Of a stretch of 64,000 nt of DNA, positions 1-64,000 are shown piece by piece; position 1 is the stretch's first letter, and the number at the start of each line of letters is the position of its first letter. The notes under the pieces were generated by a model. The model was given only the letters and a program-made list of their open reading frames with translations. It was not told where the DNA came from and made no database searches. A program made the position numbers and the translations under genes. The stretch is taken from the NCBI GenBank assembly GCA_016861185.1, contig BOKW01000003.1:124001-188000 (forward strand), read 5' to 3'. Origin of the DNA: Betaproteobacteria bacterium. GTDB taxonomy: Bacteria; Pseudomonadota; Gammaproteobacteria; Burkholderiales; Burkholderiaceae_F.

Positions 1-224
1 CACTGGCGCAAGCTTGAGCGCGACGGCGCCTTGACCGCCGTGGGTGCGGGCGAAGCCGTGGTTCCGCCACGGAACTGGATGCAGCGCGCCACCAGATCCG
101 CGAGCTGCAGCGCCTGCTGGGCAAGAAGACGCTGGAGAACGAAATCCTGAAGGAGGCCGTGGAGGTGGCGCGCGAACGAAAGTGGATTGCGCGGCCACCC
201 TGGCTGCCCGGGGACGACCGATGA
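1..224 (+). pseudogene. IS3-family OrfA, 3' part, frameshifted
   Basis: OrfA is the small DNA-binding protein of IS3 elements. Frame 1 reads [20 protein letters not shown] up to about base 63. The typical continuation then appears in frame 3 from base 66 ([20 protein letters not shown] and onward), ending at the TGA at 222-224. The switch matches loss of one G in a CCGGCC context near 64. The second part is the leucine-rich coiled coil that follows the helix-turn-helix, and the helix-turn-helix itself lies off the left edge. The stop overlaps the orfB start by ATGA, the usual IS3 arrangement. Confidence 0.8.
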
Positions 225-1083
225 AGACCGTATGTCGCGTCCTGGGGGTAGCGCGCAGCAACGTGCATGTGCGGGCGCATCGAGCGGCCGACTGGACGGA
301 TCGGCGCCGCGGCCGTCGTCCGCGTGACGACGCCGAATTGAAGGCCGAGCTGCGCGCGGTGATCGAGCCGCTGCCAGCTACGGCTATCGGCGCACCTGCG
401 CGCTGGTGAACCGGCAGCGCCGCCGCAGCGGTCGGCCGACGCTGAACCACAAGCGCGTCTACCGCGTGATGCGCGAGGCCGGATGGCTGCTGGCCCGTCA
501 CACCGGCCCACCGATTGACACGCGGGCGCACGACGGCACGATCGCCGTGGCGCAGAGCAACCGGCGCTGGTGCTCGGACGGTTTCGAGGTCGGCTGCGAC
601 AACGCCGAGCGGGTGCGGGTGGCCTTCGCGCTGGACTGCTGCGATCGGGAGGCGATGAGCTGGGCAGCCTCCACGGCCGGCATCGACGGTGACCTGGTGC
701 GCGACCTGATGGTGGAGGCGATCGAGGCGCGCTTCGGCGACGCGTTGCCGTCCAACCCGATCGAATGGCTCAGCGACAACGGCTCGCGGTACGTGGCGCA
801 CGAGACGAAGTCGTTCGCGAAGGGTTTGAACCTCACACCGCTGACCACGGCCATCCACAGCCCGCAGTCCAACGGCATGGCCGAAAGCTTCGTGAAGACC
901 TTCAAGCGCGACTACGTGGCGCGGATGCACCGGCGCGACGCGTTCACCGCGATGCGCCAGTTGCCAGCGGCCTTCGAGCACTACAACACCGTGCATCCGC
1001 ACTCCGCGCTTAAGATGCTGTCGCCGCGAATGTTCCGACAGCAACAGCCTCAACTAGGCAACAACCCGTGTCCGGAGATGTAG
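221..1083 (+). pseudogene. IS3-family OrfB transposase (DDE), frameshifted
   Basis: OrfB is the catalytic rve-type transposase. It opens with [14 protein letters not shown], a helix-turn-helix. The frame is lost at about 374-376, where one base is missing before the AGCTACGGC codons, and it resumes in frame 1 as SYGYRRTCALVNRQRRR. The rest is intact to 1083: the first Asp in WCSDGFEVGCDN, the second in WLSDNGSRY, and the Glu in NGMAESFVKTFKRDY. HPHSAL near the end is also typical. Without programmed correction the product would stop at 409, so this is called a pseudogene. A deliberate frameshift at this position is not the usual IS3 mechanism, which acts at the orfA/orfB junction. Confidence 0.85.
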
Positions 1084-1094
1084 GGGCAACTCCA
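1069..1094 (+). repeat. Probable right terminal inverted repeat of the IS
   Basis: The sequence tgtccggagatgtaggggca plus actcca overlaps the end of orfB. Read inward from the right it is TGGAGTTGCCCCTACATCTC, which has the form of IS2-group ends (TGGA followed by a C-rich stretch). The left partner is outside the window, so the boundary rests on similarity in form and on the change of sequence character after 1094. Confidence 0.5.
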
Positions 1095-1160
1095 GGCGGC
1101 AAAAAGTAGAGCGAGGAACGAGCCGCGCTTTCGACGTCCGAGTTGACGCGATTGTTAGGT
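1095..1160 (-). other. attC-like integron recombination site, truncated by the IS
   Basis: On the minus strand, four bases after the DUF2569 stop codon, the sequence reads ACCTAAC, which fits the attC R'' core RYYYAAC. It is followed by AATCGCGTCAACTCGGACG, which closely resembles the R''-spacer-L'' half of many attC sites. Partly complementary sequence follows (CGCGGCTCGTT), consistent with an imperfect hairpin. The closing GTTRRRY core that a complete attC needs is not found before the IS end at 1094, so the site appears cut by the insertion. Confidence 0.55.
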
Positions 1161-1163
1161 ATG

Positions 1164-1640
1164 TTATTTAACAAATGTCGCTTTCACCCGTTTTGACACG
1201 AGCATGTACGGCACCCATATCAGGGTGACAATGAGCGAACGCCCAAACTCCTCAGTAGTCTCAGCGTCGAATACAGGTCCGTTTTGGAGCACCGCCTTTA
1301 TGGCCAATGCATCGATAAGAATGAATGCCAAAGTGAATAGCAACATGCCGATGTACCACTTCGGAAAAGCCTTCTTCTTTGAGAAGAATAGGAAAGCAAC
1401 AAATATCCATGCGAGCACCAATCCTCCGTTAATCAACATCTCTCCCAATAGAATTGGTGCCCACAGAGGGTTATACGCCTCGGTTCCTGGTGTTGTTAGT
1501 GCTTCCCAGGATCCATTCGAGAATATTTCCGAATAGACTGGAAAAACGATGCCGATGACTCTCAGTGGTGAAATGATGATTCCAAGCCCTACAAGCACGA
1601 GCCATCCACCTAAGCCTTCAAGATTCCTTTCTTCCGCCAC
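1164..1640 (-). CDS. DUF2569-family integral membrane protein, cassette-borne
   Basis: A 158-residue protein of unknown function. The N-terminus (MAEERNLEGLGGWLVLVGLG) carries the LxGWL motif typical of DUF2569. About four hydrophobic segments follow, near residues 12-32, 62-84, 95-115 and 136-150. It starts at a GTG preceded by AAGGAG at ideal spacing. Base composition is clearly lower in GC than the neighbours, and codon use is less biased, suggesting import. The gene sits between an attC-like core just after its stop and a GTTAGGC core 17 bases before its start, as expected for an integron gene cassette. No selectable function can be inferred. Confidence 0.8.
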   Translation of the reverse strand: MAEERNLEGLGGWLVLVGLGIIISPLRVIGIVFPVYSEIFSNGSWEALTTPGTEAYNPLWAPILLGEMLINGGLVLAWIFVAFLFFSKKKAFPKWYIGMLLFTLAFILIDALAIKAVLQNGPVFDAETTEEFGRSLIVTLIWVPYMLVSKRVKATFVK

Positions 1641-1656
1641 GACTTACTCCTTACTT

Positions 1657-1663
1657 GCCTAAC
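1657..1663 (-). other. Integron core site GTTAGGC at the cassette's upstream border
   Basis: The minus strand reads GTTAGGC, a perfect GTTRRRY core, then a short leader with AAGGAG and the GTG start of the DUF2569 gene. Integron recombination cuts between G and TT, so the cassette would begin at 1662. Further upstream on the same strand GTTA occurs twice more (in AAGTTAGCC and GGTTATTC), which could be attI-like integrase contacts or a degraded attC. Seven bases alone are weak; the call rests on the paired geometry. Confidence 0.5.
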
Positions 1664-1938
1664 GCAGTTTCACTTTCGCTGCCGCCACCGAATAACCTGC
1701 CTCGGTAGCGGCTAACTTAGCTTGCTCGACCCACGCGAAACCGCGCTGCGCTGCGCTTTCGCACAAGCACCGGGGTTTTCCCGGACACGAACAGAAACTG
1801 CGAACCCCGGCGCTCGACCCTGTCGATGACTCTTGGGGAACGACATCGACAGGCCTCTCGATCACAGCGCTCGCGCCGTCAAAGACTACGAGCGCCCCCT
1901 GCTGCGTCCAGCGCGTCGCGCGCCGGCGCACGGCGCGT
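1664..1938. other. Non-coding stretch with three inverted repeats, between the cassette and polA
   Basis: No convincing gene is seen. Three inverted repeats are present. GCCGCCACCGA at 1681-1691 pairs with TCGGTAGCGGC at 1702-1712 with one mismatch. CCGGGGTT at 1770-1777 pairs with AACCCCGG at 1803-1810. CCTGTCGATG at 1819-1828 pairs perfectly with CATCGACAGG at 1844-1853. None is followed by a T-run, so a classical terminator for polA is not evident. The junction between imported and core DNA probably lies here. Confidence 0.5.
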
Positions 1939-4791
1939 TCAGTGCGCCTCGTCCCAGTTGCTGCCGACGCCGACTTCGGCAACGAGCCTGACTTTCAATT
2001 CGGCCACGCCGGACATCAGCTCGGGCACCTTCGTCTTGACGAGCTCGACCTCGGCCTCGGGCGCCTCGAACACCAGCTCGTCGTGCACCTGCATGATCAG
2101 CTGGGTCGCGAGCTGCTCGCGGCGCAGCCAGTCGGCCACGGCGATCATCGCGAGCTTGATCAGGTCGGCGGCGGTGCCCTGCATCGGCGCGTTGATCGCG
2201 GCGCGCTCGGCGCCGGCGCGGCGCGGGCCGTTCGGCGAGTTGATCTCGGGCAGCCATAGCCGGCGGCCGAACACGGTTTCGACGTAGCCCTGCCGCTTGG
2301 CGAGCGCGCGCGTCGTCTCCATGTAGCGCGCCACGCCCGGGTAGCGCGTGAAGTAGCGGTCGATGTAGCTGCGCGCCGCGTCCTTTTCGATGCCGAGGTT
2401 CGACGCCAGCCCGAACGCGCTCATGCCGTAGATCAGGCCGAAGTTGATCACCTTGGCGTATCGGCGCTGCTCGCTCGTCACTTCGCCCACCGGAACGCCG
2501 AAGACCTCGCTCGCGGTCGCGCGGTGGATGTCCTCGCCGGCGGCGAAGGCCGCGAGCAGTCCTTCGTCGCCGCTGATGTGCGCCATGATGCGCAGCTCGA
2601 TCTGCGAGTAGTCGGCCGAAACGATGCGGCTGCCCGGCGGCGCGATGAAGGCCTCGCGGATGCGCCGGCCCTCCGGCGTACGGATCGGGATGTTCTGCAG
2701 GTTCGGCTCGGACGACGACAGCCGGCCCGTCACCGCGATCGCCTGCCCGTAGCTCGTGTGCACGCGGCCGGTTTGCGGATCCACGCTCGCCGGTAGCTTG
2801 TCGCAGTAGGTCGACTTCAGCTTCGACAGCGCGCGGTACTCGAGCAGCGCCTTCGGCAGCGGGTAGTCGAGCGCGAGTTTTTCCAGCACCTCCTCGTCGG
2901 TCGACGGCGCGCCGCTCGCGGTCTTCTTGACGACCGGCAGCCCGAGCTTGCCGAACAGGATCTCGCCGATCTGCTTGGGGCTGCCGAGGTTGAACGGCTG
3001 GCCGGCCAGCTCGTGCGCGCGCGCTTCCAGCTCGGCCATGCGCGCGGCGAGTTCGCGGCTCTGCGCGAGCAGCTTGTCGCGGTCGATCAGCACCCCCGTA
3101 CGCTCCATCTCGAACAGCACGCGCGAGACGGGGATCTCGATGTCCTCGTACACGTAGCGCAGCCGCGCGTCGTCGGCGATGCGCGGCCACAGCGCGTGAT
3201 GCAGCGCGAGCGTGACTTCGGCGTCCTCGGCCGAATACTCGGTCGCGCGGTCGATCGACACCTCGTCGAAGCCGATCTGGTTCGCGCCCTTGCCGCACAC
3301 CTGCTCGTAGGTGATCGTCGTGCGGCCGAGATGCCGCTCGGCCAGCGAATCCATGTCGTGGTTGCGATGCGCCTCGAGCACGTAGCTCTGCAGCAGCGTG
3401 TCGTGCGCGGTGCCTTCGAGCCGCAGGCCGTGGTTGGCGAAGACGTGCGCGTCGTACTTCAGGTGCTGGCCGACCTTCTTGTGGCGCGCGCTTTCGAGCC
3501 AGGGCTTGAGTTTCACGAGCGTGGCATCGAGCGCAAGCTGCTCGGGCGCGCCGGGATAGCGGTGCGCGAGCGGGATGTAGCAGGCGCGCAGCGGCTCGAC
3601 CGCGAGCGAGATGCCGACGAGCCGCGCCGCCATCGGGTCGAGCGACGTCGTCTCGGTGTCGACGCAGGTGAGTTCCGCAGCGTTGATCTTCGTGAGCCAG
3701 GCGTCGAGCTGGGATTCGGTGAGGATGGTTTCGTAGTGGACGTTCGGCTTCAAGCCCTCCCCGTCAAGGGGGCGGAGGCGGGAATTCGCGGAGCCCTGCT
3801 CCGCGCCGCCGGAGCCGGCGTCGCCTACGAGCGACGCCGTGGACGGGTTGGGGTGGGGATGGGGTTCGCGCGCCACGACTTCCGACCCCATCCCCCTCCC
3901 TGTCCCCCCCTTGAAGGGGGAGGAGTTGTCAGCAGCCTCGCCGACAAGCTCCTTCAGAAAGCTCTTGAACTCCCACCGCGCGTACAGCTCGCGCAGCTTG
4001 TTCTCGTCGGGCGGCCGCGCTTGCAGCGCGTCGAAGTGCGGGACGTGCGCGGCGATGTCGTTGTCGGTCTGGACGGTGACCAGCGTCTTCGCGGTCGGCA
4101 GCCACGGCAGCGCCTTGCGCAGGTTTTCGCCGACCACGCCGCCAATCTGGTCGGCGTTGGCGACGATCGCGTCGAGCGAGCCGTACTGCTGCAGCCATTT
4201 CGCCGCGGTCTTCGGGCCGACCTTCTCCACGCCCGGCACGTTGTCGACCGAATCGCCGACCAGCGTCAGGTAGTCGACGATCTGCTCGGGCTTCACGCCG
4301 AACTTGGCAACTACGCCCGAGATGTCGAGCTTTTCGTTGCTCATCGTGTTGACCAGCGTGACATGCTCGTTGACGAGCTGGGCGAGGTCCTTGTCGCCGG
4401 TGGAGATCACGGCGCGCACGCCGCGGCTTTCGGCCTGGCGCGCGAGCGTGCCGATCACGTCGTCGGCCTCGATGCCTTCGATCTCGAGCACCGGCCAGCC
4501 GAGTGCGCGCGCGGCTTCGCGGATCGGATCGAGCTGCCGCGCGAGGTCGTCGGGCATCGGCGGGCGATTGGCCTTGTACTCGGGATAGATGTCGTCGCGA
4601 AAGGTCTTGCCCTTGGCGTCGAACACGCACGCGAGATAGTCGGCCGGGATCTGCTGGCGCAGCAGCCTCAGCATCGACACGAATCCGCGGATCGCGCCGG
4701 TGGGTTCGCCGGTCGAAGTCCTCAGATCAGGGAGTGCATGAAATGCGCGGTATAAGTAGCTCGAGCCGTCGACGAGCAGTAGGGTCTTCAC
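1939..4791 (-). CDS. polA: DNA polymerase I, with an in-frame repeat-derived insertion
   Basis: Pol I removes RNA primers and fills gaps in replication and repair. The 950-residue protein has all three domains. The 5'-nuclease occupies about 1-285. The 3'-5' exonuclease keeps its acidic residues (VDTETTSLD, GQHLKYD, EYSAEDAE), so proofreading is probably active. The polymerase domain has motif A DYSQIELR near 727, motif B RRYAKVINFGLIYG near 776 and motif C QVHDELVFE near 901. Residues about 287-346 are Pro/Gly-rich and match no part of the family; they are encoded by a palindromic repeat at the nuclease-exonuclease linker. Translation starts at GTG (4791-4789) with no obvious Shine-Dalgarno sequence. 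Only 11 bases separate it from the divergent LOG gene. Confidence 0.97.
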   Translation of the reverse strand: MKTLLLVDGSSYLYRAFHALPDLRTSTGEPTGAIRGFVSMLRLLRQQIPADYLACVFDAKGKTFRDDIYPEYKANRPPMPDDLARQLDPIREAARALGWPVLEIEGIEADDVIGTLARQAESRGVRAVISTGDKDLAQLVNEHVTLVNTMSNEKLDISGVVAKFGVKPEQIVDYLTLVGDSVDNVPGVEKVGPKTAAKWLQQYGSLDAIVANADQIGGVVGENLRKALPWLPTAKTLVTVQTDNDIAAHVPHFDALQARPPDENKLRELYARWEFKSFLKELVGEAADNSSPFKGGTGRGMGSEVVAREPHPHPNPSTASLVGDAGSGGAEQGSANSRLRPLDGEGLKPNVHYETILTESQLDAWLTKINAAELTCVDTETTSLDPMAARLVGISLAVEPLRACYIPLAHRYPGAPEQLALDATLVKLKPWLESARHKKVGQHLKYDAHVFANHGLRLEGTAHDTLLQSYVLEAHRNHDMDSLAERHLGRTTITYEQVCGKGANQIGFDEVSIDRATEYSAEDAEVTLALHHALWPRIADDARLRYVYEDIEIPVSRVLFEMERTGVLIDRDKLLAQSRELAARMAELEARAHELAGQPFNLGSPKQIGEILFGKLGLPVVKKTASGAPSTDEEVLEKLALDYPLPKALLEYRALSKLKSTYCDKLPASVDPQTGRVHTSYGQAIAVTGRLSSSEPNLQNIPIRTPEGRRIREAFIAPPGSRIVSADYSQIELRIMAHISGDEGLLAAFAAGEDIHRATASEVFGVPVGEVTSEQRRYAKVINFGLIYGMSAFGLASNLGIEKDAARSYIDRYFTRYPGVARYMETTRALAKRQGYVETVFGRRLWLPEINSPNGPRRAGAERAAINAPMQGTAADLIKLAMIAVADWLRREQLATQLIMQVHDELVFEAPEAEVELVKTKVPELMSGVAELKVRLVAEVGVGSNWDEAH
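3752..3931. repeat. Palindromic repeat element inserted in-frame in polA
   Basis: About 180 bases whose ends are C-run/G-run palindromes: CCCTCCCCGTCAAGGGGGCGG at the left and CCCCCTTGAAGGGGG near the right. Inside, GGGGATGGGGT (3855-3865) pairs perfectly with ACCCCATCCCC (3885-3895). Such CCCTCCCC...AAGGGGAGGG modules are familiar as intergenic repeats in betaproteobacteria. Here the element keeps the reading frame open and adds about 60 residues, such as SSPFKGGTGRGMGS and RLRPLDGEGL, to Pol I. Confidence 0.75.
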
Positions 4792-4802
4792 AGGAGAGCC
4801 GT

Positions 4803-5540
4803 ATGTTGGATCGTCAGAAGAACATCCCGAGCCTGCGGGCCGTGACGATGCCCGAGCGCGCCACGAGCCAGAAGGCGCGCGAGTCGTGGCACCTGTGGGG
4901 GATTATGTCCGAGTTCGTCGAGGCGACCGAGCGCCTGTCGGAGATCCGGCCCGCGGTGTCGATCTTCGGCAGCGCGCGGTTAAAGGAAGATTCGCCGGTC
5001 TACCGGCAGACGGTGGAGATCGCGCGCAAGCTGTCGGACGCGGGCTTCGCGGTGATCAGCGGCGGCGGGCCGGGCGTGATGGAAGCGGCCAACCGCGGCG
5101 CGTTCGACGGTCGCTCGCCGTCGGTGGGGCTGAACATCGAGCTGCCCTTCGAGCAGCACGGCAACGACTACCAGGACATCTCGCTGCGGTTCAGGCACTT
5201 CTTCGCGCGCAAGGTCGCGTTCGTCAAGTACGCCGCCGCCTACGTCGTGATGCCGGGCGGCTTCGGCACGCTCGACGAGCTGACCGAGGCGCTGACGCTG
5301 ATCCAGACGCGCAAGGGCCGCACGATCCCGATCGTGCTGGTCGGCTCGGCCTTCTGGCGCGGGCTGCTCGACTGGATGCGCGAGCGGCTAGTCGGCGACG
5401 GCATGATCGACGCGAAGGATCTCGACCTGATGAAGCTCGTCGACGACAGCGACGCGGTCGTCGCCGCGATCTTCGACTTCTACGAAGCGCGCGGCTTCGC
5501 GCAGACCGCGGCCGAGCGCGAGCAGTTGCTGTACCTGTAG
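4803..5540 (+). CDS. LOG-family (TIGR00730) nucleotide phosphoribohydrolase
   Basis: 245 residues. LOG-type enzymes release the base from nucleoside 5'-monophosphates; plant members activate cytokinins, and bacterial relatives act on AMP or other nucleotides. The nucleotide-binding motifs are clear: SGGGPGVMEAANRGA near residue 85 and MPGGFGTLDELTEAL near 150. The length and extended N-terminus fit the larger bacterial branch. The ATG at 4803 is chosen because AGGAGA lies at 4792-4797, immediately beside the divergent polA start. Its promoter must therefore lie inside polA. The physiological substrate cannot be read from sequence. Confidence 0.88.
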   Translation: MLDRQKNIPSLRAVTMPERATSQKARESWHLWGIMSEFVEATERLSEIRPAVSIFGSARLKEDSPVYRQTVEIARKLSDAGFAVISGGGPGVMEAANRGAFDGRSPSVGLNIELPFEQHGNDYQDISLRFRHFFARKVAFVKYAAAYVVMPGGFGTLDELTEALTLIQTRKGRTIPIVLVGSAFWRGLLDWMRERLVGDGMIDAKDLDLMKLVDDSDAVVAAIFDFYEARGFAQTAAEREQLLYL

Positions 5541-5557
5541 CGCGCGAGGCCGCGGGC

Positions 5558-5563
5558 TACAAT
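5558..5563 (+). promoter_or_regulatory. Possible -10 element upstream of the DUF2782 gene
   Basis: TACAAT lies 19 bases before the DUF2782 start in the short gap after the LOG gene. No convincing -35 box is seen at the right distance, so this is a weak call. It could serve a DUF2782-thrB transcript independent of the LOG promoter. Confidence 0.3.
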
Positions 5564-5582
5564 GCGGCCGGGGGTCTTCGTC

Positions 5583-6011
5583 ATGAACGCGCTGCTTCGC
5601 TCGGGTTCGGTCGCGCTGCTCGCGCTGATGTTCGCGGTCGCTGCGCATGCGCAGCCGCGCAAGCCGCTCGACGCGCCGCCGCGGCTGCCCGCGGCGGACG
5701 CGAAGGACGCGCAGAAGGAGCGTCAGGTCATCCGCCTGCCGGAATCCGAACGCGCCCCGCAGCGCGCGCGCGAAGACCAGCCGCTGACCGAGCCGGCGCC
5801 CGAAGACCAGCTTCCGCCGGCGGTGCAGACCTCTCCCGAGGTCCGGATCGAGCAGCGCCGCCAGGCCAACCGCGTCGTCGAGGTCATCGTCACGCCGGCC
5901 GGCTCGACGACGAGCTACGTGATCGTGAACCGCGAGGGCGCCCGCACGCTGTCGCAGCAGGAGCTGAGCGCGGGCCTGTCGGTGCCGCGCTTCCTCCGAC
6001 TGGAATTCTGA
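5583..6011 (+). CDS. DUF2782 secreted protein
   Basis: A 142-residue exported protein of unknown function. A signal peptide is visible: MNALLRSG, then the hydrophobic core SVALLALMFAVA, with probable cleavage after AHA. A charged, Pro/Ala-rich linker follows to about residue 85. The conserved DUF2782 domain is at the end (RIEQRRQANRVVEVIVTPAG, then YVIVNREG and PRFLRLEF). The family occurs in betaproteobacteria between polA and thrB, as here. It ends nine bases before thrB and is probably cotranscribed with it. A periplasmic location is inferred. Confidence 0.85.
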   Translation: MNALLRSGSVALLALMFAVAAHAQPRKPLDAPPRLPAADAKDAQKERQVIRLPESERAPQRAREDQPLTEPAPEDQLPPAVQTSPEVRIEQRRQANRVVEVIVTPAGSTTSYVIVNREGARTLSQQELSAGLSVPRFLRLEF

Positions 6012-6019
6012 ATCGCGCG

Positions 6020-6994
6020 ATGGCGGTTTTCACCGCGCTGACGCGCGAAGACATCACGGGCTTCCTGGCGCACCATTCGCTCGGCGAACTGGTCGGCTAC
6101 GAGGGTATCGCCGCCGGCATCGAGAACACCAACTACTTCGTCGACACGACGACCGGCCGCTTCGTGCTGACGGTGTTCGAGCGGCTGAACTTCCGCCAGC
6201 TTCCCTTCTATCTGGAGCTGATGCGCCATCTCGCGCGCCGCCTGCTGCCGGTGCCGGAGCCGCAGGAGAACCGCTCGGGTTCGCTGCTGTCCGAGCTGCG
6301 CGGCAAGCCGGCGGCGATCGTCACGCGGGTCGACGGCGCCGCGGTCGAACGCCCGACGCTCGAGCAGTGCGCGCGCATCGGCACGCTGCTCGCGCACATG
6401 CACCTGGAGGCGCGCGACTTCCCGCACTTCCAACCGAATCTGCGCGGCATCGGCTGGTGGAAGACCGTGCTGCCGCAGCTCGAGCCCTTCGTCGACGACG
6501 CGACCTTCCAGTTCCTCGCCGAGGAGGTGATCTTCCAGGACAGCTTTCATCGCAGCCCGGTGTACGAGGCGCTGCCGCACGGCCCGGTGCACGCCGACCT
6601 GTTCCGCGACAACGTGCTGTGGGACGGAGGTCCGGATTCGAACCGCGTCGGCGGCGTCATCGACTTCTACTTCGCCGGCTGCACGACGTGGCTGTACGAC
6701 CTGGCGGTCACGATCAACGACTGGGGCGCGGATCCGTCCGACGGCGCGCTCGACATGCCGCGCGCGCGCGCGCTGCTGACCGCCTACCACGCGGTGCGGC
6801 CGCTGACCGACGCGGAGCGCGAGGTCTGGCGCACGATGCTGCGCGGCGCGGCGCTGCGCTTCTGGATCTCGCGGCTGCACGACCTGCACCTGCCGCGCGA
6901 CGCGCACGTGCTCAAGCCGCACGACCCGACGCGCTTCGAAGTGACGCTGCGCCGGCGCATCGCCGATCCGGAGTTGCCGTGGGTCGAGTCGTGA
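6020..6994 (+). CDS. thrB: Homoserine kinase, APH-fold type
   Basis: Phosphorylates homoserine to O-phosphohomoserine, the branch step to threonine. The 324 residues have the aminoglycoside-phosphotransferase fold used by the ThrB2 class, not the GHMP fold of E. coli ThrB. Landmarks are GIENTNYFVDTTTGRFVLTV near 32, the catalytic loop HGPVHADLFRDNVLW near 190 and the metal-binding GGVIDFYFAGC near 213. The ATG at 6020 sits nine bases after the DUF2782 stop, suggesting one transcript. No other threonine genes are nearby. The next gene is separated by a repeat-rich gap. Confidence 0.95.
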   Translation: MAVFTALTREDITGFLAHHSLGELVGYEGIAAGIENTNYFVDTTTGRFVLTVFERLNFRQLPFYLELMRHLARRLLPVPEPQENRSGSLLSELRGKPAAIVTRVDGAAVERPTLEQCARIGTLLAHMHLEARDFPHFQPNLRGIGWWKTVLPQLEPFVDDATFQFLAEEVIFQDSFHRSPVYEALPHGPVHADLFRDNVLWDGGPDSNRVGGVIDFYFAGCTTWLYDLAVTINDWGADPSDGALDMPRARALLTAYHAVRPLTDAEREVWRTMLRGAALRFWISRLHDLHLPRDAHVLKPHDPTRFEVTLRRRIADPELPWVES

Positions 6995-6996
6995 GT

Positions 6997-7157
6997 CGGA
7001 TCGCGGATCGCGGATTGCGCGTCGCGTGCGACGGCTCGCGGCCGCAAAGCGGGGATGACGCGCGGCCTTCGAAGCACGAGCGCGTTCGCTGCGCGCGAAA
7101 TCGTGCGCAGGCCGCGATGTCCGCGCAATCCGCAATCCGCAATCCGCAGTCCGAATA
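6997..7157. repeat. Intergenic repeat bounded by inverted GCGGATTGCG iterons, copy 1
   Basis: The left end has tandem iterons (GGATCGCGGATCGCGGATTG) and the right end has the inverse (CGCAATCCGCAATCCGCAAT), so the two ends can pair over a roughly 100-base centre. Similar elements lie after proC (29851-30008) and after dnaQ (60062-60175). No coding function is seen. The ends could form a long stem in RNA between thrB and the next gene. Confidence 0.7.
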
Positions 7158-7160
7158 GAG

Positions 7161-7910
7161 ATGCAGATCCGCACCGTCCCTCCCGCTTCGGGCGCGGTCT
7201 GGCTGCGCGACGGCTGGCGGCTGTTCAAGCGGCAGCCGCTCGGACTGCCGGCGATGGTCGTCGTCTACCTGATGATGCTGTTCCTGCCGGCGCTGCTGCC
7301 CTTCGTCGGCATCGCGATCTCGGGCGTGCTGGCGCCGTTCGCCACGGTCGGGTTGATGAGCGCGTGCCGCGAGGTGGCGTTCGGGCGCGCGCCGAATCCT
7401 TCGCTGTTCGCGCAGCCGTTCCAGGAAGGCAATCCGAACCGGATCAAGCTGTTCCGCCTCGGGCTGATCAACGCGTCGCTGGTCCTGCTGCTCGCCACGC
7501 TGTTCGCGCTGGTCGGCGACGACGGTCGCGTGCCGCCGGCGGACGGGCAGGCCACGCTCGCCGACGTGCCGTGGGACATGCTGCTGCTGCAACTGCTCGC
7601 CTACACGCCCGTGCTCGTGCTGATGTGGTTCGCGCCGCTGCTCGCCGGCTGGCACGGCCTCGGGCCCGCGAAGGCGATGTTCGGCAGCGTCGTCGCGTGC
7701 GGCCGCAATCTGGGAGCGCTGCTGGTCTACGGACTCGTCGCCGGCGCCGCGAGCCTGGTCGCGAGCACCGTGGTCGTGGGTGTGCTCGCGATGCTGATCT
7801 CTTCGCGCGAACTGCTGTCGCTGCTGCTCGCGCCCTTCGGCCTCGTGATGATGACGATCATGCAGGCCAGCTTCTATCCGATGTACCGGTCGATCTTCGG
7901 GGTCGACTAG
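7161..7910 (+). CDS. BPSS1780-family integral membrane protein
   Basis: A 249-residue inner-membrane protein of unknown function. The family signature is the N-terminal SGAVWLRDGWRLFKRQPLG just before the first membrane segment. Hydrophobic segments lie near residues 30-50, 53-72, 95-113, 137-160, 177-205 and 213-235. The gene follows thrB in many Burkholderiales, which supports the organism assignment. The ATG follows the inverted iteron repeat within five bases, and no good ribosome-binding site is visible, so the start is uncertain by a few codons. Confidence 0.82.
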   Translation: MQIRTVPPASGAVWLRDGWRLFKRQPLGLPAMVVVYLMMLFLPALLPFVGIAISGVLAPFATVGLMSACREVAFGRAPNPSLFAQPFQEGNPNRIKLFRLGLINASLVLLLATLFALVGDDGRVPPADGQATLADVPWDMLLLQLLAYTPVLVLMWFAPLLAGWHGLGPAKAMFGSVVACGRNLGALLVYGLVAGAASLVASTVVVGVLAMLISSRELLSLLLAPFGLVMMTIMQASFYPMYRSIFGVD

Positions 7911-7982
7911 AGCGCGCCCGCAGTGCCCGCGCGGCGGCCCGAGACTCGGGCGCCGCGCCGCTTCCCTCCCGGCAAAGAAGGC

Positions 7983-8032
7983 GAGCCGCGTTCGTACGGC
8001 TCGGGTCAATGCGCTGATTTGCGTATTGACCC
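7983..8032. promoter_or_regulatory. Two adjacent hairpins upstream of the methanethiol oxidase gene
   Basis: GAGCCG (7983-7988) pairs with CGGCTC (7997-8002). GGGTCAATGCG (8003-8013) pairs with CGTATTGACCC (8022-8032) with one mismatch around an eight-base loop. They lie 66-115 bases before the gene. The second could be an operator or mRNA structure. Nothing identifies a regulator, and there is no T-run for a terminator. Confidence 0.35.
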
Positions 8033-8097
8033 CGGCGGCCCGCGGACGATGATCTTCGCCACGAGCCGTGCCCCGTCGGCTTCACCGGAGGACCACC

Positions 8098-9297
8098 ATG
8101 CTTCGCCTGAAAGCACTGTCTTGCGCGCTGGCCGGCACGCTGATCGCCGGCGCGGCAACCGCGGAGACCTGCCTGTCGCCCTACATCAAGAGCCTGAAGC
8201 AGCCGGAAAAGGTGATGTACCTGTGGACGCTTCCGGTCGGGCCAGGCTCGGACTTTCTCGCCGTGATCGACGTGAACGTCGCCTCGCCGACCTACGGCAA
8301 GATCCTGAAGAAGATCGAGGTGGGATCGGTCGGCAACGAGGCGCACCACATCGGCTACACCGACGATCGCGGCAAGATCTGGGCCGCAGCGCTGAACACC
8401 AGCCGCTTCTTCATCTTCGACGTGAAGACCGATCCGCTGAACCCGAAGCTGATCCGCACGATCGACAACGTGCCGCAGCTGACGGGGCTTTCGGGCCCGC
8501 ATACGCCGTACGCGATCCCGGGCCGCATGCTGATCAGCATGGCATCCGGACCGGACGGCACCGGGCCGGGCGGCATTGCCGAATTCACCAACGACGGCGA
8601 CTTCGTCGCCAGCCACAAGGCGCCGAATCATCCGTACGAAACCGTGATCAAGCCGGAGTTCAACCGCATGATCACGTCGAGCTGGGTCGAGCAGAAGACC
8701 TTCATGAGCCCGCTCGACAAATGGGATCCGAAGCGCTTCTCCAACACGATGCTGGTGTGGGACCTGAAGGCGCGCAAGATCGTGCAGGAGCTGAAGGGCG
8801 ATCCGATTCCGCTCGCGGCGCGCTGGGCGCTCGCGCCGAACGCCGCCTACGGCTATTCGATCAGCAACGCCGGCGACTCGATCTGGATGTTCCGGCGCCG
8901 CTCCGACGGCAGTTTCACGTACACCAAGGCGGCCGATCTGGCGAAAGGCTGCGCGCCCGGCGACCTGCGCCAGTCGCCCGACGACAAGTATCTGTACCTG
9001 AGCTGCATCGGGCTGGGCGAAGTGCAGGCGTGGGACATCTCCAGGCCCGACAAGATCCGGCTGCACGACACGGTGCAGGGCATCGTGCAGGCGAACATGA
9101 TGCACATGACCAACGACGGCAAAAGGCTGTACGTGACCAACTCGGCGATCAGCACGGTCGACTATTCGCCGCGCTACGCGCTGCGGCTGATCCACGTCGG
9201 GCCCGACGGCAAGATGAAGCAGGACCCGTTCTTCCACATCGACTTCTCCAAAGCGCCGGACGGGCCCGCGCGGTCGCACGACATGCTGCTGAACTGA
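8098..9297 (+). CDS. mtoX: Periplasmic SBP56-family protein, probable methanethiol oxidase
   Basis: Related to human SELENBP1 and bacterial MtoX, copper-dependent oxidases that convert methanethiol to formaldehyde, sulfide and hydrogen peroxide. The 399-residue protein has a signal peptide (MLRLKALSCALAGTLIAGAATA), consistent with a periplasmic enzyme. Family positions are kept: ETCLSPYI at the mature N-terminus, NEAHHIGYTDD near 80, MHMTNDGKRLYVTNS near 340 and the terminal GPARSHDML. GGAGGA precedes the ATG. The next gene, three bases away, is a SCO1-type copper chaperone, the known partner of mtoX. A mauG-like gene, often third in such clusters, is absent. The substrate is inferred from family and context. 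Confidence 0.82.
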   Translation: MLRLKALSCALAGTLIAGAATAETCLSPYIKSLKQPEKVMYLWTLPVGPGSDFLAVIDVNVASPTYGKILKKIEVGSVGNEAHHIGYTDDRGKIWAAALNTSRFFIFDVKTDPLNPKLIRTIDNVPQLTGLSGPHTPYAIPGRMLISMASGPDGTGPGGIAEFTNDGDFVASHKAPNHPYETVIKPEFNRMITSSWVEQKTFMSPLDKWDPKRFSNTMLVWDLKARKIVQELKGDPIPLAARWALAPNAAYGYSISNAGDSIWMFRRRSDGSFTYTKAADLAKGCAPGDLRQSPDDKYLYLSCIGLGEVQAWDISRPDKIRLHDTVQGIVQANMMHMTNDGKRLYVTNSAISTVDYSPRYALRLIHVGPDGKMKQDPFFHIDFSKAPDGPARSHDMLLN

Positions 9298-9300
9298 GCG

Positions 9301-9939
9301 ATGCGCGGCTGGCTCGCGATCCTTGCGCTGGCGGCGCTGCCGGCGGCCGCTCACGATGCGCGCGCGCCGGCCGCGCCGGAGCTTGCGCCCGCGCCGAAAA
9401 TGGCGGTCATCCGCCAGGCGCCCGAGTTCACGCTGCTCGACCCGCACGGAAAGCCGGTGCAGCTCGGGGAGCTGCGCGGCCGCGTCGTGCTGCTGGCGTT
9501 CGTCTACACGACCTGCACCGGCGCGTGCCCGCTGCTGTCGGCCCGGATGGCGCGACTGCAGGCGCGCCTGATCGACGCCGGACTCGCGGATCGCGTGGCG
9601 CTGCTGTCGGTCACCGTCGATCCGGAGCGCGACACGCCGGAAGCGCTGGCACGCTACGCGCGCAAGTTCGACGCGCGGCCGGGCTGGCACTTCCTGCGCG
9701 ACGGCCGCGAACGGATGCAGGCCGTGCTCGCCGCGTACGACGAATGGACGCGGCCGCTGCCCGACGGCGACATCGACCATCCCGCGCGGCTGCACCTGAT
9801 CGACGGCGAGGGACGCGTGCGCGAGATCTACAGCCTGTCGCTCTTCGATGAGCGGCAGGCCTATCTGGACATCGCAGCGCTGCTGCGCGAGGACGCTAGG
9901 CCGCCTGCAGCTTCGCGATCGAGAGCAGCAGCTCCTTGA
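9301..9939 (+). CDS. SCO1/SenC copper chaperone
   Basis: A thioredoxin-fold protein that loads copper onto periplasmic enzymes. It has an N-terminal signal or anchor ([18 protein letters not shown]), the copper-binding CxxxC at residues 72-76 ([11 protein letters not shown]) and the third ligand His in [13 protein letters not shown]. Length (212) is normal. It starts three bases after the methanethiol oxidase gene, so cotranslation is likely and the natural client is that enzyme, although cytochrome oxidase is the classical client of the family. Its last 44 bases overlap the end of the convergent uvrD gene. Confidence 0.9.
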
Positions 9940-12900
9940 CGCCCTGCGGGCCGAAGTTGATCTTCGCGCGCGCGTCGTCGCCGCTGCCTTCGAGCTTGAT
10001 GATCACGCCGTCGCCGAAGCGCGCGTGGCGCACCGATTGGCCGATGCGGAAGCCGTGCACGGTTTGCGGCTTGGGGGTAATGGCCGGCACGGTGGGCTGC
10101 GCGCCGGCGTCGTGCCACTGCCCGTAGCGGATGCCGGCGCTTTCGCGCAGCCGCGGCGTCAGCCACTTGACCGCGCCCTCGGGCAGCTCGTCGATGAAGC
10201 GCGACTTGACCCCGTAGCGCGTCTGCCCGTGCAACATGCGGCTCTGCGCGAAGCTCAGGTAGAGCCGGCGCCGCGCGCGCGTGATCGCGACGTACATCAG
10301 GCGCCGCTCTTCTTCCAGGCCCTCGGGCTCGGTGACGCTGTTGTCGTGCGGGAACAGGCCCTCTTCCAGGCCGGTGATGAAGACCGCGTGGAACTCGAGC
10401 CCCTTGGCGGCGTGCACGGTCATCAGCTGCAGCGCGTCCTGCCCTTCGTTGGCCTGGTTTTCGCCCGCTTCGAGCGATGCGTGCGAAAGGAACGCCGCCA
10501 GCGGCGACGGGATCGCGTTGTCGGTTTCGGCCTGCGTGGCCGGCGCGTCGGCCGCGTAGCCCTCTTCGCCGACGAAAGCGGCGGCGGCGTTGACCAGCTC
10601 GTTCAGGTTCTCGATCCGCTCCTGCCCTTCCCTTTCGGTCCGGTAGTGCGCGACCAGGCCGCTGCGCTCGATCACCGCGTCGACGATCTCCTGCAGCGGC
10701 AGGTTCGCGGTCTCGAAGCGCAGGCTTTCGATCAGCTTGACGAACGTGGCGAGGTTGGCGCCCGCCTTGCCGCTGACGCCGCCCACTGCCGCGTACAGGC
10801 TCTGGTTCGCCGCGCGCGCCGCGTCCTGAAGCTGCTCGAGCGTGCGCGCACCGATGCCGCGCGGCGGGAAATTGACGATGCGCAGGAACGCGGTGTCGTC
10901 GGCCGGGTTCTCGATCAGCCGCAGATAGGCGAGCGCGTGCTTGATCTCCGCGCGCTCGAAGAAGCGCAGTCCGCCGTAGACGCGGTACGGGATGCCGGCG
11001 TTGAACAGCGCGTGCTCGATCACGCGCGACTGCGCGTTCGAGCGGTACAGCACCGCGATCTCGCTGCGCGCCAGCCCCTCGCCGATCAGGTTCTTCACCT
11101 CGTCGACGAGCCACGCGGCCTCCAGCCCGTCGGAGCCGGCTTCGAAGACGCGCACCGGCTCGCCGTGACCCGCGTCGGTCCACAGGTTCTTGCCGAGCCG
11201 GCGCGCGTTGTTGCGGATCAGCGCGTTGGCGGCGTCGAGGATGTGGCCGTGCGAGCGGTAGTTCTGCTCGAGCTTGATGACGTTGCGCACGCGGAACTCG
11301 CGCTCGAAGTCGGCCATGTTGCCGACGTTGGCGCCGCGGAACGCGTAGATCGAGTTGTGCGTCAGCAGGCCGTTGGCGACGAAGTTGTGCGAGGCCTCGA
11401 CGTCGAGGTCGTAGACGGTGACCGTCGCGCGCGGTGCCACCTCGACCGCGGCGACGGTGTCGAAGCCGCCCTCCGCGGTGAAGATCGCCATGCCGGTGCG
11501 CACGTGCTCGGCCTGCGTCAGCGGCAGCGTGCGCCGTCCGAGCCGGGCGCGGCTCAGGATGCGGCCGCCGAGCACGGCGCGGATCCGGCGTGCGTCGTCG
11601 ACGAGTTCGCCGTAGTCGCGGCGGAACATCTGCACGCACCAGCCGCCCTTGCCGTCCTCGACGACGGTCGGCTCGTAGCCCGCCTCCTGGAGCTGCTGCG
11701 CTTGCTTCCTGTCGAGCGTGCGCGCGTACAGCCGGTGGTTCGGCGCCCCGCGGCGCGTTTCCGCGCACAGCGTCAGCAGCACGTCGCCGGGCGCACCGAA
11801 GCTCGGCCGCCGGCGATCGTCGGGGCGATCGGCCGCGAGCTTCAGGTCCTCCAGCAGCCAGCGCGCCGAGCGCTCGGTGTTCAGCGCACCGAACTCCGGC
11901 GGCGGTGCGCCGTTGCCGCGCGCGGTGAAGCCGCGCGTCGGCAACCCGTACTTCAGCGAAAGCACGCGCAGGCGCTGGTGCGCGCTCTGTTCGTCGTCGA
12001 AGGACTCGAGCACCCACACCGACTCGGCGCCTTCGCGCCGCGCGCGGTGACGGAATCCCGGCACGGCCTTGTCATCGACGTGTTCGTTGCGATGCCCCGA
12101 CACGGCGAGCCGGTAGCCCACGCCGGGCTTGTGCATCAGGCAGAGGAAGTGCTTCGGCGGCAGATGCCCGACCGCGTAGCCGGCGAAATGCGTGTGGTCC
12201 GGCGTGCTGGTCAAGGTGCGGCCGCCGGCTGTGCGGATCGTCACCAGCGACGCTTCCATGCTGCGCGCATGCACGCCGATGACGCGCGCGGCGCCGAAAT
12301 GGCCGCCGCCGTAGGCGGAGCGCACGCGGTCGCCCACGCCGACGCGCTCGATCAGCTTCAGCGACCCGTCCTCCATCAGCACCTGCGTTCCGGCGGCCAG
12401 GCACTGATCGTCGTCGCCGACGGCGAACAGGCAGTTGCGTGCGCCGCCGCCTTCGCCTTCGCCGAGGCCGGCAAGCAGCTTGAGCCACTTGTACTGCAGC
12501 ACGTTGGTGTCCTGGAACTCGTCGACCAGGATGTGGCAGAAGCGCTCCTGGTAGTGCGCGCGCAGCGGCTCGTTGCGGGCGAGCAGCTCGTAGCAGCGCA
12601 GCAGCAGCTCGGCGAAATCGACCACGCCTTCGCGCTGGCACTGCGCGTCGTAGGCCGCGTACAGCTCGATGAACCTGCGGTTGTAGTCGTCGTTGACTTC
12701 GACGTCCTTCGCGCGCAGACCGGCTTCCTTGGCGTTGTTGATGAACCACTGCAGGTTGCGCGGCGGATAGCGTTCGTCGTCGACGTTGTTGGCCTTCAGC
12801 AGCCGCTTGATCGCGGAGAGCTGGTCGGCCGAGTCGAGGATCTGGAAGGTCTGCGGCAGATTCGCGTCGCGGTGATGCGCGCGCAGCATCCGGTTGCACA

Positions 12901-13168
12901 GCCCGTGGAAGGTGCCGAGCCACATGCCGCGCACGTTGATCGGCAGCATCGCGGAGAGCCGCGTCAGCATCTCCTTCGCGGCCTTGTTGGTGAAGGTCAC
13001 CGCGAGCACGCCCTGCGGGCTGACCTGGTGCGTCTGGATCAGCCAGGCGATGCGCGTGGTCAGCACGCGCGTCTTGCCGCTGCCGGCGCCGGCGAGGATC
13101 AGGGCGGATTGATTGGGAAGCGTGACCGCCGCGAGCTGGCGGTCGTTCAGATTCTCGAGCAGGTTCAT
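9896..13168 (-). CDS. uvrD: UvrD/PcrA-type DNA helicase precursor containing an intein
   Basis: SF1A 3'-5' helicase of nucleotide-excision and mismatch repair. The precursor has 1090 residues: host 1-255, intein 256-605, host 606-1090. Removing the intein leaves 740 residues, the normal length. Host motifs include Q-motif [11 protein letters not shown], Walker [10 protein letters not shown] at 25-33, the DExx box [11 protein letters not shown] near 223 and motif [15 protein letters not shown]. The intein splits motif III exactly between GDDDQ and SIYAFRGA, so the helicase should be active only after splicing. The ATG at 13168 is chosen because the Q-motif begins a few codons later; upstream in-frame codons are antisense to leuS. 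It diverges from leuS by 63 bases. Confidence 0.96.
11354..12403 (-). mobile_element. Intein (350 residues) in helicase motif III of UvrD
   Basis: A protein-splicing element in frame within uvrD. Block A starts with Cys1 ([14 protein letters not shown]). Block B has the Thr-x-x-His catalytic pair in TSTPDHTHF (Thr67, His70 of the intein). Block F is [14 protein letters not shown]. Block G ends in the penultimate His and terminal Asn of GLLTHN, and the first extein residue is Ser. All residues for class-1 splicing are present. The first 80 and last 50 residues are the Hint domain. The central 215 or so residues show no LAGLIDADG or HNH motif that I can recognise; a block resembling a worn GIY-YIG fold lies near residues 85-160. 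Confidence 0.95.
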
Positions 13169-13192
13169 CGCGGTCGCGAGTGTAGCGGCCCC

Positions 13193-13198
13193 TATAAT
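13193..13198 (+). promoter_or_regulatory. Probable -10 box for leuS
   Basis: TATAAT, a perfect sigma-70 -10 hexamer, lies 34 bases before the leuS ATG in the 63-base gap between the divergent uvrD and leuS starts. The matching -35 region (around 13170-13175) is poor. Transcription would start near 13205. Confidence 0.5.
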
Positions 13199-13231
13199 CC
13201 TCGCTCGAAATCCGAGGGCTTGGACAACGCA

Positions 13232-15970
13232 ATGCGCGACAAGTACGCACCGGCCGAGGTCGAAGCGGCCGCGCAATCGCACTGGCAGTCGATCGACGCC
13301 TATCGCGCGCGCGAGAACGATGCGCGCTTTCCGAAAGGCAAGTTCTACGCGTGCTCGATGCTGCCCTACCCCAGCGGCAAGCTGCACATGGGGCACGTGC
13401 GCAACTACACGATCAACGACATGATGTACCGCCATCTGCGCATGAAGGGCTACAACGTCCTGATGCCGATGGGCTGGGATGCGTTCGGCCTGCCCGCGGA
13501 GAACGCGGCGATCAAGAACAAGGTCGCGCCGGCGAAGTGGACGTACGAAAACATCGCCCACATGAAGCGGCAGATGCAGGCGATGGGGCTCGCGATCGAC
13601 TGGTCGCGCGAGATCGCCGCCTGCGATCCGGCCTACTACAAGTGGAACCAGTGGCTGTTCCTGAAGATGCTCGAGAAGGGCATCGCCTACCGCAAGACGC
13701 AGGTCGTCAACTGGGACCCGGTCGACCAGACCGTGCTCGCCAACGAGCAGGTGATCGACGGCCGCGGCTGGCGCACCGGCGCGCTCGTCGAGAAGCGCGA
13801 GATCCCCGGCTACTACCTGGCGATCACGAAGTACGCCGACGAACTGCTCGAGTACACGCTGGACAAGCTGCCCGGCTGGCCCGAGCGCGTGCGGCTGATG
13901 CAGGAGAACTGGATCGGCAAGAGCTACGGCGTGAACTTCGGTTTCCCGTACGACCTCGACGGCAAGCGCGAGCTGCTGCGTGTGTTCACCACGCGCGCCG
14001 ACACGATCATGGGCGTGACCTTCGTCGCGCTCGCCGCCGAGCATCCGCTGGCGACCCGGCTCGCGCGCGACGACGCGCAGGTCGCGGCCTTCGTCGAGGA
14101 GTGCAAGCGCGGCACGGTGATGGAAGCCGATCTCGCGACGATGGAGAAGAAGGGTGTTCCGACCGGCTTCTTCGTCACGCACCCGCTCACGGGCGAGAAG
14201 GTCGAAGTGTGGGTCGGCAACTACGTGCTGATGGGCTACGGCGAAGGCGCGGTGATGGGCGTTCCCGGCCACGACGAACGCGACTTCGCGTTCGCGAAGA
14301 AGTACGGGCTGCCGATCAGGCAGGTGATCGATTGGCCTGCACGGAAAATTCCCCCCGGCACTGCATCGAAAATCCCCCCCGGCCCCCCTTTACAAAAGGG
14401 GGGAGCACAGCAGCCCCCTCTGGAAAAGGGGGCCGACGCGCGCAGCGCGGCGGGGGGATTTTTGAGCGCCGGCACGCGCGACGCTGACGCACCCTTCGAC
14501 GCTGCCTGGCAACCCTGGTACGCCGACAAGGACGGTGTCTGCGTCAACTCGGGCAAGTACGACGGCCTCGCGTACGAGGCCGCGGTCGATGCGATCGCCG
14601 CGGACCTCAAAGCGAAGGGCCTCGGCGACAAGCAGGTGCAGTGGCGGCTGCGCGACTGGGGCATCTCGCGGCAGCGCTACTGGGGCACGCCGATCCCGAT
14701 CATCCACTGCGCCGACTGCGGCCCGGCGCCGGTGCCCGAGGAGGATCTGCCGGTCGTGCTGCCCGAAGATCTGGTGCCCGACGGCAGCGGCAATCCGCTC
14801 GCGAAGGACGAGCGCTTCCTCGCGTGCACATGTCCCAAGTGCGGCAAGCCGGCGCGGCGCGAGACCGACACGATGGACACCTTCGTCGACAGCGCCTGGT
14901 ACTACATGCGCTACTGCTCGCCCGACGCGAAGACGATGGTCGACGCGCGCGTCGACTACTGGATGCCGATGGACCAGTACATCGGCGGCATCGAGCACGC
15001 GGTGCTGCACCTGCTGTACGCGCGCTTCTGGACCAAGGTGATGCGCGATCTGGAACTCGTCAAGTTCGACGAGCCGTTCGTGCGCCTGCTGACGCAGGGC
15101 ATGGTGCTGAACCACATCTGGTCGCGCCGCAACGACAAGGGCGGCATCGAATACTTCTGGCCGCAGGACGTGACGCCCGTGACCGACGCGTCCGGCCGCA
15201 TCGTCGGCGGCAAACTCGCCGACGGCACGCCGGTCGAGTACGGCGGCATCGGCACGATGTCGAAGAGCAAGAACAACGGCGTCGACCCGCAGGACCTGAT
15301 CGACAAGTACGGCGCCGACACCGCGCGGCTGTTCGTGATGTTCGCATCGCCGCCGGAGCAGACGCTCGAGTGGTCGGACACCGGCGTCGAAGGCGCGGCG
15401 CGTTTCCTGCGCAGGCTGTGGAGCTTCGGCTACGGCGTGCGCGACGCGGTCGCCGCCGGCCGTCCGCAACCCGCGTCGCGCTCGGCGGCGCGCTTCGAGT
15501 TGCATCGAACGCTCGGCCAGGTCAACTACGACTACGAACGTCTGCAGTACAACACGGTCGTGTCAGGCGCGATGAAGATGCTCAACACGCTCGAAGCCGC
15601 GCCGCGCGACGAAGCATTTCCCGCGCTCGTGCACGAAGGGCTCGGCATTCTGCTGCGCGTGCTGTCGCCGGTGACGCCGCACATCGGCCACGCGCTGTGG
15701 ACCGAGCTGGGCTACGCCGCGCAGTACGGCGACATCCTCGACGCGCCCTGGCCCGAGCCGGCAGCCGACGCGCTGGCGCAGGACGAGATCGAGCTGGTCG
15801 TGCAGGTCAACGGCAAGCTGCGCGGCGCGGTGCGCGTGCCGGCGCAGGCCGACAAGGCCGCGATCGAAGCGGCGGCGCTCGCCGACGCCAACGTGCGGAA
15901 GTTCGTCGGCGGCAACGCGGTCAAGCGCGTCGTCGTCGTGCCGGGCAAACTGGTCAACGTGGTCGTCTGA
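13232..15970 (+). CDS. leuS: Leucyl-tRNA synthetase with an in-frame repeat insertion
   Basis: Charges tRNA-Leu. At 912 residues it is about 45 longer than usual. The class-I signatures are HMGH at 52-55 ([15 protein letters not shown]) and MSKSK near 675 ([13 protein letters not shown]). The editing domain is present ([21 protein letters not shown]). The zinc-type insertion [13 protein letters not shown] also appears. Residues about 371-421 are low-complexity, Pro/Gly-rich and encoded by a palindromic repeat; they interrupt the stretch between QVIDW and [12 protein letters not shown], a region that is variable in length. A TTG four codons upstream is an alternative start. lptE follows, and holA and proA overlap in sequence, suggesting an operon. 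Confidence 0.97.
14369..14462. repeat. Palindromic repeat with 11-bp terminal inverted repeats, in-frame in leuS
   Basis: AAAATCCCCCC at the left and GGGGGGATTTT at the right are perfect inverted repeats. Inside are a strong CCCCCCTTT/AAAGGGGGG hairpin and a second C-run/G-run pair around CTGGAAAA. A partial extra copy of the left end (AAAATTCCCCCC) lies 20 bases further left. This is the form of a non-autonomous palindromic element. It carries no stop in the leuS frame and encodes residues such as [21 protein letters not shown]. Confidence 0.78.
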
Positions 15971-15990
15971 CGGCAAGGTCAAAGGCTGTA

Positions 15991-16077
15991 TTCACCACCG
16001 AGATACAGAGGGCACGGAGAAAAGATGAAAACGGAAGCGAAGGCTTTCTCGGCGTTCTCGGTGTCTCGGTGGTTCAT
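15991..16077. repeat. Palindromic CACCACCGAGA repeat supplying the start of lptE
   Basis: ACCACCGAGATAC (15994-16006) pairs with GTGTCTCGGTGGT (16061-16073) with one mismatch, and weaker pairing continues inward (GGCACGGAGAAA with TTTCTCGGCG). This is the familiar accgagacacagag-type bacterial palindrome. The lptE ATG at 16025 lies in the loop region of the element. Confidence 0.75.
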
Positions 16078-16555
16078 ACTGGGCCTCGCATTGATGCTGG
16101 CCTCGTGCGGCTTCAAGCTGCGCGGCGCGCAGCAGTTGCCGTTCGAGACGATCTATCTCGGTTTCGGTCCGAACTCCTCGCTCGGCGCGGAGCTGGCGCG
16201 CAACATCCGCGCGGGAACGAGCACCAAGGTCGTCGCGGATCGCGCGCAGGCGCAGGCGGTGCTGGACGTGCTCGGCGAGGCGCGCGAGCGCGACGTGCTG
16301 TCGGTCAGCGCGCAGGGCCGCGCGCGCGAGTTCCAGCTCCGGCTGCGGCTGCAGTTCCGGCTGCACGACGGCAAAGGGCGCGAATTCATCGCGCCGACGC
16401 AGATCGCCGTGCAACGCGACATCTCGTTCAACGAAGCGCAGGTGCTCGCGAAGGAGTCCGAAGAGGCGCTGCTTTACCGCGACATGCAGACCGACGTGGT
16501 GCAGCAGCTCCTGCGCCGGCTCGCTGCGCTCAAGGCCGATGCAGTTAAAGGCTGA
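16025..16555 (+). CDS. lptE: LPS-assembly outer-membrane lipoprotein LptE
   Basis: LptE plugs and stabilises LptD, the outer-membrane translocon for lipopolysaccharide. The protein has up to 176 residues. A lipobox is clear (LALMLASC, then GFKLRGAQQLPF, the typical mature start). The body ends in EALLYRDMQTDVVQQLLRRL, the usual C-terminus. The first 12 or so codons from the ATG at 16025 come from a palindromic repeat and look unlike a signal peptide. A GTG at 16061 would give MSRWFILGLALMLASC, a compact lipoprotein signal, and is a good alternative start. The end overlaps holA by 17 bases, as in other Proteobacteria. Confidence 0.9.
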   Translation: MKTEAKAFSAFSVSRWFILGLALMLASCGFKLRGAQQLPFETIYLGFGPNSSLGAELARNIRAGTSTKVVADRAQAQAVLDVLGEARERDVLSVSAQGRAREFQLRLRLQFRLHDGKGREFIAPTQIAVQRDISFNEAQVLAKESEEALLYRDMQTDVVQQLLRRLAALKADAVKG

Positions 16556-17585
16556 AGCGCTCGCCGGGCATCTGGCGAGCCGCGCCAAGTCCGGCGCGCT
16601 CGCGCGCGTCTACACCGTCGCCGGCGACGAACCGCTGTTGGCGATCGAGGCGCAGGATGCGATCCGCGCCGCCGCGCGCGCGAGCGGCTACACCGAGCGC
16701 GAAGTGCTGCACGCCGATGCGCGCTTCGACTGGTCGCAACTGGCCGGCCACGCGCGCGGGCTGTCGTTGTTCGCCGAGCGCCGCATCCTCGAGATCCGCC
16801 TGCCTTCGGGCAAACCGGGCAAGAGCGGCGCGGAGGCGCTGCGCGCGCACGTGGAGAGCGCATCCGACGACACACTGACGATCGTCGCACTGCCGAGGCT
16901 CGACAGGAAGCAGCGGCAGGCCGACTGGGCCGCCGCACTCGACGCCGCAGGCGTCTGGGTCGACGTGCCGACGCTCGAGCGCGACGCGCTGCCGGCGTGG
17001 ATCGCCGCGCGGCTGGCGCGGCAGCAGCAGAAGGCGCCGCGCGAGGCGCTCGAGTTCATCGCCGATCGGGTCGAGGGCAATCTGCTCGCCGCGCATCAGG
17101 AGATCAGCAAGCTCGCACTGCTCTATCCGGCCGGCGAGCTGACGCTCGAGCAGGTCGAGGCGAGCGTGCTCAACGTCGCGCGCTACGACGTGTTCGCGCT
17201 GCCGATCGCGATGCTCGAAGGCGACGCGAAGCGCGTGGTCCGCATCATGGACGGGCTGCGCGCCGAGGGTGAACCGCTGCCGCTGCTGCTGTGGGCGGTG
17301 ACCGAGGATCTGCGCACGCTGCTGCGGCTGCGCGCGGCGCTCGACCGCGGCGTGCCGTACGCGCAGGCCGCGCGCGAAGTGTGGGTCCGGCGCGAGAAGG
17401 AGGGCGCCACGCAGGCCGCGCTGCGACGGGTCGATGCGGCGACGCTTGCGCGGCTGCTCGCGCGCTGCGCCGACGTGGATCGCGCCTTCAAGGGCCTGCG
17501 CACGCCGAAGGCCGACGGCGACGCGTGGCTAGAATTGACCGACATCGCGCTCGCCGTCGCCGCGCCGCGCGCATCGACCCGATGA
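16539..17585 (+). CDS. holA: DNA polymerase III subunit delta
   Basis: HolA is the wrench subunit of the clamp loader that opens the beta sliding clamp. The 348 residues show the family N-terminus ([22 protein letters not shown]), a Walker-like but non-hydrolysing RecA-fold domain, and the C-terminal helical collar ([20 protein letters not shown]). The start codon lies inside the lptE reading frame and the stop overlaps the proA start by ATGA, so lptE, holA and proA are almost certainly translated from one message. Length and order leuS-lptE-holA are standard for the group. Confidence 0.95.
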
Positions 17586-18877
17586 ACCCACCGAACGATC
17601 CCGGCAAGCAGGACCTCGCCGTCTACATGACCGCGGTGGGACGGCGCGCGCGCGTTGCGTCGGCGGCGACCGCCAGGGCCTCGACCGCGGCGAAGAACGC
17701 GGCGCTGCGCGCGATCGCCGCGTCGATCCGCGCGCGCCGCGGCGAGATCGCCGAGGCCAATGGCCGCGACGTTGCGCGCGCGCGCATGAGCGGGCTCGAA
17801 TCCGCGCTGCTCGACCGGCTGAAGCTGACGGACGACTACATCGAGCAGATGGCGGCCGGGCTCGAGCAGGTCGCCGCACTTCCGGACCCGATCGGCGAAA
17901 TCGCCGACGTTCGGCCGCAACCGTCGGGCATCCGCGTCGGACGGATGCGCGTGCCGCTCGGCGTGGTCGCCATCGTCTACGAGAGTCGGCCGAACGTGAC
18001 GATCGACGCCGCGGGGCTCGTGATCAAGAGCGGCAACGCGGCGATCCTGCGCGGCGGCTCGGAGGCGATCGAATGCAACCGGCTGCTCGCTGCGCTGATC
18101 GGCGAAGGCCTGGCCGCCGCCGGACTGCCGCGCGACGCGGTGCAGCTCGTCGATACCACCGACCGCGCCGCGGTCGGCCTGCTGGCGACGATGACCGAAT
18201 ACGTCGACATCCTCGTTCCGCGCGGCGGCAAGGGGCTGATCGAGCGGCTGATGCGTGATGCGAAGGTGCCGATGATCAAGCACCTCGACGGCATCTGCCA
18301 CGTCTACGTCGACGGCGAAGCGGACCTCGAAAAGGCGATCGCGATCGCCGACAACGCCAAGACGCAGCGCTACGGCGTGTGCAACGCGATGGAGACGTTG
18401 CTGGTAGCGCAGGCGATCGCGCCGCGTCTGCTGCCGCGGCTCGGCCGCATCTACGCGGACAAGGGCGTCGAGCTGCGCGGCTGCCCCGAGACGAAGGCGA
18501 TCCTGCAGGCGGCGGGCATCGCCTGCAAGGACGCGACCGAAGAGGACTGGCGCACCGAGTACCTCGCGCCGATCCTGGCAATCTCGACCCTGCCGGGCGT
18601 CGACGAGGCGATCGCGCACATCAACACGTTCGGCAGCAGGCACACCGACGCGATCGTCACCGAGAACTACACGACCGCGATGCGCTTCCTGCGCGAGGTC
18701 GATTCGGCCTCGGTGATCGTCAACGCCTCGACGCGCTTCGCCGACGGCTTCGAATACGGGCTGGGCGCCGAGATCGGCATCTCCAACGACAAGCTGCACG
18801 CGCGCGGCCCCGTCGGCCTCGAGGGGCTGACTTCGCAGAAGTACGTCGTGTTCGGCGACGGCGAAGTGCGACGCTGA
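17582..18877 (+). CDS. proA: Gamma-glutamyl phosphate reductase
   Basis: Second enzyme of proline synthesis: it reduces glutamyl-5-phosphate to glutamate semialdehyde with NADPH. The 431 residues have the family N-terminus with [11 protein letters not shown], the coenzyme region [17 protein letters not shown] near 125, and the catalytic cysteine near 267 ([16 protein letters not shown]). C-terminal [19 protein letters not shown] is diagnostic. Its ATG overlaps the holA stop. proC lies 10 kb away at 29026; proB is not in the window. Confidence 0.97.
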
Positions 18878-18915
18878 TCGGATGGCGGACGAGGATCCAC
18901 AGTACGCGCCCGAAG

Positions 18916-19335
18916 ATGCTTTGGGTCAAGTCGCTGCACATCATCTTCATGGTGACGTGGTTCGCCGGGCTGTTCTATCTGCCGCGGCTGTTCGTCTACC
19001 ACGCGCTGGCCGAGGACGCTGTGTCGAAGGAACGCCTCAAGGTCATGGAGCGCAAGCTCTTCTACGGCATCATGACGCCGGGCGCGGTGCTGACCGTCGT
19101 CTTCGGGGTCTGGTTGTGGGCAGGCTACGGCATCGGCGCCGGCCAGGGTTGGCTGATGGCGAAGCTCGCGCTCGTGATCGCGCTGATCGGCTACCACATC
19201 TACTGCGGCATCCTGCTCGACGACTTCAAGAACGACCGCAACACAAGGTCGCACCGGTGGTTCCGTTGGTTCAACGAAGCGCCGGTCCTTGTGCTGGTAG
19301 GTGCGGTACTGCTGGTCGTCTTCAAGCCGTTCTGA
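18916..19335 (+). CDS. hemJ: Protoporphyrinogen IX oxidase HemJ (TIGR00701)
   Basis: HemJ oxidises protoporphyrinogen IX to protoporphyrin IX in haem synthesis and carries its own haem b. The 139 residues form four membrane helices. The conserved histidine is in MLWVKSLHIIFMVTWFAGLF (His8), and the conserved lysine is in helix 3 (WLMAKLALVIALIGYH). FYLPRLFVYH and the C-terminal RWFNEAPVLVLVGAVLLVVFKPF are also typical. The ATG at 18916 is chosen because the motif-bearing first helix starts immediately. It follows proA by 38 bases and may be cotranscribed. Confidence 0.92.
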   Translation: MLWVKSLHIIFMVTWFAGLFYLPRLFVYHALAEDAVSKERLKVMERKLFYGIMTPGAVLTVVFGVWLWAGYGIGAGQGWLMAKLALVIALIGYHIYCGILLDDFKNDRNTRSHRWFRWFNEAPVLVLVGAVLLVVFKPF

Positions 19336-19393
19336 GCGCCGCGCGTAAGGCGGGCGCGGCGCGCCCGACTCACCGGGTTTCGAGGAGGATCCG

Positions 19394-19993
19394 ATGAAAG
19401 TCGTCGACTACTACATGACGCCGGTGTCGCCCTTCACCTACCTCGGGCACGATCGGCTGCGCGCAATCTGCGCGCGGCACGGCGCCGAGATCCGGCTCAA
19501 GCTGATGGACCTCGGCAAGGTCTTTCCCGCCTCGGGCGGGCTGGCGCTGAAGGACCGTCCGCCGCAGCGGCGCGCGTACCGGATGCTGGAACTGAAGCGC
19601 TGGCGCGACTATCTGGAGATGCCGCTCGTGCTCGAACCGAAGCATTTCCCGGTGCCGCCGCACGCGGCAGCGAGCGCGATCATCGCCGTGCGAGAGGCGC
19701 ACGGCACGGCCGCGGGGCTCGATGTCGCCGGCGACTGCCTGCGCGCGGTCTGGGCCGAGGAGAAGGACATCTCGGACGAAGCGACCCTCGCGGACATCCT
19801 GGCGAAGCGCGGCTTCGACGCGGCCGCGCTGCTTGTGCGCGCGAAGAGCCCGGAAGTTGCGCAACACTACGCGGCCGAAACGCAGGGGGCGATCGAGCGC
19901 GGCGTTTTCGGCTCGCCGAGCTTCGTCCACGAGGGGGAGCTGTACTGGGGCCAGGACCGGCTCGACTTCCTCGACCGCGCGCTGGCGCGCTGA
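19394..19993 (+). CDS. DsbA-fold 2-hydroxychromene-2-carboxylate isomerase
   Basis: 199 residues of the kappa-class glutathione-transferase/HCCA isomerase family, which isomerise aromatic ring-cleavage products using glutathione. The thioredoxin-fold start is MKVVDYYMTPVSPFTYLGHDRL, where the usual cysteine is replaced by Ser-Pro-Phe as in isomerases. The all-alpha insertion follows, and the cis-Pro region GVFGSPSFVHEGELYWGQDRL is at 170-192. AGGAGGA precedes the ATG. No aromatic-degradation genes are adjacent, so the substrate is unknown. It converges with the HIT gene, seven bases apart. Confidence 0.85.
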   Translation: MKVVDYYMTPVSPFTYLGHDRLRAICARHGAEIRLKLMDLGKVFPASGGLALKDRPPQRRAYRMLELKRWRDYLEMPLVLEPKHFPVPPHAAASAIIAVREAHGTAAGLDVAGDCLRAVWAEEKDISDEATLADILAKRGFDAAALLVRAKSPEVAQHYAAETQGAIERGVFGSPSFVHEGELYWGQDRLDFLDRALAR

Positions 19994-20000
19994 GCGCGGT

Positions 20001-20408
20001 TCAGGCGACGCGGATCTTCGCGGCGAGCGCGCGCAGCTCCTCTAGCGGCGGGTTCTTGCGCGGCCACGTGAGTCCCACGCCGTCGTTCGCGTGGCGCGGC
20101 AGCACGTGCAGGTGCACGTGCGGCACCGTCTGCCAGCCGGCGGGCTTGTTCGCCTGCAGCACCGTGATGCCCTCCGGCTTGAATGCGGCATCGACCGCGC
20201 GCGCCACCCGCACCGCCGTCGCGAACAGCGCGGCGGCGAGCGCGTCGTCGAGATCGAGGATCGTCTCGACCTGCTTCTTGGTCGCAACGATCACGTGCCC
20301 GGGATTGACCTGACCGGCGTCCATGAAAGCGATCGTGTGCTCGTCCTCGTAGACCTTGGCCGCGGGGATCTCTCCGCGGACGATGCGGGTGAAGACAGTC
20401 GGTTCCAT
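20001..20408 (-). CDS. HIT-family nucleotide hydrolase/transferase
   Basis: 135-residue histidine-triad protein of the HINT branch, which usually hydrolyses nucleoside phosphoramidates. The HxHxHxx motif is PHVHLHVLPRH near residue 95. The N-terminus TVFTRIVRGEIPAAKVYEDE is typical, as is NPGHVIVATKKQ near 38. Charged residues after the triad (ANDGVGLTWPRK) match the long-tailed proteobacterial form. The gene diverges from the methyltransferase at 20459. Confidence 0.92.
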   Translation of the reverse strand: MEPTVFTRIVRGEIPAAKVYEDEHTIAFMDAGQVNPGHVIVATKKQVETILDLDDALAAALFATAVRVARAVDAAFKPEGITVLQANKPAGWQTVPHVHLHVLPRHANDGVGLTWPRKNPPLEELRALAAKIRVA

Positions 20409-20458
20409 CGTCGCTACGCTCCGGGGTGGGGTGTGGGCATTCTAAGGACCGGCGCAAC

Positions 20459-21652
20459 GTGAGTCCCACCGAGTCGTTCTTCGCGATCTGCCCGCGCGGG
20501 CTCGAAGCGGCGCTCGCCGGCGAGCTGGCCGCGGTCGGCGCGGCGGCGGTGCGCGCCGAGTCCGGCGGCGTGGCCTTCGCGGGCGAACTGCGCACCGCCT
20601 ACGCGGCGAACCTGCACTCGCGCATCGCCAGCCGCGTGCTGTGGCAGATCGCGCAGGCCGCCTATCGCGACGAAAAGAGCCTGTACGCGCTTGCGGCCGA
20701 CGTGTCCTGGGAGCGGCACTTCTCGCCGCGGCAGACGCTGCGCGTCGACCTGAACGCATCGCGCTCGCCGCTCGCGAGCCTCGAGTTCGCCACGCTGACG
20801 GTCAAGGACGCGATCGTCGACCGGCTGCGCGCGAAGGCCGGCGCGCGCCCTTCGATCGACCGCGCCCGTCCCGACGTGCGGGTGTTCGTGTACCTCGACG
20901 CGACGACGGCCACGCTTTATCTCGACCTGTCGGGCGAGCCGCTGTTCAAGCGCGGCTGGCGCGAGGACAAGGGCGAGGCGCCGCTGAAGGAGAACCTTGC
21001 CGCCGGGCTGCTCGCGGCGGCAGGCTGGACGCCCGCGCTGCCGCTGCTCGATCCGTTCTGCGGCAGCGGAACGATCGTCATCGAAGCCGCCTCGATCGCC
21101 GCGCGCCGCGCGCCGGGGCTGCAGCGCCGCTTCGCTTTCGAAAAGCTGCAGAGCTTCGACGCCGCGGCTTGGCGCGCGCTGCGCGAGCAGGCGCGCGCGG
21201 CGATCGACGATCGCGCCGCCGCGCTGATCGCGGGCTCGGACATCTCGACGCGCGTGGTCGAGACGGCGCGCAGGAACGCGGGCCTCGCCGGGCTCGACGC
21301 GTGGCTTGCCGACGGCCGTCTGCGCCTGGCGGCCGCCGACGCGCGCAGGATCGAGCCGCCCGCGCCGGTCGGGCTGATCGTCACCAACCCGCCGTACGGC
21401 GAGCAGAGTCACCCCAAGTCCGCGCCGGTGCCGAAGATGATGGGCGAAGTCGCCGACCGGCTGAAGCAGTCGTTCGCGGGTTGGACCGCGTGGATCCTGA
21501 CGGCAGACCGCGGGCTGCCGCGCCAGATGCGGCTGCAGGAGACGCGCAAGACCGTGCTGTTCAACGGGCCTCTGGAATGCCGGTTCTTTCGCTTCGAGGT
21601 CGTCGCCGGCGCCTATCGGCCGCGCGGCCATTCCGCGGCAGCGACGCCTTAG
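20459..21652 (+). CDS. THUMP-domain class I methyltransferase (RlmL N-half-like)
   Basis: 397 residues related to the N-terminal half of RlmL, which makes m2G2445 in 23S rRNA. The ferredoxin-like/THUMP region comes first (residues 1-155, starting ESFFAICPRGLEAALAGEL). The Rossmann domain follows with motif I LLDPFCGSGTIVIEAASIA near 195 and motif IV IVTNPPYGEQ near 308. The NPPY motif marks exocyclic amino-group methylation. The RlmK half is absent, as is common outside gammaproteobacteria. A GTG at 20459 with AAGGA upstream begins just before the conserved sequence; an upstream GTG would add 11 unconvincing residues. Confidence 0.88.
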   Translation: MSPTESFFAICPRGLEAALAGELAAVGAAAVRAESGGVAFAGELRTAYAANLHSRIASRVLWQIAQAAYRDEKSLYALAADVSWERHFSPRQTLRVDLNASRSPLASLEFATLTVKDAIVDRLRAKAGARPSIDRARPDVRVFVYLDATTATLYLDLSGEPLFKRGWREDKGEAPLKENLAAGLLAAAGWTPALPLLDPFCGSGTIVIEAASIAARRAPGLQRRFAFEKLQSFDAAAWRALREQARAAIDDRAAALIAGSDISTRVVETARRNAGLAGLDAWLADGRLRLAAADARRIEPPAPVGLIVTNPPYGEQSHPKSAPVPKMMGEVADRLKQSFAGWTAWILTADRGLPRQMRLQETRKTVLFNGPLECRFFRFEVVAGAYRPRGHSAAATP

Positions 21653-21797
21653 CCACGCCGGTCGACCGCCGAAGCCGCCGAGGACCGCCGCAAAGCGACG
21701 ACTTTCTCCCGGATCGCGCGCGCTGCGCTACGCTGCAATTCGATTGCGATCGGCAGTTGCGTCTTGCCCGACCGCCACTGCGCATCGAATCCTCCCC

Positions 21798-22733
21798 ATG
21801 CTGTTTCGCATCTGCGTCGCGTGCGACCACACGAATCCGCCGGACTCGCGGTTCTGCGGCAAGTGCGGCGCGCCGTTGCAGGTCAGGTTCTGTCGGCTGT
21901 GCCGGTCGGCCAACGATGCCGTGTCGCGCTATTGCCAGTCGTGCGGCACCGAGTTGCCCGAGCTGACCGCGCCCGAGGCAGCGCCGCCGACGGCTCCCAG
22001 GCCGGCGACGATCCCGCCGCTGGTGATCGCCACACCCGGACGCCCGGTCGCGGACGGCGTCTCCGTGTCACCCGCGTCGACGACGATCACTGCCGCGTTC
22101 TCCGGCGATGAAGCGCGCGGCAAGGCCGACGCCGAAACCGGCGCACCGGCCTTCGTCCGAGCCGGGACCCCGCCTGTCGGAGGCAACGGCGCGCAACCCG
22201 CGATCGAAGTTCTTCCGCCGCGTCCGGCCCACTCAACGCCGATCGTGGTCGACAGCGCGGTCACGACCGTGAACCTGCCGGTGGTGGTCGAGGATGCGCC
22301 GCCGCCGGCCCGCACGTGGCGCGCGCCGTCGGCTGCGCTGGTCGTCGCCGTCGCGGCGATCGTCGCGGCGTTCGGTGCGCTCGCTTACAAGGCTTGGCGG
22401 CCCGACGGCGCGGACACCCCGCCGGATCGCGCCGCGGCCCCGGCCGCCCCGCCGTCGGCCGCCCCGCCGGCGGCGCCGGCGCCGCCTGCAGCGGCCGCCG
22501 CCGCACCGGTAGACGCTCTGCCGCCGACGCCGGCCCCCCAGCCCGTGGCGCCGCCTCCGCCTGCAAGCGCAAGCAAGACGGCGCCGCGCGAACGACGCGA
22601 GACGGCTCCGCGCGGCACCGAGCGCGCCGCCGTCGTTCCGGCCGCGCCCTCTTCACCGGCGCTGCGCGATTGCACCCCGGCCGTCGCGGCGCTGGGCTTG
22701 TGTACACCCGAACCCAAACCGGAAGGAAACTGA
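21798..22733 (+). CDS. Double zinc-ribbon membrane protein, function unknown
   Basis: 311 residues. The N-terminus holds eight cysteines in two zinc ribbons: C6, C9, C20, C23 and C32, C35, C46, C49 (CVACDHTNPPDSRFCGKCG, CRLCRSANDAVSRYCQSCG). A low-complexity Pro/Ala/Thr region follows, then one membrane helix near 178-198 (SAALVVAVAAIVAAFGALAYK), a second Pro/Ala-rich segment and a short tail, CTPAVAALGLC. The ribbons would face the cytoplasm and the tail the periplasm if the helix is N-in. The same tail motif, with identical spacing, ends the next protein. The two genes are five bases apart and probably work together. Confidence 0.75.
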   Translation: MLFRICVACDHTNPPDSRFCGKCGAPLQVRFCRLCRSANDAVSRYCQSCGTELPELTAPEAAPPTAPRPATIPPLVIATPGRPVADGVSVSPASTTITAAFSGDEARGKADAETGAPAFVRAGTPPVGGNGAQPAIEVLPPRPAHSTPIVVDSAVTTVNLPVVVEDAPPPARTWRAPSAALVVAVAAIVAAFGALAYKAWRPDGADTPPDRAAAPAAPPSAAPPAAPAPPAAAAAAPVDALPPTPAPQPVAPPPPASASKTAPRERRETAPRGTERAAVVPAAPSSPALRDCTPAVAALGLCTPEPKPEGN

Positions 22734-22738
22734 AGCCC

Positions 22739-23785
22739 ATGCTCCGCACGCTGTGCAACGCCGCCTTCTTCGCCGGAACGATCGTCCTGGTCCACGGCAT
22801 CGCATCGGCGGGGACGCCGTACAAGATCGTCACCGCCTCCGAGCGCGGAACCTACATCCAGATCGGTCGCGATCTCGCCAAGTACGTCGCACCCGCGGCC
22901 GACATCGATCTGGAGGTGCTGCCCTCGGCCGGGTCATCGGAGAACGTGCAGCGGCTGCGCTTCGAGCCGGGCGTGAAGTTCGCGCTGGTGCAGTCCGACG
23001 TGTACCAGGCCTACATCAACCAGGGCGCGAGCGGCCACGCGGAAGCGGCGCGCATCATCCGCCCGCTGCGCGTGATCCTGCCGCTGTACAACGAGGAGAT
23101 CTATTTCATCGCGCGCGCCGACGCGCCGTACACGTTCGTCCACGAGATCCGCGACGCGAAGATCAACGTCGGCCTGCTGCGCAGCGGCACCGCGATGTCG
23201 GCGACGACGCTGTACCGGCTGATGTTCGATCGTCCGCTGCCGGACGCCAACATCTCGTTCCTGTCCAACGAGGAGGCGCTCGTCCGGCTCGTCACCGACA
23301 AGTCGATCGACGTGGTCGTGGTCGTGGCGGGGCAACCCGCGAAGCTGCTGACGGACATGAAGCCCGAGGCGCGCGCGCTGATCAAGCTGCTGAAGCTCGA
23401 TCCCAAGCATCCGGCGAGCCAGGCCGCGCTGAAGACCTATTTCCCGACGAGCGTGCGCGCCTCGCTGCACCCCAACCTTCTGACCGAAGACGTGCCCGGC
23501 CTCGCCGTGAAGGCCTTTCTCGTCACCTACGACTACAACCAGACGGCCACGCAGGCGCGGCTCGCGCGCTTTGCCCGTTCGCTGTGCGAGAACTTCGGCA
23601 CGCTGCAGGCCGAGGGGCATCCGAAGTGGAAGGAAGTCGAGCTGGCGATGCCCGAACTGGGCCGCGGCTGGGCCTACTTCCCGCCGATCGCGCGCGAGTT
23701 CGAACGCTGCCTCGCCGCGCGCGCGCAGCCTGCAAAGGCGAAGTCCTGCACCACCGAGCAGAAGATCCTGGGCCTGTGCGAGTAG
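22739..23785 (+). CDS. TAXI-type TRAP solute-binding protein without a permease nearby
   Basis: 348 residues. A signal peptide (MLRTLCNAAFFAGTIVLVHGIASA) precedes a periplasmic binding fold of the TAXI/NMT1 class: YKIVTASERGTYIQIGRDLAKYV, SAGSSENVQRLRFEPGVKFALVQSDV and GLLRSGTAMSATTLY. TAXI proteins feed small organic anions to TRAP permeases, but no DctQ/DctM-type membrane gene is present, so this copy may serve a distant permease or act as a sensor. The C-terminus adds a tail, CTTEQKILGLCE, shared with the preceding zinc-ribbon protein and not part of the binding fold. Confidence 0.82.
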   Translation: MLRTLCNAAFFAGTIVLVHGIASAGTPYKIVTASERGTYIQIGRDLAKYVAPAADIDLEVLPSAGSSENVQRLRFEPGVKFALVQSDVYQAYINQGASGHAEAARIIRPLRVILPLYNEEIYFIARADAPYTFVHEIRDAKINVGLLRSGTAMSATTLYRLMFDRPLPDANISFLSNEEALVRLVTDKSIDVVVVVAGQPAKLLTDMKPEARALIKLLKLDPKHPASQAALKTYFPTSVRASLHPNLLTEDVPGLAVKAFLVTYDYNQTATQARLARFARSLCENFGTLQAEGHPKWKEVELAMPELGRGWAYFPPIAREFERCLAARAQPAKAKSCTTEQKILGLCE

Positions 23786-23858
23786 CGCCGCGTCCGTAGC
23801 CGCGGGCCGTTCCGCGCGGTCCCTCGAGCGAACGCGCGCGGCCGGCGAGGGCGCCCGC

Positions 23859-24341
23859 TCAGCCGAGCGCCTTTTCGATGTCGGCGGCGATCTCTTCGGG
23901 CTTCGTCGTGGGCGCGTAGCGCTCGATCACCTTGCCGTCCTTGCCGATCAGGAACTTGGTGAAGTTCCATTTGATCGCTTCCGAGCCCAGCAGTCCGGGC
24001 TTGGCCGACGTCAGGTGCCTGTACAGCGGATGCGCGTCGTCGCCGTTGACGTCGATCTTGGCGAAGAGCGGGAAGGTGACGCCGTAGTTCATCTCGCAGA
24101 ACTCGGCGATCTCGGTTTCCGGACCCGGCTCCTGCGCGCCGAACTGGTTGCACGGGAAGCCCAGCACCGCGAAGCCGCGCTTGGCGAACCGCTGGTGCAG
24201 CGTCTCTAGTCCCTTGTACTGCGGCGTGAAGCCGCAATGGCTCGCGGTGTTGACGATCAGCAGCACCTTGCCCTTGAAGTCGGCCAGCTTCTTCGACTTG
24301 CCGTCGATGGTCTTGGCCGAGAAATCGTAGACGGTCGGCAT
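23859..24341 (-). CDS. Glutathione peroxidase family protein
   Basis: 160-residue thiol peroxidase of the BsaA/GPx4 type, reducing organic and hydrogen peroxides with thioredoxin or glutathione. The peroxidatic cysteine is Cys36 in NTASHCGFTPQYKGLE. The tetrad partners are Gln66 in GFPCNQFGAQEPG and the Trp of AIKWNFTKFLIGKDG near 125. It is a cysteine, not selenocysteine, enzyme. The oligomerisation loop is missing, as in monomeric bacterial forms. It is followed 34 bases upstream by the OsmC gene on the same strand, suggesting a small peroxide-defence unit. Confidence 0.94.
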   Translation of the reverse strand: MPTVYDFSAKTIDGKSKKLADFKGKVLLIVNTASHCGFTPQYKGLETLHQRFAKRGFAVLGFPCNQFGAQEPGPETEIAEFCEMNYGVTFPLFAKIDVNGDDAHPLYRHLTSAKPGLLGSEAIKWNFTKFLIGKDGKVIERYAPTTKPEEIAADIEKALG

Positions 24342-24375
24342 TCGAGTCGGGGGGCGGTAGTAGGGAGTCGGCAGC

Positions 24376-24795
24376 TCAGGCGGCGAGCCTTGCGTTCAGC
24401 ACGATACGCGCTCCTGCGAGCGCTCTCGATACGGGGCAGCCCTGCTTCGCCGCCTCCGCGTGCTGCTGGAAGTCCGCGGCCGCCAGCCCCGGCACTTCGG
24501 CTTCGGTCGTCAGCTCGATCAGGTCGATCGCGGGTCCGTCGCCGAGATGGACCGCGGCTGTCGTGTGGATTCGCTTCGGCGTGAAGCCCGCCTTCGTCAG
24601 CAGCGCCGACAGGAACATCGAATAGCAGCCCGCGTGGGCGGCGCCGATCAGTTCCTCCGGATTGGTGCCCGGCCCGGACTCGAAGCGCGACGCGAAGGTG
24701 AACGGCCCTTGGTAGGCTCCGCTGCCGAGCCGCATCGTTCCGGCCCCTTCCTTGAGCGTGCCTTTCCATTCGGCTGACGACGTGCGAACGGTCAT
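24376..24795 (-). CDS. osmC: OsmC-type peroxidase
   Basis: 139-residue organic hydroperoxide reductase of the OsmC subgroup. The two redox cysteines are in GAAHAGCYSMFLSALL near 56 and AKQGCPVSRALAG near 120. N-terminal SSAEWKGTLKEGAGTM and FASRFESGPGTNPEELIGAAHA are subgroup-typical. The ATG at 24795 is preceded by an excellent AAGGAGG at proper spacing; an upstream ATG would add meaningless residues. It is probably cotranscribed with the glutathione peroxidase gene. Confidence 0.93.
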   Translation of the reverse strand: MTVRTSSAEWKGTLKEGAGTMRLGSGAYQGPFTFASRFESGPGTNPEELIGAAHAGCYSMFLSALLTKAGFTPKRIHTTAAVHLGDGPAIDLIELTTEAEVPGLAAADFQQHAEAAKQGCPVSRALAGARIVLNARLAA

Positions 24796-24936
24796 GGTGT
24801 CCTCCTTGCGAGAGCGGCAAGGCGCCATGGTAGTACGCCCAGGACTTGGCGCGCCGCGGCAAGCGCGCACGCGGCCAGCAAACCCCGCGCCGTGAACCGG
24901 CGGGCCAGGACGAGCGAACGTGGCGTTCCGCGGCGC

Positions 24937-26079
24937 TCAGCCCGCCAGCCCGAGATGCTCGATGCCCTTGTGGATCCCCGCCACGCCGCCGTACAGCTTG
25001 GAGTTGAGCTTGATCTGCAGCCGCAGGTCGTTGACCGAGTCGGCGTTGCGCAGCGCGTCTTCGTAGGAGATCAGTTCCTTCTCGTGCAGGTCGAACAGCG
25101 CCTGGTCGAACGTCTGCATGCCCTGCTCGCGCGAGCGCTTCATCACGTCCTTGATCTCGTGCACTTCGCCCTTGAAGATCAGGTCCGAAATCAGCGGCGA
25201 GTTCAGCATGATCTCGACCGCGGGGATGCGGCCCTTGCGGTCCTTGAACGCGACGAGCCGCTGCGACACCATCGCGCGCAGGTTCAGCGACAGGTCCATC
25301 AGAAGCTGGCTGCGCTTGTCCTCGGGGAAGAAGTTGATCACGCGGTCGAGCGCCTGGTTGGTGCTGTTCGCGTGCAGCGTGCACATGACGAGGTGGCCCG
25401 TTTCGGCGAAGGCGATCGCGTGCTCCATCGTCTCGCGGTCGCGCACCTCGCCGATCAGGATCACGTCGGGCGCCTGCCGCAGCGTGTTCTTCAGCGCCAC
25501 GCTCCAACTGTCGCAGTCCACGCCCACCTCGCGCTGCGTGATGATGCAGTTCTTGTGCGGGTGGACGTATTCGATCGGGTCTTCGATCGTGATGATGTGG
25601 CCCTGGCTGTTCTCGTTGCGGTAGCCGACCATCGCCGCGAGCGTGGTCGACTTGCCCGAGCCGGTCGCGCCGACCACCATCACGATGCCGCGTTTGGCCA
25701 TCGCCAGCTCGTTGATCAGCGACGGCAGGTTCAGCTCCTCGACCGTCGGGATCTTGTCGGCGATCGTCCGGAAGACGATGCCGACCTTGCCCTGCTGCAC
25801 GAACGCGGACACGCGAAAGCGTCCGATGCCGGTCGGGTTGATCGCGAAGTTGCACTCCTTGGTCGCCTCGAACTCGGCGGCCTGCCGGTCGTTCATGATC
25901 GAGCGGACCAGCTCGGCGGTGTGCTGCGCCGTCAGCGGCTGGTTCGACACCGGCAGCACGCGGCCGTCGAGCTTGAACGCGGGCGGAAAGTCGGCGGTGA
26001 TGAACAGGTCCGAGCCCTTCTTCGTCAGCAGCAGACGAAGCAGGTCGTGGACGAATCGTGTGGCCTGGTCGCGTTCCAT
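24937..26079 (-). CDS. pilU: Type IV pilus retraction ATPase PilU
   Basis: A hexameric GspE-superfamily ATPase that assists PilT in pilus retraction. The 380 residues show Walker A VVGATGSGKSTTLAAMVG near 138, the Asp box ITIEDPIEYVHPHKNC, Walker B APDVILIGEVRDRETMEHA and the His box GHLVMCTLHANSTNQALDRV. N-terminal RFVHDLLRLLLTKKGSDLFIT and residues beyond the PilT length identify PilU and separate it from PilT. It lies downstream of pilT on the same strand with a repeat-containing gap of 125 bases. Other pil genes are absent from the window. Confidence 0.95.
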   Translation of the reverse strand: MERDQATRFVHDLLRLLLTKKGSDLFITADFPPAFKLDGRVLPVSNQPLTAQHTAELVRSIMNDRQAAEFEATKECNFAINPTGIGRFRVSAFVQQGKVGIVFRTIADKIPTVEELNLPSLINELAMAKRGIVMVVGATGSGKSTTLAAMVGYRNENSQGHIITIEDPIEYVHPHKNCIITQREVGVDCDSWSVALKNTLRQAPDVILIGEVRDRETMEHAIAFAETGHLVMCTLHANSTNQALDRVINFFPEDKRSQLLMDLSLNLRAMVSQRLVAFKDRKGRIPAVEIMLNSPLISDLIFKGEVHEIKDVMKRSREQGMQTFDQALFDLHEKELISYEDALRNADSVNDLRLQIKLNSKLYGGVAGIHKGIEHLGLAG

Positions 26080-26095
26080 ACGAACCTCATCGAGC

Positions 26096-26187
26096 GGGCG
26101 CCATCAGGCGCCCCGAGATCGACAATCTCCCCTCTCCCACCGGGAAAGGGGCCGGGGGTGAGGGCTGCAGCGCGCCATCAGGCGCGC
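26096..26187. repeat. Palindromic cluster between pilT and pilU
   Basis: Two perfect seven-base hairpins with the same ATCA loop (GGGCGCC-ATCA-GGCGCCC at 26096-26113 and GCGCGCC-ATCA-GGCGCGC at 26170-26187) flank a CCCCTCTCCCACCGGGAAAG palindrome followed by GGGCCGGGGGTGAGGG. The central part is a common betaproteobacterial intergenic repeat. In the pilTU transcript it could act as an mRNA-stability or processing site. Confidence 0.7.
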
Positions 26188-26204
26188 GGGCGGGCGCGGA
26201 CGAC

Positions 26205-27248
26205 TCACCCGACAAAACTCTCCGGCGACTTCGCATAGGTGCGCGCCTCGGCCGCCGAAACGATGTTGCGCCGGACCAGGTCCATCAGCGTCTGGTCGAG
26301 CGTCTGCATGCCGAACTGGCTGCCGGTCTGGATCATCGAGTACATCTGCGCGACCTTGTTCTCGCGGATCAGGTTGCGGATCGCCGGCGTGCCGACCATG
26401 ATCTCGTGCGCCGCGACGCGGCCGCTGCCGTCCTTGATCTTCAGCAGCGCCTGCGAGATCACCGCAACCAGCGACTCCGACAGCATCGCACGCACCATCT
26501 CTTTCTCGGCGGCCGGAAACACGTCGACCACGCGGTCGATCGTCTTCGCGGCGCTGGAAGTGTGCAGCGTGCCGAACACCAGGTGGCCGGTTTCCGCTGC
26601 GGTCAACGCGAGCCGGATCGTCTCCAGGTCGCGCAGCTCGCCGACCAGCACGACGTCCGGGTCCTCGCGCAGCGCGCTGCGCAGCGCGTTGGCGAAGGAC
26701 AGCGTGTGCGGCCCGACCTCGCGCTGGTTGATGACGCACTTGCGCGACTCGTGCACGAACTCGATCGGATCCTCGATCGTCAGCACGTGGCCGTACAGGT
26801 TGTTGTTGACGTGATCGACCATCGCCGCGAGCGTGGTCGACTTGCCCGACCCGGTCGGCCCGGTCACCAGCACCAGCCCGCGCGGCTTCAGCGAGAAGTC
26901 GGCGAACACGCGCGGGCACTGCAGCTCCTCCAGCGACAGCACGCGCGACGGGATGGTCCGCAGCACCGCGGCGGCGCCGCGGTCCTGGTTGAACGCGTTG
27001 ACGCGGAAGCGCGCCAGCCCCGGCAGGTCGAACGAGAAGTCGCACTCCAGATGCTCGTCGAACATCTTGCGCTGCGCGTCGTTCATGATGTCGTAGATCA
27101 TCGCGTGCACATCCTTGTGTTCCAGGGGCGGCAGGTTGATGCGGCGTACGTCGCCGTGCACGCGGATCATCGGCGGCAGGCCCGCGGACAGATGCAGGTC
27201 GGACGCCTTGTTTTTGACGGAGAATGCGAGCAGTTCGGAGATGTCCAT
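26205..27248 (-). CDS. pilT: Type IV pilus twitching motility ATPase PilT
   Basis: The main retraction motor of type IV pili. The 347 residues have the PilT N-terminus MDISELLAFSVKNKASDLHL. Walker A is LVTGPTGSGKSTTLAAMVDH near 132, the Asp box LTIEDPIEFVHESRKC, Walker B DVVLVGELRDLETIRLALT, the His box GHLVFGTLHTSSAAKTIDRV and the AIRNLIRE motif typical of retraction ATPases near 285. The ATG at 27248 is chosen because family members begin MDI; upstream codons are non-homologous. It precedes pilU and diverges from yggS. Confidence 0.96.
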   Translation of the reverse strand: MDISELLAFSVKNKASDLHLSAGLPPMIRVHGDVRRINLPPLEHKDVHAMIYDIMNDAQRKMFDEHLECDFSFDLPGLARFRVNAFNQDRGAAAVLRTIPSRVLSLEELQCPRVFADFSLKPRGLVLVTGPTGSGKSTTLAAMVDHVNNNLYGHVLTIEDPIEFVHESRKCVINQREVGPHTLSFANALRSALREDPDVVLVGELRDLETIRLALTAAETGHLVFGTLHTSSAAKTIDRVVDVFPAAEKEMVRAMLSESLVAVISQALLKIKDGSGRVAAHEIMVGTPAIRNLIRENKVAQMYSMIQTGSQFGMQTLDQTLMDLVRRNIVSAAEARTYAKSPESFVG

Positions 27249-27413
27249 CGGCGGTGTTTCGTAGAGGATCGTTCGGACCATCGCGCCCGCTCGGCGCGAC
27301 GCCCCGCTGGATCAGGCGGCTCCGTTCGGTGGAGCCACGCGCATTGTCCGGCGCTTCCCCGCCGCCCGAAACATCAGAAAAGACAAGCGTCCAGAGGGAA
27401 ATTCGAAACCATT

Positions 27414-28121
27414 ATGTCCAGTTTGGACGAACCGCTGCAAGCCGCGCTCGCCCGCGTGCACGAACGGATTAGCGCCGCGGCGCGCGCCGCGGGCCGCGAG
27501 CCGAGCGAAATCGCGCTGCTGGCGGTCAGCAAGGCCTTCCCGGCCGAAGCGGTGATCGCCGCCGCGCGCGCCGGGCAGCGCCGCTTCGGCGAGAACTACG
27601 TGCAGGAAGCGGTCGAGAAGATCGCGCAAGTGCGCGATATGGCGCCCGATCTTGCGCTCGAATGGCACTTCATCGGGCCGATCCAGAGCAACAAGACGCG
27701 CGCGATCGCCGAGCGTTTCGACTGGGTCCATTCGGTCGACCGCCTGAAGATCGCACAGCGGCTGTCGCAGCAGCGCCCGCCCGACCGGCCGCCGCTCGCG
27801 GTGCTCATCCAGGTCAACGTCAGCGGCGAAGCCAGCAAGAGCGGGATCGCACCCGCGGAAGCTTCCACGCTGGCGCATGCGGTGGCAGGGCTCCCGCGCC
27901 TGCGGTTGCGCGGGCTGATGGCGATCCCGGAACCGGAGCAGGATGCGGCACGGCAGCGCATGCCCTTCGCCCGGCTGCGCGAGTTGCTCGAAGGTCTGCA
28001 GCGCGAAGGGCTCGCCGTCGACACGCTGTCGATGGGCATGTCGGCCGACCTCGAGGCGGCGATCGCCGAGGGGGCGAAGATCGTGCGGGTCGGCACGGCG
28101 ATTTTCGGGGAGCGAACATGA
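27414..28121 (+). CDS. yggS: YggS-family pyridoxal phosphate homeostasis protein
   Basis: A non-catalytic PLP-binding TIM barrel that keeps free PLP and amino-acid pools balanced. 235 residues. The PLP lysine is in LLAVSKAFPAEAV near 38. Other family motifs are FGENYVQEAVEKI, EWHFIGPIQSNKTR and TLSMGMSADLEAAIAEGAKI near the phosphate site, ending VRVGTAIFGER. It begins a set of overlapping genes ending in proC, an association widespread in bacteria. Its stop overlaps the next start by ATGA. Confidence 0.95.
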   Translation: MSSLDEPLQAALARVHERISAAARAAGREPSEIALLAVSKAFPAEAVIAAARAGQRRFGENYVQEAVEKIAQVRDMAPDLALEWHFIGPIQSNKTRAIAERFDWVHSVDRLKIAQRLSQQRPPDRPPLAVLIQVNVSGEASKSGIAPAEASTLAHAVAGLPRLRLRGLMAIPEPEQDAARQRMPFARLRELLEGLQREGLAVDTLSMGMSADLEAAIAEGAKIVRVGTAIFGERT

Positions 28122-29029
28122 ACGACGATGTCGGCCGATCGGACGCGGCGGCGGAACTCGACGAGATCGACCGCATCCACGACGACTTTCCCGCGGAGGC
28201 CGCGGATCGGCTGCGCCGGCTCGACGCGGCGGGATTGCCGGCCGGGCGTCTCGGCTCGTTCGCCTTCCTGCTGAACCACGTGCTCGGCGAGAAACTCGGC
28301 GCCTGGCGCGAGGCTGCGGAGCGCATCGCCGCGCTGGCGGCGCGCGCAGACGCCCCGCTGCCCGTGCTGCGGCACTGGGCGGCGGCCGCGCTGCTCGCCG
28401 AAGACGCCGATCTGGCCGGACGCGCGCAGTTGCGACTGGCCGCCGGCGCGCGGGTCGATGCCTCGATCGCCGCCGCGCTGGCGCGCGTCGGCGCGTTGAA
28501 CTTCGCCGTCGACGCCGAGCGCGACGCCGGCGCCTTCGCCGCGCTCGCCCGGGCGGCGCTCGACTTCCCGCCGAGCGCGCTGGACGCGGGCTTCGCGTCG
28601 GCGTTCAACAACGTCACCGTCGCGCTGCTGGAAAAGCTCGCCGGTCGCCCGCTCGACGAAGCGCAGCGCGACGCGTTGATGCTGGGTGCGGAGGCTGCAC
28701 GCGCGTTCTGGCTGCGCGCGGGCGGATGGATCGAGGACGAGCGCTCTGACTACCTGCGCGCGAAGGTCGCGCTGCGGCTGGGCGACCCGGAAGCCGCCGC
28801 CGCGGCAGCCGAACACGGACTTGCCGTCGTCGCCGCCAACGGCGGCGATCCGGTCGAACGCGCGTTCCTGCTGCAACCGCTTGCGGCTGCGCTCGCATCG
28901 CTGGGCAACCGCAAGCGCGCGGCGGCGCTGCGGTCCGAAGCGGCTGCGCTTGCGGCGTCCTTCGACGCGAGCCTGCAGCGGCTGATCGAGCAGGATGCGG
29001 CCGAACTTTTCGCACGGGAGCACGCATGA
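28118..29029 (+). CDS. Unknown alpha-helical protein between yggS and proC
   Basis: 303 residues that I do not recognise. The composition is very Ala/Leu/Arg-rich, and the predicted structure is almost all helix, with repeating helix pairs (for example AWREAAERIAALAARADAPL and SDYLRAKVALRLGDPEAAAA) that resemble TPR-like solenoids. No signal peptide, membrane segment or catalytic motif is visible. It overlaps yggS by ATGA at its start and proC by ATGA at its end, so it is translationally coupled to both. A role near PLP homeostasis or proline synthesis is possible but only suggested by position. Confidence 0.7.
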   Translation: MNDDVGRSDAAAELDEIDRIHDDFPAEAADRLRRLDAAGLPAGRLGSFAFLLNHVLGEKLGAWREAAERIAALAARADAPLPVLRHWAAAALLAEDADLAGRAQLRLAAGARVDASIAAALARVGALNFAVDAERDAGAFAALARAALDFPPSALDAGFASAFNNVTVALLEKLAGRPLDEAQRDALMLGAEAARAFWLRAGGWIEDERSDYLRAKVALRLGDPEAAAAAAEHGLAVVAANGGDPVERAFLLQPLAAALASLGNRKRAAALRSEAAALAASFDASLQRLIEQDAAELFAREHA

Positions 29030-29844
29030 ACGAGAACGCGCGCATCGCTTTCATCGGCGGCGGCAACATGGCGTCCGCGCTGATCGGGGGCCTGATCCGG
29101 ACCGGACGCAAGCCGCAGGACCTGCTGGCGGTCGAGATCGACGCCGCGCGGCGCGATCAGCTCGCGCGCGACTTCGGCATCGCGGTCGCGCCGGCACCGG
29201 ACGCGCGGCTCGCCCGGCTCGACGTGCTGGTGCTCGCGGTCAAGCCGCAGCAGATGAAGGAGGTCTGCAGCGCGCTGCGACCCTTCGTCGGGCAGCAGCT
29301 CGCGTTGTCCGTCGCCGCCGGCATCCGCATCGCCGACCTGGCCCGCTGGCTGGGCACCGACCGCATCGTGCGCTCGATGCCGAACACGCCGGCGCTGATC
29401 GGTCACGGCATCTCCGGACTCGCCGCCGGGCCGTCGGTGACGCCGGCGCAGCGCGAGCTGGCGGCACAGATCCTGCAAGCGGTCGGTGCGGTCGTCTGGT
29501 TCGACGACGAGGCGCAGCTCGACGCGGTGACCGCGATCTCCGGCAGCGGTCCCGCCTACGTCTTCTACTTCATCGAAGCGCTGATCCAGGCCGGCCGCGA
29601 CATGGGCCTGTCGGAGGAGCAGTCGCGTCACCTCGCGATCGAAACGCTGGTCGGCGCATCGCACCTGGCGGCCGAATCGGGCGAACCGCCCGAAACCCTG
29701 CGTGCGCGCGTGACGTCGAAGGGCGGAACGACCGCCGCCGCGATCGGCTCGATGGACGCCGATCAGATCAAGGCGAAGATCGTGGCGGCCGTGCGCGCCG
29801 CGCAACGCCGCGCGGCCGAGATGGGCGACGAGTTCGGGAAGTGA
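29026..29844 (+). CDS. proC: Pyrroline-5-carboxylate reductase
   Basis: Last step of proline synthesis, reducing P5C with NAD(P)H. 272 residues with the Rossmann start ARIAFIGGGNMASALIGGLI, the LVLAVKPQQMKEV motif near 70, MPNTPALIGHGISGL near 118, and the signature SGSGPAYVFYFIEALIQAG near 168. C-terminal LRARVTSKGGTTAAAIGSMD binds substrate. The start overlaps the preceding unknown gene by ATGA. A repeat-bounded intergenic element follows the stop, between proC and the convergent ubiA. Confidence 0.97.
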   Translation: MNENARIAFIGGGNMASALIGGLIRTGRKPQDLLAVEIDAARRDQLARDFGIAVAPAPDARLARLDVLVLAVKPQQMKEVCSALRPFVGQQLALSVAAGIRIADLARWLGTDRIVRSMPNTPALIGHGISGLAAGPSVTPAQRELAAQILQAVGAVVWFDDEAQLDAVTAISGSGPAYVFYFIEALIQAGRDMGLSEEQSRHLAIETLVGASHLAAESGEPPETLRARVTSKGGTTAAAIGSMDADQIKAKIVAAVRAAQRRAAEMGDEFGK

Positions 29845-29850
29845 CGGCTA

Positions 29851-30008
29851 TTCGGATCGCGGATTGCGGATCGCGGATTGCGCTGATCCCCGCGGTTCCG
29901 ATCTTCAATCGTGCGACGCAGGCTCGGCCTGCGACGTCCAACGGAATTCACGGGCTCAGGATCGGCAACGAAGGGGCGGACCGCTGCTCGCGATCCGCGA
30001 TCCGCGCA
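29851..30008. repeat. Intergenic repeat bounded by inverted GCGGATTGCG iterons, copy 2
   Basis: The left end reads TCGGATCGCGGATTGCGGAT and continues with another iteron; the right end has CGCGATCCGCGATCCGCG in the inverse sense. The centre contains GCAGGCTCGGCCTGC, a small hairpin. It fills the gap between the convergent proC and ubiA genes and could act as a bidirectional transcript end. It belongs with the elements at 6997-7157 and 60062-60175. Confidence 0.7.
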
Positions 30009-30014
30009 GCGCCC

Positions 30015-30890
30015 TCACCTGAGCGCGTAGTCCAGCGCGACGCCGGCAAAGACGGCAAGACCGACCCACTGGTTGTGGCGGAACGCGCGGAAGCAGTCTT
30101 CGCGCGCGCGGCTGCGGATCAGCAGGTAGTGATAGACGACGCAACCGAACGCCGCCGCCCAACCGAGGTAAAACGGCCAGCGCGCGTGGATCACGCTGCC
30201 CACGACCAGCAGCAGCGACAGGTGGGCGCCGTAGCAGAACATCACCGCGGCCACGTCCGCGCGGCCGAACAGGATCGCCGAGGAGCGCACGCCGATGCGG
30301 ATGTCGTCGTCGCGGTCGACCATCGCGTATTCGGTGTCGTACGCGACGACCCAGAACAGGTTCGCGGCGAACAGCCACCAGCCGATCGTCGGCACGTGCC
30401 CCAGTGCGGCCGCGAAAGCCATCGGAATGCCGAATGAGAAGGCGATCGCCAGATAAGCCTGCGGCAAGGGGAAGAAGCGCTTGAAGAACGGATAGGTCGT
30501 CGCCACGATCACGCCGACGACCGCCAGCCAGAAGGTCAGCGCATTCAGCGGGATCAGCAGCAATGCGGCGAGCAGCAGCAGCACGACCGCGACCGCGACC
30601 GCCTCCAGCGGAGACAATGCGCCGCTGGAGACGACCCGGTCCGCCGTGCGCTTGACGTGACCGTCGAAGTCGCGGTCGACCACGTCGTTGATCGCGCAGC
30701 CGGCCGAGCGCGTCAGGAATGTCCCGAGCACGAAGATGCCCAGCAGCAGTGCCGGCGGCTGGCCGTCGGTGGCGATCCACAGGGCAGTCAGCGTCGGCCA
30801 CAGCAGCAGCAGCACGCCGATGGGCTTGTCGAGCCGCACCAGCCGCACGTACAGGGTCCAGCGGCGGCGAATCGGGTCGAGAGCAGACAT
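30015..30890 (-). CDS. ubiA: 4-hydroxybenzoate polyprenyltransferase
   Basis: Attaches the polyprenyl tail to 4-hydroxybenzoate in ubiquinone synthesis, in the inner membrane. 291 residues with eight to nine hydrophobic helices. Both Asp-rich magnesium/diphosphate motifs are present: [19 protein letters not shown] near 67 and [18 protein letters not shown] near 185. The N-terminus [19 protein letters not shown] is typical. The ATG at 30890 is chosen because upstream in-frame residues lack family similarity. No chorismate lyase gene is adjacent. Confidence 0.95.
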
Positions 30891-31015
30891 GCGCAGTCTG
30901 GTGTGGACGCCACGTGCTGCAACGCGGATTTGCGCTGAACAGCCGGGGGCGCTTATCGTAACAGCCGCGTCAAAGAACAAGCCCAACATCCACGCTTCAC
31001 CTGAGGAGACCCTCC

Positions 31016-32332
31016 ATGATTCGCAAGACACTTGCGGCGGGCGCGCTGGCCGCCGCGCTCGCCGCTGTAACGCCGCCCGTGGCGGCGCAGACCGAGATCC
31101 AGTGGTGGCACTCGATGGGCGGCGCGCTCGGCGAAGCGCTGAACGAACTCGCCGGCAAGTTCAACGAAAGCCAGAAGGAGTACAAGGTCGTCGCCACGTA
31201 CAAGGGCTCGTATCCCGAGTCGATGACGGCGGCGATCGCGGCGTTTCGCGCGGGACAGGCGCCGCATCTGTTGCAGGTGTTCGAAGTCGGCACCGCGACC
31301 ATGATGGCCGCCAAGGGCGCGATCAAACCCGTCTACCAGTTGATGAAGGAGCAGGGCGAGCCGTTCGATCCGAAGGCGTATCTGCCGGTCGTGACCGGCT
31401 ACTACTCGGACCAGCAGGGCAACATGCTGTCCTTCCCGTTCAACAGCTCCACTGTGATGTTCTACGTCAACAAGGACGCGTTCAAGAAAGCGGGACTGGA
31501 TCCGAACAAGGCGCCGCGCACGTGGAAAGAAGTGCTGGCCGCCGCCGACAAGCTGAAGGCCGCCGGGCAGGAGTGCGTGTACACGACGAGCTGGCCGTCG
31601 TGGAAGCACATCGAGAATTTCAGCGCCTGGCACAACCTGCCGATCGGCACCAAGGAAAACGGCTTCGGCGGACTGGACACGCAGTTCACGATCAACTCGC
31701 CGAATCACGTCAGGCACATCACGATGCTCGCCGACATGGCGAAAAAGGGGCAGTTCACCTACGCCGGTCGCACCAACCAGGGCGACGCCAAGTTTTCCAG
31801 CGGCGAGTGCGCGATGTTCACCGGCAGCACCGGCGCGCAGGCGGGCATCCGCAAGGCGGCCAAGTTCGACTGGTCGATCAACTTCATCCCCTACCACGAC
31901 GACGTTCCCGGCGCGCCGCAGAACTCGATCATCGGCGGCGCGTCGCTGTGGGTGATGAGCGGGCGCAAGGCCGAGGAGTACAAGGGCGTGGCGCGCTTCC
32001 TCGCGTTCCTGTCGCGGCCCGAGATCCAGATGGAATGGCACGTCAAGACCGGCTACGTGCCGATCACGATGGCCGCGTACGAGATGACCAAGAAGTCGGG
32101 CTTCTACGAGAAGGACCCGGGCGCGGAGCTGGCGGTCAAGCAGCTCACCAACAAGCCGCCCACCGCGAACTCGAAAGGACTGCGTTTCGGCAACTTCGTG
32201 CAGGGTCGCACGGTGATCGAAGAGGAACTGGAAGCGGCGTTCGCCGGCAAGAAGAGCCCGAAGGCGGCGCTCGACGACGCCGTGCGGCGCGCCAACGAGA
32301 TCCTGCGGCAATTCGAGGCAGCGAACCGCTGA
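31016..32332 (+). CDS. ugpB: sn-Glycerol-3-phosphate ABC transporter, binding protein
   Basis: Periplasmic receptor for glycerol-3-phosphate and its diesters. 438 residues with a signal peptide ([25 protein letters not shown]) and family sequence [40 protein letters not shown] and [26 protein letters not shown] precedes the ATG. It opens the ugpBAEC operon. A palindrome separates it from ugpA and may allow more binding protein than permease to be made. In other bacteria ugp is induced by phosphate limitation, but no Pho box is obvious in the 125 bases upstream. Confidence 0.96.
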
Positions 32333-32381
32333 CTGCGTCAGCGGTTCGCCTGCGGCGGTATGCCACGGCACCCCTCCCCGG

Positions 32382-32404
32382 CCCTCCCCGCCTAGCGGGG
32401 AGGG
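32382..32404. repeat. Perfect palindrome between ugpB and ugpA
   Basis: CCCTCCCCG (32382-32390) and CGGGGAGGG (32396-32404) enclose a five-base loop, preceded by a partial CCCCTCCCCGG copy. It lies 49-71 bases after the ugpB stop and just before the ugpA start. It resembles the REP palindrome between malE and malF, which protects the upstream message and lowers downstream expression. Confidence 0.75.
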
Positions 32405-32426
32405 AACTCTCGACTCCCCGATTCGC

Positions 32427-33308
32427 GTGGAAAAACGCGTCGTCTTCCGGTCGGCGTGGCTGCCGTTCGCGCTGGTTGCGCCGCAGCTCGCCATCACGAT
32501 CGTCTTCTTCTTCTGGCCGGCATCGCAGGCGATCTGGTACTCGTTCCAGCTGCAGGACGCCTTCGGCCTGAAGACCCAGTTCGTCGGCCTGCAGAACTTC
32601 TACACGCTGTTCAAGGACCCCCACTACCTGCAGTCGTTTCGCGTCACCGCGATCTTCAGCTTCGCAGTGGCGGCGATCGGCATCGCGCTGTCGCTGTTGC
32701 TGGCGGTGTTCGCGGACCGCGTGGTGCGCGGCGCGATGGCCTACAAGACGCTGCTGATCTGGCCGTACGCGGTCGCGGCCGCGGTGGCCGGCGTGCTGTA
32801 CGCGTTCATGTTCGCGCCGTCGATCGGCATCGTTACGTTCTGGCTGAAGGGCCTCGGCGTCCACTGGAACTGGGTGATCGACGGCGATCAGGCGATGCTG
32901 CTGGTGATCATGGCAGCCGTGTGGAACCACATCAGCTACAACTTTCTCTTCTTCCTCGCCGGGCTGCAGTCGATTCCGCGCTCGCTGATCGAAGCGGCGG
33001 CGATCGACGGCGCCGGACCTTGGCGGCGCTTCTGGACGATCGTGTTCCCGCTGCTGTCGCCGACCGCTTTTTTCCTGCTGGTCGTCAACGTCGTGTACGC
33101 GTTCTTCGGCACCTTCGGCATCATCGACGCCACCACGCAGGGCGGGCCGGCCACCTCCACGCAGATCCTCGTGTACAAGGTCTATCACGACGGCGTGAAG
33201 GCCGGCGACCTGGGCGGCTCGTCAGCGCAGTCGGTGGTCCTGATGGCGATCGTCATCGCGCTGACGGTCGTGCAGTTCCGCTACATCGAACGCAAGGTCC
33301 AGTACTGA
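32427..33308 (+). CDS. ugpA: Glycerol-3-phosphate ABC transporter permease UgpA
   Basis: 293-residue inner-membrane permease with six helices. The family start is [20 protein letters not shown]. The EAA loop that docks the ATPase is [25 protein letters not shown] near 188. C-terminal [13 protein letters not shown] is typical of UgpA. The start is a GTG at 32427 with a poor ribosome-binding site, 23 bases after the palindrome. The stop overlaps the ugpE start in TGATG, so the two permease subunits are translationally coupled. Confidence 0.95.
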
Positions 33309-34155
33309 TGGTCGAGCGGCGCCCCTGGCTGGACGTTCTCTCGCACCTGGTGCTGATCGCCGGCATGGTCGTCATCGCCTTCCCCGTGTACGTGACCTTC
33401 GTCGCGTCGACGCTGACGCTCGAAGAGATCATGTCGGTGCCGATGCCGCTGGTGCCCGGCGACCAGCTCGTCGAGAACTACCGGCAGGTGCTGTTCGCCG
33501 GCACCGAAAAAGGCTCGAAGGCGCCGGTGGCGACGATGCTGTTCAACAGCACCGTGGTGGCGCTGGGAATCACGATCGGCAAGATCGCCATTTCGATCAT
33601 CTCGTCCTTCGCGATCGTGTACTTCCGCTTCCGGCTGCGGATGTTCTTCTTCTGGACGATCTTCGTCACGCTGATGCTGCCGGTCGAGGTGCGCATCATT
33701 CCGACCTTCAAGGTGGTCGCCGATCTCGGCATGCTGAACAGCTACGCCGGGCTCACCCTGCCGCTGATCGCCTCGGCCACCGCGACCTTCCTGTTCCGCC
33801 AGTTCTTCCTGACGGTGCCCGACGAGCTGACGGAAGCGGCGCGCATCGACGGCGCCGGGCCGATGCGCTTCTTCTGGGACGTTCTGCTGCCGCTGTCGCG
33901 CACCAGCATCGCGGCGCTGTTCGTGATCCAGTTCGTCTACGGCTGGAACCAGTACCTGTGGCCGCTGCTGATCACGACCGACGAGTCGATGTACACGGCG
34001 GTGATCGGCATCAAGCGGATGATCGTCGGCGGCGACGCCGCGACCGAGTGGAACCTGGTGATGGCCACCGCGATGCTCGCGATGCTGCCGCCGGCCGTGG
34101 TGGTGGTGCTGATGCAGAAGTGGTTCGTCAAAGGACTCGTCGAAACGGAAAAGTG

Positions 34156-34156
<1 letters not shown>
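33308..34156 (+). CDS. ugpE: Glycerol-3-phosphate ABC transporter permease UgpE
   Basis: 282-residue partner permease. It has six predicted helices, [11 protein letters not shown] near 55, and the EAA loop [25 protein letters not shown] near 178. It contains the family segment [24 protein letters not shown]. The start overlaps ugpA and the stop overlaps ugpC, both as TGATG. With UgpA it forms the transmembrane channel. Length and order match ugpBAEC operons elsewhere. Confidence 0.95.
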
Positions 34157-35238
<1,082 letters not shown>

Positions 35239-35240
35239 CC

Positions 35241-35945
35241 TTACGCGACGGCGGACCACAGACCCAGCAGGCGCTGCGCGAAGCGCGTGCCGAGCGCCTC
35301 GTCCTCGTGCATGAAGTAGACGTACGTGCGGGCCAGTCGTCGCTCCGCGATGCGCTCGGCCCAGGCGCGCAGCTCGGCATCGTCGTAGTGCGTCCTTCGC
35401 AGCCGGACGTACGCCCGGTCCGAGGTTGCGATGAACGGCGTGTCGCCGTCGTCCGTGTCGGCGACGCACAGCGCCACCCCGCGCTCGCGCAGCGCCGCGT
35501 ACACCTCGTCGTCCTGCCAGGACGCGTGGCGGAATTCGAACGCGACCGGCGCGCCGCCGGGCAGCCCGTCCACGAACCCGCGCAGCCGCGGCAGATCCTT
35601 CTTCAGCGAAGGCGGCAACTGGAACAGCACGGCGCCCAACTTCGTCCCCAGCACGGCCGCGCGGCGGAACAGTTCGGTCGCATCGTCGCCCGCCTCGCGC
35701 AGCCGCTTCTCGTGCGTGATGCGCCGGGGCGCCTTGAGCGCGAAGACGAACCCGTCGGGGACGTCGTCGCGCCAACGCGCGAGCACGTCTTCCCTGGGTA
35801 GCCCGTAGAAGCTGCTGTTGATCTCGACGGTCGGAAGCTGCTGCGCGTAGTAGCGCAGCATCCCGTCGGCGGAAAGCTGCTCCGGATAGAAGCGGCCGCG
35901 CCACTCCTTGAACGAATAGCCGCTGGTTCCTGCGAACAGTTGCAT
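35241..35945 (-). CDS. DUF72 (YecE-like) TIM-barrel protein
   Basis: 234 residues of a family with a TIM-barrel fold and no established activity. Recognisable segments are LFAGTSGYSFKEWRGRFYPE at the start, YAQQLPTVEINSSFYGLPRE near 33, FVFALKAPRRITHEKRL near 67, GAVLFQLPPSLKKD near 105, VAFEFRHASWQ near 133 and TYVYFMHEDEALG near 208. The ATG at 35945 is chosen because the conserved strand starts at residue 2. Its neighbours give no functional clue. Confidence 0.88.
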   Translation of the reverse strand: MQLFAGTSGYSFKEWRGRFYPEQLSADGMLRYYAQQLPTVEINSSFYGLPREDVLARWRDDVPDGFVFALKAPRRITHEKRLREAGDDATELFRRAAVLGTKLGAVLFQLPPSLKKDLPRLRGFVDGLPGGAPVAFEFRHASWQDDEVYAALRERGVALCVADTDDGDTPFIATSDRAYVRLRRTHYDDAELRAWAERIAERRLARTYVYFMHEDEALGTRFAQRLLGLWSAVA

Positions 35946-35997
35946 CCGCGCTCCCGGGCGCTTGAAGCGGCCGCAGCTGTGCGGCGACCGCTTCACT

Positions 35998-36045
35998 TCA
36001 CTTGAGCGAGTTGCGCAACATCCACGCCGCTTTTTTGTCTTCGGC
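35998..36045 (-). pseudogene. Remnant of a second dps gene (last 13 or so codons)
   Basis: The minus strand reads EDKKAAWMLRNSLK and then TGA, closely matching the end of the intact Dps downstream ([13 protein letters not shown]). Only about 45 bases keep the similarity; upstream codons run into hairpin DNA. It is probably what is left of a tandem dps duplication, or a recombination scar. Confidence 0.6.
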
Positions 36046-36046
36046 C

Positions 36047-36177
36047 GGCGGACGCTTTCGCGTCCGCCTTAACTTCGCTGCGCGAAGTTAGCCTGCGACG
36101 AAAGACCGTATGGACTGCATGCGGTCGTTTGGCTCCGGCCAGCGCTGCGCGCCTTAACTTCGGCCCCGCCGAAGTTA
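36047..36177. repeat. Cluster of four hairpins between the dps remnant and dps
   Basis: GGCGGACGC-TTTC-GCGTCCGCC (36047-36068) is perfect. TAACTTCGC-TGC-GCGAAGTTA (36070-36090) and TAACTTCGGC-CCC-GCCGAAGTTA (36155-36177) are related perfect hairpins, each preceded by a GCCT or CCT and followed by GCC. GACCGTATG pairs with CATGCGGTC (36104-36126) with one mismatch. No reading frame or promoter is visible. Together they could form a structured 3' region downstream of dps. Confidence 0.65.
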
Positions 36178-36217
36178 GCCTTCACCGAAAAACGGCGTCG
36201 ACCGCATGCTGCGCGGC

Positions 36218-36730
36218 CTACTTGAGTAGGCTGCGCAGCATCCATGCCGTTTTTTCATGCACCTGAAGGCGCTGCGTCAGCAGGTCGACGGTCGACTCGT
36301 CGCCGCCCTTGTCGGCGACGGGGAACGCGTCGCGCACCGTGCGGGCGACGGCCTCGTGCCCCTTGACCAGCAACCGCACCATCTCCATCGCCTCGGGAAC
36401 GCCGTCGGTCTCCTCGACCGACGCGAGCTTGGCAAACGCCTTGTACGTACCCGGGGCGGGATAGCCGAGCGCGCGGATGCGCTCGGCGATCGTGTCGAGC
36501 GCGTTCCACAGCTCCGTGTACTGCTCCATGAACATCAGGTGCAGCGTGTTGAACATCGGACCTTCGACGTTCCAGTGGAAGTTGTGCGTCTTCAGGTACA
36601 GCGAATACGTGTCGGCCAGCACGCGCGACAAGCCGTGCGCGATCTTCTCGCGGTCCTTGTCGGGAATGCCGATGTCGATCCGGGGCGCGCCCGCTCCGCC
36701 GTCGTCGGACTTGTTCTTGCCCTTTGCCAT
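36218..36730 (-). CDS. dps: Dps-family DNA-binding ferritin
   Basis: A dodecameric mini-ferritin that oxidises iron with peroxide and shields DNA. 170 residues. The intersubunit ferroxidase residues are visible in [16 protein letters not shown] (His) and [21 protein letters not shown] (Asp/Glu). A lysine-rich N-terminus ([11 protein letters not shown]) may bind DNA. The ATG at 36730 has AGGAGA at good spacing; an ATG further upstream adds unlikely residues. oxyR is the next gene upstream on the same strand, and OxyR is the classical activator of dps. Confidence 0.95.
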
Positions 36731-36821
36731 CGTGTTTCTCCTTTGTAGCGACGCCCGGATCGTAGTGGGCGGCTTCGCCATTGGCCAATTGGTAATAGCC
36801 AAGACGGCGATAGCGTGAACC

Positions 36822-37766
36822 CTATCCGGCCTCGGCCGGCAGATCGAGCTTGTTCACGCCCGGCAGATGGCACTTCAGGATCGCGCGCCGCAGCGCCTCG
36901 ACGGCCGCCGGCCGCGTGAAACTCTTGCGCCAGGCGAGCACGACGCGCCGCTCGGGCACCGGCGGCTTGAACGGCACGTATTCGATCAGCGAATCGCGCG
37001 GCGGTTTCTCCGGCACCGACGTCTTCGGCAGTACCGTGATGCCGAGGCCGGACGCGACCATGTGTCGGATGGTTTCGAGCGACGAGCCTTCGAAGGTCTT
37101 CTGGATGCCCTCGGCGCCGGTCGAAAAGCGCGACAGTTCGGGGCAGACCTCGAGCACCTGGTCGCGGAAGCAGTGGCCCGTGCCGAGCAGCAGCATGGTC
37201 TCCTTCTTCAACTCGTCCGCCGCGATGCTCTTGCGGCGCGTCCACGGATGCTGCTTCGGCACGGCCACCATGAACGGCTCGTCGTAGACGGGCTGGATCA
37301 GCACGCCCGACTCCGGCAGTGGCAGCGCCAGGATCGCGACGTCGACTTCGCCGTTCCTCAGCAGCTCGAGCAGCTTGATCGTGAAGTTCTCGTTCAGCAG
37401 CAGCGGCATCTGCGGCGCGTCGCGCAGCAACTGCCGGATCAGCGCCGGCAGCAGGTAGGGCCCGATCGTGTAGATGACACCGACGCGCAGCGCGCCGACC
37501 AGCGGGTCCTTGCCGGCCTTCGCCAGTTCCTTGATCCGCGCCGCTTCGTCGAGCACGCGCTGTGCCTGCGCGACGATGCGTTCGCCGGCGGGGGTCAACG
37601 TCACTTCGTTGCTGCGGCGTTCGAACAGCAGCACGTCCAGTTCGTCCTCGAGTTTCTTGATCGCCACAGACAGCGTCGGCTGGCTCACGAAGCAGGCCTC
37701 TGCGGCGCGCCCGAAGTGACGCTCGCGCGCCACCGCGACGATGTACTTCAGTTCGGTCAGGGTCAT
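36822..37766 (-). CDS. oxyR: OxyR-type LysR-family peroxide sensor
   Basis: A LysR-type activator of peroxide defence. 314 residues: winged helix 1-60 ([24 protein letters not shown]) and an effector domain. The two redox cysteines are Cys199 and Cys208 in [17 protein letters not shown], the same numbering as E. coli OxyR, so a peroxide-driven disulfide switch is very likely. The neighbouring dps gene is a likely target. The GPx/OsmC unit 12 kb away and the AhpD-like gene at 40770 are plausible targets but only by function. Confidence 0.96.
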
Positions 37767-37831
37767 GGGTGCGATTCAACCACAGCGCCGCCCCGCTCGC
37801 CCGATCGCGGCGGACGCGGCGAACCGCGACG

Positions 37832-38803
37832 CTAGACGCCGTAATGCGCCCGATACCACGCTACGAAGCGCGGCAGCCCGATTTCGATCGGCGTGGCGGG
37901 CGCCCAACCGTAGTCGCGCCTCAGATCGTCGATGTCCGCGTAAGTCGACTGCACGTCGCCCGGCTGCATCGGCAGCATCCGCATCTGCGGCGTGCCGCCG
38001 ATCGCCTTGGCGAGCACGTCGATGAAGTGCAGCAGCGGCTCCGGGCGATGGTTGCCGATGTTGTAGAGGCGGTGCTGCACGCCGTCCGCGTCACGCGCCG
38101 GCACGCGGTCGAGCACGCGCAGCACGCCGTCGGCGATGTCGTCGATGTAGGTGAAGTCGCGCGCCATGTCGCCGTGGTTGTAGACGTCGATCGGCTCGCC
38201 GGCGAGGATCGCGCGCGTGAACTTGAACGCCGCCATGTCGGGCCGGCCCCACGGACCGTACACGGTGAAGAAGCGCAGTCCGGTCAGCGGCACGCCGAAC
38301 TGCAGCGCGTACACGTACGCCATCAGTTCGTTGGCGCGCTTGGTCGCCGCGTACAGGCTGATCGGGCGGTCGACGCGATCTTCGGTGGAAAACGGCTGCT
38401 TCGTGTTGGCGCCGTAGACGCTCGAGGTCGATGCGTAGACCGCGTGCCGCACGGGATACACGCGCAAGGCTTCGAGCAGGTTCAGGAAGCCGGCCACGTT
38501 CGCTTCGACGTACACGTGCGGGTGCGTCAGCGAGTACCGCACGCCCGCCTGCGCCGCCAGATGCACGACCGCCTCGATCCGGTGCCGCGCGAACAGCGCG
38601 AGCGTCGCCTCGCGGTCGGCGAGATCGAGACGCTCGAAGACGAAGCCGGCGTCGCCCGCAAGCTGATCGAGCCGCGCCTGCTTGAGCCTGGGATCGTAGT
38701 AGTCGTTCAGGTTGTCGATGCCGAGCACCGCGTCGCCGCGCGCGCGCAGTGCGCGAGCGACGTGAAAACCGATGAACCCGGCCGCTCCGGTGACGAGGAT
38801 CAC
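37832..38803 (-). CDS. UDP-glucuronate 4-epimerase-like SDR protein
   Basis: 323-residue extended short-chain dehydrogenase. NAD site GAAGFIGFHVARALRARGD, catalytic Ser/Tyr/Lys in YASTSSVYGANTKQPFS and PISLYAATKRANELMAYVY, and the family segment FFTVYGPWGRPDMAAFKFT. These fit UDP-glucuronate 4-epimerases, which make UDP-galacturonate for envelope polysaccharides. The start is a GTG two bases from the ugd stop, so the two act in series: UDP-glucose to UDP-glucuronate to UDP-galacturonate. Confidence 0.9.
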   Translation of the reverse strand: MILVTGAAGFIGFHVARALRARGDAVLGIDNLNDYYDPRLKQARLDQLAGDAGFVFERLDLADREATLALFARHRIEAVVHLAAQAGVRYSLTHPHVYVEANVAGFLNLLEALRVYPVRHAVYASTSSVYGANTKQPFSTEDRVDRPISLYAATKRANELMAYVYALQFGVPLTGLRFFTVYGPWGRPDMAAFKFTRAILAGEPIDVYNHGDMARDFTYIDDIADGVLRVLDRVPARDADGVQHRLYNIGNHRPEPLLHFIDVLAKAIGGTPQMRMLPMQPGDVQSTYADIDDLRRDYGWAPATPIEIGLPRFVAWYRAHYGV

Positions 38804-38804
38804 T

Positions 38805-40133
38805 TCAGGCTCCGCCGCGGCCGATGCCGAAGTACGTCAAACCGGCCGCGCGCACCGTCGCCGGGTCGTACAGGTTGCGGCCGTCGAACACCGCCTTCGC
38901 CTTCAGCGCCTGCGCCAGCCATTCGAAGTCCGGGCTGCGGAACTCGAGCCACTCGGTGACGACCGCGAGCGCGTCGGCGCCGTCGGCCGCCGCGCGCGCC
39001 GACGGCGCGAACTCGACCGCGCCGTTGCCGCGCAGAATCGCACGCGCGTTGTCCATCGCGACCGGGTCGTACGCGCGCACCTTCGCGCCCGCCTTCGTCA
39101 GTCCATCGACGATCGCGAGGCTCGCCGCTTCGCGCATGTCGTCGGTGTTCGCCTTGAAGGCGAGGCCCCACAGCGCAATCGTGCGGCCCGCGAGTTTGCC
39201 GCCGAAGTGATGCGCGATCTTGTCGACCAGGATGCCGCGCTGGCGCAGGTTCGCGCGCGTGGCCGCGCGCAGGATCTCGGCCGGCTCGCCCGCCTCTTCC
39301 GCGGTGTGTATCAGCGCGCGCAGGTCCTTCGGGAAGCACGAGCCGCCGAAGCCAACGCCCGCGTACAGGAAGTGCGGGCCGATGCGGGGGTCGGCGCCGA
39401 TGCCGTGTCGCACGTGCTCGATGTCCACGCCGAGCCGGTCGGCCAGGTTCGCCATCTCGTTCATGAACGAGATGCGCACCGCGAGCATCGCGTTGGCCGC
39501 GTACTTCGTGAACTCGGCCGAGCGCACGTCCATGATCTGCAACCGGTCGCGGTTGCGGTTGAACGGCGCGTAAAGAGCGCGCAGCACGTCGGCCGCATGC
39601 GGATCGTCGACGCCGACGATGATGCGGTCGGGGCGCATGAAATCGTCGACCGCGAAGCCTTCTTTCAGGAACTCCGGATTCGACGCGGTCGACACCTTGA
39701 CGCCGGCCTTGCGCTTGACGAGTTCCTCGTTCAGCGTCGCGCGCACGCGGTGGTTGGTGCCGACCGGCACGGTCGACTTGACGACGACGACCGTATCGCG
39801 CGTGATGCGGCGGCCCAGCTCGCGCGCGCAGGCGACCACGTGCGACAGGTCCGCCGAGCCGTCCTCGCCCGACGGCGTGCCTACGGCGACGAAGATCAGC
39901 GGCGCATGCGCGACGGCTTCGTCGTAGCTCGTCGAGAAGGAAAGCCGCTTGGCCTCCACACCGCGTGCGACGACCGCGTCGAGCCCCGGCTCGTGGAGCG
40001 GAATCTCGCCGGCCCGCAGCCGCGCGATCTTCTTCTCGTCGACGTCGATGCAAAGCACGTCGTTGCCGACGTCCGCGAGGCAGGCGCCTGTGACCAGTCC
40101 GACGTAGCCGGTGCCGATGACGGAGATCTTCAT
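38805..40133 (-). CDS. ugd: UDP-glucose 6-dehydrogenase
   Basis: Oxidises UDP-glucose twice to UDP-glucuronate with NAD. 442 residues. Rossmann start MKISVIGTGYVGLVTGACLA, the substrate lysine region ASNPEFLKEGFAVDDFMRPD, the second Lys in FTKYAANAMLAVRISFMNE and the catalytic cysteine near 264 in GVGFGGSCFPKDLRAL. The ATG at 40133 is chosen because the Rossmann strand begins there. It precedes the epimerase gene as a two-gene operon. Confidence 0.97.
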   Translation of the reverse strand: MKISVIGTGYVGLVTGACLADVGNDVLCIDVDEKKIARLRAGEIPLHEPGLDAVVARGVEAKRLSFSTSYDEAVAHAPLIFVAVGTPSGEDGSADLSHVVACARELGRRITRDTVVVVKSTVPVGTNHRVRATLNEELVKRKAGVKVSTASNPEFLKEGFAVDDFMRPDRIIVGVDDPHAADVLRALYAPFNRNRDRLQIMDVRSAEFTKYAANAMLAVRISFMNEMANLADRLGVDIEHVRHGIGADPRIGPHFLYAGVGFGGSCFPKDLRALIHTAEEAGEPAEILRAATRANLRQRGILVDKIAHHFGGKLAGRTIALWGLAFKANTDDMREAASLAIVDGLTKAGAKVRAYDPVAMDNARAILRGNGAVEFAPSARAAADGADALAVVTEWLEFRSPDFEWLAQALKAKAVFDGRNLYDPATVRAAGLTYFGIGRGGA

Positions 40134-40224
40134 AGTCCGAACGCGAACGAGGGAAGCGGATCTTACCGGCCGCGGCGACAACGGCACCGCGCCACAGCGA
40201 TCCGTCGTGGCGGCCCGACGGCGC

Positions 40225-40773
40225 TCAGCAGTTCAGCGGCTGCACGCCGCCGTCGAAGACGCGACGCTCCCACTTCACCGGCGGTGCAGCGAGTGGACGA
40301 TCACCGTGCGTGAGCCGCGGGAAGTGAAAAGTGAACCGGCTGTCGATCTCGGGCGGTAGCGCGACCTCGATCCGGCCGACTGCCGGCTTGCCGGTTGGCG
40401 TAAACACGGCACCGTCGGTCGCCACACGGGCCACACCCCGTTCGATCGCCCAGTCCGACAGTTTCACCGGAACCTCGAGCCGCCGACCGCCGCTTTCGAG
40501 TCGCGCCTTCGCGCCAACCGCCAGCGGCTCGACCGCGGCCTCGAACAGCACCGACACATGGCGCTGCGGCTTCTCCTCGATCGTCAGCGTCGCCCGCACC
40601 TGCTCGTTGAGCCGCAGCCGCACCTTGTTGTACGGCCCGACCTGCTCGCCGCACCACGCGCGCGCGTACTCGCCGCCGCTCGCTTCGGGCTTCCAGTAAG
40701 GCCCGTACGGGAAAACGACGCAGCCCGCGAGCGCCGCTGCGGCCGCAGCCGCACCGAAACGCAGCGCGTTCAT
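40225..40773 (-). CDS. Hypothetical lipoprotein
   Basis: A 182-residue predicted lipoprotein of unknown function. Signal and lipobox: MNALRFGAAAAAAALAGC, with lipidation at the Cys. The mature part is mainly beta in character, with no repeats or catalytic motif and one Cys near each end (ARAWCGEQVG and the final PLNC) that could form a disulfide. The start overlaps the stop of the peroxidase-like gene by four bases, so it is the last gene of the msbA unit. An outer-membrane or periplasmic role is inferred only from the signal. Confidence 0.75.
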   Translation of the reverse strand: MNALRFGAAAAAAALAGCVVFPYGPYWKPEASGGEYARAWCGEQVGPYNKVRLRLNEQVRATLTIEEKPQRHVSVLFEAAVEPLAVGAKARLESGGRRLEVPVKLSDWAIERGVARVATDGAVFTPTGKPAVGRIEVALPPEIDSRFTFHFPRLTHGDRPLAAPPVKWERRVFDGGVQPLNC

Positions 40774-41369
40774 TTCGCGGGCGGCGGCATGCGTCCGAGC
40801 AGATAGAACTCGTCGTTCGGCCGCATGCCGATCATGTTCGCCATCCGGTTCGACAGTGCGAAGAACGCGGCGATCGCGCCGATGTCCCAGATGTCTTCGT
40901 CCGAGAAACCCTGTGCGCGCAGCGATTCGAAGTCGGCCTCCGCGATGGCTGCGGAGTTCTGGGCGACCTTCATCGCGAAATCGAGCATGGCCTTCTGCCG
41001 CGGCGTGATGTCGGCCTTGCGGTAGTTGATCGCGACCTGGTCAGCCACCAGCGGGTTCTTCGCGCGGATGCGCAGGATCGCGCCATGCGCGACGACGCAG
41101 TAGTGGCACTGGTTGGCGCCGCTGGTGGCGACGACGATCATCTCGCGCTCGGCCTTGGTCAGCCCGCTTTGCTTCTCCATCAGCGCATCGTGGTACGCGA
41201 AGAACGCTCGGAACTCGTCCGGCCGGTGCGCGAGCGTCAGGAACACGTTCGGGATGAAGCCGGACTTCTCCTGCACGGCGAGGATGCGCGCGCGGATGTC
41301 CTCCGGCAGCTCATTCAGCTCGGGAACCGGATAACGGCTGATCGGCGGCGTGTTCGTTGCGGCGCTCAT
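40770..41369 (-). CDS. AhpD-like peroxidase-related protein
   Basis: 199 residues of the carboxymuconolactone decarboxylase/AhpD superfamily, peroxidase-related branch (TIGR01926 type). The redox motif CxxC with its downstream His is NQCHYCVVAHGAIL near 85-97, and an upstream Glu is in KAEREMIVVATSG. N-terminal ISRYPVPELNELPEDIRARI is branch-typical. It overlaps msbA by four bases and the lipoprotein gene by four, so the three are translationally linked. Peroxidase activity is likely, but the substrate is unknown. Confidence 0.87.
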   Translation of the reverse strand: MSAATNTPPISRYPVPELNELPEDIRARILAVQEKSGFIPNVFLTLAHRPDEFRAFFAYHDALMEKQSGLTKAEREMIVVATSGANQCHYCVVAHGAILRIRAKNPLVADQVAINYRKADITPRQKAMLDFAMKVAQNSAAIAEADFESLRAQGFSDEDIWDIGAIAAFFALSNRMANMIGMRPNDEFYLLGRMPPPAK

Positions 41370-43144
41370 GCGACGGCCTCCTTGGCATGAGAAAACTGAA
41401 TGTGGTACAGGTGAGCGTACAGTCCGCCGCGCGCGAGCAGCTCGGCGTGGCGGCCGGTCTCGACGATGCGTCCGGCTTCGAGCACGACGATGCGGTCGGC
41501 GCGCTCGATCGTCGACAGCCGGTGCGCGACGACGAAGGTCGTGCGGCCCCTCATCAGGCGCTCGAGCGACGCCTGGATGTAGCGCTCCGACTCCGAGTCG
41601 AGCGCCGAGGTCGCCTCGTCGAGCAGCAGGATCGGCGCGTCCTTCAGCAGCGCGCGCGCGATCGAAAGGCGCTGGCGCTGCCCGCCCGACAGCTTCACGG
41701 CGTTCTCGCCGATCGGCGTATCGAAACCCTGCGGCAGCGATTCGATGAACGGCAGCAGGTACGCCGCCTCGGCCGCGGCGCGGATGCGCTCGAGCGAGGC
41801 GCCGCGCTGCGCGCCGTACGCGATGTTGGCCGCGATCGAATCGTCGAACAGCACGACGTCCTGCGACACCAGCGCGATCTGCGCGCGCAGGCTCGCCAGC
41901 CGCAACTCGTGCGTCGGCACGCCGTCGAGCAGGATGTCGCCCGCGGTCGGCTCGACGAAGCGCGGGATCAGGTTGATCAGCGTCGTCTTGCCCGCGCCGG
42001 AGGGCCCGACGAGCGCGATCATCTCGCCCGGCGCGACCTCGAGCGAAACGCGGTCGAGCGCGGCCTCCGCCGTGCCCGGATAGCGGAAGGAAACGTTGCG
42101 GAAGGCGATCGCGCCGCGCGCACGGTCGATCGTCCGCGTACCGGTGTCGGCCTCCTCATTCGAGTCGATCAGCGCGAACACGCTTTCGCCGGCGGCGAGC
42201 ATGCGCGCCAGCGGGCCGTTCAGTCCCGCCAGGTGCCGCAGCGGCGGCAGCAGCAGCAGCGACGCCGTCAGAAACGTAATGAAATCGCCCGGCGACAGTT
42301 GCGCGGTGCGCGCCTGCCACAACGCCACGCCGATCACCAGCGCCAGGCCCATCGACGCGATCACCTGCGTCAGCGGCGTGGCGGCGGACCAGGCGACCTG
42401 CATCTTCAGCGCGAAGCGGCGCAGCTTCTGGTTGATCGCGTCGAAGCGCTCGCGCTCGTAGCCGACGCCGTCGTACACCTTGATCACGCGCGCGCCCTCG
42501 TGCGTCTCCTGCACGGCGCGCGTCATCTCGCCGAGCATCGCCTGGTTATCGAGATTCAGCCGCCGCAGGCGCCGGCTGAATCCGCGCAGCACCAGCGTGA
42601 TCACCGGAGCGACGATCAGCGTCACCAGCGTCAGCTGCCAGTTGTAGTACAGCAGGACCGCGAGCAGCGCCAGCACGGTCAGCGTGTCGCGCACGGCCGT
42701 GGTCATCACCTCGGCGGCCAGGTTCAGCGCGTTGGTCGCTTCGTTGATGAACTTCGACACGACGATGCCCGACGGCGCGTTCTCGAACGCCGACTGCGGC
42801 CAGTGCAGCAGCCGTTCGAACATCGCAGCGCGCAGATCGACCAGCACGAACTGCGATACGCGGTTCAGCAGATACGTGCTGGCGAAGGAGGCCAGCCCCC
42901 GCACGACGAACACGCCGACGAACGCGAGCGGAACCCACACGCCGGCGGCCGCGTCTCTGCGATAGAAGCCCTGATCGAGCAGCAGTCCGGTCAAACGCGC
43001 CATCAGCGGCTCCGTGGCCGCCGCCACCGCCATCGCGACCAGCGCGAACGCCAGCAGCGTCTTGTGCCCCAGTACGAGCCGCAGCAGACGACGGAAGATC
43101 GGATCGGCGAAGAGCTGCGGGCGCAGCGCGGTGGATTCGGTCAT
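41366..43144 (-). CDS. msbA: Lipid A export ABC transporter MsbA
   Basis: A 592-residue half-transporter that flips lipid A-core across the inner membrane. Six helices span about 20-310. The ATPase has Walker A LVGPSGAGKTTLINLIPRF near 382, signature [18 protein letters not shown], Walker B ILLLDEATSALDSESERY and the H-loop in TTFVVAHRLSTIERAD. FSRRLRRLNLDNQAMLGEMT and QETHEGARVIKVYDG are MsbA-like cytoplasmic segments. It diverges from a glycosyltransferase-9 gene and lies in an envelope-synthesis region, which supports MsbA over other exporters. Confidence 0.92.
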   Translation of the reverse strand: MTESTALRPQLFADPIFRRLLRLVLGHKTLLAFALVAMAVAAATEPLMARLTGLLLDQGFYRRDAAAGVWVPLAFVGVFVVRGLASFASTYLLNRVSQFVLVDLRAAMFERLLHWPQSAFENAPSGIVVSKFINEATNALNLAAEVMTTAVRDTLTVLALLAVLLYYNWQLTLVTLIVAPVITLVLRGFSRRLRRLNLDNQAMLGEMTRAVQETHEGARVIKVYDGVGYERERFDAINQKLRRFALKMQVAWSAATPLTQVIASMGLALVIGVALWQARTAQLSPGDFITFLTASLLLLPPLRHLAGLNGPLARMLAAGESVFALIDSNEEADTGTRTIDRARGAIAFRNVSFRYPGTAEAALDRVSLEVAPGEMIALVGPSGAGKTTLINLIPRFVEPTAGDILLDGVPTHELRLASLRAQIALVSQDVVLFDDSIAANIAYGAQRGASLERIRAAAEAAYLLPFIESLPQGFDTPIGENAVKLSGGQRQRLSIARALLKDAPILLLDEATSALDSESERYIQASLERLMRGRTTFVVAHRLSTIERADRIVVLEAGRIVETGRHAELLARGGLYAHLYHIQFSHAKEAVA

Positions 43145-43236
43145 CGGAGGAGAGGCGGTCGCTAGAATTCGATCTGTCCGCCACTGTGTGCGACGCCGGC
43201 CGCGTAGTTTAGGCGATCGTCGCCCGCCCGCCACTC

Positions 43237-44172
43237 GTGCGATCGCTGATCGTCCGTCTACCCAATCACCTCGGCGACGCCTGCATGTGCCTGCCCGCGC
43301 TGGATCTGCTGGCGGCCCATGGGTTCGACTTGCGGATCGCGGGCAAGCCGTGGGCCGCGGCGCTGTTCGCCGCCTATCCATGGCGCCCGATCGCGGTGCG
43401 CGGCAACTGGATCGAGCGCATCGATGCGCTGCGCGCGGTGCGTGTGGCCCGGACGGGTCACGTCGAAGGGATTCTGTTCACCAACTCGTTCGGCACTGCG
43501 CTCGAGTTTCGCCTCGGCGGCATCGCCGCGACCGGCTACGCGACCGACGCGCGAAGCTGGCTGCTGCGCCGGGCGGTGCCGCTGCCCGCGCGCTGGGCGA
43601 CCGACATGCACACGGTCGAGTACTACTACACGCTTGCGGCCTCGCTCGTCGGCACTGCGCCGCCCGTGACGGACAAGCTTGCGCTGCGCATCTCCTCGGA
43701 GGCCGAGCGCAGGGCGGCCTCGATGCGGCGCGCGGCGAGCGTCGCCGACGGCTACGTCGTGCTGTGTCCGGTAGCCGTCGGACTGCACCGGGGGAAAGTG
43801 AAAGCGTGGAGCGGCTTCGCGCGGCTCAGCGTCGAGTTGTCCAACCGCGGACTTCAGGTCGTCGCGTGTCCCGGGCCCGGGGAACGCGACGCTGTGATTC
43901 GCGCCGTGCCCGCGGCGACCGTGCTGCCCGAAACGGACGTCGGCACCTTCGCCGCACTGCTCGCGCGCAGCCGCATGGTCGTGGCCAACGACAGCGGGCC
44001 CGGCCATCTTGCCGCCGCCGTCGGCGCACGCCTGGTCAGCGTGTTCGGCGTGACCGATCCGCTGAAGACCCGACCCTGGGGACGGAACGTGCGCCTGATC
44101 GGCGGCGCCGGCGGCTGGCCTTCCTGGGAAGACGTGCTGGCCTGCGTCGACGAGGCGCTTGGCGGCGCCTGA
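43237..44172 (+). CDS. Glycosyltransferase family 9 (heptosyltransferase-like)
   Basis: 311 residues of the ADP-heptose:LPS heptosyltransferase family. N-terminal SLIVRLPNHLGDACMCLPAL binds the acceptor side. The sugar-nucleotide motif is VVANDSGPGHLAAAVGARLV near 248, followed by SVFGVTDPLKTRPWG. Start is GTG at 43237. It most resembles WaaF, but family membership alone does not fix the position of the heptose. Its 3' 319 bases are overlapped on the other strand by the O-antigen ligase frame. Confidence 0.87.
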   Translation: MRSLIVRLPNHLGDACMCLPALDLLAAHGFDLRIAGKPWAAALFAAYPWRPIAVRGNWIERIDALRAVRVARTGHVEGILFTNSFGTALEFRLGGIAATGYATDARSWLLRRAVPLPARWATDMHTVEYYYTLAASLVGTAPPVTDKLALRISSEAERRAASMRRAASVADGYVVLCPVAVGLHRGKVKAWSGFARLSVELSNRGLQVVACPGPGERDAVIRAVPAATVLPETDVGTFAALLARSRMVVANDSGPGHLAAAVGARLVSVFGVTDPLKTRPWGRNVRLIGGAGGWPSWEDVLACVDEALGGA

Positions 44173-45377
44173 GCCCGGCCCGCGGCAAGAAAGACGCCGA
44201 GAAACAAGGCGATCGCATGGCCCTCGGTGAAGGTCTGGAAGTGCGAGCTGAAGAGGCTCGTCGTGCACCACGCAGCCAGCAGCGCCAGCCCGACCGCACG
44301 CCACGGTGCAGGCGCAGCCTGGCGCGTCGCGGCGATCAGCAACCAGATGAACGCAGCGACCGCCGGTACCCCGCCCTCGACGGCCAGGAACATGTACTGG
44401 TTGTGAGGATCGGTCGTCGTCGTCGACATCCAGCCCTTCTGCTGTTCCTTTACCTTCGCCTCGTACGCGGCCGGCAGCCCGCCCAGGCCGTAGCCGAGCA
44501 GCGGCCGTTCGCGGATCAGATCGGCGGTCGTGCGCCACATCACGGCGCGCATGCCCATCGAGGACGGCTGATCGGACCGGGCATACCCCTGCAGTTCTTC
44601 CAGTCCGAGGCGGAACTTCTGCGCCACCTGGGGCACGCTCGTGACTGCGACGACCGCGAAGGAGGCCAGCAGGGCCGAGAGGATCGCCAGCCTTCGTCCG
44701 CTTGACGAAAGGACGGCGAACGCGGCCAGCGCCACCGCCAGCCCGAGGATCGCGCTGCGGCCCGGTTCGACGACCACAAGCGCGGTGACCAGTACGGCCG
44801 CGGCGCCGGCGAGAGCGGCCCGCGCGAGCCGCCCGATGCCCTCGCGCCGCCACGCGAGCGCCACGGCGAACACGGCAGCCGACATGAACGCCATGCCCTG
44901 CGACACGTTGTTCCTCAGAATGACGCCGGGCGGCATCGCCTTGTAGCTGAAAGCTGCTGTCTTCCAGAGGATCAGTGCCGCGGCGGCGAAACAGGTCATC
45001 GCGACGACGAATGCGACGGCGAATCGCAGCCGGGTCCGCGGCTCGTGGAACAGCGCAAGCGCGACGATCAGCAGCAGCAGATGCCTCCAGCCCCAGAGCG
45101 CGTCGAGTCGTGCCGGCCACGTCGCCGCGCTCCAGAGCATCGCGGCCGCGAGCACGGCAAGCAGTCCGAGAGCTGACGCGCCGACCGGCTGGCGCAGCGC
45201 GGCTGCGAGCGCCTGCCGAGCCGACGGCAACGCGGCGAACGCCGCCAGCATCACCGCAAATCCCAAGCTCGACAGCGGCGGTGAAACGAACGCGCCGATC
45301 GCGCCGATCGTGGCTGCGCCGCGCGCAACAGCCCCGCACACGGCGGCTCGTGCGCCGCTCGCCGCGGTCGCTTTCAT
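43854..45377 (-). CDS. O-antigen ligase family (Wzy_C) membrane protein, with a long antisense tail
   Basis: Joins O-antigen to lipid A-core on the periplasmic face. 507 residues with about ten helices. The Wzy_C region holds VEPGRSAILGLAVALAAFAV and GYGLGGLPAAYEAKV, followed by the conserved DPHNQYMFLAVEGGVP. The usual end of such proteins is near GHAIALFLGVFLAAG (residue 400 or so). The frame continues about 106 residues further, antisense to the glycosyltransferase-9 gene, in Pro/Ser/Arg-rich sequence. That tail is probably non-functional or results from loss of the original stop. The start overlaps the GT25 gene by ATGA. Confidence 0.85.
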   Translation of the reverse strand: MKATAASGARAAVCGAVARGAATIGAIGAFVSPPLSSLGFAVMLAAFAALPSARQALAAALRQPVGASALGLLAVLAAAMLWSAATWPARLDALWGWRHLLLLIVALALFHEPRTRLRFAVAFVVAMTCFAAAALILWKTAAFSYKAMPPGVILRNNVSQGMAFMSAAVFAVALAWRREGIGRLARAALAGAAAVLVTALVVVEPGRSAILGLAVALAAFAVLSSSGRRLAILSALLASFAVVAVTSVPQVAQKFRLGLEELQGYARSDQPSSMGMRAVMWRTTADLIRERPLLGYGLGGLPAAYEAKVKEQQKGWMSTTTTDPHNQYMFLAVEGGVPAVAAFIWLLIAATRQAAPAPWRAVGLALLAAWCTTSLFSSHFQTFTEGHAIALFLGVFLAAGRAQAPPSASSTQASTSSQEGQPPAPPIRRTFRPQGRVFSGSVTPNTLTRRAPTAAARWPGPLSLATTMRLRASSAAKVPTSVSGSTVAAGTARITASRSPGPGHATT

Positions 45378-46099
45378 GCGCGTCCCTTCAGGCCCCACCG
45401 CCGCCAGCGGTCCCATCGGTAGCGTATCCACGCGTACCAGCGGCCGCGAAAGCGGCGCTTGTCGTCCAGAACGCTGCGGAAGCGGCCGCTCATACTGCCC
45501 TGCCGGACGATCGGCGAACGCAGCCAGTAGTGGCGGATGCCCGTGGCTGCGTCGACCTCGCGCATCAGCCAGTCGGCCGGGCGCGCGATCCTGTGGCGAG
45601 CGATCCATGCGAGCCTCCGCTCCGCCGCGGTCCGGTCGAAGACGATCGCATCGGTCGCAGGCAGCGATCCGCCGGCGACGAGCACCGTCGGAGAGCTGGC
45701 CTGACCGGCAAGGTACTTGTTGTCACCGCAGCCGAGGTAGATCAGATAGCCCGGATCGAGCGCATCGGCTTCGCGCATCGCCTGCGCAAACGCGTCGGCG
45801 AACCCCTCGGCCAGCTCGGCGTCGTCTTCGAGCACGAGAACGCGACGCCATCCCCGTTCGACGCATTGCCGCCAGGTGTGGATGTGCTTGAGCACGAGCG
45901 ACTGGTGCGAGATCTTCATGTCGCTCGGCGCGAAGGTCCGCTCGATCAGCTCCGGTGGGATAGCATTCGCGTCGAATTCGAAGACGAAACCGAAGTCGAT
46001 CCCGTGTTTCGCCATCTCCCGGCGCATGTGGCGGATGCGGTCGTCGAAAGTCCGCACGCTGAGCACGAAGACGGCGTCGACGAGCTGATTGACTCGCAT
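45374..46099 (-). CDS. Glycosyltransferase family 25
   Basis: 241 residues of the LPS glycosyltransferase family 25, which adds galactose or glucose to the core. The start VDAVFVLSVRTFDDRIRHMR, the acceptor region GEIxCxxSH-like MKISHQSLVLKHIHTWR, and the Asp motif RRVLVLEDDAELAEGF near 100 are present, followed by YLIYLGCGDNKYL. The C-terminus is strongly basic and aromatic. ATG at 46099 is chosen because conserved sequence starts seven codons later. It is coupled to the O-antigen ligase gene by ATGA and diverges from the GT2 gene at 46141. Confidence 0.85.
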   Translation of the reverse strand: MRVNQLVDAVFVLSVRTFDDRIRHMRREMAKHGIDFGFVFEFDANAIPPELIERTFAPSDMKISHQSLVLKHIHTWRQCVERGWRRVLVLEDDAELAEGFADAFAQAMREADALDPGYLIYLGCGDNKYLAGQASSPTVLVAGGSLPATDAIVFDRTAAERRLAWIARHRIARPADWLMREVDAATGIRHYWLRSPIVRQGSMSGRFRSVLDDKRRFRGRWYAWIRYRWDRWRRWGLKGRA

Positions 46100-46140
46100 T
46101 CTGCAGGGCACCGGCGCACGAGGCGCGCAGTCTAGCTGAG

Positions 46141-46920
46141 ATGACACTCCGGCTTTCGGTCGCGATCATCGCGCGCAACGAGGAACGCAACCTGCCCGCG
46201 TGCCTTGCCAGCGTCGCGTTCGCCGACGAGATCGTCGTCGTCGATCATGCGAGCAGCGATCGGACCGTGCCGATCGCGCGCGAATGCGGCGCGCGCGTGG
46301 TCGAGACGGCCGACTGGCCGGGCTTCGGCGCGCAGAAGAACCGCGCGCTCGACGCCTGCACCGGCGAGTGGATCCTCTCGCTCGATGCCGACGAGCGCGT
46401 CACGCCCGCCCTGCGCGGCGAGATCGAACGCGCGCTCGCGCAGCCTCGCTTCGAGGTCTACGAGATGCCGCGGCTGTCGACCTACTGCGGGCGCTTCATG
46501 CGCCACGGCGGCTGGCATCCCGACTACGTACGCCGGCTGTTCAAGCGCGGTGCAGCGCGTTTCTCCGACGCGACGGTGCACGAGTCGCTGGTCACCGATC
46601 GACCTGTCGGACGCCTGCACGAGCCGATCGTCCACTACAGCTTCCGCACGATGGACGAGGTGATCGCGAAGATGAACCGCTATTCGAGCGACTCGGCGGC
46701 GGCGCTCGCTGCACGCGGCGAAGCACCCGGCCTGGCGAGTGCGATCGCCCACGGGCTCGCCGCCTTCCTGCGCACCTATGTCTTCAAGCTCGGCTTTCTC
46801 GACGGCCGGCGCGGTTTCCTGCTCGCGGTCTCGAACGCCGAGGGCTCGTACTACCGCTACGTGAAGGCGATGCTGGCGGCCGAAGCGCGCCGCGGCGCAC
46901 CGCGCGACGACGTCGATTGA
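46141..46920 (+). CDS. Glycosyltransferase family 2, LPS core type (WaaE/KdtX-like)
   Basis: 259-residue GT-A inverting enzyme. The N-terminus LSVAIIARNEERNLPACLAS leads to the nucleotide-binding VVVDHASSDRT and the DxD-type SLDADERVTP near 82. The acceptor segment YCGRFMRHGGWHPDYVRRLFKRG is characteristic of the WaaE/KdtX enzymes that glycosylate heptose I of the core. C-terminal hydrophobic stretch FLRTYVFKLGFLDGRRGFLLA. It precedes the next GT2 gene by seven bases, so the two form a short operon. Confidence 0.9.
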   Translation: MTLRLSVAIIARNEERNLPACLASVAFADEIVVVDHASSDRTVPIARECGARVVETADWPGFGAQKNRALDACTGEWILSLDADERVTPALRGEIERALAQPRFEVYEMPRLSTYCGRFMRHGGWHPDYVRRLFKRGAARFSDATVHESLVTDRPVGRLHEPIVHYSFRTMDEVIAKMNRYSSDSAAALAARGEAPGLASAIAHGLAAFLRTYVFKLGFLDGRRGFLLAVSNAEGSYYRYVKAMLAAEARRGAPRDDVD

Positions 46921-46927
46921 GGCGGCC

Positions 46928-47761
46928 GTGCTGATCTCGGTCATCGTGACGACCTACAACCGGCCCGACGCGCTACGCGCGGCGCTGGCGGGCTTGTGCG
47001 CGCAGATTGACCGCGGCTTCGAGGTGCTGATCGCCGACGACGGTTCGCGCGACGATACCCGGCAGCTCGTCGAATCGCTGGCGGCCGGCGCACCGATACC
47101 GGTGCGCCACGTCTGGCAGGAGGATCGCGGCTTCCGCGCGGGCGCGGCGCGCAACCGCGCGGCGGCGATCGCCGCAGGCGACTATCTGCTCTTTCTCGAC
47201 GGCGACTGCATCCCGCGGCCCGACTGGATCGCGCAGCATCGGCGGCTCGCCGAACCCGGCTGGATGGTCGCCGGCAATCGCATCCTGCTGTCGGAGCGCT
47301 TCACGCAGCACGCGCTCGAACGCGGCGAGCCGGTGCACGGGTGGAGCCTCGGACAATGGCGGCTCGCGCAACTGGCGGGCCACATCAACCGCACGCTGCC
47401 CCTGCGCCGGCTCGCGCTCGGCCCGCTGCGCAAGCTGGGCGCGCGGCGCTGGCAACGCGTGCGCACCTGCAATCTCGGCGTGTGGGCCGCCGACTTTCGC
47501 GCGGTCAACGGCTTTGACGAGCAGTTCGAGGGCTGGGGTTTCGAGGATTCGGATCTCGCCGTGCGGCTGCTCAACCACGGCGTGCGCCGCAAGGAGGGTG
47601 CCTTCGCCACCGGCGTGCTGCACCTGTGGCATCGCGAGCACGACCGCCGCTTCGAAGCGAAGAACCGCGCGCTGCTGCAGCAGCGGATCGCGTCGCGCGA
47701 CGTGCGCGCAAGCGTCGGGCTCGACCGGTACCTGACGGGAGGCTGCGAAGCTCAGGCGTAG
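46928..47761 (+). CDS. Glycosyltransferase family 2 with galactosyltransferase-type C-terminus
   Basis: 277 residues. The GT2 fold starts ISVIVTTYNRPDALRAALAG, with VLIADDGSRDDT near 35 and LLFLDGDCIPRPDW (DxD) near 90. The C-terminal part has the GT7C-like WGFEDSDLAVRLLNHGVRRK near 200, found in chondroitin-synthase-like and LPS galactosyltransferases, and LHLWHREHD. The start is GTG. The sugar transferred is unknown. Its last ten bases overlap the convergent dnaE end. Confidence 0.87.
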   Translation: MLISVIVTTYNRPDALRAALAGLCAQIDRGFEVLIADDGSRDDTRQLVESLAAGAPIPVRHVWQEDRGFRAGAARNRAAAIAAGDYLLFLDGDCIPRPDWIAQHRRLAEPGWMVAGNRILLSERFTQHALERGEPVHGWSLGQWRLAQLAGHINRTLPLRRLALGPLRKLGARRWQRVRTCNLGVWAADFRAVNGFDEQFEGWGFEDSDLAVRLLNHGVRRKEGAFATGVLHLWHREHDRRFEAKNRALLQQRIASRDVRASVGLDRYLTGGCEAQA

Positions 47762-50700
47762 CTGAAGCGCGCGCCGCGCACGCGCAGCTGCGACTTCAGT
47801 TCCGCGAGCAGCGCTTCGTCCGGCCGCACGCGCCAGTCCTCCGAAAAAGGAATGTCCGCGCAGCCGACGCCGTTCGTGTAGCTGACGACCACGCGGCACC
47901 CGCCTGCCGCTTCGCCGTTGGTCACGCGGTACGGCGCGAGCACGCTCGCAAGCTGCGCCGCCGTCGCCGCGCCGCTTCGGTCGGCCTCGACCTCGATGCG
48001 CAGCGCGGCCTGCGCACGCGCGCGCGCCTCCGCCAGATCCATCACGTCGTCGGCGCTGATCGACAGCCGCTGGTTGAATTCGTCGAAGCGCACGCGCCCG
48101 TTGACGAAGACCAGTTCGTCCTCCTTCAACAGCGCGCGCTTGCGGTCGTACAGTTCGGAGAACACCATCAGCTCGACCTGGGCGGTCGCGTCGTCGAGCA
48201 CGATCACGCCCATGCGGCCGCGCCGCGTGTTCTGGCTGCGCGACGACACGATGATGCCGGCCAGCCGCACCGACTCGCGCGCCTGTCTGATGTCCGCCAG
48301 CCGCGTCGGTGCGAGCCGCCTCGCCTCGGCCTCGTATTCGCGGAACAGGTGACCGCTGAAGTAGTAGCCGAGGGCGAGCTTTTCGTTGGCGAGCCGCTCG
48401 CGTTCGCTCCAGCGCCGCGCCGGCACGTAATGCAGCGCCGGCGCCGTTTCCTCCGCCGGTCCGCCGAACAGGCTCGCCTGGCCGCGGCTGGCCGCAAGCT
48501 TCTCGGCCTGCTCCAGCGCGCGGCCCACGCTCGCGAGCAGCTTCGCGCGGTCGTCGTCGAGCGCATCGAAGGCGCCCGCGCGCACCAGCGCCTCGACGAC
48601 GCGGCGGTTGACGACGTGCTTGTCGACGCGTGCGCACAGGTCGAACAGGCTCGCGAACGGACCGCCGGCATCGCGCGCAGCGATGATCGCCTCGATCGCG
48701 CCGCGCCCGGTGCCCTTGATGCCGCCAAGCCCGTAGCGAATGCTCTTCTCATCGACCGGCTCGAAGCGCCATTGGCCCTGGTTGATGGCGGGCGCAAGCA
48801 CCGCGATGCCGTTGGCCTTCGCGTCCTCGACGAGGTCCTTGACCTTGTCGGTGTCGTCCATCACCGCCGACAAGTTGGCTGCGTAGAACGCTGCAGGATG
48901 GTGCGCCTTCAAATAAGCGGTCTGGCAGGCGACGACCGCGTACGCGGCCGAGTGCGACTTGTTGAAGCCGTAGCCCGCGAACTTCTCCATCAGGTCGAAC
49001 AGTTCGGTCGCGACGTTCTCGCGCACGCCGTTCTTCGCCGCGCCCTCGACGAAGATCGAGCGGTGCTTGGCCATCTCCTCGGGCTTCTTCTTGCCCATCG
49101 CGCGCCGTAGCAGGTCGGCGCCGCCGAGCGAATAGCCGCCGATCGCCTGCGCGATCCGCATCACCTGCTCCTGGTAGACCATGATCCCGTAGGTTTCGCC
49201 GAGGATCGGCTCCATCCGCGCGTCGAGGTACTCGACCCGCTGGCGGCCGTGCTTGCGGTCGGTGTAATCCGGGATCAGGTCCATCGGACCCGGGCGGTAC
49301 AGCGCGTTCAACGCGATCAGGTCCTCGAGCCGGTCGGGCCGCGCGCGCTTGAGCAGATCGCGCATGCCGCGCGATTCGAACTGGAAGATCGCCGTCGTGT
49401 TCGCGTTCTTGAAGATCTCGTAGGTCTTCGGATCGTCGAGCGGGATCGAATCGAGCGTCAGCGTGCTCGCGGGATCGAGTCGCTTCACGTACGCGAGCGC
49501 CAGATCGAGGATCGTCAGCGTCGTCAGGCCCAGGAAGTCGAACTTCACGAGGCCGATCGCCTCGACATCGTCCTTGTCGAACTGGCTGACGACCGCGTCC
49601 GTACCCTGCGCGCAATACAGCGGGCAGAAGTCGGTCAGCTTGCCCGGCGCGATCAGCACGCCGCCCGCGTGCATGCCGACATTGCGCGTCAGCCCTTCGA
49701 GCGGTTTGGCGAGCTCGATCAGTTCGGCGGCTTCCTCGTCGTTCTTCACCGCCTCCGCGAACGCGGGTTCCTCGCGCAGCGCGCGCTCGAGCGTCCACGG
49801 ATCGGTCGGGTTGTGCGGGATCAGCTTCGAAAGCTGGTCGCACTTCGTGTACGGCAGGTCGAGCACGCGCCCGGCGTCGCGCACGACCGCCTTGGCACCG
49901 AGCGTGCCGAAGGTCGCGATCTGGCTCACCGCGTGCGCGCCGTACTTGCGCTTCACGTAGTCGATCACGCGGTCGCGCTGGTCCTGGCAGAAGTCGATGT
50001 CGAAGTCGGGCATCGACACGCGCTCCGGATTCAGGAAGCGCTCGAACAGCAGGTCGTACTTCAGCGGATCGAGATCGGTGATGCCGAGCGAATAGGCGAC
50101 CAGCGACCCCGCACCCGAGCCGCGCCCCGGACCGACCGGAATGCCGTTGCCCTTCGCCCAGTTGATGAAGTCGGCGACGATCAGGAAGTAGCCCGAGAAG
50201 CCCATCTTCGCGATGATCGCCAGCTCCAGGTCGAGCCGCCCCGCGTACTTCGGCCTTTGCGCTTCGCGCGCCGCCGGATCGGGATACAGCGCGGCGAGCC
50301 GCTTCTCGAGGCCCTGCTGCGACAGGTCGCGGCAGTGTTCGTCGAGCGTCACGCCTTCGGGCGTCGGATAGTCCGGCAGCCGCGGTTTGCCCAGTTCGAG
50401 CGTCAGATTGCAGCGGCGCGCGATCTCGACCGAGTTGGCAAGCGCGGCCGGCACGTCGGCGAAGAGTTCGCCCATCTCGGCGCGCGTCTTGAAGTACTGC
50501 TCGGGCGTGAAGACGCGCGGCCGGCGCGGATCGGCGAGCGTGTAACCCTCGGCGATGCACACGCGCGCTTCGTGCGCGCGGAACGCGTCGCGATCGACGA
50601 ACTGCACCGGATGCGTCGCGACGACCGGCAGCTTCAGGCGCACCGCGAGCGCGAGCGCGGCGCGCACGTGCGCTTCGTCGTGCTCGCGGCCGGCGCGCTG

Positions 50701-51210
50701 GACTTCGAGATAGAAACGCTGCGGAAAGAGCGCTGCCAGCCGCTGCGCTGCCTGCGCGGCGAGTTCGGCGCGGCCGCCGAGCAGCAGCGCGCCGACTTCG
50801 CCTTGCGCCGCACCCGACAGCGCGATCAACCCTTCGCTCGCGCCGCCTTCGAACCATTCAGTGCGCAGCTCGGCGCGGCCGCGGTGCTGGTTGGTCAGCC
50901 ACGCGCGCGTCAGCAGCTCGCACAGGTTCGTGTAGCCGCGGCGGTCCTGCACGAGCAGCAGCAGGCGATGCGGATTGTCGCGCTCCGCGTCGTTGCTGAT
51001 CCAGACGTCGCAGCCGATGATCGGCTTGACGCCGCGCCTGCGTGCGGCGCTGTAGAACTTGATCGCGCCGAACAGGTTCGCACTGTCGGTCAGCGCGAGC
51101 GCGCCCTGCCCGTCGGCCGCCGCCTTCTTCACCGCCTCGTCGATGCGGACGATGCCGTCGACGACAGAAAATTCCGAATGCAGGCGAAGGTGAACGAACG
51201 GTGCAGCCAT
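47752..51210 (-). CDS. dnaE: DNA polymerase III subunit alpha
   Basis: The replicative polymerase. 1152 residues. The PHP domain is at the start (FVHLRLHSEFSVVDGIVRID). The three catalytic Asp lie in MPDFDIDFCQDQRDRV near 400 and VKFDFLGLTTLTILD near 560. The fingers and helix-hairpin-helix follow, then an OB-fold (VRLAGIIVSSRSQNTRRGR, near 970) and the C-terminal tau-binding region. No intein or insertion is seen. The ATG at 51210 is chosen because the PHP domain begins there. With holA, dnaQ, polA and uvrD it makes the window rich in replication genes. Confidence 0.97.
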   Translation of the reverse strand: MAAPFVHLRLHSEFSVVDGIVRIDEAVKKAAADGQGALALTDSANLFGAIKFYSAARRRGVKPIIGCDVWISNDAERDNPHRLLLLVQDRRGYTNLCELLTRAWLTNQHRGRAELRTEWFEGGASEGLIALSGAAQGEVGALLLGGRAELAAQAAQRLAALFPQRFYLEVQRAGREHDEAHVRAALALAVRLKLPVVATHPVQFVDRDAFRAHEARVCIAEGYTLADPRRPRVFTPEQYFKTRAEMGELFADVPAALANSVEIARRCNLTLELGKPRLPDYPTPEGVTLDEHCRDLSQQGLEKRLAALYPDPAAREAQRPKYAGRLDLELAIIAKMGFSGYFLIVADFINWAKGNGIPVGPGRGSGAGSLVAYSLGITDLDPLKYDLLFERFLNPERVSMPDFDIDFCQDQRDRVIDYVKRKYGAHAVSQIATFGTLGAKAVVRDAGRVLDLPYTKCDQLSKLIPHNPTDPWTLERALREEPAFAEAVKNDEEAAELIELAKPLEGLTRNVGMHAGGVLIAPGKLTDFCPLYCAQGTDAVVSQFDKDDVEAIGLVKFDFLGLTTLTILDLALAYVKRLDPASTLTLDSIPLDDPKTYEIFKNANTTAIFQFESRGMRDLLKRARPDRLEDLIALNALYRPGPMDLIPDYTDRKHGRQRVEYLDARMEPILGETYGIMVYQEQVMRIAQAIGGYSLGGADLLRRAMGKKKPEEMAKHRSIFVEGAAKNGVRENVATELFDLMEKFAGYGFNKSHSAAYAVVACQTAYLKAHHPAAFYAANLSAVMDDTDKVKDLVEDAKANGIAVLAPAINQGQWRFEPVDEKSIRYGLGGIKGTGRGAIEAIIAARDAGGPFASLFDLCARVDKHVVNRRVVEALVRAGAFDALDDDRAKLLASVGRALEQAEKLAASRGQASLFGGPAEETAPALHYVPARRWSERERLANEKLALGYYFSGHLFREYEAEARRLAPTRLADIRQARESVRLAGIIVSSRSQNTRRGRMGVIVLDDATAQVELMVFSELYDRKRALLKEDELVFVNGRVRFDEFNQRLSISADDVMDLAEARARAQAALRIEVEADRSGAATAAQLASVLAPYRVTNGEAAGGCRVVVSYTNGVGCADIPFSEDWRVRPDEALLAELKSQLRVRGARFSYA

Positions 51211-51304
51211 GCGAAGCATTCTAGCCAGCGCGCGGCGCGCCGCTCGCGCGCAGCCGGACGCTGCGCCCTCCGCCGCGCGGCACGACCGCGCGACCGGTCC
51301 GTGC

Positions 51305-52495
51305 TCAATACGCGGTCAGGTTCGCTCCCGCTGCGCCCACCACAACGTAGCCGAAGTTGCCGGCGGCAACCGCGTTCAGGTTGTTCGTCGTGCCGGAGGA
51401 CTGCGCGGTCCAGGCCACACCGTCCGCGCTGGTGAAGATCGCGCCGCCGCTGCCAACCGCGACGAACTGCGAGCCGAACGCGACCGCCGCCAGATCGGCC
51501 GAACCGATCGCGGGGCGTGCGGTCCAGGTTGTGGCGTCCGGGCTCGTGATCACCGTGCCGGCCGCACCGACCGCGACGATCGTCGACGCGCCGAACGCGA
51601 GCGCGCGCAGATCCTGCGTCGTCTGCGACGCGACCGCCGTCCAGGCCGTGCCGTCGGCGCTCGTCAGCAGCGTGCCGGCCGCACCGACCGCGATGAACTT
51701 GCCGGAGGCGAACGAGACCGCGTACAAGGCGTTGGTCGTTCCCGAAGCTGCCGCGGTCCAGGTCACCGCGGCATCCGTGCTGGTGAGGATCGTTCCTCCA
51801 GCGCCGACGGCGACATGGGTGTTGACGCCGTTGAAAGCGACAGCGTTCAGCGCGTTACCCGTCCCGCTGGTGCGCGCGGTCCAAGTCGCGAGGTCGGTGC
51901 TGGTGAGGATCGTCCCGCCATCGCCGACCGCGACGTAGCCCGCCGTGGAGAAGATCACGCGGTTCAACGCGCTGGTCGTTCCCGTCGTCGACGGCGTCCA
52001 TGTCAGCCCGTCGGCGCTCGAGAACGCCGCACCCTGCGTTCCAACAGCGACGAACTTCAGCCCATACACGACGCCGCGCAGGTCGCTCGCTCCGAGCGAA
52101 GCACCGACGGTCCAGCTCGCACCGGCCGGACGCGGCGTGGCGATGACGGCCGGCGTGCCCGGGCCGCCGGGCCCGCCGCCGGTGCGCCCGTTGATCGTGA
52201 ACGCGTAGGTCGTGCCGTTGAGCAGTCCGCCGATCGTCTGCGGCGAAGTCGCTTCGCGAACGACTCTCGCACCCGGCAGCGTTGCCCAGTTTTCCGTCGT
52301 GATGTTCGTGCCGGGCGCGTAGAAGATCCAGTAGTCGACGCCCGGTTCGGCATTCCACGAGATCTTCACGTTGCCGTCGCCCGGCGTCACGGCGACACCG
52401 GTCGGCGCCGGCGCGGGATCGCCGCTGCCGCCGCCGCAGGCGGCGAGAAGGAAGGTCGCGGCGGCGGCCGAGAGGCAGGCAAAGAGTCGTTTCAC
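51305..52495 (-). CDS. Lipoprotein with FN3-like domain and seven-bladed BNR-type propeller
   Basis: 396 residues, function unknown. Signal and lipobox: MKRLFACLSAAAATFLLAAC, followed by GGGSGD. Residues 30-125 look like a fibronectin-III domain (PTGVAVTPGDGNVKISWNAE). The rest is a set of about 40-residue repeats with the pattern VAVGxxGxxxTSxDGxxWT, six full and one split between start and end, which would close a seven-bladed propeller. The DNA is correspondingly repetitive and could vary by recombination. Surface binding or cell-envelope interaction is a guess. No neighbour suggests a partner. Confidence 0.8.
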   Translation of the reverse strand: MKRLFACLSAAAATFLLAACGGGSGDPAPAPTGVAVTPGDGNVKISWNAEPGVDYWIFYAPGTNITTENWATLPGARVVREATSPQTIGGLLNGTTYAFTINGRTGGGPGGPGTPAVIATPRPAGASWTVGASLGASDLRGVVYGLKFVAVGTQGAAFSSADGLTWTPSTTGTTSALNRVIFSTAGYVAVGDGGTILTSTDLATWTARTSGTGNALNAVAFNGVNTHVAVGAGGTILTSTDAAVTWTAAASGTTNALYAVSFASGKFIAVGAAGTLLTSADGTAWTAVASQTTQDLRALAFGASTIVAVGAAGTVITSPDATTWTARPAIGSADLAAVAFGSQFVAVGSGGAIFTSADGVAWTAQSSGTTNNLNAVAAGNFGYVVVGAAGANLTAY

Positions 52496-52680
52496 GCGGG
52501 GTCCTCAACGTCGACTGAAGAAAAGATCTCGCGGTGCGCGATCATTTGTCGTTCCGATGGACAGCCTGCAAACGCGACGCCGGCGCCAACGGTCCTAGGG
52601 GACTGCTCGCGTCTCGCCTTGCGGCGATCCGCTCGTCGAACCCGAAGGGGTTCTGCCGCACCCCAAAACACGCCAGACAA

Positions 52681-52708
52681 AAACGCCCGCGCTCAGCGGG
52701 CATTTTTG
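52681..52708 (-). terminator. Rho-independent terminator after tRNA-Glu
   Basis: On the minus strand GCCCGC-TGAGC-GCGGGC is followed by G and TTTTT. The stem extends through AAAAA/TTTTT and further to CGCCAGAC/GTCTGGCG, overlapping the tRNA-Glu 3' end. It should also work in the plus direction (GCGGGC then ATTTTT). Confidence 0.85.
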
Positions 52709-52711
52709 TCT

Positions 52712-52787
52712 GGCGTCCCCTAGGGGATTCGAACCCCTGTTATCGCCGTGAAAGGGCGGTGTCCTAGGCCTCTAGACGAAGGGGACT
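52712..52787 (-). tRNA. tRNA-Glu (UUC)
   Basis: 76 bases with encoded CCA (minus-strand 3' end GGGGACG-CCA). Acceptor GTCCCCT/AGGGGAC, D-loop with TCTAGAGGCCTAGGA, anticodon loop CTTTCAC giving UUC, and T-arm AGGGGTTCGAATCCCCT. Position 27 is C and position 43 is A, so the outermost anticodon-stem pair is mismatched; other tRNA-Glu genes have a pair there. It is processed from a transcript with the tRNA-Ala 20 bases upstream. Confidence 0.96.
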
Positions 52788-52807
52788 GACTGCGGGAAGT
52801 CAATCGG

Positions 52808-52883
<76 letters not shown>

Positions 52884-52912
52884 ACGCGCGCTTTTGTGTG
52901 AAGCGGGCGCGC

Positions 52913-52940
52913 ATTATAGCCGCGGCATCGCGGCAGGCAA
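52913..52940 (-). promoter_or_regulatory. Sigma-70 promoter of the tRNA-Ala/tRNA-Glu unit
   Basis: On the minus strand TTGCCT (52940-52935), a 16-base spacer and a perfect TATAAT (52918-52913). The discriminator after the -10 is GC-rich (GCGCGCCCGC), as in stringently controlled stable-RNA promoters. Transcription would start near 52906, about 23 bases before tRNA-Ala. Confidence 0.8.
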
Positions 52941-53079
52941 ATTCGCGACGCGATGCGCCCCCCGAACGGCGGATCCAGCCACTCCCTCGCGAATTCACGC
53001 GCCCTGTCGGGACGCGCGAAGTTCTTTCGTTCGGCCTTCCCACAGTCGGCGGGCGTCGTTCACCGCATCTTCCTTGCGG

Positions 53080-53688
53080 TCAGGCGTTGCGCGCCGGATC
53101 GCCACGCGGCAGCACGGCGCGGAACGCATCGATGTATTTCCACGCGGGTACCGGCGGCGCGTAGCCGGCGCGCGGCACGTAGGGCGACGCTTCGACGAGC
53201 GCCAGCCGGTGGATGTAGCGCGGGCAGTTCGGAAAGATGCGCGCCGCGCGGACACGCACCACGAGCTGCGCGCCCGCGAAGCTCGCGAGCAGCGGATCGT
53301 CGGGTCGGACGTGCGCGCTGCCGTTGACGCGCAGCCGGCGCGGCTCCTCGAAGTCCACGAACAGCAGCGCCACCGCCGGGTTGACCAGCACGTTGCCGAG
53401 ACTGCGGAACATGCCGTTGCCGTCGTAGCTCGGGAACGCGAGCGCGTTGCGGTCGATCACGCGCACGAAGCCCGCGGCGCCGCCCTTGTACGAGCAGTCG
53501 GGCCGGCCGCGCGCGTCGGCGGTGGCGAAAAAGAACATCGAGCGGCTTTCGATGAAGGCGCGGTCCTCGTCGCTGAACTCGGCACGGCCCAGCCGCTCGT
53601 CGAGGCGGTCTGCGAGCCGGCGCGTGTCGAACCGGTCCTGCAGCCGCCGCATGCCGTCGTGGTAGACGGCTTCAGGCGAGATCTTCAT
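53080..53688 (-). CDS. Pyridoxamine 5'-phosphate oxidase-like flavin-binding protein
   Basis: 202-residue split-barrel protein of the PPOX superfamily, which bind FMN or F420 and act as small reductases or oxidases. Typical parts are SRSMFFFATADARGRPDCSYKGG near 50, the cofactor-site VIDRNALAFPSYDGNGMFRS and NPAVALLFVDFEEPRRLRVNG. C-terminal NCPRYIHRLALVEASPYVPR fits the pyridoxamine oxidase-like subgroup with a long N-terminal helix, not PdxH. The start overlaps the VOC gene by 17 bases, so the pair is coupled. Substrate unknown. Confidence 0.82.
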   Translation of the reverse strand: MKISPEAVYHDGMRRLQDRFDTRRLADRLDERLGRAEFSDEDRAFIESRSMFFFATADARGRPDCSYKGGAAGFVRVIDRNALAFPSYDGNGMFRSLGNVLVNPAVALLFVDFEEPRRLRVNGSAHVRPDDPLLASFAGAQLVVRVRAARIFPNCPRYIHRLALVEASPYVPRAGYAPPVPAWKYIDAFRAVLPRGDPARNA

Positions 53689-54058
53689 GCAGGCACAGGA
53701 TGTTGCCCTCGGGATCGCGGAACCACGCCGCCTTTTCCGAGCCGAGCACGCACACGTGCTCGACGGTCTTGAAGCCCGGCAGGTCGTAGTCATCGAAGAC
53801 CACCCCGCGCGATTTCAACTCGGCGATCGCGGCCGTGATGTTGGCGACCCTGAAGCTGATCGCCGTGTGCTCGGCCTTCGTTCCCTCCGGCTTCGGAAAC
53901 AGCGCAAGTTCAGTGCCGCCGACGCGATAGACGAACTTGCCGTCGGGCTTGGCGCCGAGCGGTTTGAGCTTCAGCCGCTGTTCGTAGAACTCACGCGCCC
54001 GCGCGAGATCCTTGACCGGCAGCATGCACGTGACTTGGGTGTCCGCCAACACGCTCAT
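53672..54058 (-). CDS. VOC (glyoxalase/bleomycin-resistance) family protein
   Basis: 128 residues with the paired beta-alpha-beta-beta-beta modules of the vicinal-oxygen-chelate fold: VTCMLPVKDLARAREFYEQRL at the start and HTAISFRVANITAAIAEL in the middle, ending AAWFRDPEGNILCLHEDLA, where the Glu-type metal ligand and EGN motif are typical. AGGAGGA precedes the ATG at ideal distance. It is coupled to the flavin-binding protein. The reaction cannot be inferred. Confidence 0.88.
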   Translation of the reverse strand: MSVLADTQVTCMLPVKDLARAREFYEQRLKLKPLGAKPDGKFVYRVGGTELALFPKPEGTKAEHTAISFRVANITAAIAELKSRGVVFDDYDLPGFKTVEHVCVLGSEKAAWFRDPEGNILCLHEDLA

Positions 54059-54332
54059 TTCGTCCTCCTGTGACGATCGGGTCGTCGAGCGGCGGCCGAG
54101 CGCCGTGAACCGCGATCGCGGCACAGCGTCGCCGGCCCGTGCCGCGCCAACCAGCTCGCATACTGATACTCCGTTTGCGCGCGCCGATCGATAGGCAACA
54201 TTGCGTAGTGGCGACGAGGAGCCGGGCGATCCCGTTGCGGACCGGCGACTGCCGATAGGCGCCGATGGCGATGCAGGCGATGGGCTCGAGGGCCGCGATA
54301 CGCGCCGGCTTGGCACCCGGCAAGACGAGCGT
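54059..54332. other. Gap between the VOC gene and gltX, no feature recognised
   Basis: About 270 bases after gltX and before the VOC gene, both on the minus strand. It has normal GC content and open shadow frames, but none has a ribosome-binding site with plausible protein. It should contain the promoter for the VOC-PPOX pair; no clear hexamers stand out. Confidence 0.4.
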
Positions 54333-55733
54333 TCAGCGGACGCGCGCCAGCGCCTTGTCCAGCCGCTCGAGCACCGCGTCGCGGCCGATCAGTTCGAGCA
54401 CCGCATCGATCGAAGGCGTCTGCGCGCGGCCGGTCACTGCCACGCGCAGCGGCACCGCGACCTGCGGCATCTTCAGCGCGAACTCGGCGACGAGCTGCTT
54501 GAGCAGCGCCGACAGCGCGGTGCGCTCCCACGCGATCGCGCCGGCGCGTTCGGCAAACGCGCGCAGCGCGTCGATGCTCTTGCCGGTCAGGTGCTGCGCG
54601 ATCAGCGCGTCGCTCGGCGTGGCCGGGCGATAGAACAGCAGCGCCTCGTCGGCCAGTTCGTTCAGCGTCTTCGCGCGCTCCTTCAGCAGCGCGACGACGC
54701 GTTCGAGCGCGGGGCCGGCGATCAGACCGCCGCGGCTCTCGATGCGCGGCGCGACGAGCCTCGCGAGCCGCGCATCGTCGGCCTCCTTCATGTACTCGCT
54801 GTTCAGCCACAGCAGCTTGTCGAGGTTGTACTGCGCCGGCGCGCGGTTGACGTGGTCGAGGTCGAACCACTCGACGAACTGCGCGCGCGTGAACTTCTCG
54901 TCGTCGCCATGGCTCCAGCCGAGCCGCGCCAGGTAGTTGAAGAGCGCCTCGGGCAGGAAGCCGTCCTCTTCGTACTGCATCACGCTGACCGCGCCATGCC
55001 GCTTCGACAGCTTCTGCCCGTCGGGGCCGAGGATCATCGGCAGATGGCCGAACTTCGGCAGTTCCGCGCCGAGCGCCTTGTAGATGTTGATCTGGCGCGG
55101 CGTGTTGTTGACGTGGTCGTCGCCGCGGAGCACGTGCGTGATCCGCATGTCGATGTCGTCGACGACGACCGCGAAGTTGTAGGTCGGCACCCAGTCGGCG
55201 CCGCGCGCGATCACGAGGTCGTCGAGTTCCGCGTTGGCGATCGAGATCGGTCCCTTGACCAGATCGTTCCACGCGACCTCGCCGTCGTCGGGATTGCGGA
55301 AACGGATCACCGGGTTCACGCCCGGCGGCGGCGTCCTGCCGCGCGCGTTCTCGGGCCGCCAGCGGCCGTCGTAGCGCGGCTTCTCGTTGCGCGCCATCTG
55401 CTGCTGGCGCATCTCGTCGAGCTCTTCGACGGTCGCGTAGCACCTGTACGCCTTGCCTTCGGCGAGCAGCCGCTCGATCGCTTCGCGGTAGCGCGGGAAG
55501 CGTTCCGTCTGGCGGATCGGACCTTCGTCGTAGTCCAGGTCGAGCCACTTCATGCTGTCGAGGATGGCCTGCACCGCCTCTTCGGTCGAGCGCTCCAGGT
55601 CCGTGTCCTCGATGCGCAGGACGAACTGCCCGCCGTGATGGCGCGCGTAGGCCCACGAGAACAGCGCCGTGCGCGCCGTGCCGAGGTGCAGCATGCCGGT
55701 CGGGCTCGGTGCGATGCGAGTGCGGACGGTCAT
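54333..55733 (-). CDS. gltX: Glutamyl-tRNA synthetase
   Basis: Charges tRNA-Glu. 466 residues, normal length. The class-I HIGH motif is [20 protein letters not shown] at 6-25, and the KMSKS-type motif is [13 protein letters not shown] near 243. [14 protein letters not shown] and [21 protein letters not shown] are further signatures. The ATG at 55733 begins right at the catalytic domain; the frame is open far upstream, but that sequence is antisense/shadow of the sensor kinase gene. A tRNA-Glu gene lies 1.5 kb away. Confidence 0.97.
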
Positions 55734-55822
55734 CCGGGTCTCCCGCCACGGCGGGCTCATGAAAAACGGCCCGCAGCGCGGGCCGGTCGTCGAAGGCGGG
55801 GCGGATGATACGACAGCCGCGC

Positions 55823-57499
55823 TCAGGACTGCGCCGCGTGTTCGGCGGCTGCCGGCAGAAGGATGCAAAGCGCCGCGTTCTCGACGACCAGGCGCCCGCC
55901 CATGTCGGCGATCCTGCGCCGTGCCGCCTCGACGCGCAGGTCGGTCGTCGCGGCTGCGGACGGTGCCGCGGCGCCGTCCGGCCCTTGCCGGCCGACGCGG
56001 ACCAGCACCTGCCCGCCCCGCGTGCCGGTCTCGACCACCACGCGCGCGGGCGCGGGCGTGCCTTCGGCGGCCACCTGCACGATGTTCATCAGCACCTCGT
56101 TGAGGTGATCGGGGACGACGACGCTGGCCGGCAGACCCTCGGTCGGACGGAAGTCGACCGGTGTACTGCGGTAACGCTGGTCGAAGCGCAGGAAGTCGCA
56201 CACGGCCTTCGCCATCTGGTTGACGTCGACCAGCTCGCGCGCCTCGCTCCGCGCGGAGGCGAACGCACCCATCTGGCGCGTCATGTGGGCGATGCGCCAG
56301 GCCTGCTCGAGGATCACCTCCGGATGGCAGTCGGAATAGTCGCCGCGCTTCTTGCTTTCCACGATCTCCTGCGCCAGCAGCGTAATCGTCGTCAGCGGAT
56401 TGCCGACTTCGTGCGAGATTGCCGCGGCCATCGTCGCCAGTGCGGCCATCTTCTCGCGGTGCCACTCCTGCTCGCGCCGGGCAGCCCGCGCCTGCGCCTG
56501 CGCCTGCCGGTCGATGATTCTCTGACCGATGCGCACGAGCAGCAGCAGCGCGAGATACAGCAGTACGAGGAGTCCGCAGACGATGGCCAACAGCCAGCGC
56601 GAGCTCACCTCGACCTTGCGGTCGTTGTCCTGCGCGCGGCTCTCCAGCACACGTTGATTCGCGGCGGTCAATCCGGCGATGTACGCCGATGTCCGCTTGA
56701 TCTGTTCGATCAGCGGCGTCACGTCGGAATAGATCTCGAACACGCCCACGATCCTGTCGCTGCCCGGCGCGTGCACCGGCAGGTAGCTCGAGATCAGGTC
56801 CCGATTCTCGACGACCCGCTCGAACGCGCTGAAGCGGTCGCGGTGTGTCAGCTCGCTCGCCGGCTGTCCGCGCACCGCGCTCTGCCAGCCGAGGTTGTCC
56901 CGCTTGTCCTCGCCGATCTGACCGTGCTCGGACGAGTACACCGTAATGCCGCGCAGGTCGAAGACCTTGATCTTGAATACGTTGCTGCCCCGCATCGCCT
57001 CGTAAGCCTTGGTGTCGAGCGCGGCGAATCCCGGCAGATCCATGATCCGGCGGCCGAGCGCGGCAAAGCAGGCGCGCTGGCGCTCGGTCGGCTCGGAGGT
57101 CCCGGCGTCCGCTCCGCTGCCGAGCGCCCGGCACTGTTCGACCGGCAGCCGCTCGGCGCGCGCCACCAGCGGAGCGAAGTCGCGCTCCCACAGGACGTTG
57201 GCGAACACGCGCGCCAGATTGACGTGGCCCGCCTCGTGGGCAGCCAGCAGATCGCTGCGGGCGGCCTGCTCGTGCGCGCGCGTCAGCCCCTGCTGCGCTT
57301 CGGCGAAGAAGGCGGCCTGCTCCTTCTGCACCTCGGCGAAGAAGGTCGACTCCTTGCGCTCCAGAACGAAAAGCGCGGCGCCGACGACGGCGAACGCAGC
57401 GAGGCTCGTCAGCGTGAAGTAACGCGTCAGACGGAAGCCTTCCGCGCGGTCGGCGAAAGAGGCGAGCAACCCGCCGCCGGCAAGAATCCGATCCTGCAT
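55823..57499 (-). CDS. Membrane sensor histidine kinase with degenerate ATPase motifs
   Basis: 558 residues. Helices near 30-48 ([18 protein letters not shown]) and 305-328 ([21 protein letters not shown]) bracket a periplasmic sensor of about 250 residues. A coiled-coil linker leads to the H-box [20 protein letters not shown] near 365. The N-box is [15 protein letters not shown], with Gln where the key Asn is expected. The G1 box is replaced by [13 protein letters not shown], and no G2 GxGLGL is seen. The catalytic domain is therefore probably weak or dead. No response regulator is adjacent. It precedes gltX by 90 bases. Confidence 0.82.
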
Positions 57500-57690
57500 G
57501 CAACCCCCGTGATTCGACGGTGCCGCCGGTGGCGGCCGCACCCGTCATGCCGGTTCGCATTGTCCGCCACGCGCGCGCGAAGTCCACCGAGGGGTGCCGG
57601 TCATGCGTCGTGGGGAGGGTTCCTACCTCGAACTCCGTTGGCGGCCCGCAAGCAAGGGCGGCTGACGGTCAGGCGGGTCCGGCGAAGGTG
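57500..57690. other. Gap between the sensor kinase and tRNA-Val
   Basis: 190 bases with no plausible gene. It lies downstream of tRNA-Val and upstream of the sensor kinase, both on the minus strand, so it should hold the kinase promoter and a tRNA terminator. I see no strong T-tailed hairpin. Confidence 0.4.
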
Positions 57691-57765
57691 TGGTGGGTGG
57701 TACAGGGTTCGAACCTGTGACCCCTGCCGTGTGAAGGCAGTGCTCTACCGCTGAGCTAACCACCC
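57691..57765 (-). tRNA. tRNA-Val (CAC)
   Basis: 75 bases with encoded CCA. Acceptor GGGTGGT/ACCACCC with discriminator A, D-loop AGCTCAGCGGTAGAGC, anticodon stem CTGCC/GGCAG with loop TTCACAC giving CAC, and T-arm CAGGTTCGAACCTG. It reads GUG, the commonest valine codon in GC-rich genomes. A possible -10 (TAGAAT) lies about 15-20 bases upstream on the minus strand. Confidence 0.96.
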
Positions 57766-57818
57766 CGATGCGGCGGCGATTCTAACAGCGTCCGACGTGA
57801 CATAGACTCTCGCCGCCG

Positions 57819-59366
57819 ATGAACCTCGCCCATCTGCTCGTCCGCACTGCGCGCCGACTGCCGCAGATGCCTGCGGTCGTCGAGCGTGGCCGCATCGAAC
57901 TCGACTACGCCGCGCTGGCGGATCGGACGCTGCGGCTCGCGCGGGCGCTCGGCGAAAGGCTCGGCGTGCGCGCCGGCGGGCGCGTCGCACTGGTGATGAA
58001 GAACAACGCCGCCTACGTCGAGCTGCTGTACGCGTGCTGGGCGGCGGGCATCTGCGCGATCCCGGTCAACGTCAAGCTGCATCCGAAGGAGATCGCGTTC
58101 ATCCTCGACGACGCCGCGGCGCGCGTGTGCTTCGTCACGGACGACGTCGACACCGCGGCGATCGCCGCGGCGCGCGCCGGCGGCGCGACCGAATTCATCG
58201 ACGTCGACCGCGACGACTACCTGCGGCTGCTGCAAGGCGAGCCGGGCTCCGTGCGCGACGCCGCGCCCGACGATCTCGCGTGGCTGTTCTACACGAGCGG
58301 GACGACCGGCCGGCCCAAGGGCGTGATGCTGACGCACGGCAATCTGCTCGCGATGGCGCTGAACTATCTGGCCGACGTCGATCACGCCGCGGCGGGCGAG
58401 CAGCTGCTGCACGCCGCGCCGATGTCACACGGCTCGGGGCTTTACATCGTGCCGAACGTCGCGGCCGGCGCCACGCAGCTCGTGCCCGCGTCGCGCGGCT
58501 TCGACGTCGCCGAAATCGACGGGATCCTCGACGCGGCACGCGGCGTCAAATTCTTCGCCGCGCCGACGATGGTGATGCGGCTCGTCGACGGGCTGCGCGG
58601 CGCTGCGCGCGGGCTGAAGCTGATCGTGTACGGCGGCGGGCCGATGTACGTCGCCGACTGCCGGCGCGCGCTCGACCGCCTCGGTCCGCGGCTCGTGCAG
58701 ATCTACGGCCAGGGCGAAAGCCCGATGACGATCACCGTGCTGCCGCTCGCCGACCATGCGCGGCAGCCGCACGAGGACGAAGGGCGCTGGCTGGCGCGGC
58801 TCGGCTCGGTCGGCCGCGCGCAGACCGGCGTCGAAGTCGCGGTGTTCGGCGAAGACGATCGCGCGGTTGCGGCGGGAGAGACCGGCGAGGTCGTCGTGCG
58901 CGGCGATCCCGTGATGCGCGGCTACCTGAACAACGCGGAAGCGACCGCGAAGACGCTCGCCGGCGGCTGGCTGCACACGGGCGACCTCGGCCGGCTCGAC
59001 GAACGCGGTTATCTGACGCTGGTCGACCGCAGCAAGGACCTGATCATCTCGGGCGGCAGCAACATCTATCCGCGCGAGGTCGAGGAAGCGCTGCTTCTGC
59101 ATCCGGCGGTCAGGGAAGTCGCGGTGATCGGCGCGCCCGACGCCGAATGGGGCGAGATCGTCGTCGCGGTCGTCGTGCGCGATCCGGCACGCGACTGCTC
59201 CGCCGAAGTCCTGGACGCCTTCTGTCGCGGGCACATCGCACGCTTCAAGCGGCCGAAGCGCTACGTCTTCGTCGACGAGCTGCCGAAGAACCCGACCGGC
59301 AAGGTGCTCAAGCGCGAGCTGCGCGAGCGCATCGCGGCCGGGGGCCGACCGTCGAAGGTCAACTGA
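57819..59366 (+). CDS. AMP-dependent acyl-CoA ligase/synthetase
   Basis: 515-residue ANL-superfamily enzyme that activates a carboxylic acid to its CoA thioester through an acyl-AMP. The P-loop motif is LFYTSGTTGRPKGVMLTH near 160, A5 is LVQIYGQGESPM near 298, A7 is WLHTGDLGRLDERGYL near 388, and the catalytic Lys of A10 is PKNPTGKVLKRELRE near 497. Substrate could be a fatty, aryl or short-chain acid; the motif GQGESP resembles fatty-acid and aryl ligases. No pathway partners are adjacent. It converges with dnaQ, overlapping by eight bases. Confidence 0.88.
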   Translation: MNLAHLLVRTARRLPQMPAVVERGRIELDYAALADRTLRLARALGERLGVRAGGRVALVMKNNAAYVELLYACWAAGICAIPVNVKLHPKEIAFILDDAAARVCFVTDDVDTAAIAAARAGGATEFIDVDRDDYLRLLQGEPGSVRDAAPDDLAWLFYTSGTTGRPKGVMLTHGNLLAMALNYLADVDHAAAGEQLLHAAPMSHGSGLYIVPNVAAGATQLVPASRGFDVAEIDGILDAARGVKFFAAPTMVMRLVDGLRGAARGLKLIVYGGGPMYVADCRRALDRLGPRLVQIYGQGESPMTITVLPLADHARQPHEDEGRWLARLGSVGRAQTGVEVAVFGEDDRAVAAGETGEVVVRGDPVMRGYLNNAEATAKTLAGGWLHTGDLGRLDERGYLTLVDRSKDLIISGGSNIYPREVEEALLLHPAVREVAVIGAPDAEWGEIVVAVVVRDPARDCSAEVLDAFCRGHIARFKRPKRYVFVDELPKNPTGKVLKRELRERIAAGGRPSKVN

Positions 59367-60057
59367 CCGCCGCGCCGCGCCAGATGCTCGTGCCTTTCGC
59401 TTCCATCTCGATCGCGTCGAGCAGCGCTTCGTGCGCGGCGACTTCCTCGCCGCTGGCGGGCAGCACGATCAGTTGCGACGCGTCGATCGGGCCGAACTCG
59501 CCGAGCGCCGCGCCCGGCGCGATGTCGATCGTCAGGCTGTCCTGGCCGCGCGTCATCGCCAGATACACGTCGGCCAGCAGCCCGGCGTCGAGCAGTGCGC
59601 CGTGCAGCGTGCGGTGGCTGTTGGAGACCCCGTAGCGCTCGCACAACGCGTCGAGCGAATTGCGCTTGCCGGGATGCAGCTCGCGCGCGAGCTTCAGCGT
59701 GTCGGTCACCGCGGCGCAGTGCTCGCGGAACGGCGGCCGCCCGAGCCGCGCCAACTCGGCGTCGAGGAACTCGAGGTCGAACGGCGCGTTGTGGATGATC
59801 ACCTCCGCATCGCGCACGAACGCGAGCAGGTCGTCGGCGATGTCGGCGAACTTCGGCTTGTCGGCGAGGAACTCGTCGGTCAGGCCGTGCACCGCGACCG
59901 CGCCGTCGTCGCTGGCGCGTTCCGGGTTGACGTAGTGATGCAGCCGCCGCTCGGTGATGCGCCGGCCGACGATCTCGATGCAGCCGACTTCGATGATCCG
60001 GTGCCCATCCTTCGCTTCGAGGCCCGTCGTTTCGGTGTCGAGGACGACTTGTCTCAT
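59359..60057 (-). CDS. dnaQ: DNA polymerase III subunit epsilon
   Basis: The proofreading exonuclease of replicative Pol III. 232 residues. ExoI VVLDTETTGLEAKDGHRI at 4-21, ExoII AEVIIHNAPFDLEFLDAEL near 85-103, and ExoIII HRTLHGALLDAGLLADVYL near 148 with the catalytic His-x(4)-Asp. The C-terminal part, which binds alpha, is degenerate in sequence, as usual. An iteron-bounded repeat lies directly upstream. Confidence 0.95.
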   Translation of the reverse strand: MRQVVLDTETTGLEAKDGHRIIEVGCIEIVGRRITERRLHHYVNPERASDDGAVAVHGLTDEFLADKPKFADIADDLLAFVRDAEVIIHNAPFDLEFLDAELARLGRPPFREHCAAVTDTLKLARELHPGKRNSLDALCERYGVSNSHRTLHGALLDAGLLADVYLAMTRGQDSLTIDIAPGAALGEFGPIDASQLIVLPASGEEVAAHEALLDAIEMEAKGTSIWRGAAVS

Positions 60058-60061
60058 ATCG

Positions 60062-60175
60062 CCTTGCGGAGTGCGGATTGCGTTGTCCGCTCGGGTCGCC
60101 GGGGATTCCGCGTCGCGGATGCGATTGCGCGCGCAGACGGAAATCGACGCGGTCCGCGGTCCGCGATCCGCAATG
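60062..60175. repeat. Intergenic repeat bounded by inverted GCGGATTGCG iterons, copy 3
   Basis: The left end has TTGCGGAGTGCGGATTGCG and the right end has GGTCCGCGATCCGCAAT in the inverse sense. The spacer differs from the other two copies. It lies between dnaQ (start side) and the 3' end of the RND pump gene, so here it sits upstream of a gene, not at a 3' end. Confidence 0.6.
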
Positions 60176-60178
60176 CCA

Positions 60179-63100
60179 TCACTCCGCCCTCGCCGCCGGC
60201 CCGTGCGCGGATACGGCGCCGCCGGGCGCCGGCACCGGTTTGCCGCGATCGAGCCACTCGCGCATCAGCGTGTAGACGGTCGGCACGACGTACAGCGTCA
60301 GCATGGTGCCGAGCGTCAGCCCGCCGACGATGACCCAGCCGATCTGCCTGCGGCTTTCGGCGCCGGCGCCGGTGGCAAGCGCGAGCGGCACCGCGCCGAG
60401 CACCATCGCGCCGGTCGTCATCAGGATCGGCCGCAGGCGCAGGACCGAGGCGTCCTTGACGGCGGCGAACAGCGCTTCGCCGCGTTCGCGCAGCTGGTTG
60501 GAAAACTCGACGATCAGGATGCCGTGCTTCGTGATCAGCCCGACCAGCGTGATCAGCCCGATCTGGCTGTAGATGTTCAGCGTCCCGCCTGCCGCCCAGA
60601 GCGCGAGCAGCGCGCCGGTCATCGACAGCGGCACCGACAGCATGATCACGAACGGGTCGGCGAAGCTCTCGAACTGCGCCGACAACACCAGGTAGATGAA
60701 GATGATCGCCAGCGCGAAGGTGAGATAGATGCTGCCGCGCGTGTCACGAAACTCACGCGACTGCCCGTTCAAGTCCGTCAGAGCGGTCGGCGGCAGCACC
60801 TGGCGCGCGACCTGGTCCATCACCGGCAGCACGTCGCCGAGCGTGTAGCCCGGTGCGAGCAGGCCGGTCACGGTCACCGCGCGCAGCCGGTTGAAGTGGT
60901 TCAGCGACTGCGGACTGACGCCTTCGTGCACGGTCACCACGTTGGCCAGTTGCACCATCGAGCCGTCGCGCGTGCGCACGTAGATGTCGGAGATGTCGTT
61001 CGGCCGCGTGCGGTCGCGCGGCGCCACCTGCACGATCACGTCGTACTGCTCGCCGTCGCGCTTGAAGCGCGTGACCTGGCGGCCGCCGAGCATCGATTGC
61101 AGCGTCAGTCCGACCGTCTGCACGGCGATGCCGAGGTCGCCGAGCTTGTCGCGGTTCACGTCGACGCGCAGCTCGGGCGTGTTCAGCCGCAGGTCGGTCT
61201 GCAGGTTCTGCACGCCGGGGTACTTGCTCAACTCGGCGATGAACTGGTTGACGATGCGGTCCAGCTCCGGATACGGCATCTGCGCCATGATCACGTATTC
61301 GATCGGCAGCGCGCGCGGCGACTGGCCGAGCGAAGGCGGATTGACGGCGAAGCCGATCACGCCCGGCAGCGTGGCGAACTTGGCGTTGAGTTCCCGCGTG
61401 ATGTCCTGCTGCTTGCGCGTGCGCTCGTCCCACGGCTTCAGGCGCAGGATCGCGTTGCCGAAATCGACGGTCGGGAAACCCGCGATCGCGTTGTAGGCGA
61501 CCGCCTCCGGCATCGTTTCGTAGTAGGACTCGACCGCGCGCAGTTGCTCGGACGTGTAGTCGACGGTCGAGCCCGGCGGCGCCTGCAGCCGGCCGAAGAT
61601 GACGCCGCGATCCTCCAGTGGGGCCAGTTCGGAGCGCAGCACCGCGAACAAGGCGCCGGCGCCGGCGAAAGCCAGCGCCCAGCCCGCGAGCACGACCCAG
61701 CGATGACGCAGCACCCACGCCAGCGAGCGCGCGTAGCCGCTCGTCAACGAATTGAGGAAGCCGTCGATGACGTTGTACAGCCGCCCGTGTTTCGCCTCGT
61801 GACGCAGCAGCTTGCTGCACATCATCGGCGACAACGTCAGGGCGACGAAGCCCGACACCAGCACCGCGCCGGCCAGCGCCAGCGCGAACTCGATGAACAG
61901 GCGACCGGTGCGTCCGGTGGAGAACGCCAGCGGCGCGAACACCGCGACCAGGGTCAGCGTCATCGCGACCACCGCGAAGCCGATCTCCTTGATGCCCTTG
62001 ATCGCCGCCTCGATGCGCGGCATTCCGTGCTCGATGTTGCGGTAGATGTTCTCGAGCACGACGATCGCGTCGTCGACCACCAGCCCGATCGCCAGCACCA
62101 TCGCCAGCAAGGTCAGCGTGTTGATCGTGAAGCCGAACGCGTACATCAGCGCGAACGCCCCGATCAGCGACACCGGGATCGTCACGAGGGGGATCAGCGT
62201 CGCACGGAAGTTGCGCAGGAAGAAGAAGATCACCAGCACGACCAGCAGAACGGCTTCGGCCACGGTCGTGAACACCTGTCGGATCGACTGCTCGATGAAC
62301 ACCGACGAGTCGTATACGACGGTGATCCGCATGCCGGGCGGCAGCGTCTCGTTGATCTTCTCCACCTCGGCGCGCACCGCGCGCGACAGGTCGAGCGGGT
62401 TGCCGGTCGCCTGCTTGACGACGCCCATGTTGATCGACGGCTCGCCCTTGAAGCGCGCGATCACGCGCTCGTTCAGCGCGCCGATGCGCACCGTGGCCAC
62501 GTCGCGCAGCCGCACCGGGTAGCCGTTGAACGTGGCGATGATCGCGTCCTCGAACTGCCGCACGGTCTGCAGGTCGGTCGCGGCGACGATGTTGAACTCG
62601 CGCTTGGCCGACTCGATGCGCCCAGACGGCAGCTCGACGTTCTGCCGCCGCAGCGCGTCCTCGACGTCCTGCACGGTGAGCCGGTAGCCGGCGAGGCGAT
62701 CGCGGTCGACCTCGATGCGCATCGTCGGCCGGCGCTCGCCGAAGATCCATACGTCGGCTGCGCCCGGCAGCACCGACAGCCGCGGCTTCACGTAACGCGC
62801 CAGATAGTCGGAGACCTCGATCGGCGTGCGGCTGCCTTGAGTCACCGCCATCCAGATGATCGGAAACGCGTCGGCCTCGACCTTGGCGATCACCGGTTCG
62901 TCGACGTTGTCGGGCAGCCGCGCGCGCACCCGCGCCACCTTGTCCCGCACGTCGGCGGCGGCTGAATCGGGGTCGCGCGTGATGCGGAAGCGCACGTCGA
63001 TGTCGCTGCGTTCCGAGCGCGAGCGCGAGGTCATCAGCTCCACGCCCTCGATGCCGGCGAGCGAATCCTCCAGGACCTTGGTGATCTGCGATTCGACGAC

Positions 63101-63271
63101 TTCGGCAGACGCGCCCGGATAGGTCGTCGTCACGCTGACCACGGGCTCGTCGATCTTCGGGTATTCGCGTACGGCGAGCCGTGTGTACGAGATCACTCCG
63201 ATCACGAGCACCATCAGCGACAGCACGCTCGCCAGCACCGGGCGGCGGATGCACAGTTCGAACAGGCTCAT
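60179..63271 (-). CDS. RND multidrug efflux permease
   Basis: 1030 residues of the HAE1-type resistance-nodulation-division family, which uses proton entry to pump drugs from periplasm or membrane to the outside. The start MSLFELCIRRPVLASVLSLM, TTYPGASAEVVESQITKVLED and the membrane proton-relay Asp pair in AIGLVVDDAIVVLENIYR near 400 are clear. Two large periplasmic loops and twelve helices fit the length. It resembles the MexK/MdtB-like group. Its start overlaps the adaptor gene by ATGA. No outer-membrane channel gene is in the window. Confidence 0.95.
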   Translation of the reverse strand: MSLFELCIRRPVLASVLSLMVLVIGVISYTRLAVREYPKIDEPVVSVTTTYPGASAEVVESQITKVLEDSLAGIEGVELMTSRSRSERSDIDVRFRITRDPDSAAADVRDKVARVRARLPDNVDEPVIAKVEADAFPIIWMAVTQGSRTPIEVSDYLARYVKPRLSVLPGAADVWIFGERRPTMRIEVDRDRLAGYRLTVQDVEDALRRQNVELPSGRIESAKREFNIVAATDLQTVRQFEDAIIATFNGYPVRLRDVATVRIGALNERVIARFKGEPSINMGVVKQATGNPLDLSRAVRAEVEKINETLPPGMRITVVYDSSVFIEQSIRQVFTTVAEAVLLVVLVIFFFLRNFRATLIPLVTIPVSLIGAFALMYAFGFTINTLTLLAMVLAIGLVVDDAIVVLENIYRNIEHGMPRIEAAIKGIKEIGFAVVAMTLTLVAVFAPLAFSTGRTGRLFIEFALALAGAVLVSGFVALTLSPMMCSKLLRHEAKHGRLYNVIDGFLNSLTSGYARSLAWVLRHRWVVLAGWALAFAGAGALFAVLRSELAPLEDRGVIFGRLQAPPGSTVDYTSEQLRAVESYYETMPEAVAYNAIAGFPTVDFGNAILRLKPWDERTRKQQDITRELNAKFATLPGVIGFAVNPPSLGQSPRALPIEYVIMAQMPYPELDRIVNQFIAELSKYPGVQNLQTDLRLNTPELRVDVNRDKLGDLGIAVQTVGLTLQSMLGGRQVTRFKRDGEQYDVIVQVAPRDRTRPNDISDIYVRTRDGSMVQLANVVTVHEGVSPQSLNHFNRLRAVTVTGLLAPGYTLGDVLPVMDQVARQVLPPTALTDLNGQSREFRDTRGSIYLTFALAIIFIYLVLSAQFESFADPFVIMLSVPLSMTGALLALWAAGGTLNIYSQIGLITLVGLITKHGILIVEFSNQLRERGEALFAAVKDASVLRLRPILMTTGAMVLGAVPLALATGAGAESRRQIGWVIVGGLTLGTMLTLYVVPTVYTLMREWLDRGKPVPAPGGAVSAHGPAARAE

Positions 63272-64000
63272 TTGTTCACCACCCGCACCGGTTGCCCGTC
63301 GCGCTGCACGCGCATGCCGGCGGTGACGACCTGGTCGCCGGCCTTCACACCTTCGAGCAGTTCGACCTGCGATTCGCGCCGCACGCCGAGCTTGACGCGC
63401 ACGCGGTTGGCCTTGCCGTCGGCGACGGTGTAGACGAAGAAATCGTCGCCGAGCGGGACGATCGCCTCCTCCGGCACCAGCAGCGCGTTGGCGCGTTCGC
63501 CGAGGATCACGCGCACGCGCGCGAACATGCCGGGGCGCAGCCGGCCGTCGGTGTTGGTCAGCCGCGCGCGCACCTCGAGCGAACGGCCGCTCGCGTCGAT
63601 GCGCGGGTTGATCGCCTCGATCGCGCCGGCGTAGCGCGCGCCCGGCAGCGCGTCGGCGACGACCTCGACCGTCTGTCCGACCTTGAGCTGGGCGAAGTGG
63701 CGCTCCGGCAGGCGGAAGTCGACCTTGAGGACGTGGATGTCCTCGATGTTGACCAGATCCGTGCCCTCGCGCACGTAGTCGCCGAGGCTCACGCTGCGGA
63801 TGCCGACCACGCCGTCGAAGGGCGCGACGATCAGCATCTTCGCCAGTCGCGCCTCGGCGAGCTTCAGCCTCGCCGCGAGCACCTCGACGTTCGACGCCGC
63901 CTGCTCCTGCGCGCTCGAGCTGACGAAGTTCTTGCGCGCCAGGTCTTCGGTGCGCTTCAGGTTCGAGATCGCCAGGTCCAGCTCGGCGCGCGCCTGCGCG
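63268..64000 (-). CDS. RND efflux periplasmic adaptor (membrane-fusion) protein, N-terminus off the window
   Basis: Partial: about 243 codons to the stop, with the start beyond base 64000. It shows part of the coiled-coil hairpin (ISNLKRTEDLARKNFVSSSA), the lipoyl half-motif MLIVAPFDGVVGIRSVSLGDYV, then the beta-barrel and membrane-proximal domains ending DQVVTAGMRVQRDGQPVRVV. The stop overlaps the pump start. The adaptor links the pump to a TolC-type channel. Any TetR-type regulator would lie further right. Confidence 0.93.
   Translation of the reverse strand, partial: AQARAELDLAISNLKRTEDLARKNFVSSSAQEQAASNVEVLAARLKLAEARLAKMLIVAPFDGVVGIRSVSLGDYVREGTDLVNIEDIHVLKVDFRLPERHFAQLKVGQTVEVVADALPGARYAGAIEAINPRIDASGRSLEVRARLTNTDGRLRPGMFARVRVILGERANALLVPEEAIVPLGDDFFVYTVADGKANRVRVKLGVRRESQVELLEGVKAGDQVVTAGMRVQRDGQPVRVVNK

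Follow-up and report, generated by a model that had tools for sequence, protein, structure and literature searches.

Class-1 inteins splice through an N-S acyl shift at Cys1, transesterification to the +1 residue and cyclisation of the terminal Asn, which is aided by a His. The closest described systems are found in phage helicases. The UvrD-type helicase gp34.33 of Bacillus phage SPO1 (FJ230960) is annotated with an apparent intein of 275 residues. This element occupies the same site (GDDDQ/SMYSFRGAK) as the intein of the window (the whole 64,000-nucleotide stretch of Burkholderiales DNA analysed here), has class-1 ends and contains a homologous nested core. The UvrD/Rep helicases of Escherichia phage JohannJBalmer (MZ501084) and its kin are interrupted at the same motif III site (GDEFQ/CIYQFRG), and the JohannJBalmer record is annotated as an intein-containing UvrD/Rep helicase precursor. 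An intein at this site in UvrD of phage CampHawk is reported in PMC3868849. Since phage UvrD inteins are already annotated at the motif III site, the presence of an intein in UvrD is not new.

Inteins of UvrD, Rep and PcrA, which belong to the same host family, are also listed in PMC5874633. The passage on them places helicase inteins at the P-loop and gives no endonuclease type, whereas the window intein lies in motif III. According to a 2006 survey, GIY-YIG nucleases had not been found in inteins (PMC1564403). No GIY-YIG intein was found in the portions consulted of the open-access literature, including PMC5874633, PMC7765530, PMC6390638, PMC6801210, PMC3229294, PMC2814812, PMC5050341, PMC8966425, and PMC10448857. 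The new part of the present locus is the nested nuclease, not the intein in UvrD.

A class-1 intein in helicase motif III of UvrD

The uvrD reading frame of the window (13168-9896, minus strand) is open over 1090 codons. Codons 256-605 (window positions 12403 down to 11354) make up a 350-residue insert, which is preceded by GDDDQ and followed by SIYAFRGA. The extra residues, on which the first-pass annotation was built, are read directly in the frame, and recomputing the host without them gives the 740-residue UvrD that it had proposed. Both flanks of the insert are matched by the NCBIfam uvrD model, and the host protein is matched by Pfam UvrD-helicase and UvrD_C. The predicted intein mass of about 38 kDa agrees with the calculated value (38.3 kDa), whereas the host, put at about 83 kDa, is slightly lighter (82.1 kDa). 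The G+C content is 72% in the insert vs. 66 and 69% in the extein parts and 68% in the window. The intein is present as a single copy in its own genome assembly, which is 85.6% complete. The features are:

9896-13168, minus strand: uvrD host gene with in-frame intein; 1090 codons plus stop; 740-residue host
11354-12403, minus strand: intein of 350 residues between Gln and Ser of helicase motif III, modelled with AlphaFold2
12167-12403, minus strand: splicing (HINT) domain, N-terminal half; residues 1-79, with C1 and T67-x-x-H70
11909-12166, minus strand: nested nuclease-like core; residues 80-165; probably divergent GIY-YIG-like; C88, A100, and L145
11528-11908, minus strand: second nested domain, possibly DNA-binding; residues 166-292; arrangement of elements resembling half a LAGLIDADG domain
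11354-11527, minus strand: splicing domain, C-terminal half; residues 293-350, ending in His-Asn, then Ser+1

The residues needed at the splice junctions had been described as intact, and they are all there: C1, T67-P-D-H70, H349, N350, and Ser+1. The window intein therefore has the ends by which class 1 is defined (Cys or Ser at position 1, T-x-x-H, a terminal His-Asn, and Ser, Thr, or Cys at +1). C1, T67, H70, H339, H349, and N350 are conserved in all 77 inteins of an alignment consisting of the window copy and 76 of 80 related loci; left out were two cut by contig ends (L107, L121) and two with internal deletions (L118, L120). The comparison with Hint profiles that had been proposed gives a clear match. 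Pfam Intein_splicing (PF14890) scores 40.0 bits against a cut-off of 35.8 (E 4.3e-10), and NCBIfam TIGR01443, for the C-terminal splicing region, scores 31.8 against 15.6; the N-terminal model TIGR01445 stays below its cut-off on the window intein (19.9 vs. 24.5). With the first two models above their cut-offs and the splice residues conserved, the segment is beyond chance resemblance. An AlphaFold2 model of the full intein, built on the alignment of 77, has a pLDDT of 92.3 and a pTM of 0.87. Each of the 36 PDB chains that it hits at E ≤ 0.001 is an intein, intein-like, or hedgehog domain, and gp41-1 is covered over its own length with a TM-score of 0.85-0.86 by target length. The splicing domain thus has the HINT fold in the predicted structure.

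It is clear that 11354-12403 encodes a class-1 intein in motif III of uvrD. Judging from these residues, it would leave UvrD post-translationally, by an N-S acyl shift at Cys1, transesterification to Ser+1 and cyclisation of Asn350 helped by His349. Given the position of the insert, an unspliced helicase would presumably be inactive. The suggestion of the first-pass annotation that splicing controls the repair helicase finds no support in these observations.

In the leuS gene (13232-15970), an interspersed repeat (14346-14470, plus strand) lies in frame after IRQVIDWP and has 14-nt inverted arms at 14366-14379 and 14452-14465. It has 57 matches in the genome (281 candidates, 40 scored), and the relative L047 is without it at that leuS position. 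We take it to be reminiscent of the Rickettsia palindromic elements in coding genes.

Distribution and inheritance of the motif III inteins

Within the GTDB-style family of the window's genome, matches to the intein occur in 8 of 67 genomes, which belong to 4 of the 18 genera. A search of 37 same-family genomes with the whole protein gave 28 empty alleles, called from adjoining match coordinates around motif III, and 6 inteins, one of them cut by a contig end; the remaining 3 genomes are without a call. Thirteen empty uvrD alleles from the family and the order were read directly. Such alleles had been named as something to look for in relatives. When the order was sampled evenly, matches were seen in 13 of 399 genomes, with 8 full-length UvrD inteins, 2 mini-inteins, and 3 other matches (G405, G191, and G261). 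With UvrD inteins in 10 of 399 genomes, inteins of this kind are infrequent in the order, in line with the earlier remark that inteins are uncommon in betaproteobacteria. In a sample of the class, 23 of 369 genomes match, 4 of them with a full intein; of the 26 loci concerned, 3 have their ends at the UvrD site and 14 have theirs in other hosts, and for 9 no junction could be read.

The family extends well beyond the order. An alignment query found 105 relatives in GTDB genome contigs, and the best 80 were taken further. The insertion site is in UvrD/PcrA in all 80, with both junctions read in 78 and the other two, L107 and L121, cut by a contig end. By record name, the hosts are Proteobacteria, Acidobacteria, Actinobacteria, Chloroflexi, Dormibacterota, and candidate-phylum bacteria. 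The window intein is therefore not an isolated allele, but a member of a family of UvrD/PcrA motif III inteins that occupies one site in several phyla. The window protein alone finds no close relative in genome contigs or viral contigs, and the alignment query finds none in viral contigs. With the family member L109 as query, 66 phage records match, 37 of them over most of the query, and 6 plasmid records match in part.

These observations bear on the possibility that UvrD simply contains an extra folded segment that is never spliced out. The HINT fold and splice residues, the empty alleles in relatives, the use of one exact site across phyla and the phage inteins annotated there all speak against it, and we regard it as extremely improbable. 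The first-pass annotation had itself named two outcomes as fatal to an intein: no similarity to Hint profiles, or a folded, unspliced segment in every relative. What was found is the reverse of both, since Hint similarity is seen and some relatives have empty alleles.

Has the intein moved between hosts? For Rubrobacter it has. A tree in which the Rubrobacter inteins form one clade is rejected (AU test, p-AU 0.0004), whereas their exteins do form one clade. The inteins of Azospirillum L067 and Rubrobacter L101 share 65% of their residues vs. 43% for the exteins. The alphaproteobacterial inteins also look displaced in the tree, but for them a single clade is not rejected (p-AU 0.36), so Rubrobacter is the sole case that we use as shown transfer. 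The AU tests cover 35 of 73 rows. The extein comparisons cover 73 of the 77 aligned inteins, the 4 with short flanks being omitted. The picture is different for the seven inteins of the window's clade. Here, the intein and extein trees have the same branching (over the branches listed), and since they branch alike, inheritance in this clade seems to be vertical.

The nested region

The splicing domain would host a two-part homing-endonuclease region. In the AlphaFold2 model, the first part consists of strands 84-92 and 96-104, helix 116-124, strand 128-135, and helix 138-152. The second has helix 176-186, strands 208-217 and 220-229, helix 232-240, strand 255-261, and helix 264-278, and is possibly DNA-binding. 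A separate AlphaFold2 model of the middle domain (pLDDT 86.7, pTM 0.64) has the same elements as the full model. By sequence, the JohannJBalmer intein has the same two-part region; it is about 26% identical to L109 over its whole length and keeps the equivalents of Y88, G100, and E145. In contrast, the nested region of the SPO1 intein appears shorter, ending soon after the core without most of what corresponds to residues 166-292 of the window copy.

Standard searches do not name this region. For residues 70-292 of the 77 inteins, the best E-values are 0.0099 in Pfam, where the match is below cut-off, 0.017 in NCBIfam, and 1.4 among PDB sequences, none of which is significant. There is no HNH family and no LAGLIDADG match among the Pfam results for the 77 middle domains, and PF01541, the Pfam GIY-YIG model, is matched by none of these domains or of 26 selected cores. 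PHROGs is unconvincing (best E 0.0022, to a helicase family, for 3 of 13 whole inteins; 0.011 for cores). When the middle-domain model is compared with the PDB by Foldseek, no hit reaches E ≤ 0.001. eIF1-like structures lead the 50 matches listed; the LAGLIDADG enzymes I-LtrI and I-OnuI follow at E 0.03-0.2, and GIY-YIG chains are absent from the list. In the viral library, three proteins pass E 0.001, of which one is unnamed and the others are named as an adenine methyltransferase and a 3'-5' helicase; the GIY-YIG enzyme of a phage is listed there at E 0.029.

In the AlphaFold2 models, the topology of residues 84-152 fits the b-b-a-b-a core of GIY-YIG nucleases, but the PDB fold hits listed include no GIY-YIG chain. 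A clue to the nature of the core is the pattern of conservation. Seven columns (Y88, M90, R98, G100, R120, W130, and E145, in intein numbering) are invariant in an alignment of 26 cores, which comprises 20 hand-chosen from the 70 inteins outside the window's clade and 6 divergent ones from SPO1, an E. coli phage, a Streptococcus phage methylase, an uncultured phage, and two plasmid helicases. Of these columns, Y88, G100, R120, and E145 would correspond to the GIY Tyr, the YIG Gly, the helix Arg, and the helix Glu, an equation that rests on profile alignment and a match to 1yd6 and that is ambiguous for R120. The 1yd6 match comes from a PDB sequence search with the 26 cores. The list up to E 10 has two chains and is headed by this UvrC GIY-YIG domain, at E 1.2 over the whole core.

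Profile comparison gives mixed results. The profile of 76 cores, from which the 7 window-clade rows are omitted and to which the 6 divergent phage and plasmid cores are added, was aligned with 30 pooled GIY-YIG domains, and none of 200 column shuffles scores as high. The same is true of a combined URI and MUG113 profile (0 of 200), and nearly so of a URI-type profile of 8 sequences (1 of 200); a UvrC-type profile alone (22 sequences) is equalled by 12 of 200. In the pooled alignment YLM pairs with VYIL, G-x-R-L-G pairs with L-Y-x-G, and A-x3-E145 falls on the helix motif A-x3-E. The comparisons do not support a particular relationship to T5orf172 or MUG113, which have Lys at the position of the YIG Tyr: on their own these families are equalled by 74 and 125 of 200 shuffles. 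From the family loci fetched, all 30 GIY-YIG, 17 of 23 LAGLIDADG, 19 of 30 T5orf172, and 22 of 30 MUG113 sequences were used.

The likeness has limits. In comparison with URI-type nucleases, the UvrC N-terminal domain and I-TevI, the core has a similar order of strands and helices, a similar Tyr...Gly...Glu spacing and the A-x3-E helix, but it differs in that R98 occupies the position of the second (YIG) Tyr, the profile score is weak and the domain is nested in an intein. The HHalign probability against GIY-YIG is about 1-8%, and the scores (15.2 to 19.4) lie within the lower part of those of accepted pairs (14.8 to 32.4). A first run with all 77 sequences aligned 20-27 columns with probabilities of 0.2-1.9%. 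Because of the low HHalign probability, the negative results for T5orf172 and MUG113 alone and scores near the low end of accepted pairs, we call the core divergent GIY-YIG-like. On the sequence comparisons we lean, with moderate confidence, towards this assignment.

What if the resemblance is convergent? In this scenario, the intein stands as described, but its nested domain would have a nuclease fold that is new or unrelated, or would be a LAGLIDADG enzyme that has changed strongly, with residues 166-292 as one half. The Foldseek ranking of I-LtrI and I-OnuI with no GIY-YIG chain among the 50 rows, the lack of a significant match in Pfam, NCBIfam, and PDB sequences and the negative T5orf172 and MUG113 comparisons would all fit. 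However, LAGLIDADG was tried directly for both nested parts, and hhalign against a profile of 17 LAGLIDADG sequences performs at chance (73 of 100 shuffles as high for the core and 33 of 100 for the C-terminal part), whereas the pooled GIY-YIG score exceeds all of its 200 shuffles. The invariant columns also coincide with the GIY-YIG motif positions. We consider this alternative rather unlikely.

The core is found in other hosts as well. An intein with this nuclease core interrupts a Streptococcus phage adenine methyltransferase (L180, 294-3236), which shows that the core also occurs outside UvrD hosts. Two plasmid helicases, from Stanieria and Thermobispora (L181 and L182), have core-bearing inteins in which the second nested part is shorter; their insertion point is just upstream within motif III (GD[P/S]/CQ...HN/CQAI). 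Three further loci (L037, L038, and L169) match parts of the nested region weakly, in frames with stop codons. These matches may be due to chance, or they may be what is left of relatives that were free-standing.

State of the window copy and the homing cycle

If the core is a GIY-YIG-like nuclease, then in related inteins it (residues 84-152) would cut the empty motif III of uvrD, and repair would copy the intein in, with the C-terminal nested domain probably aiding DNA binding. The window copy is different. It has C88, A100, and L145 where other members have Tyr, Gly, and Glu. Each of these three residues, like R120, is kept in all 70 aligned inteins outside the window's clade, that of Hydrocarboniphaga effusa (L051) among them. 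Within the clade of seven, Y88 is kept in two, G100 in one, and E145 in one, and none of the seven keeps all three. Since positions matching the GIY-YIG active site are replaced, the window copy is most likely homing-incompetent. The splice residues are kept in all seven. From its residues, then, the window copy has probably retained splicing and lost homing, and most likely it is now passed on vertically.

Decay under relaxed selection alone is hard to reconcile with the low dN/dS of close pairs in the window's clade. Among the rows listed, the core has dN 0.050 and dS 0.57 for L043-L045, and dN 0.053 and dS 1.00 for L044-L046. Between close relatives, the protein sequence of the nested domain thus evolves slowly, as would be expected if it had a role in folding, splicing, or DNA binding, and it is likely that in the window copy it has been partly retained for reasons other than homing. 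A stronger version of this idea is that the nested domain has been domesticated in the window's clade, with catalysis lost and the domain kept to support folding or splicing, or to bind DNA. Ten other positions (M90, G96, R98, G116, R120, E124, W130, S149, H223, and W255) are kept in all seven members, although none retains Y88, G100, and E145 together, and the low dN/dS of close pairs agrees with this. Furthermore, deletion of the endonuclease domain impaired splicing in several inteins, according to PMC8966425. What does not fit is that the core is less constrained in pairs involving the window copy (vs. L042, dN 0.303 and dS 0.74). The ratio of core to splicing-domain dN has a median of 1.03 over the clade's 21 pairs vs. 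0.65 in 135 other pairs. Mini-inteins without the domain also exist at the UvrD site. We rate domestication as somewhat less likely than not.

These mini-inteins have 177 residues and are found in two genomes of the order (L040, 1501-2031; L041, 1129-1659), with the same family code as the full-length inteins. They are a possible ready-made minimal splicing domain. The inteins L118 and L120, which are 314 and 327 residues long, respectively, have internal deletions in the nested region. Given the two mini-inteins and these two deletions, the nested region is dispensable.

Overall, the explanation that we favor, again with moderate confidence, is a splicing class-1 intein with a GIY-YIG-like homing region, whose homing has been lost in the window copy. 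The broader proposition is one on which we are evenly divided: that the UvrD/PcrA motif III inteins and the related ones in the phage methylase and plasmid helicases carry a GIY-YIG-type homing endonuclease, a class previously unreported in inteins in the literature searched; that it is modular, with the core present with or without a DNA-binding domain; and that in the Burkholderiales clade of the window its active site has been lost although the domain is still constrained. For the nested nuclease family there seems to be no Pfam or NCBIfam model and no solved relative detectable by sequence. If it is GIY-YIG, then a class of nucleases hitherto associated with group I introns and free-standing genes has been taken up by inteins as well, and a family found in both bacteria and phages provides full, internally deleted, catalytically altered, and mini versions at a single site, with which the homing cycle of invasion, fixation, decay, and deletion becomes directly testable.
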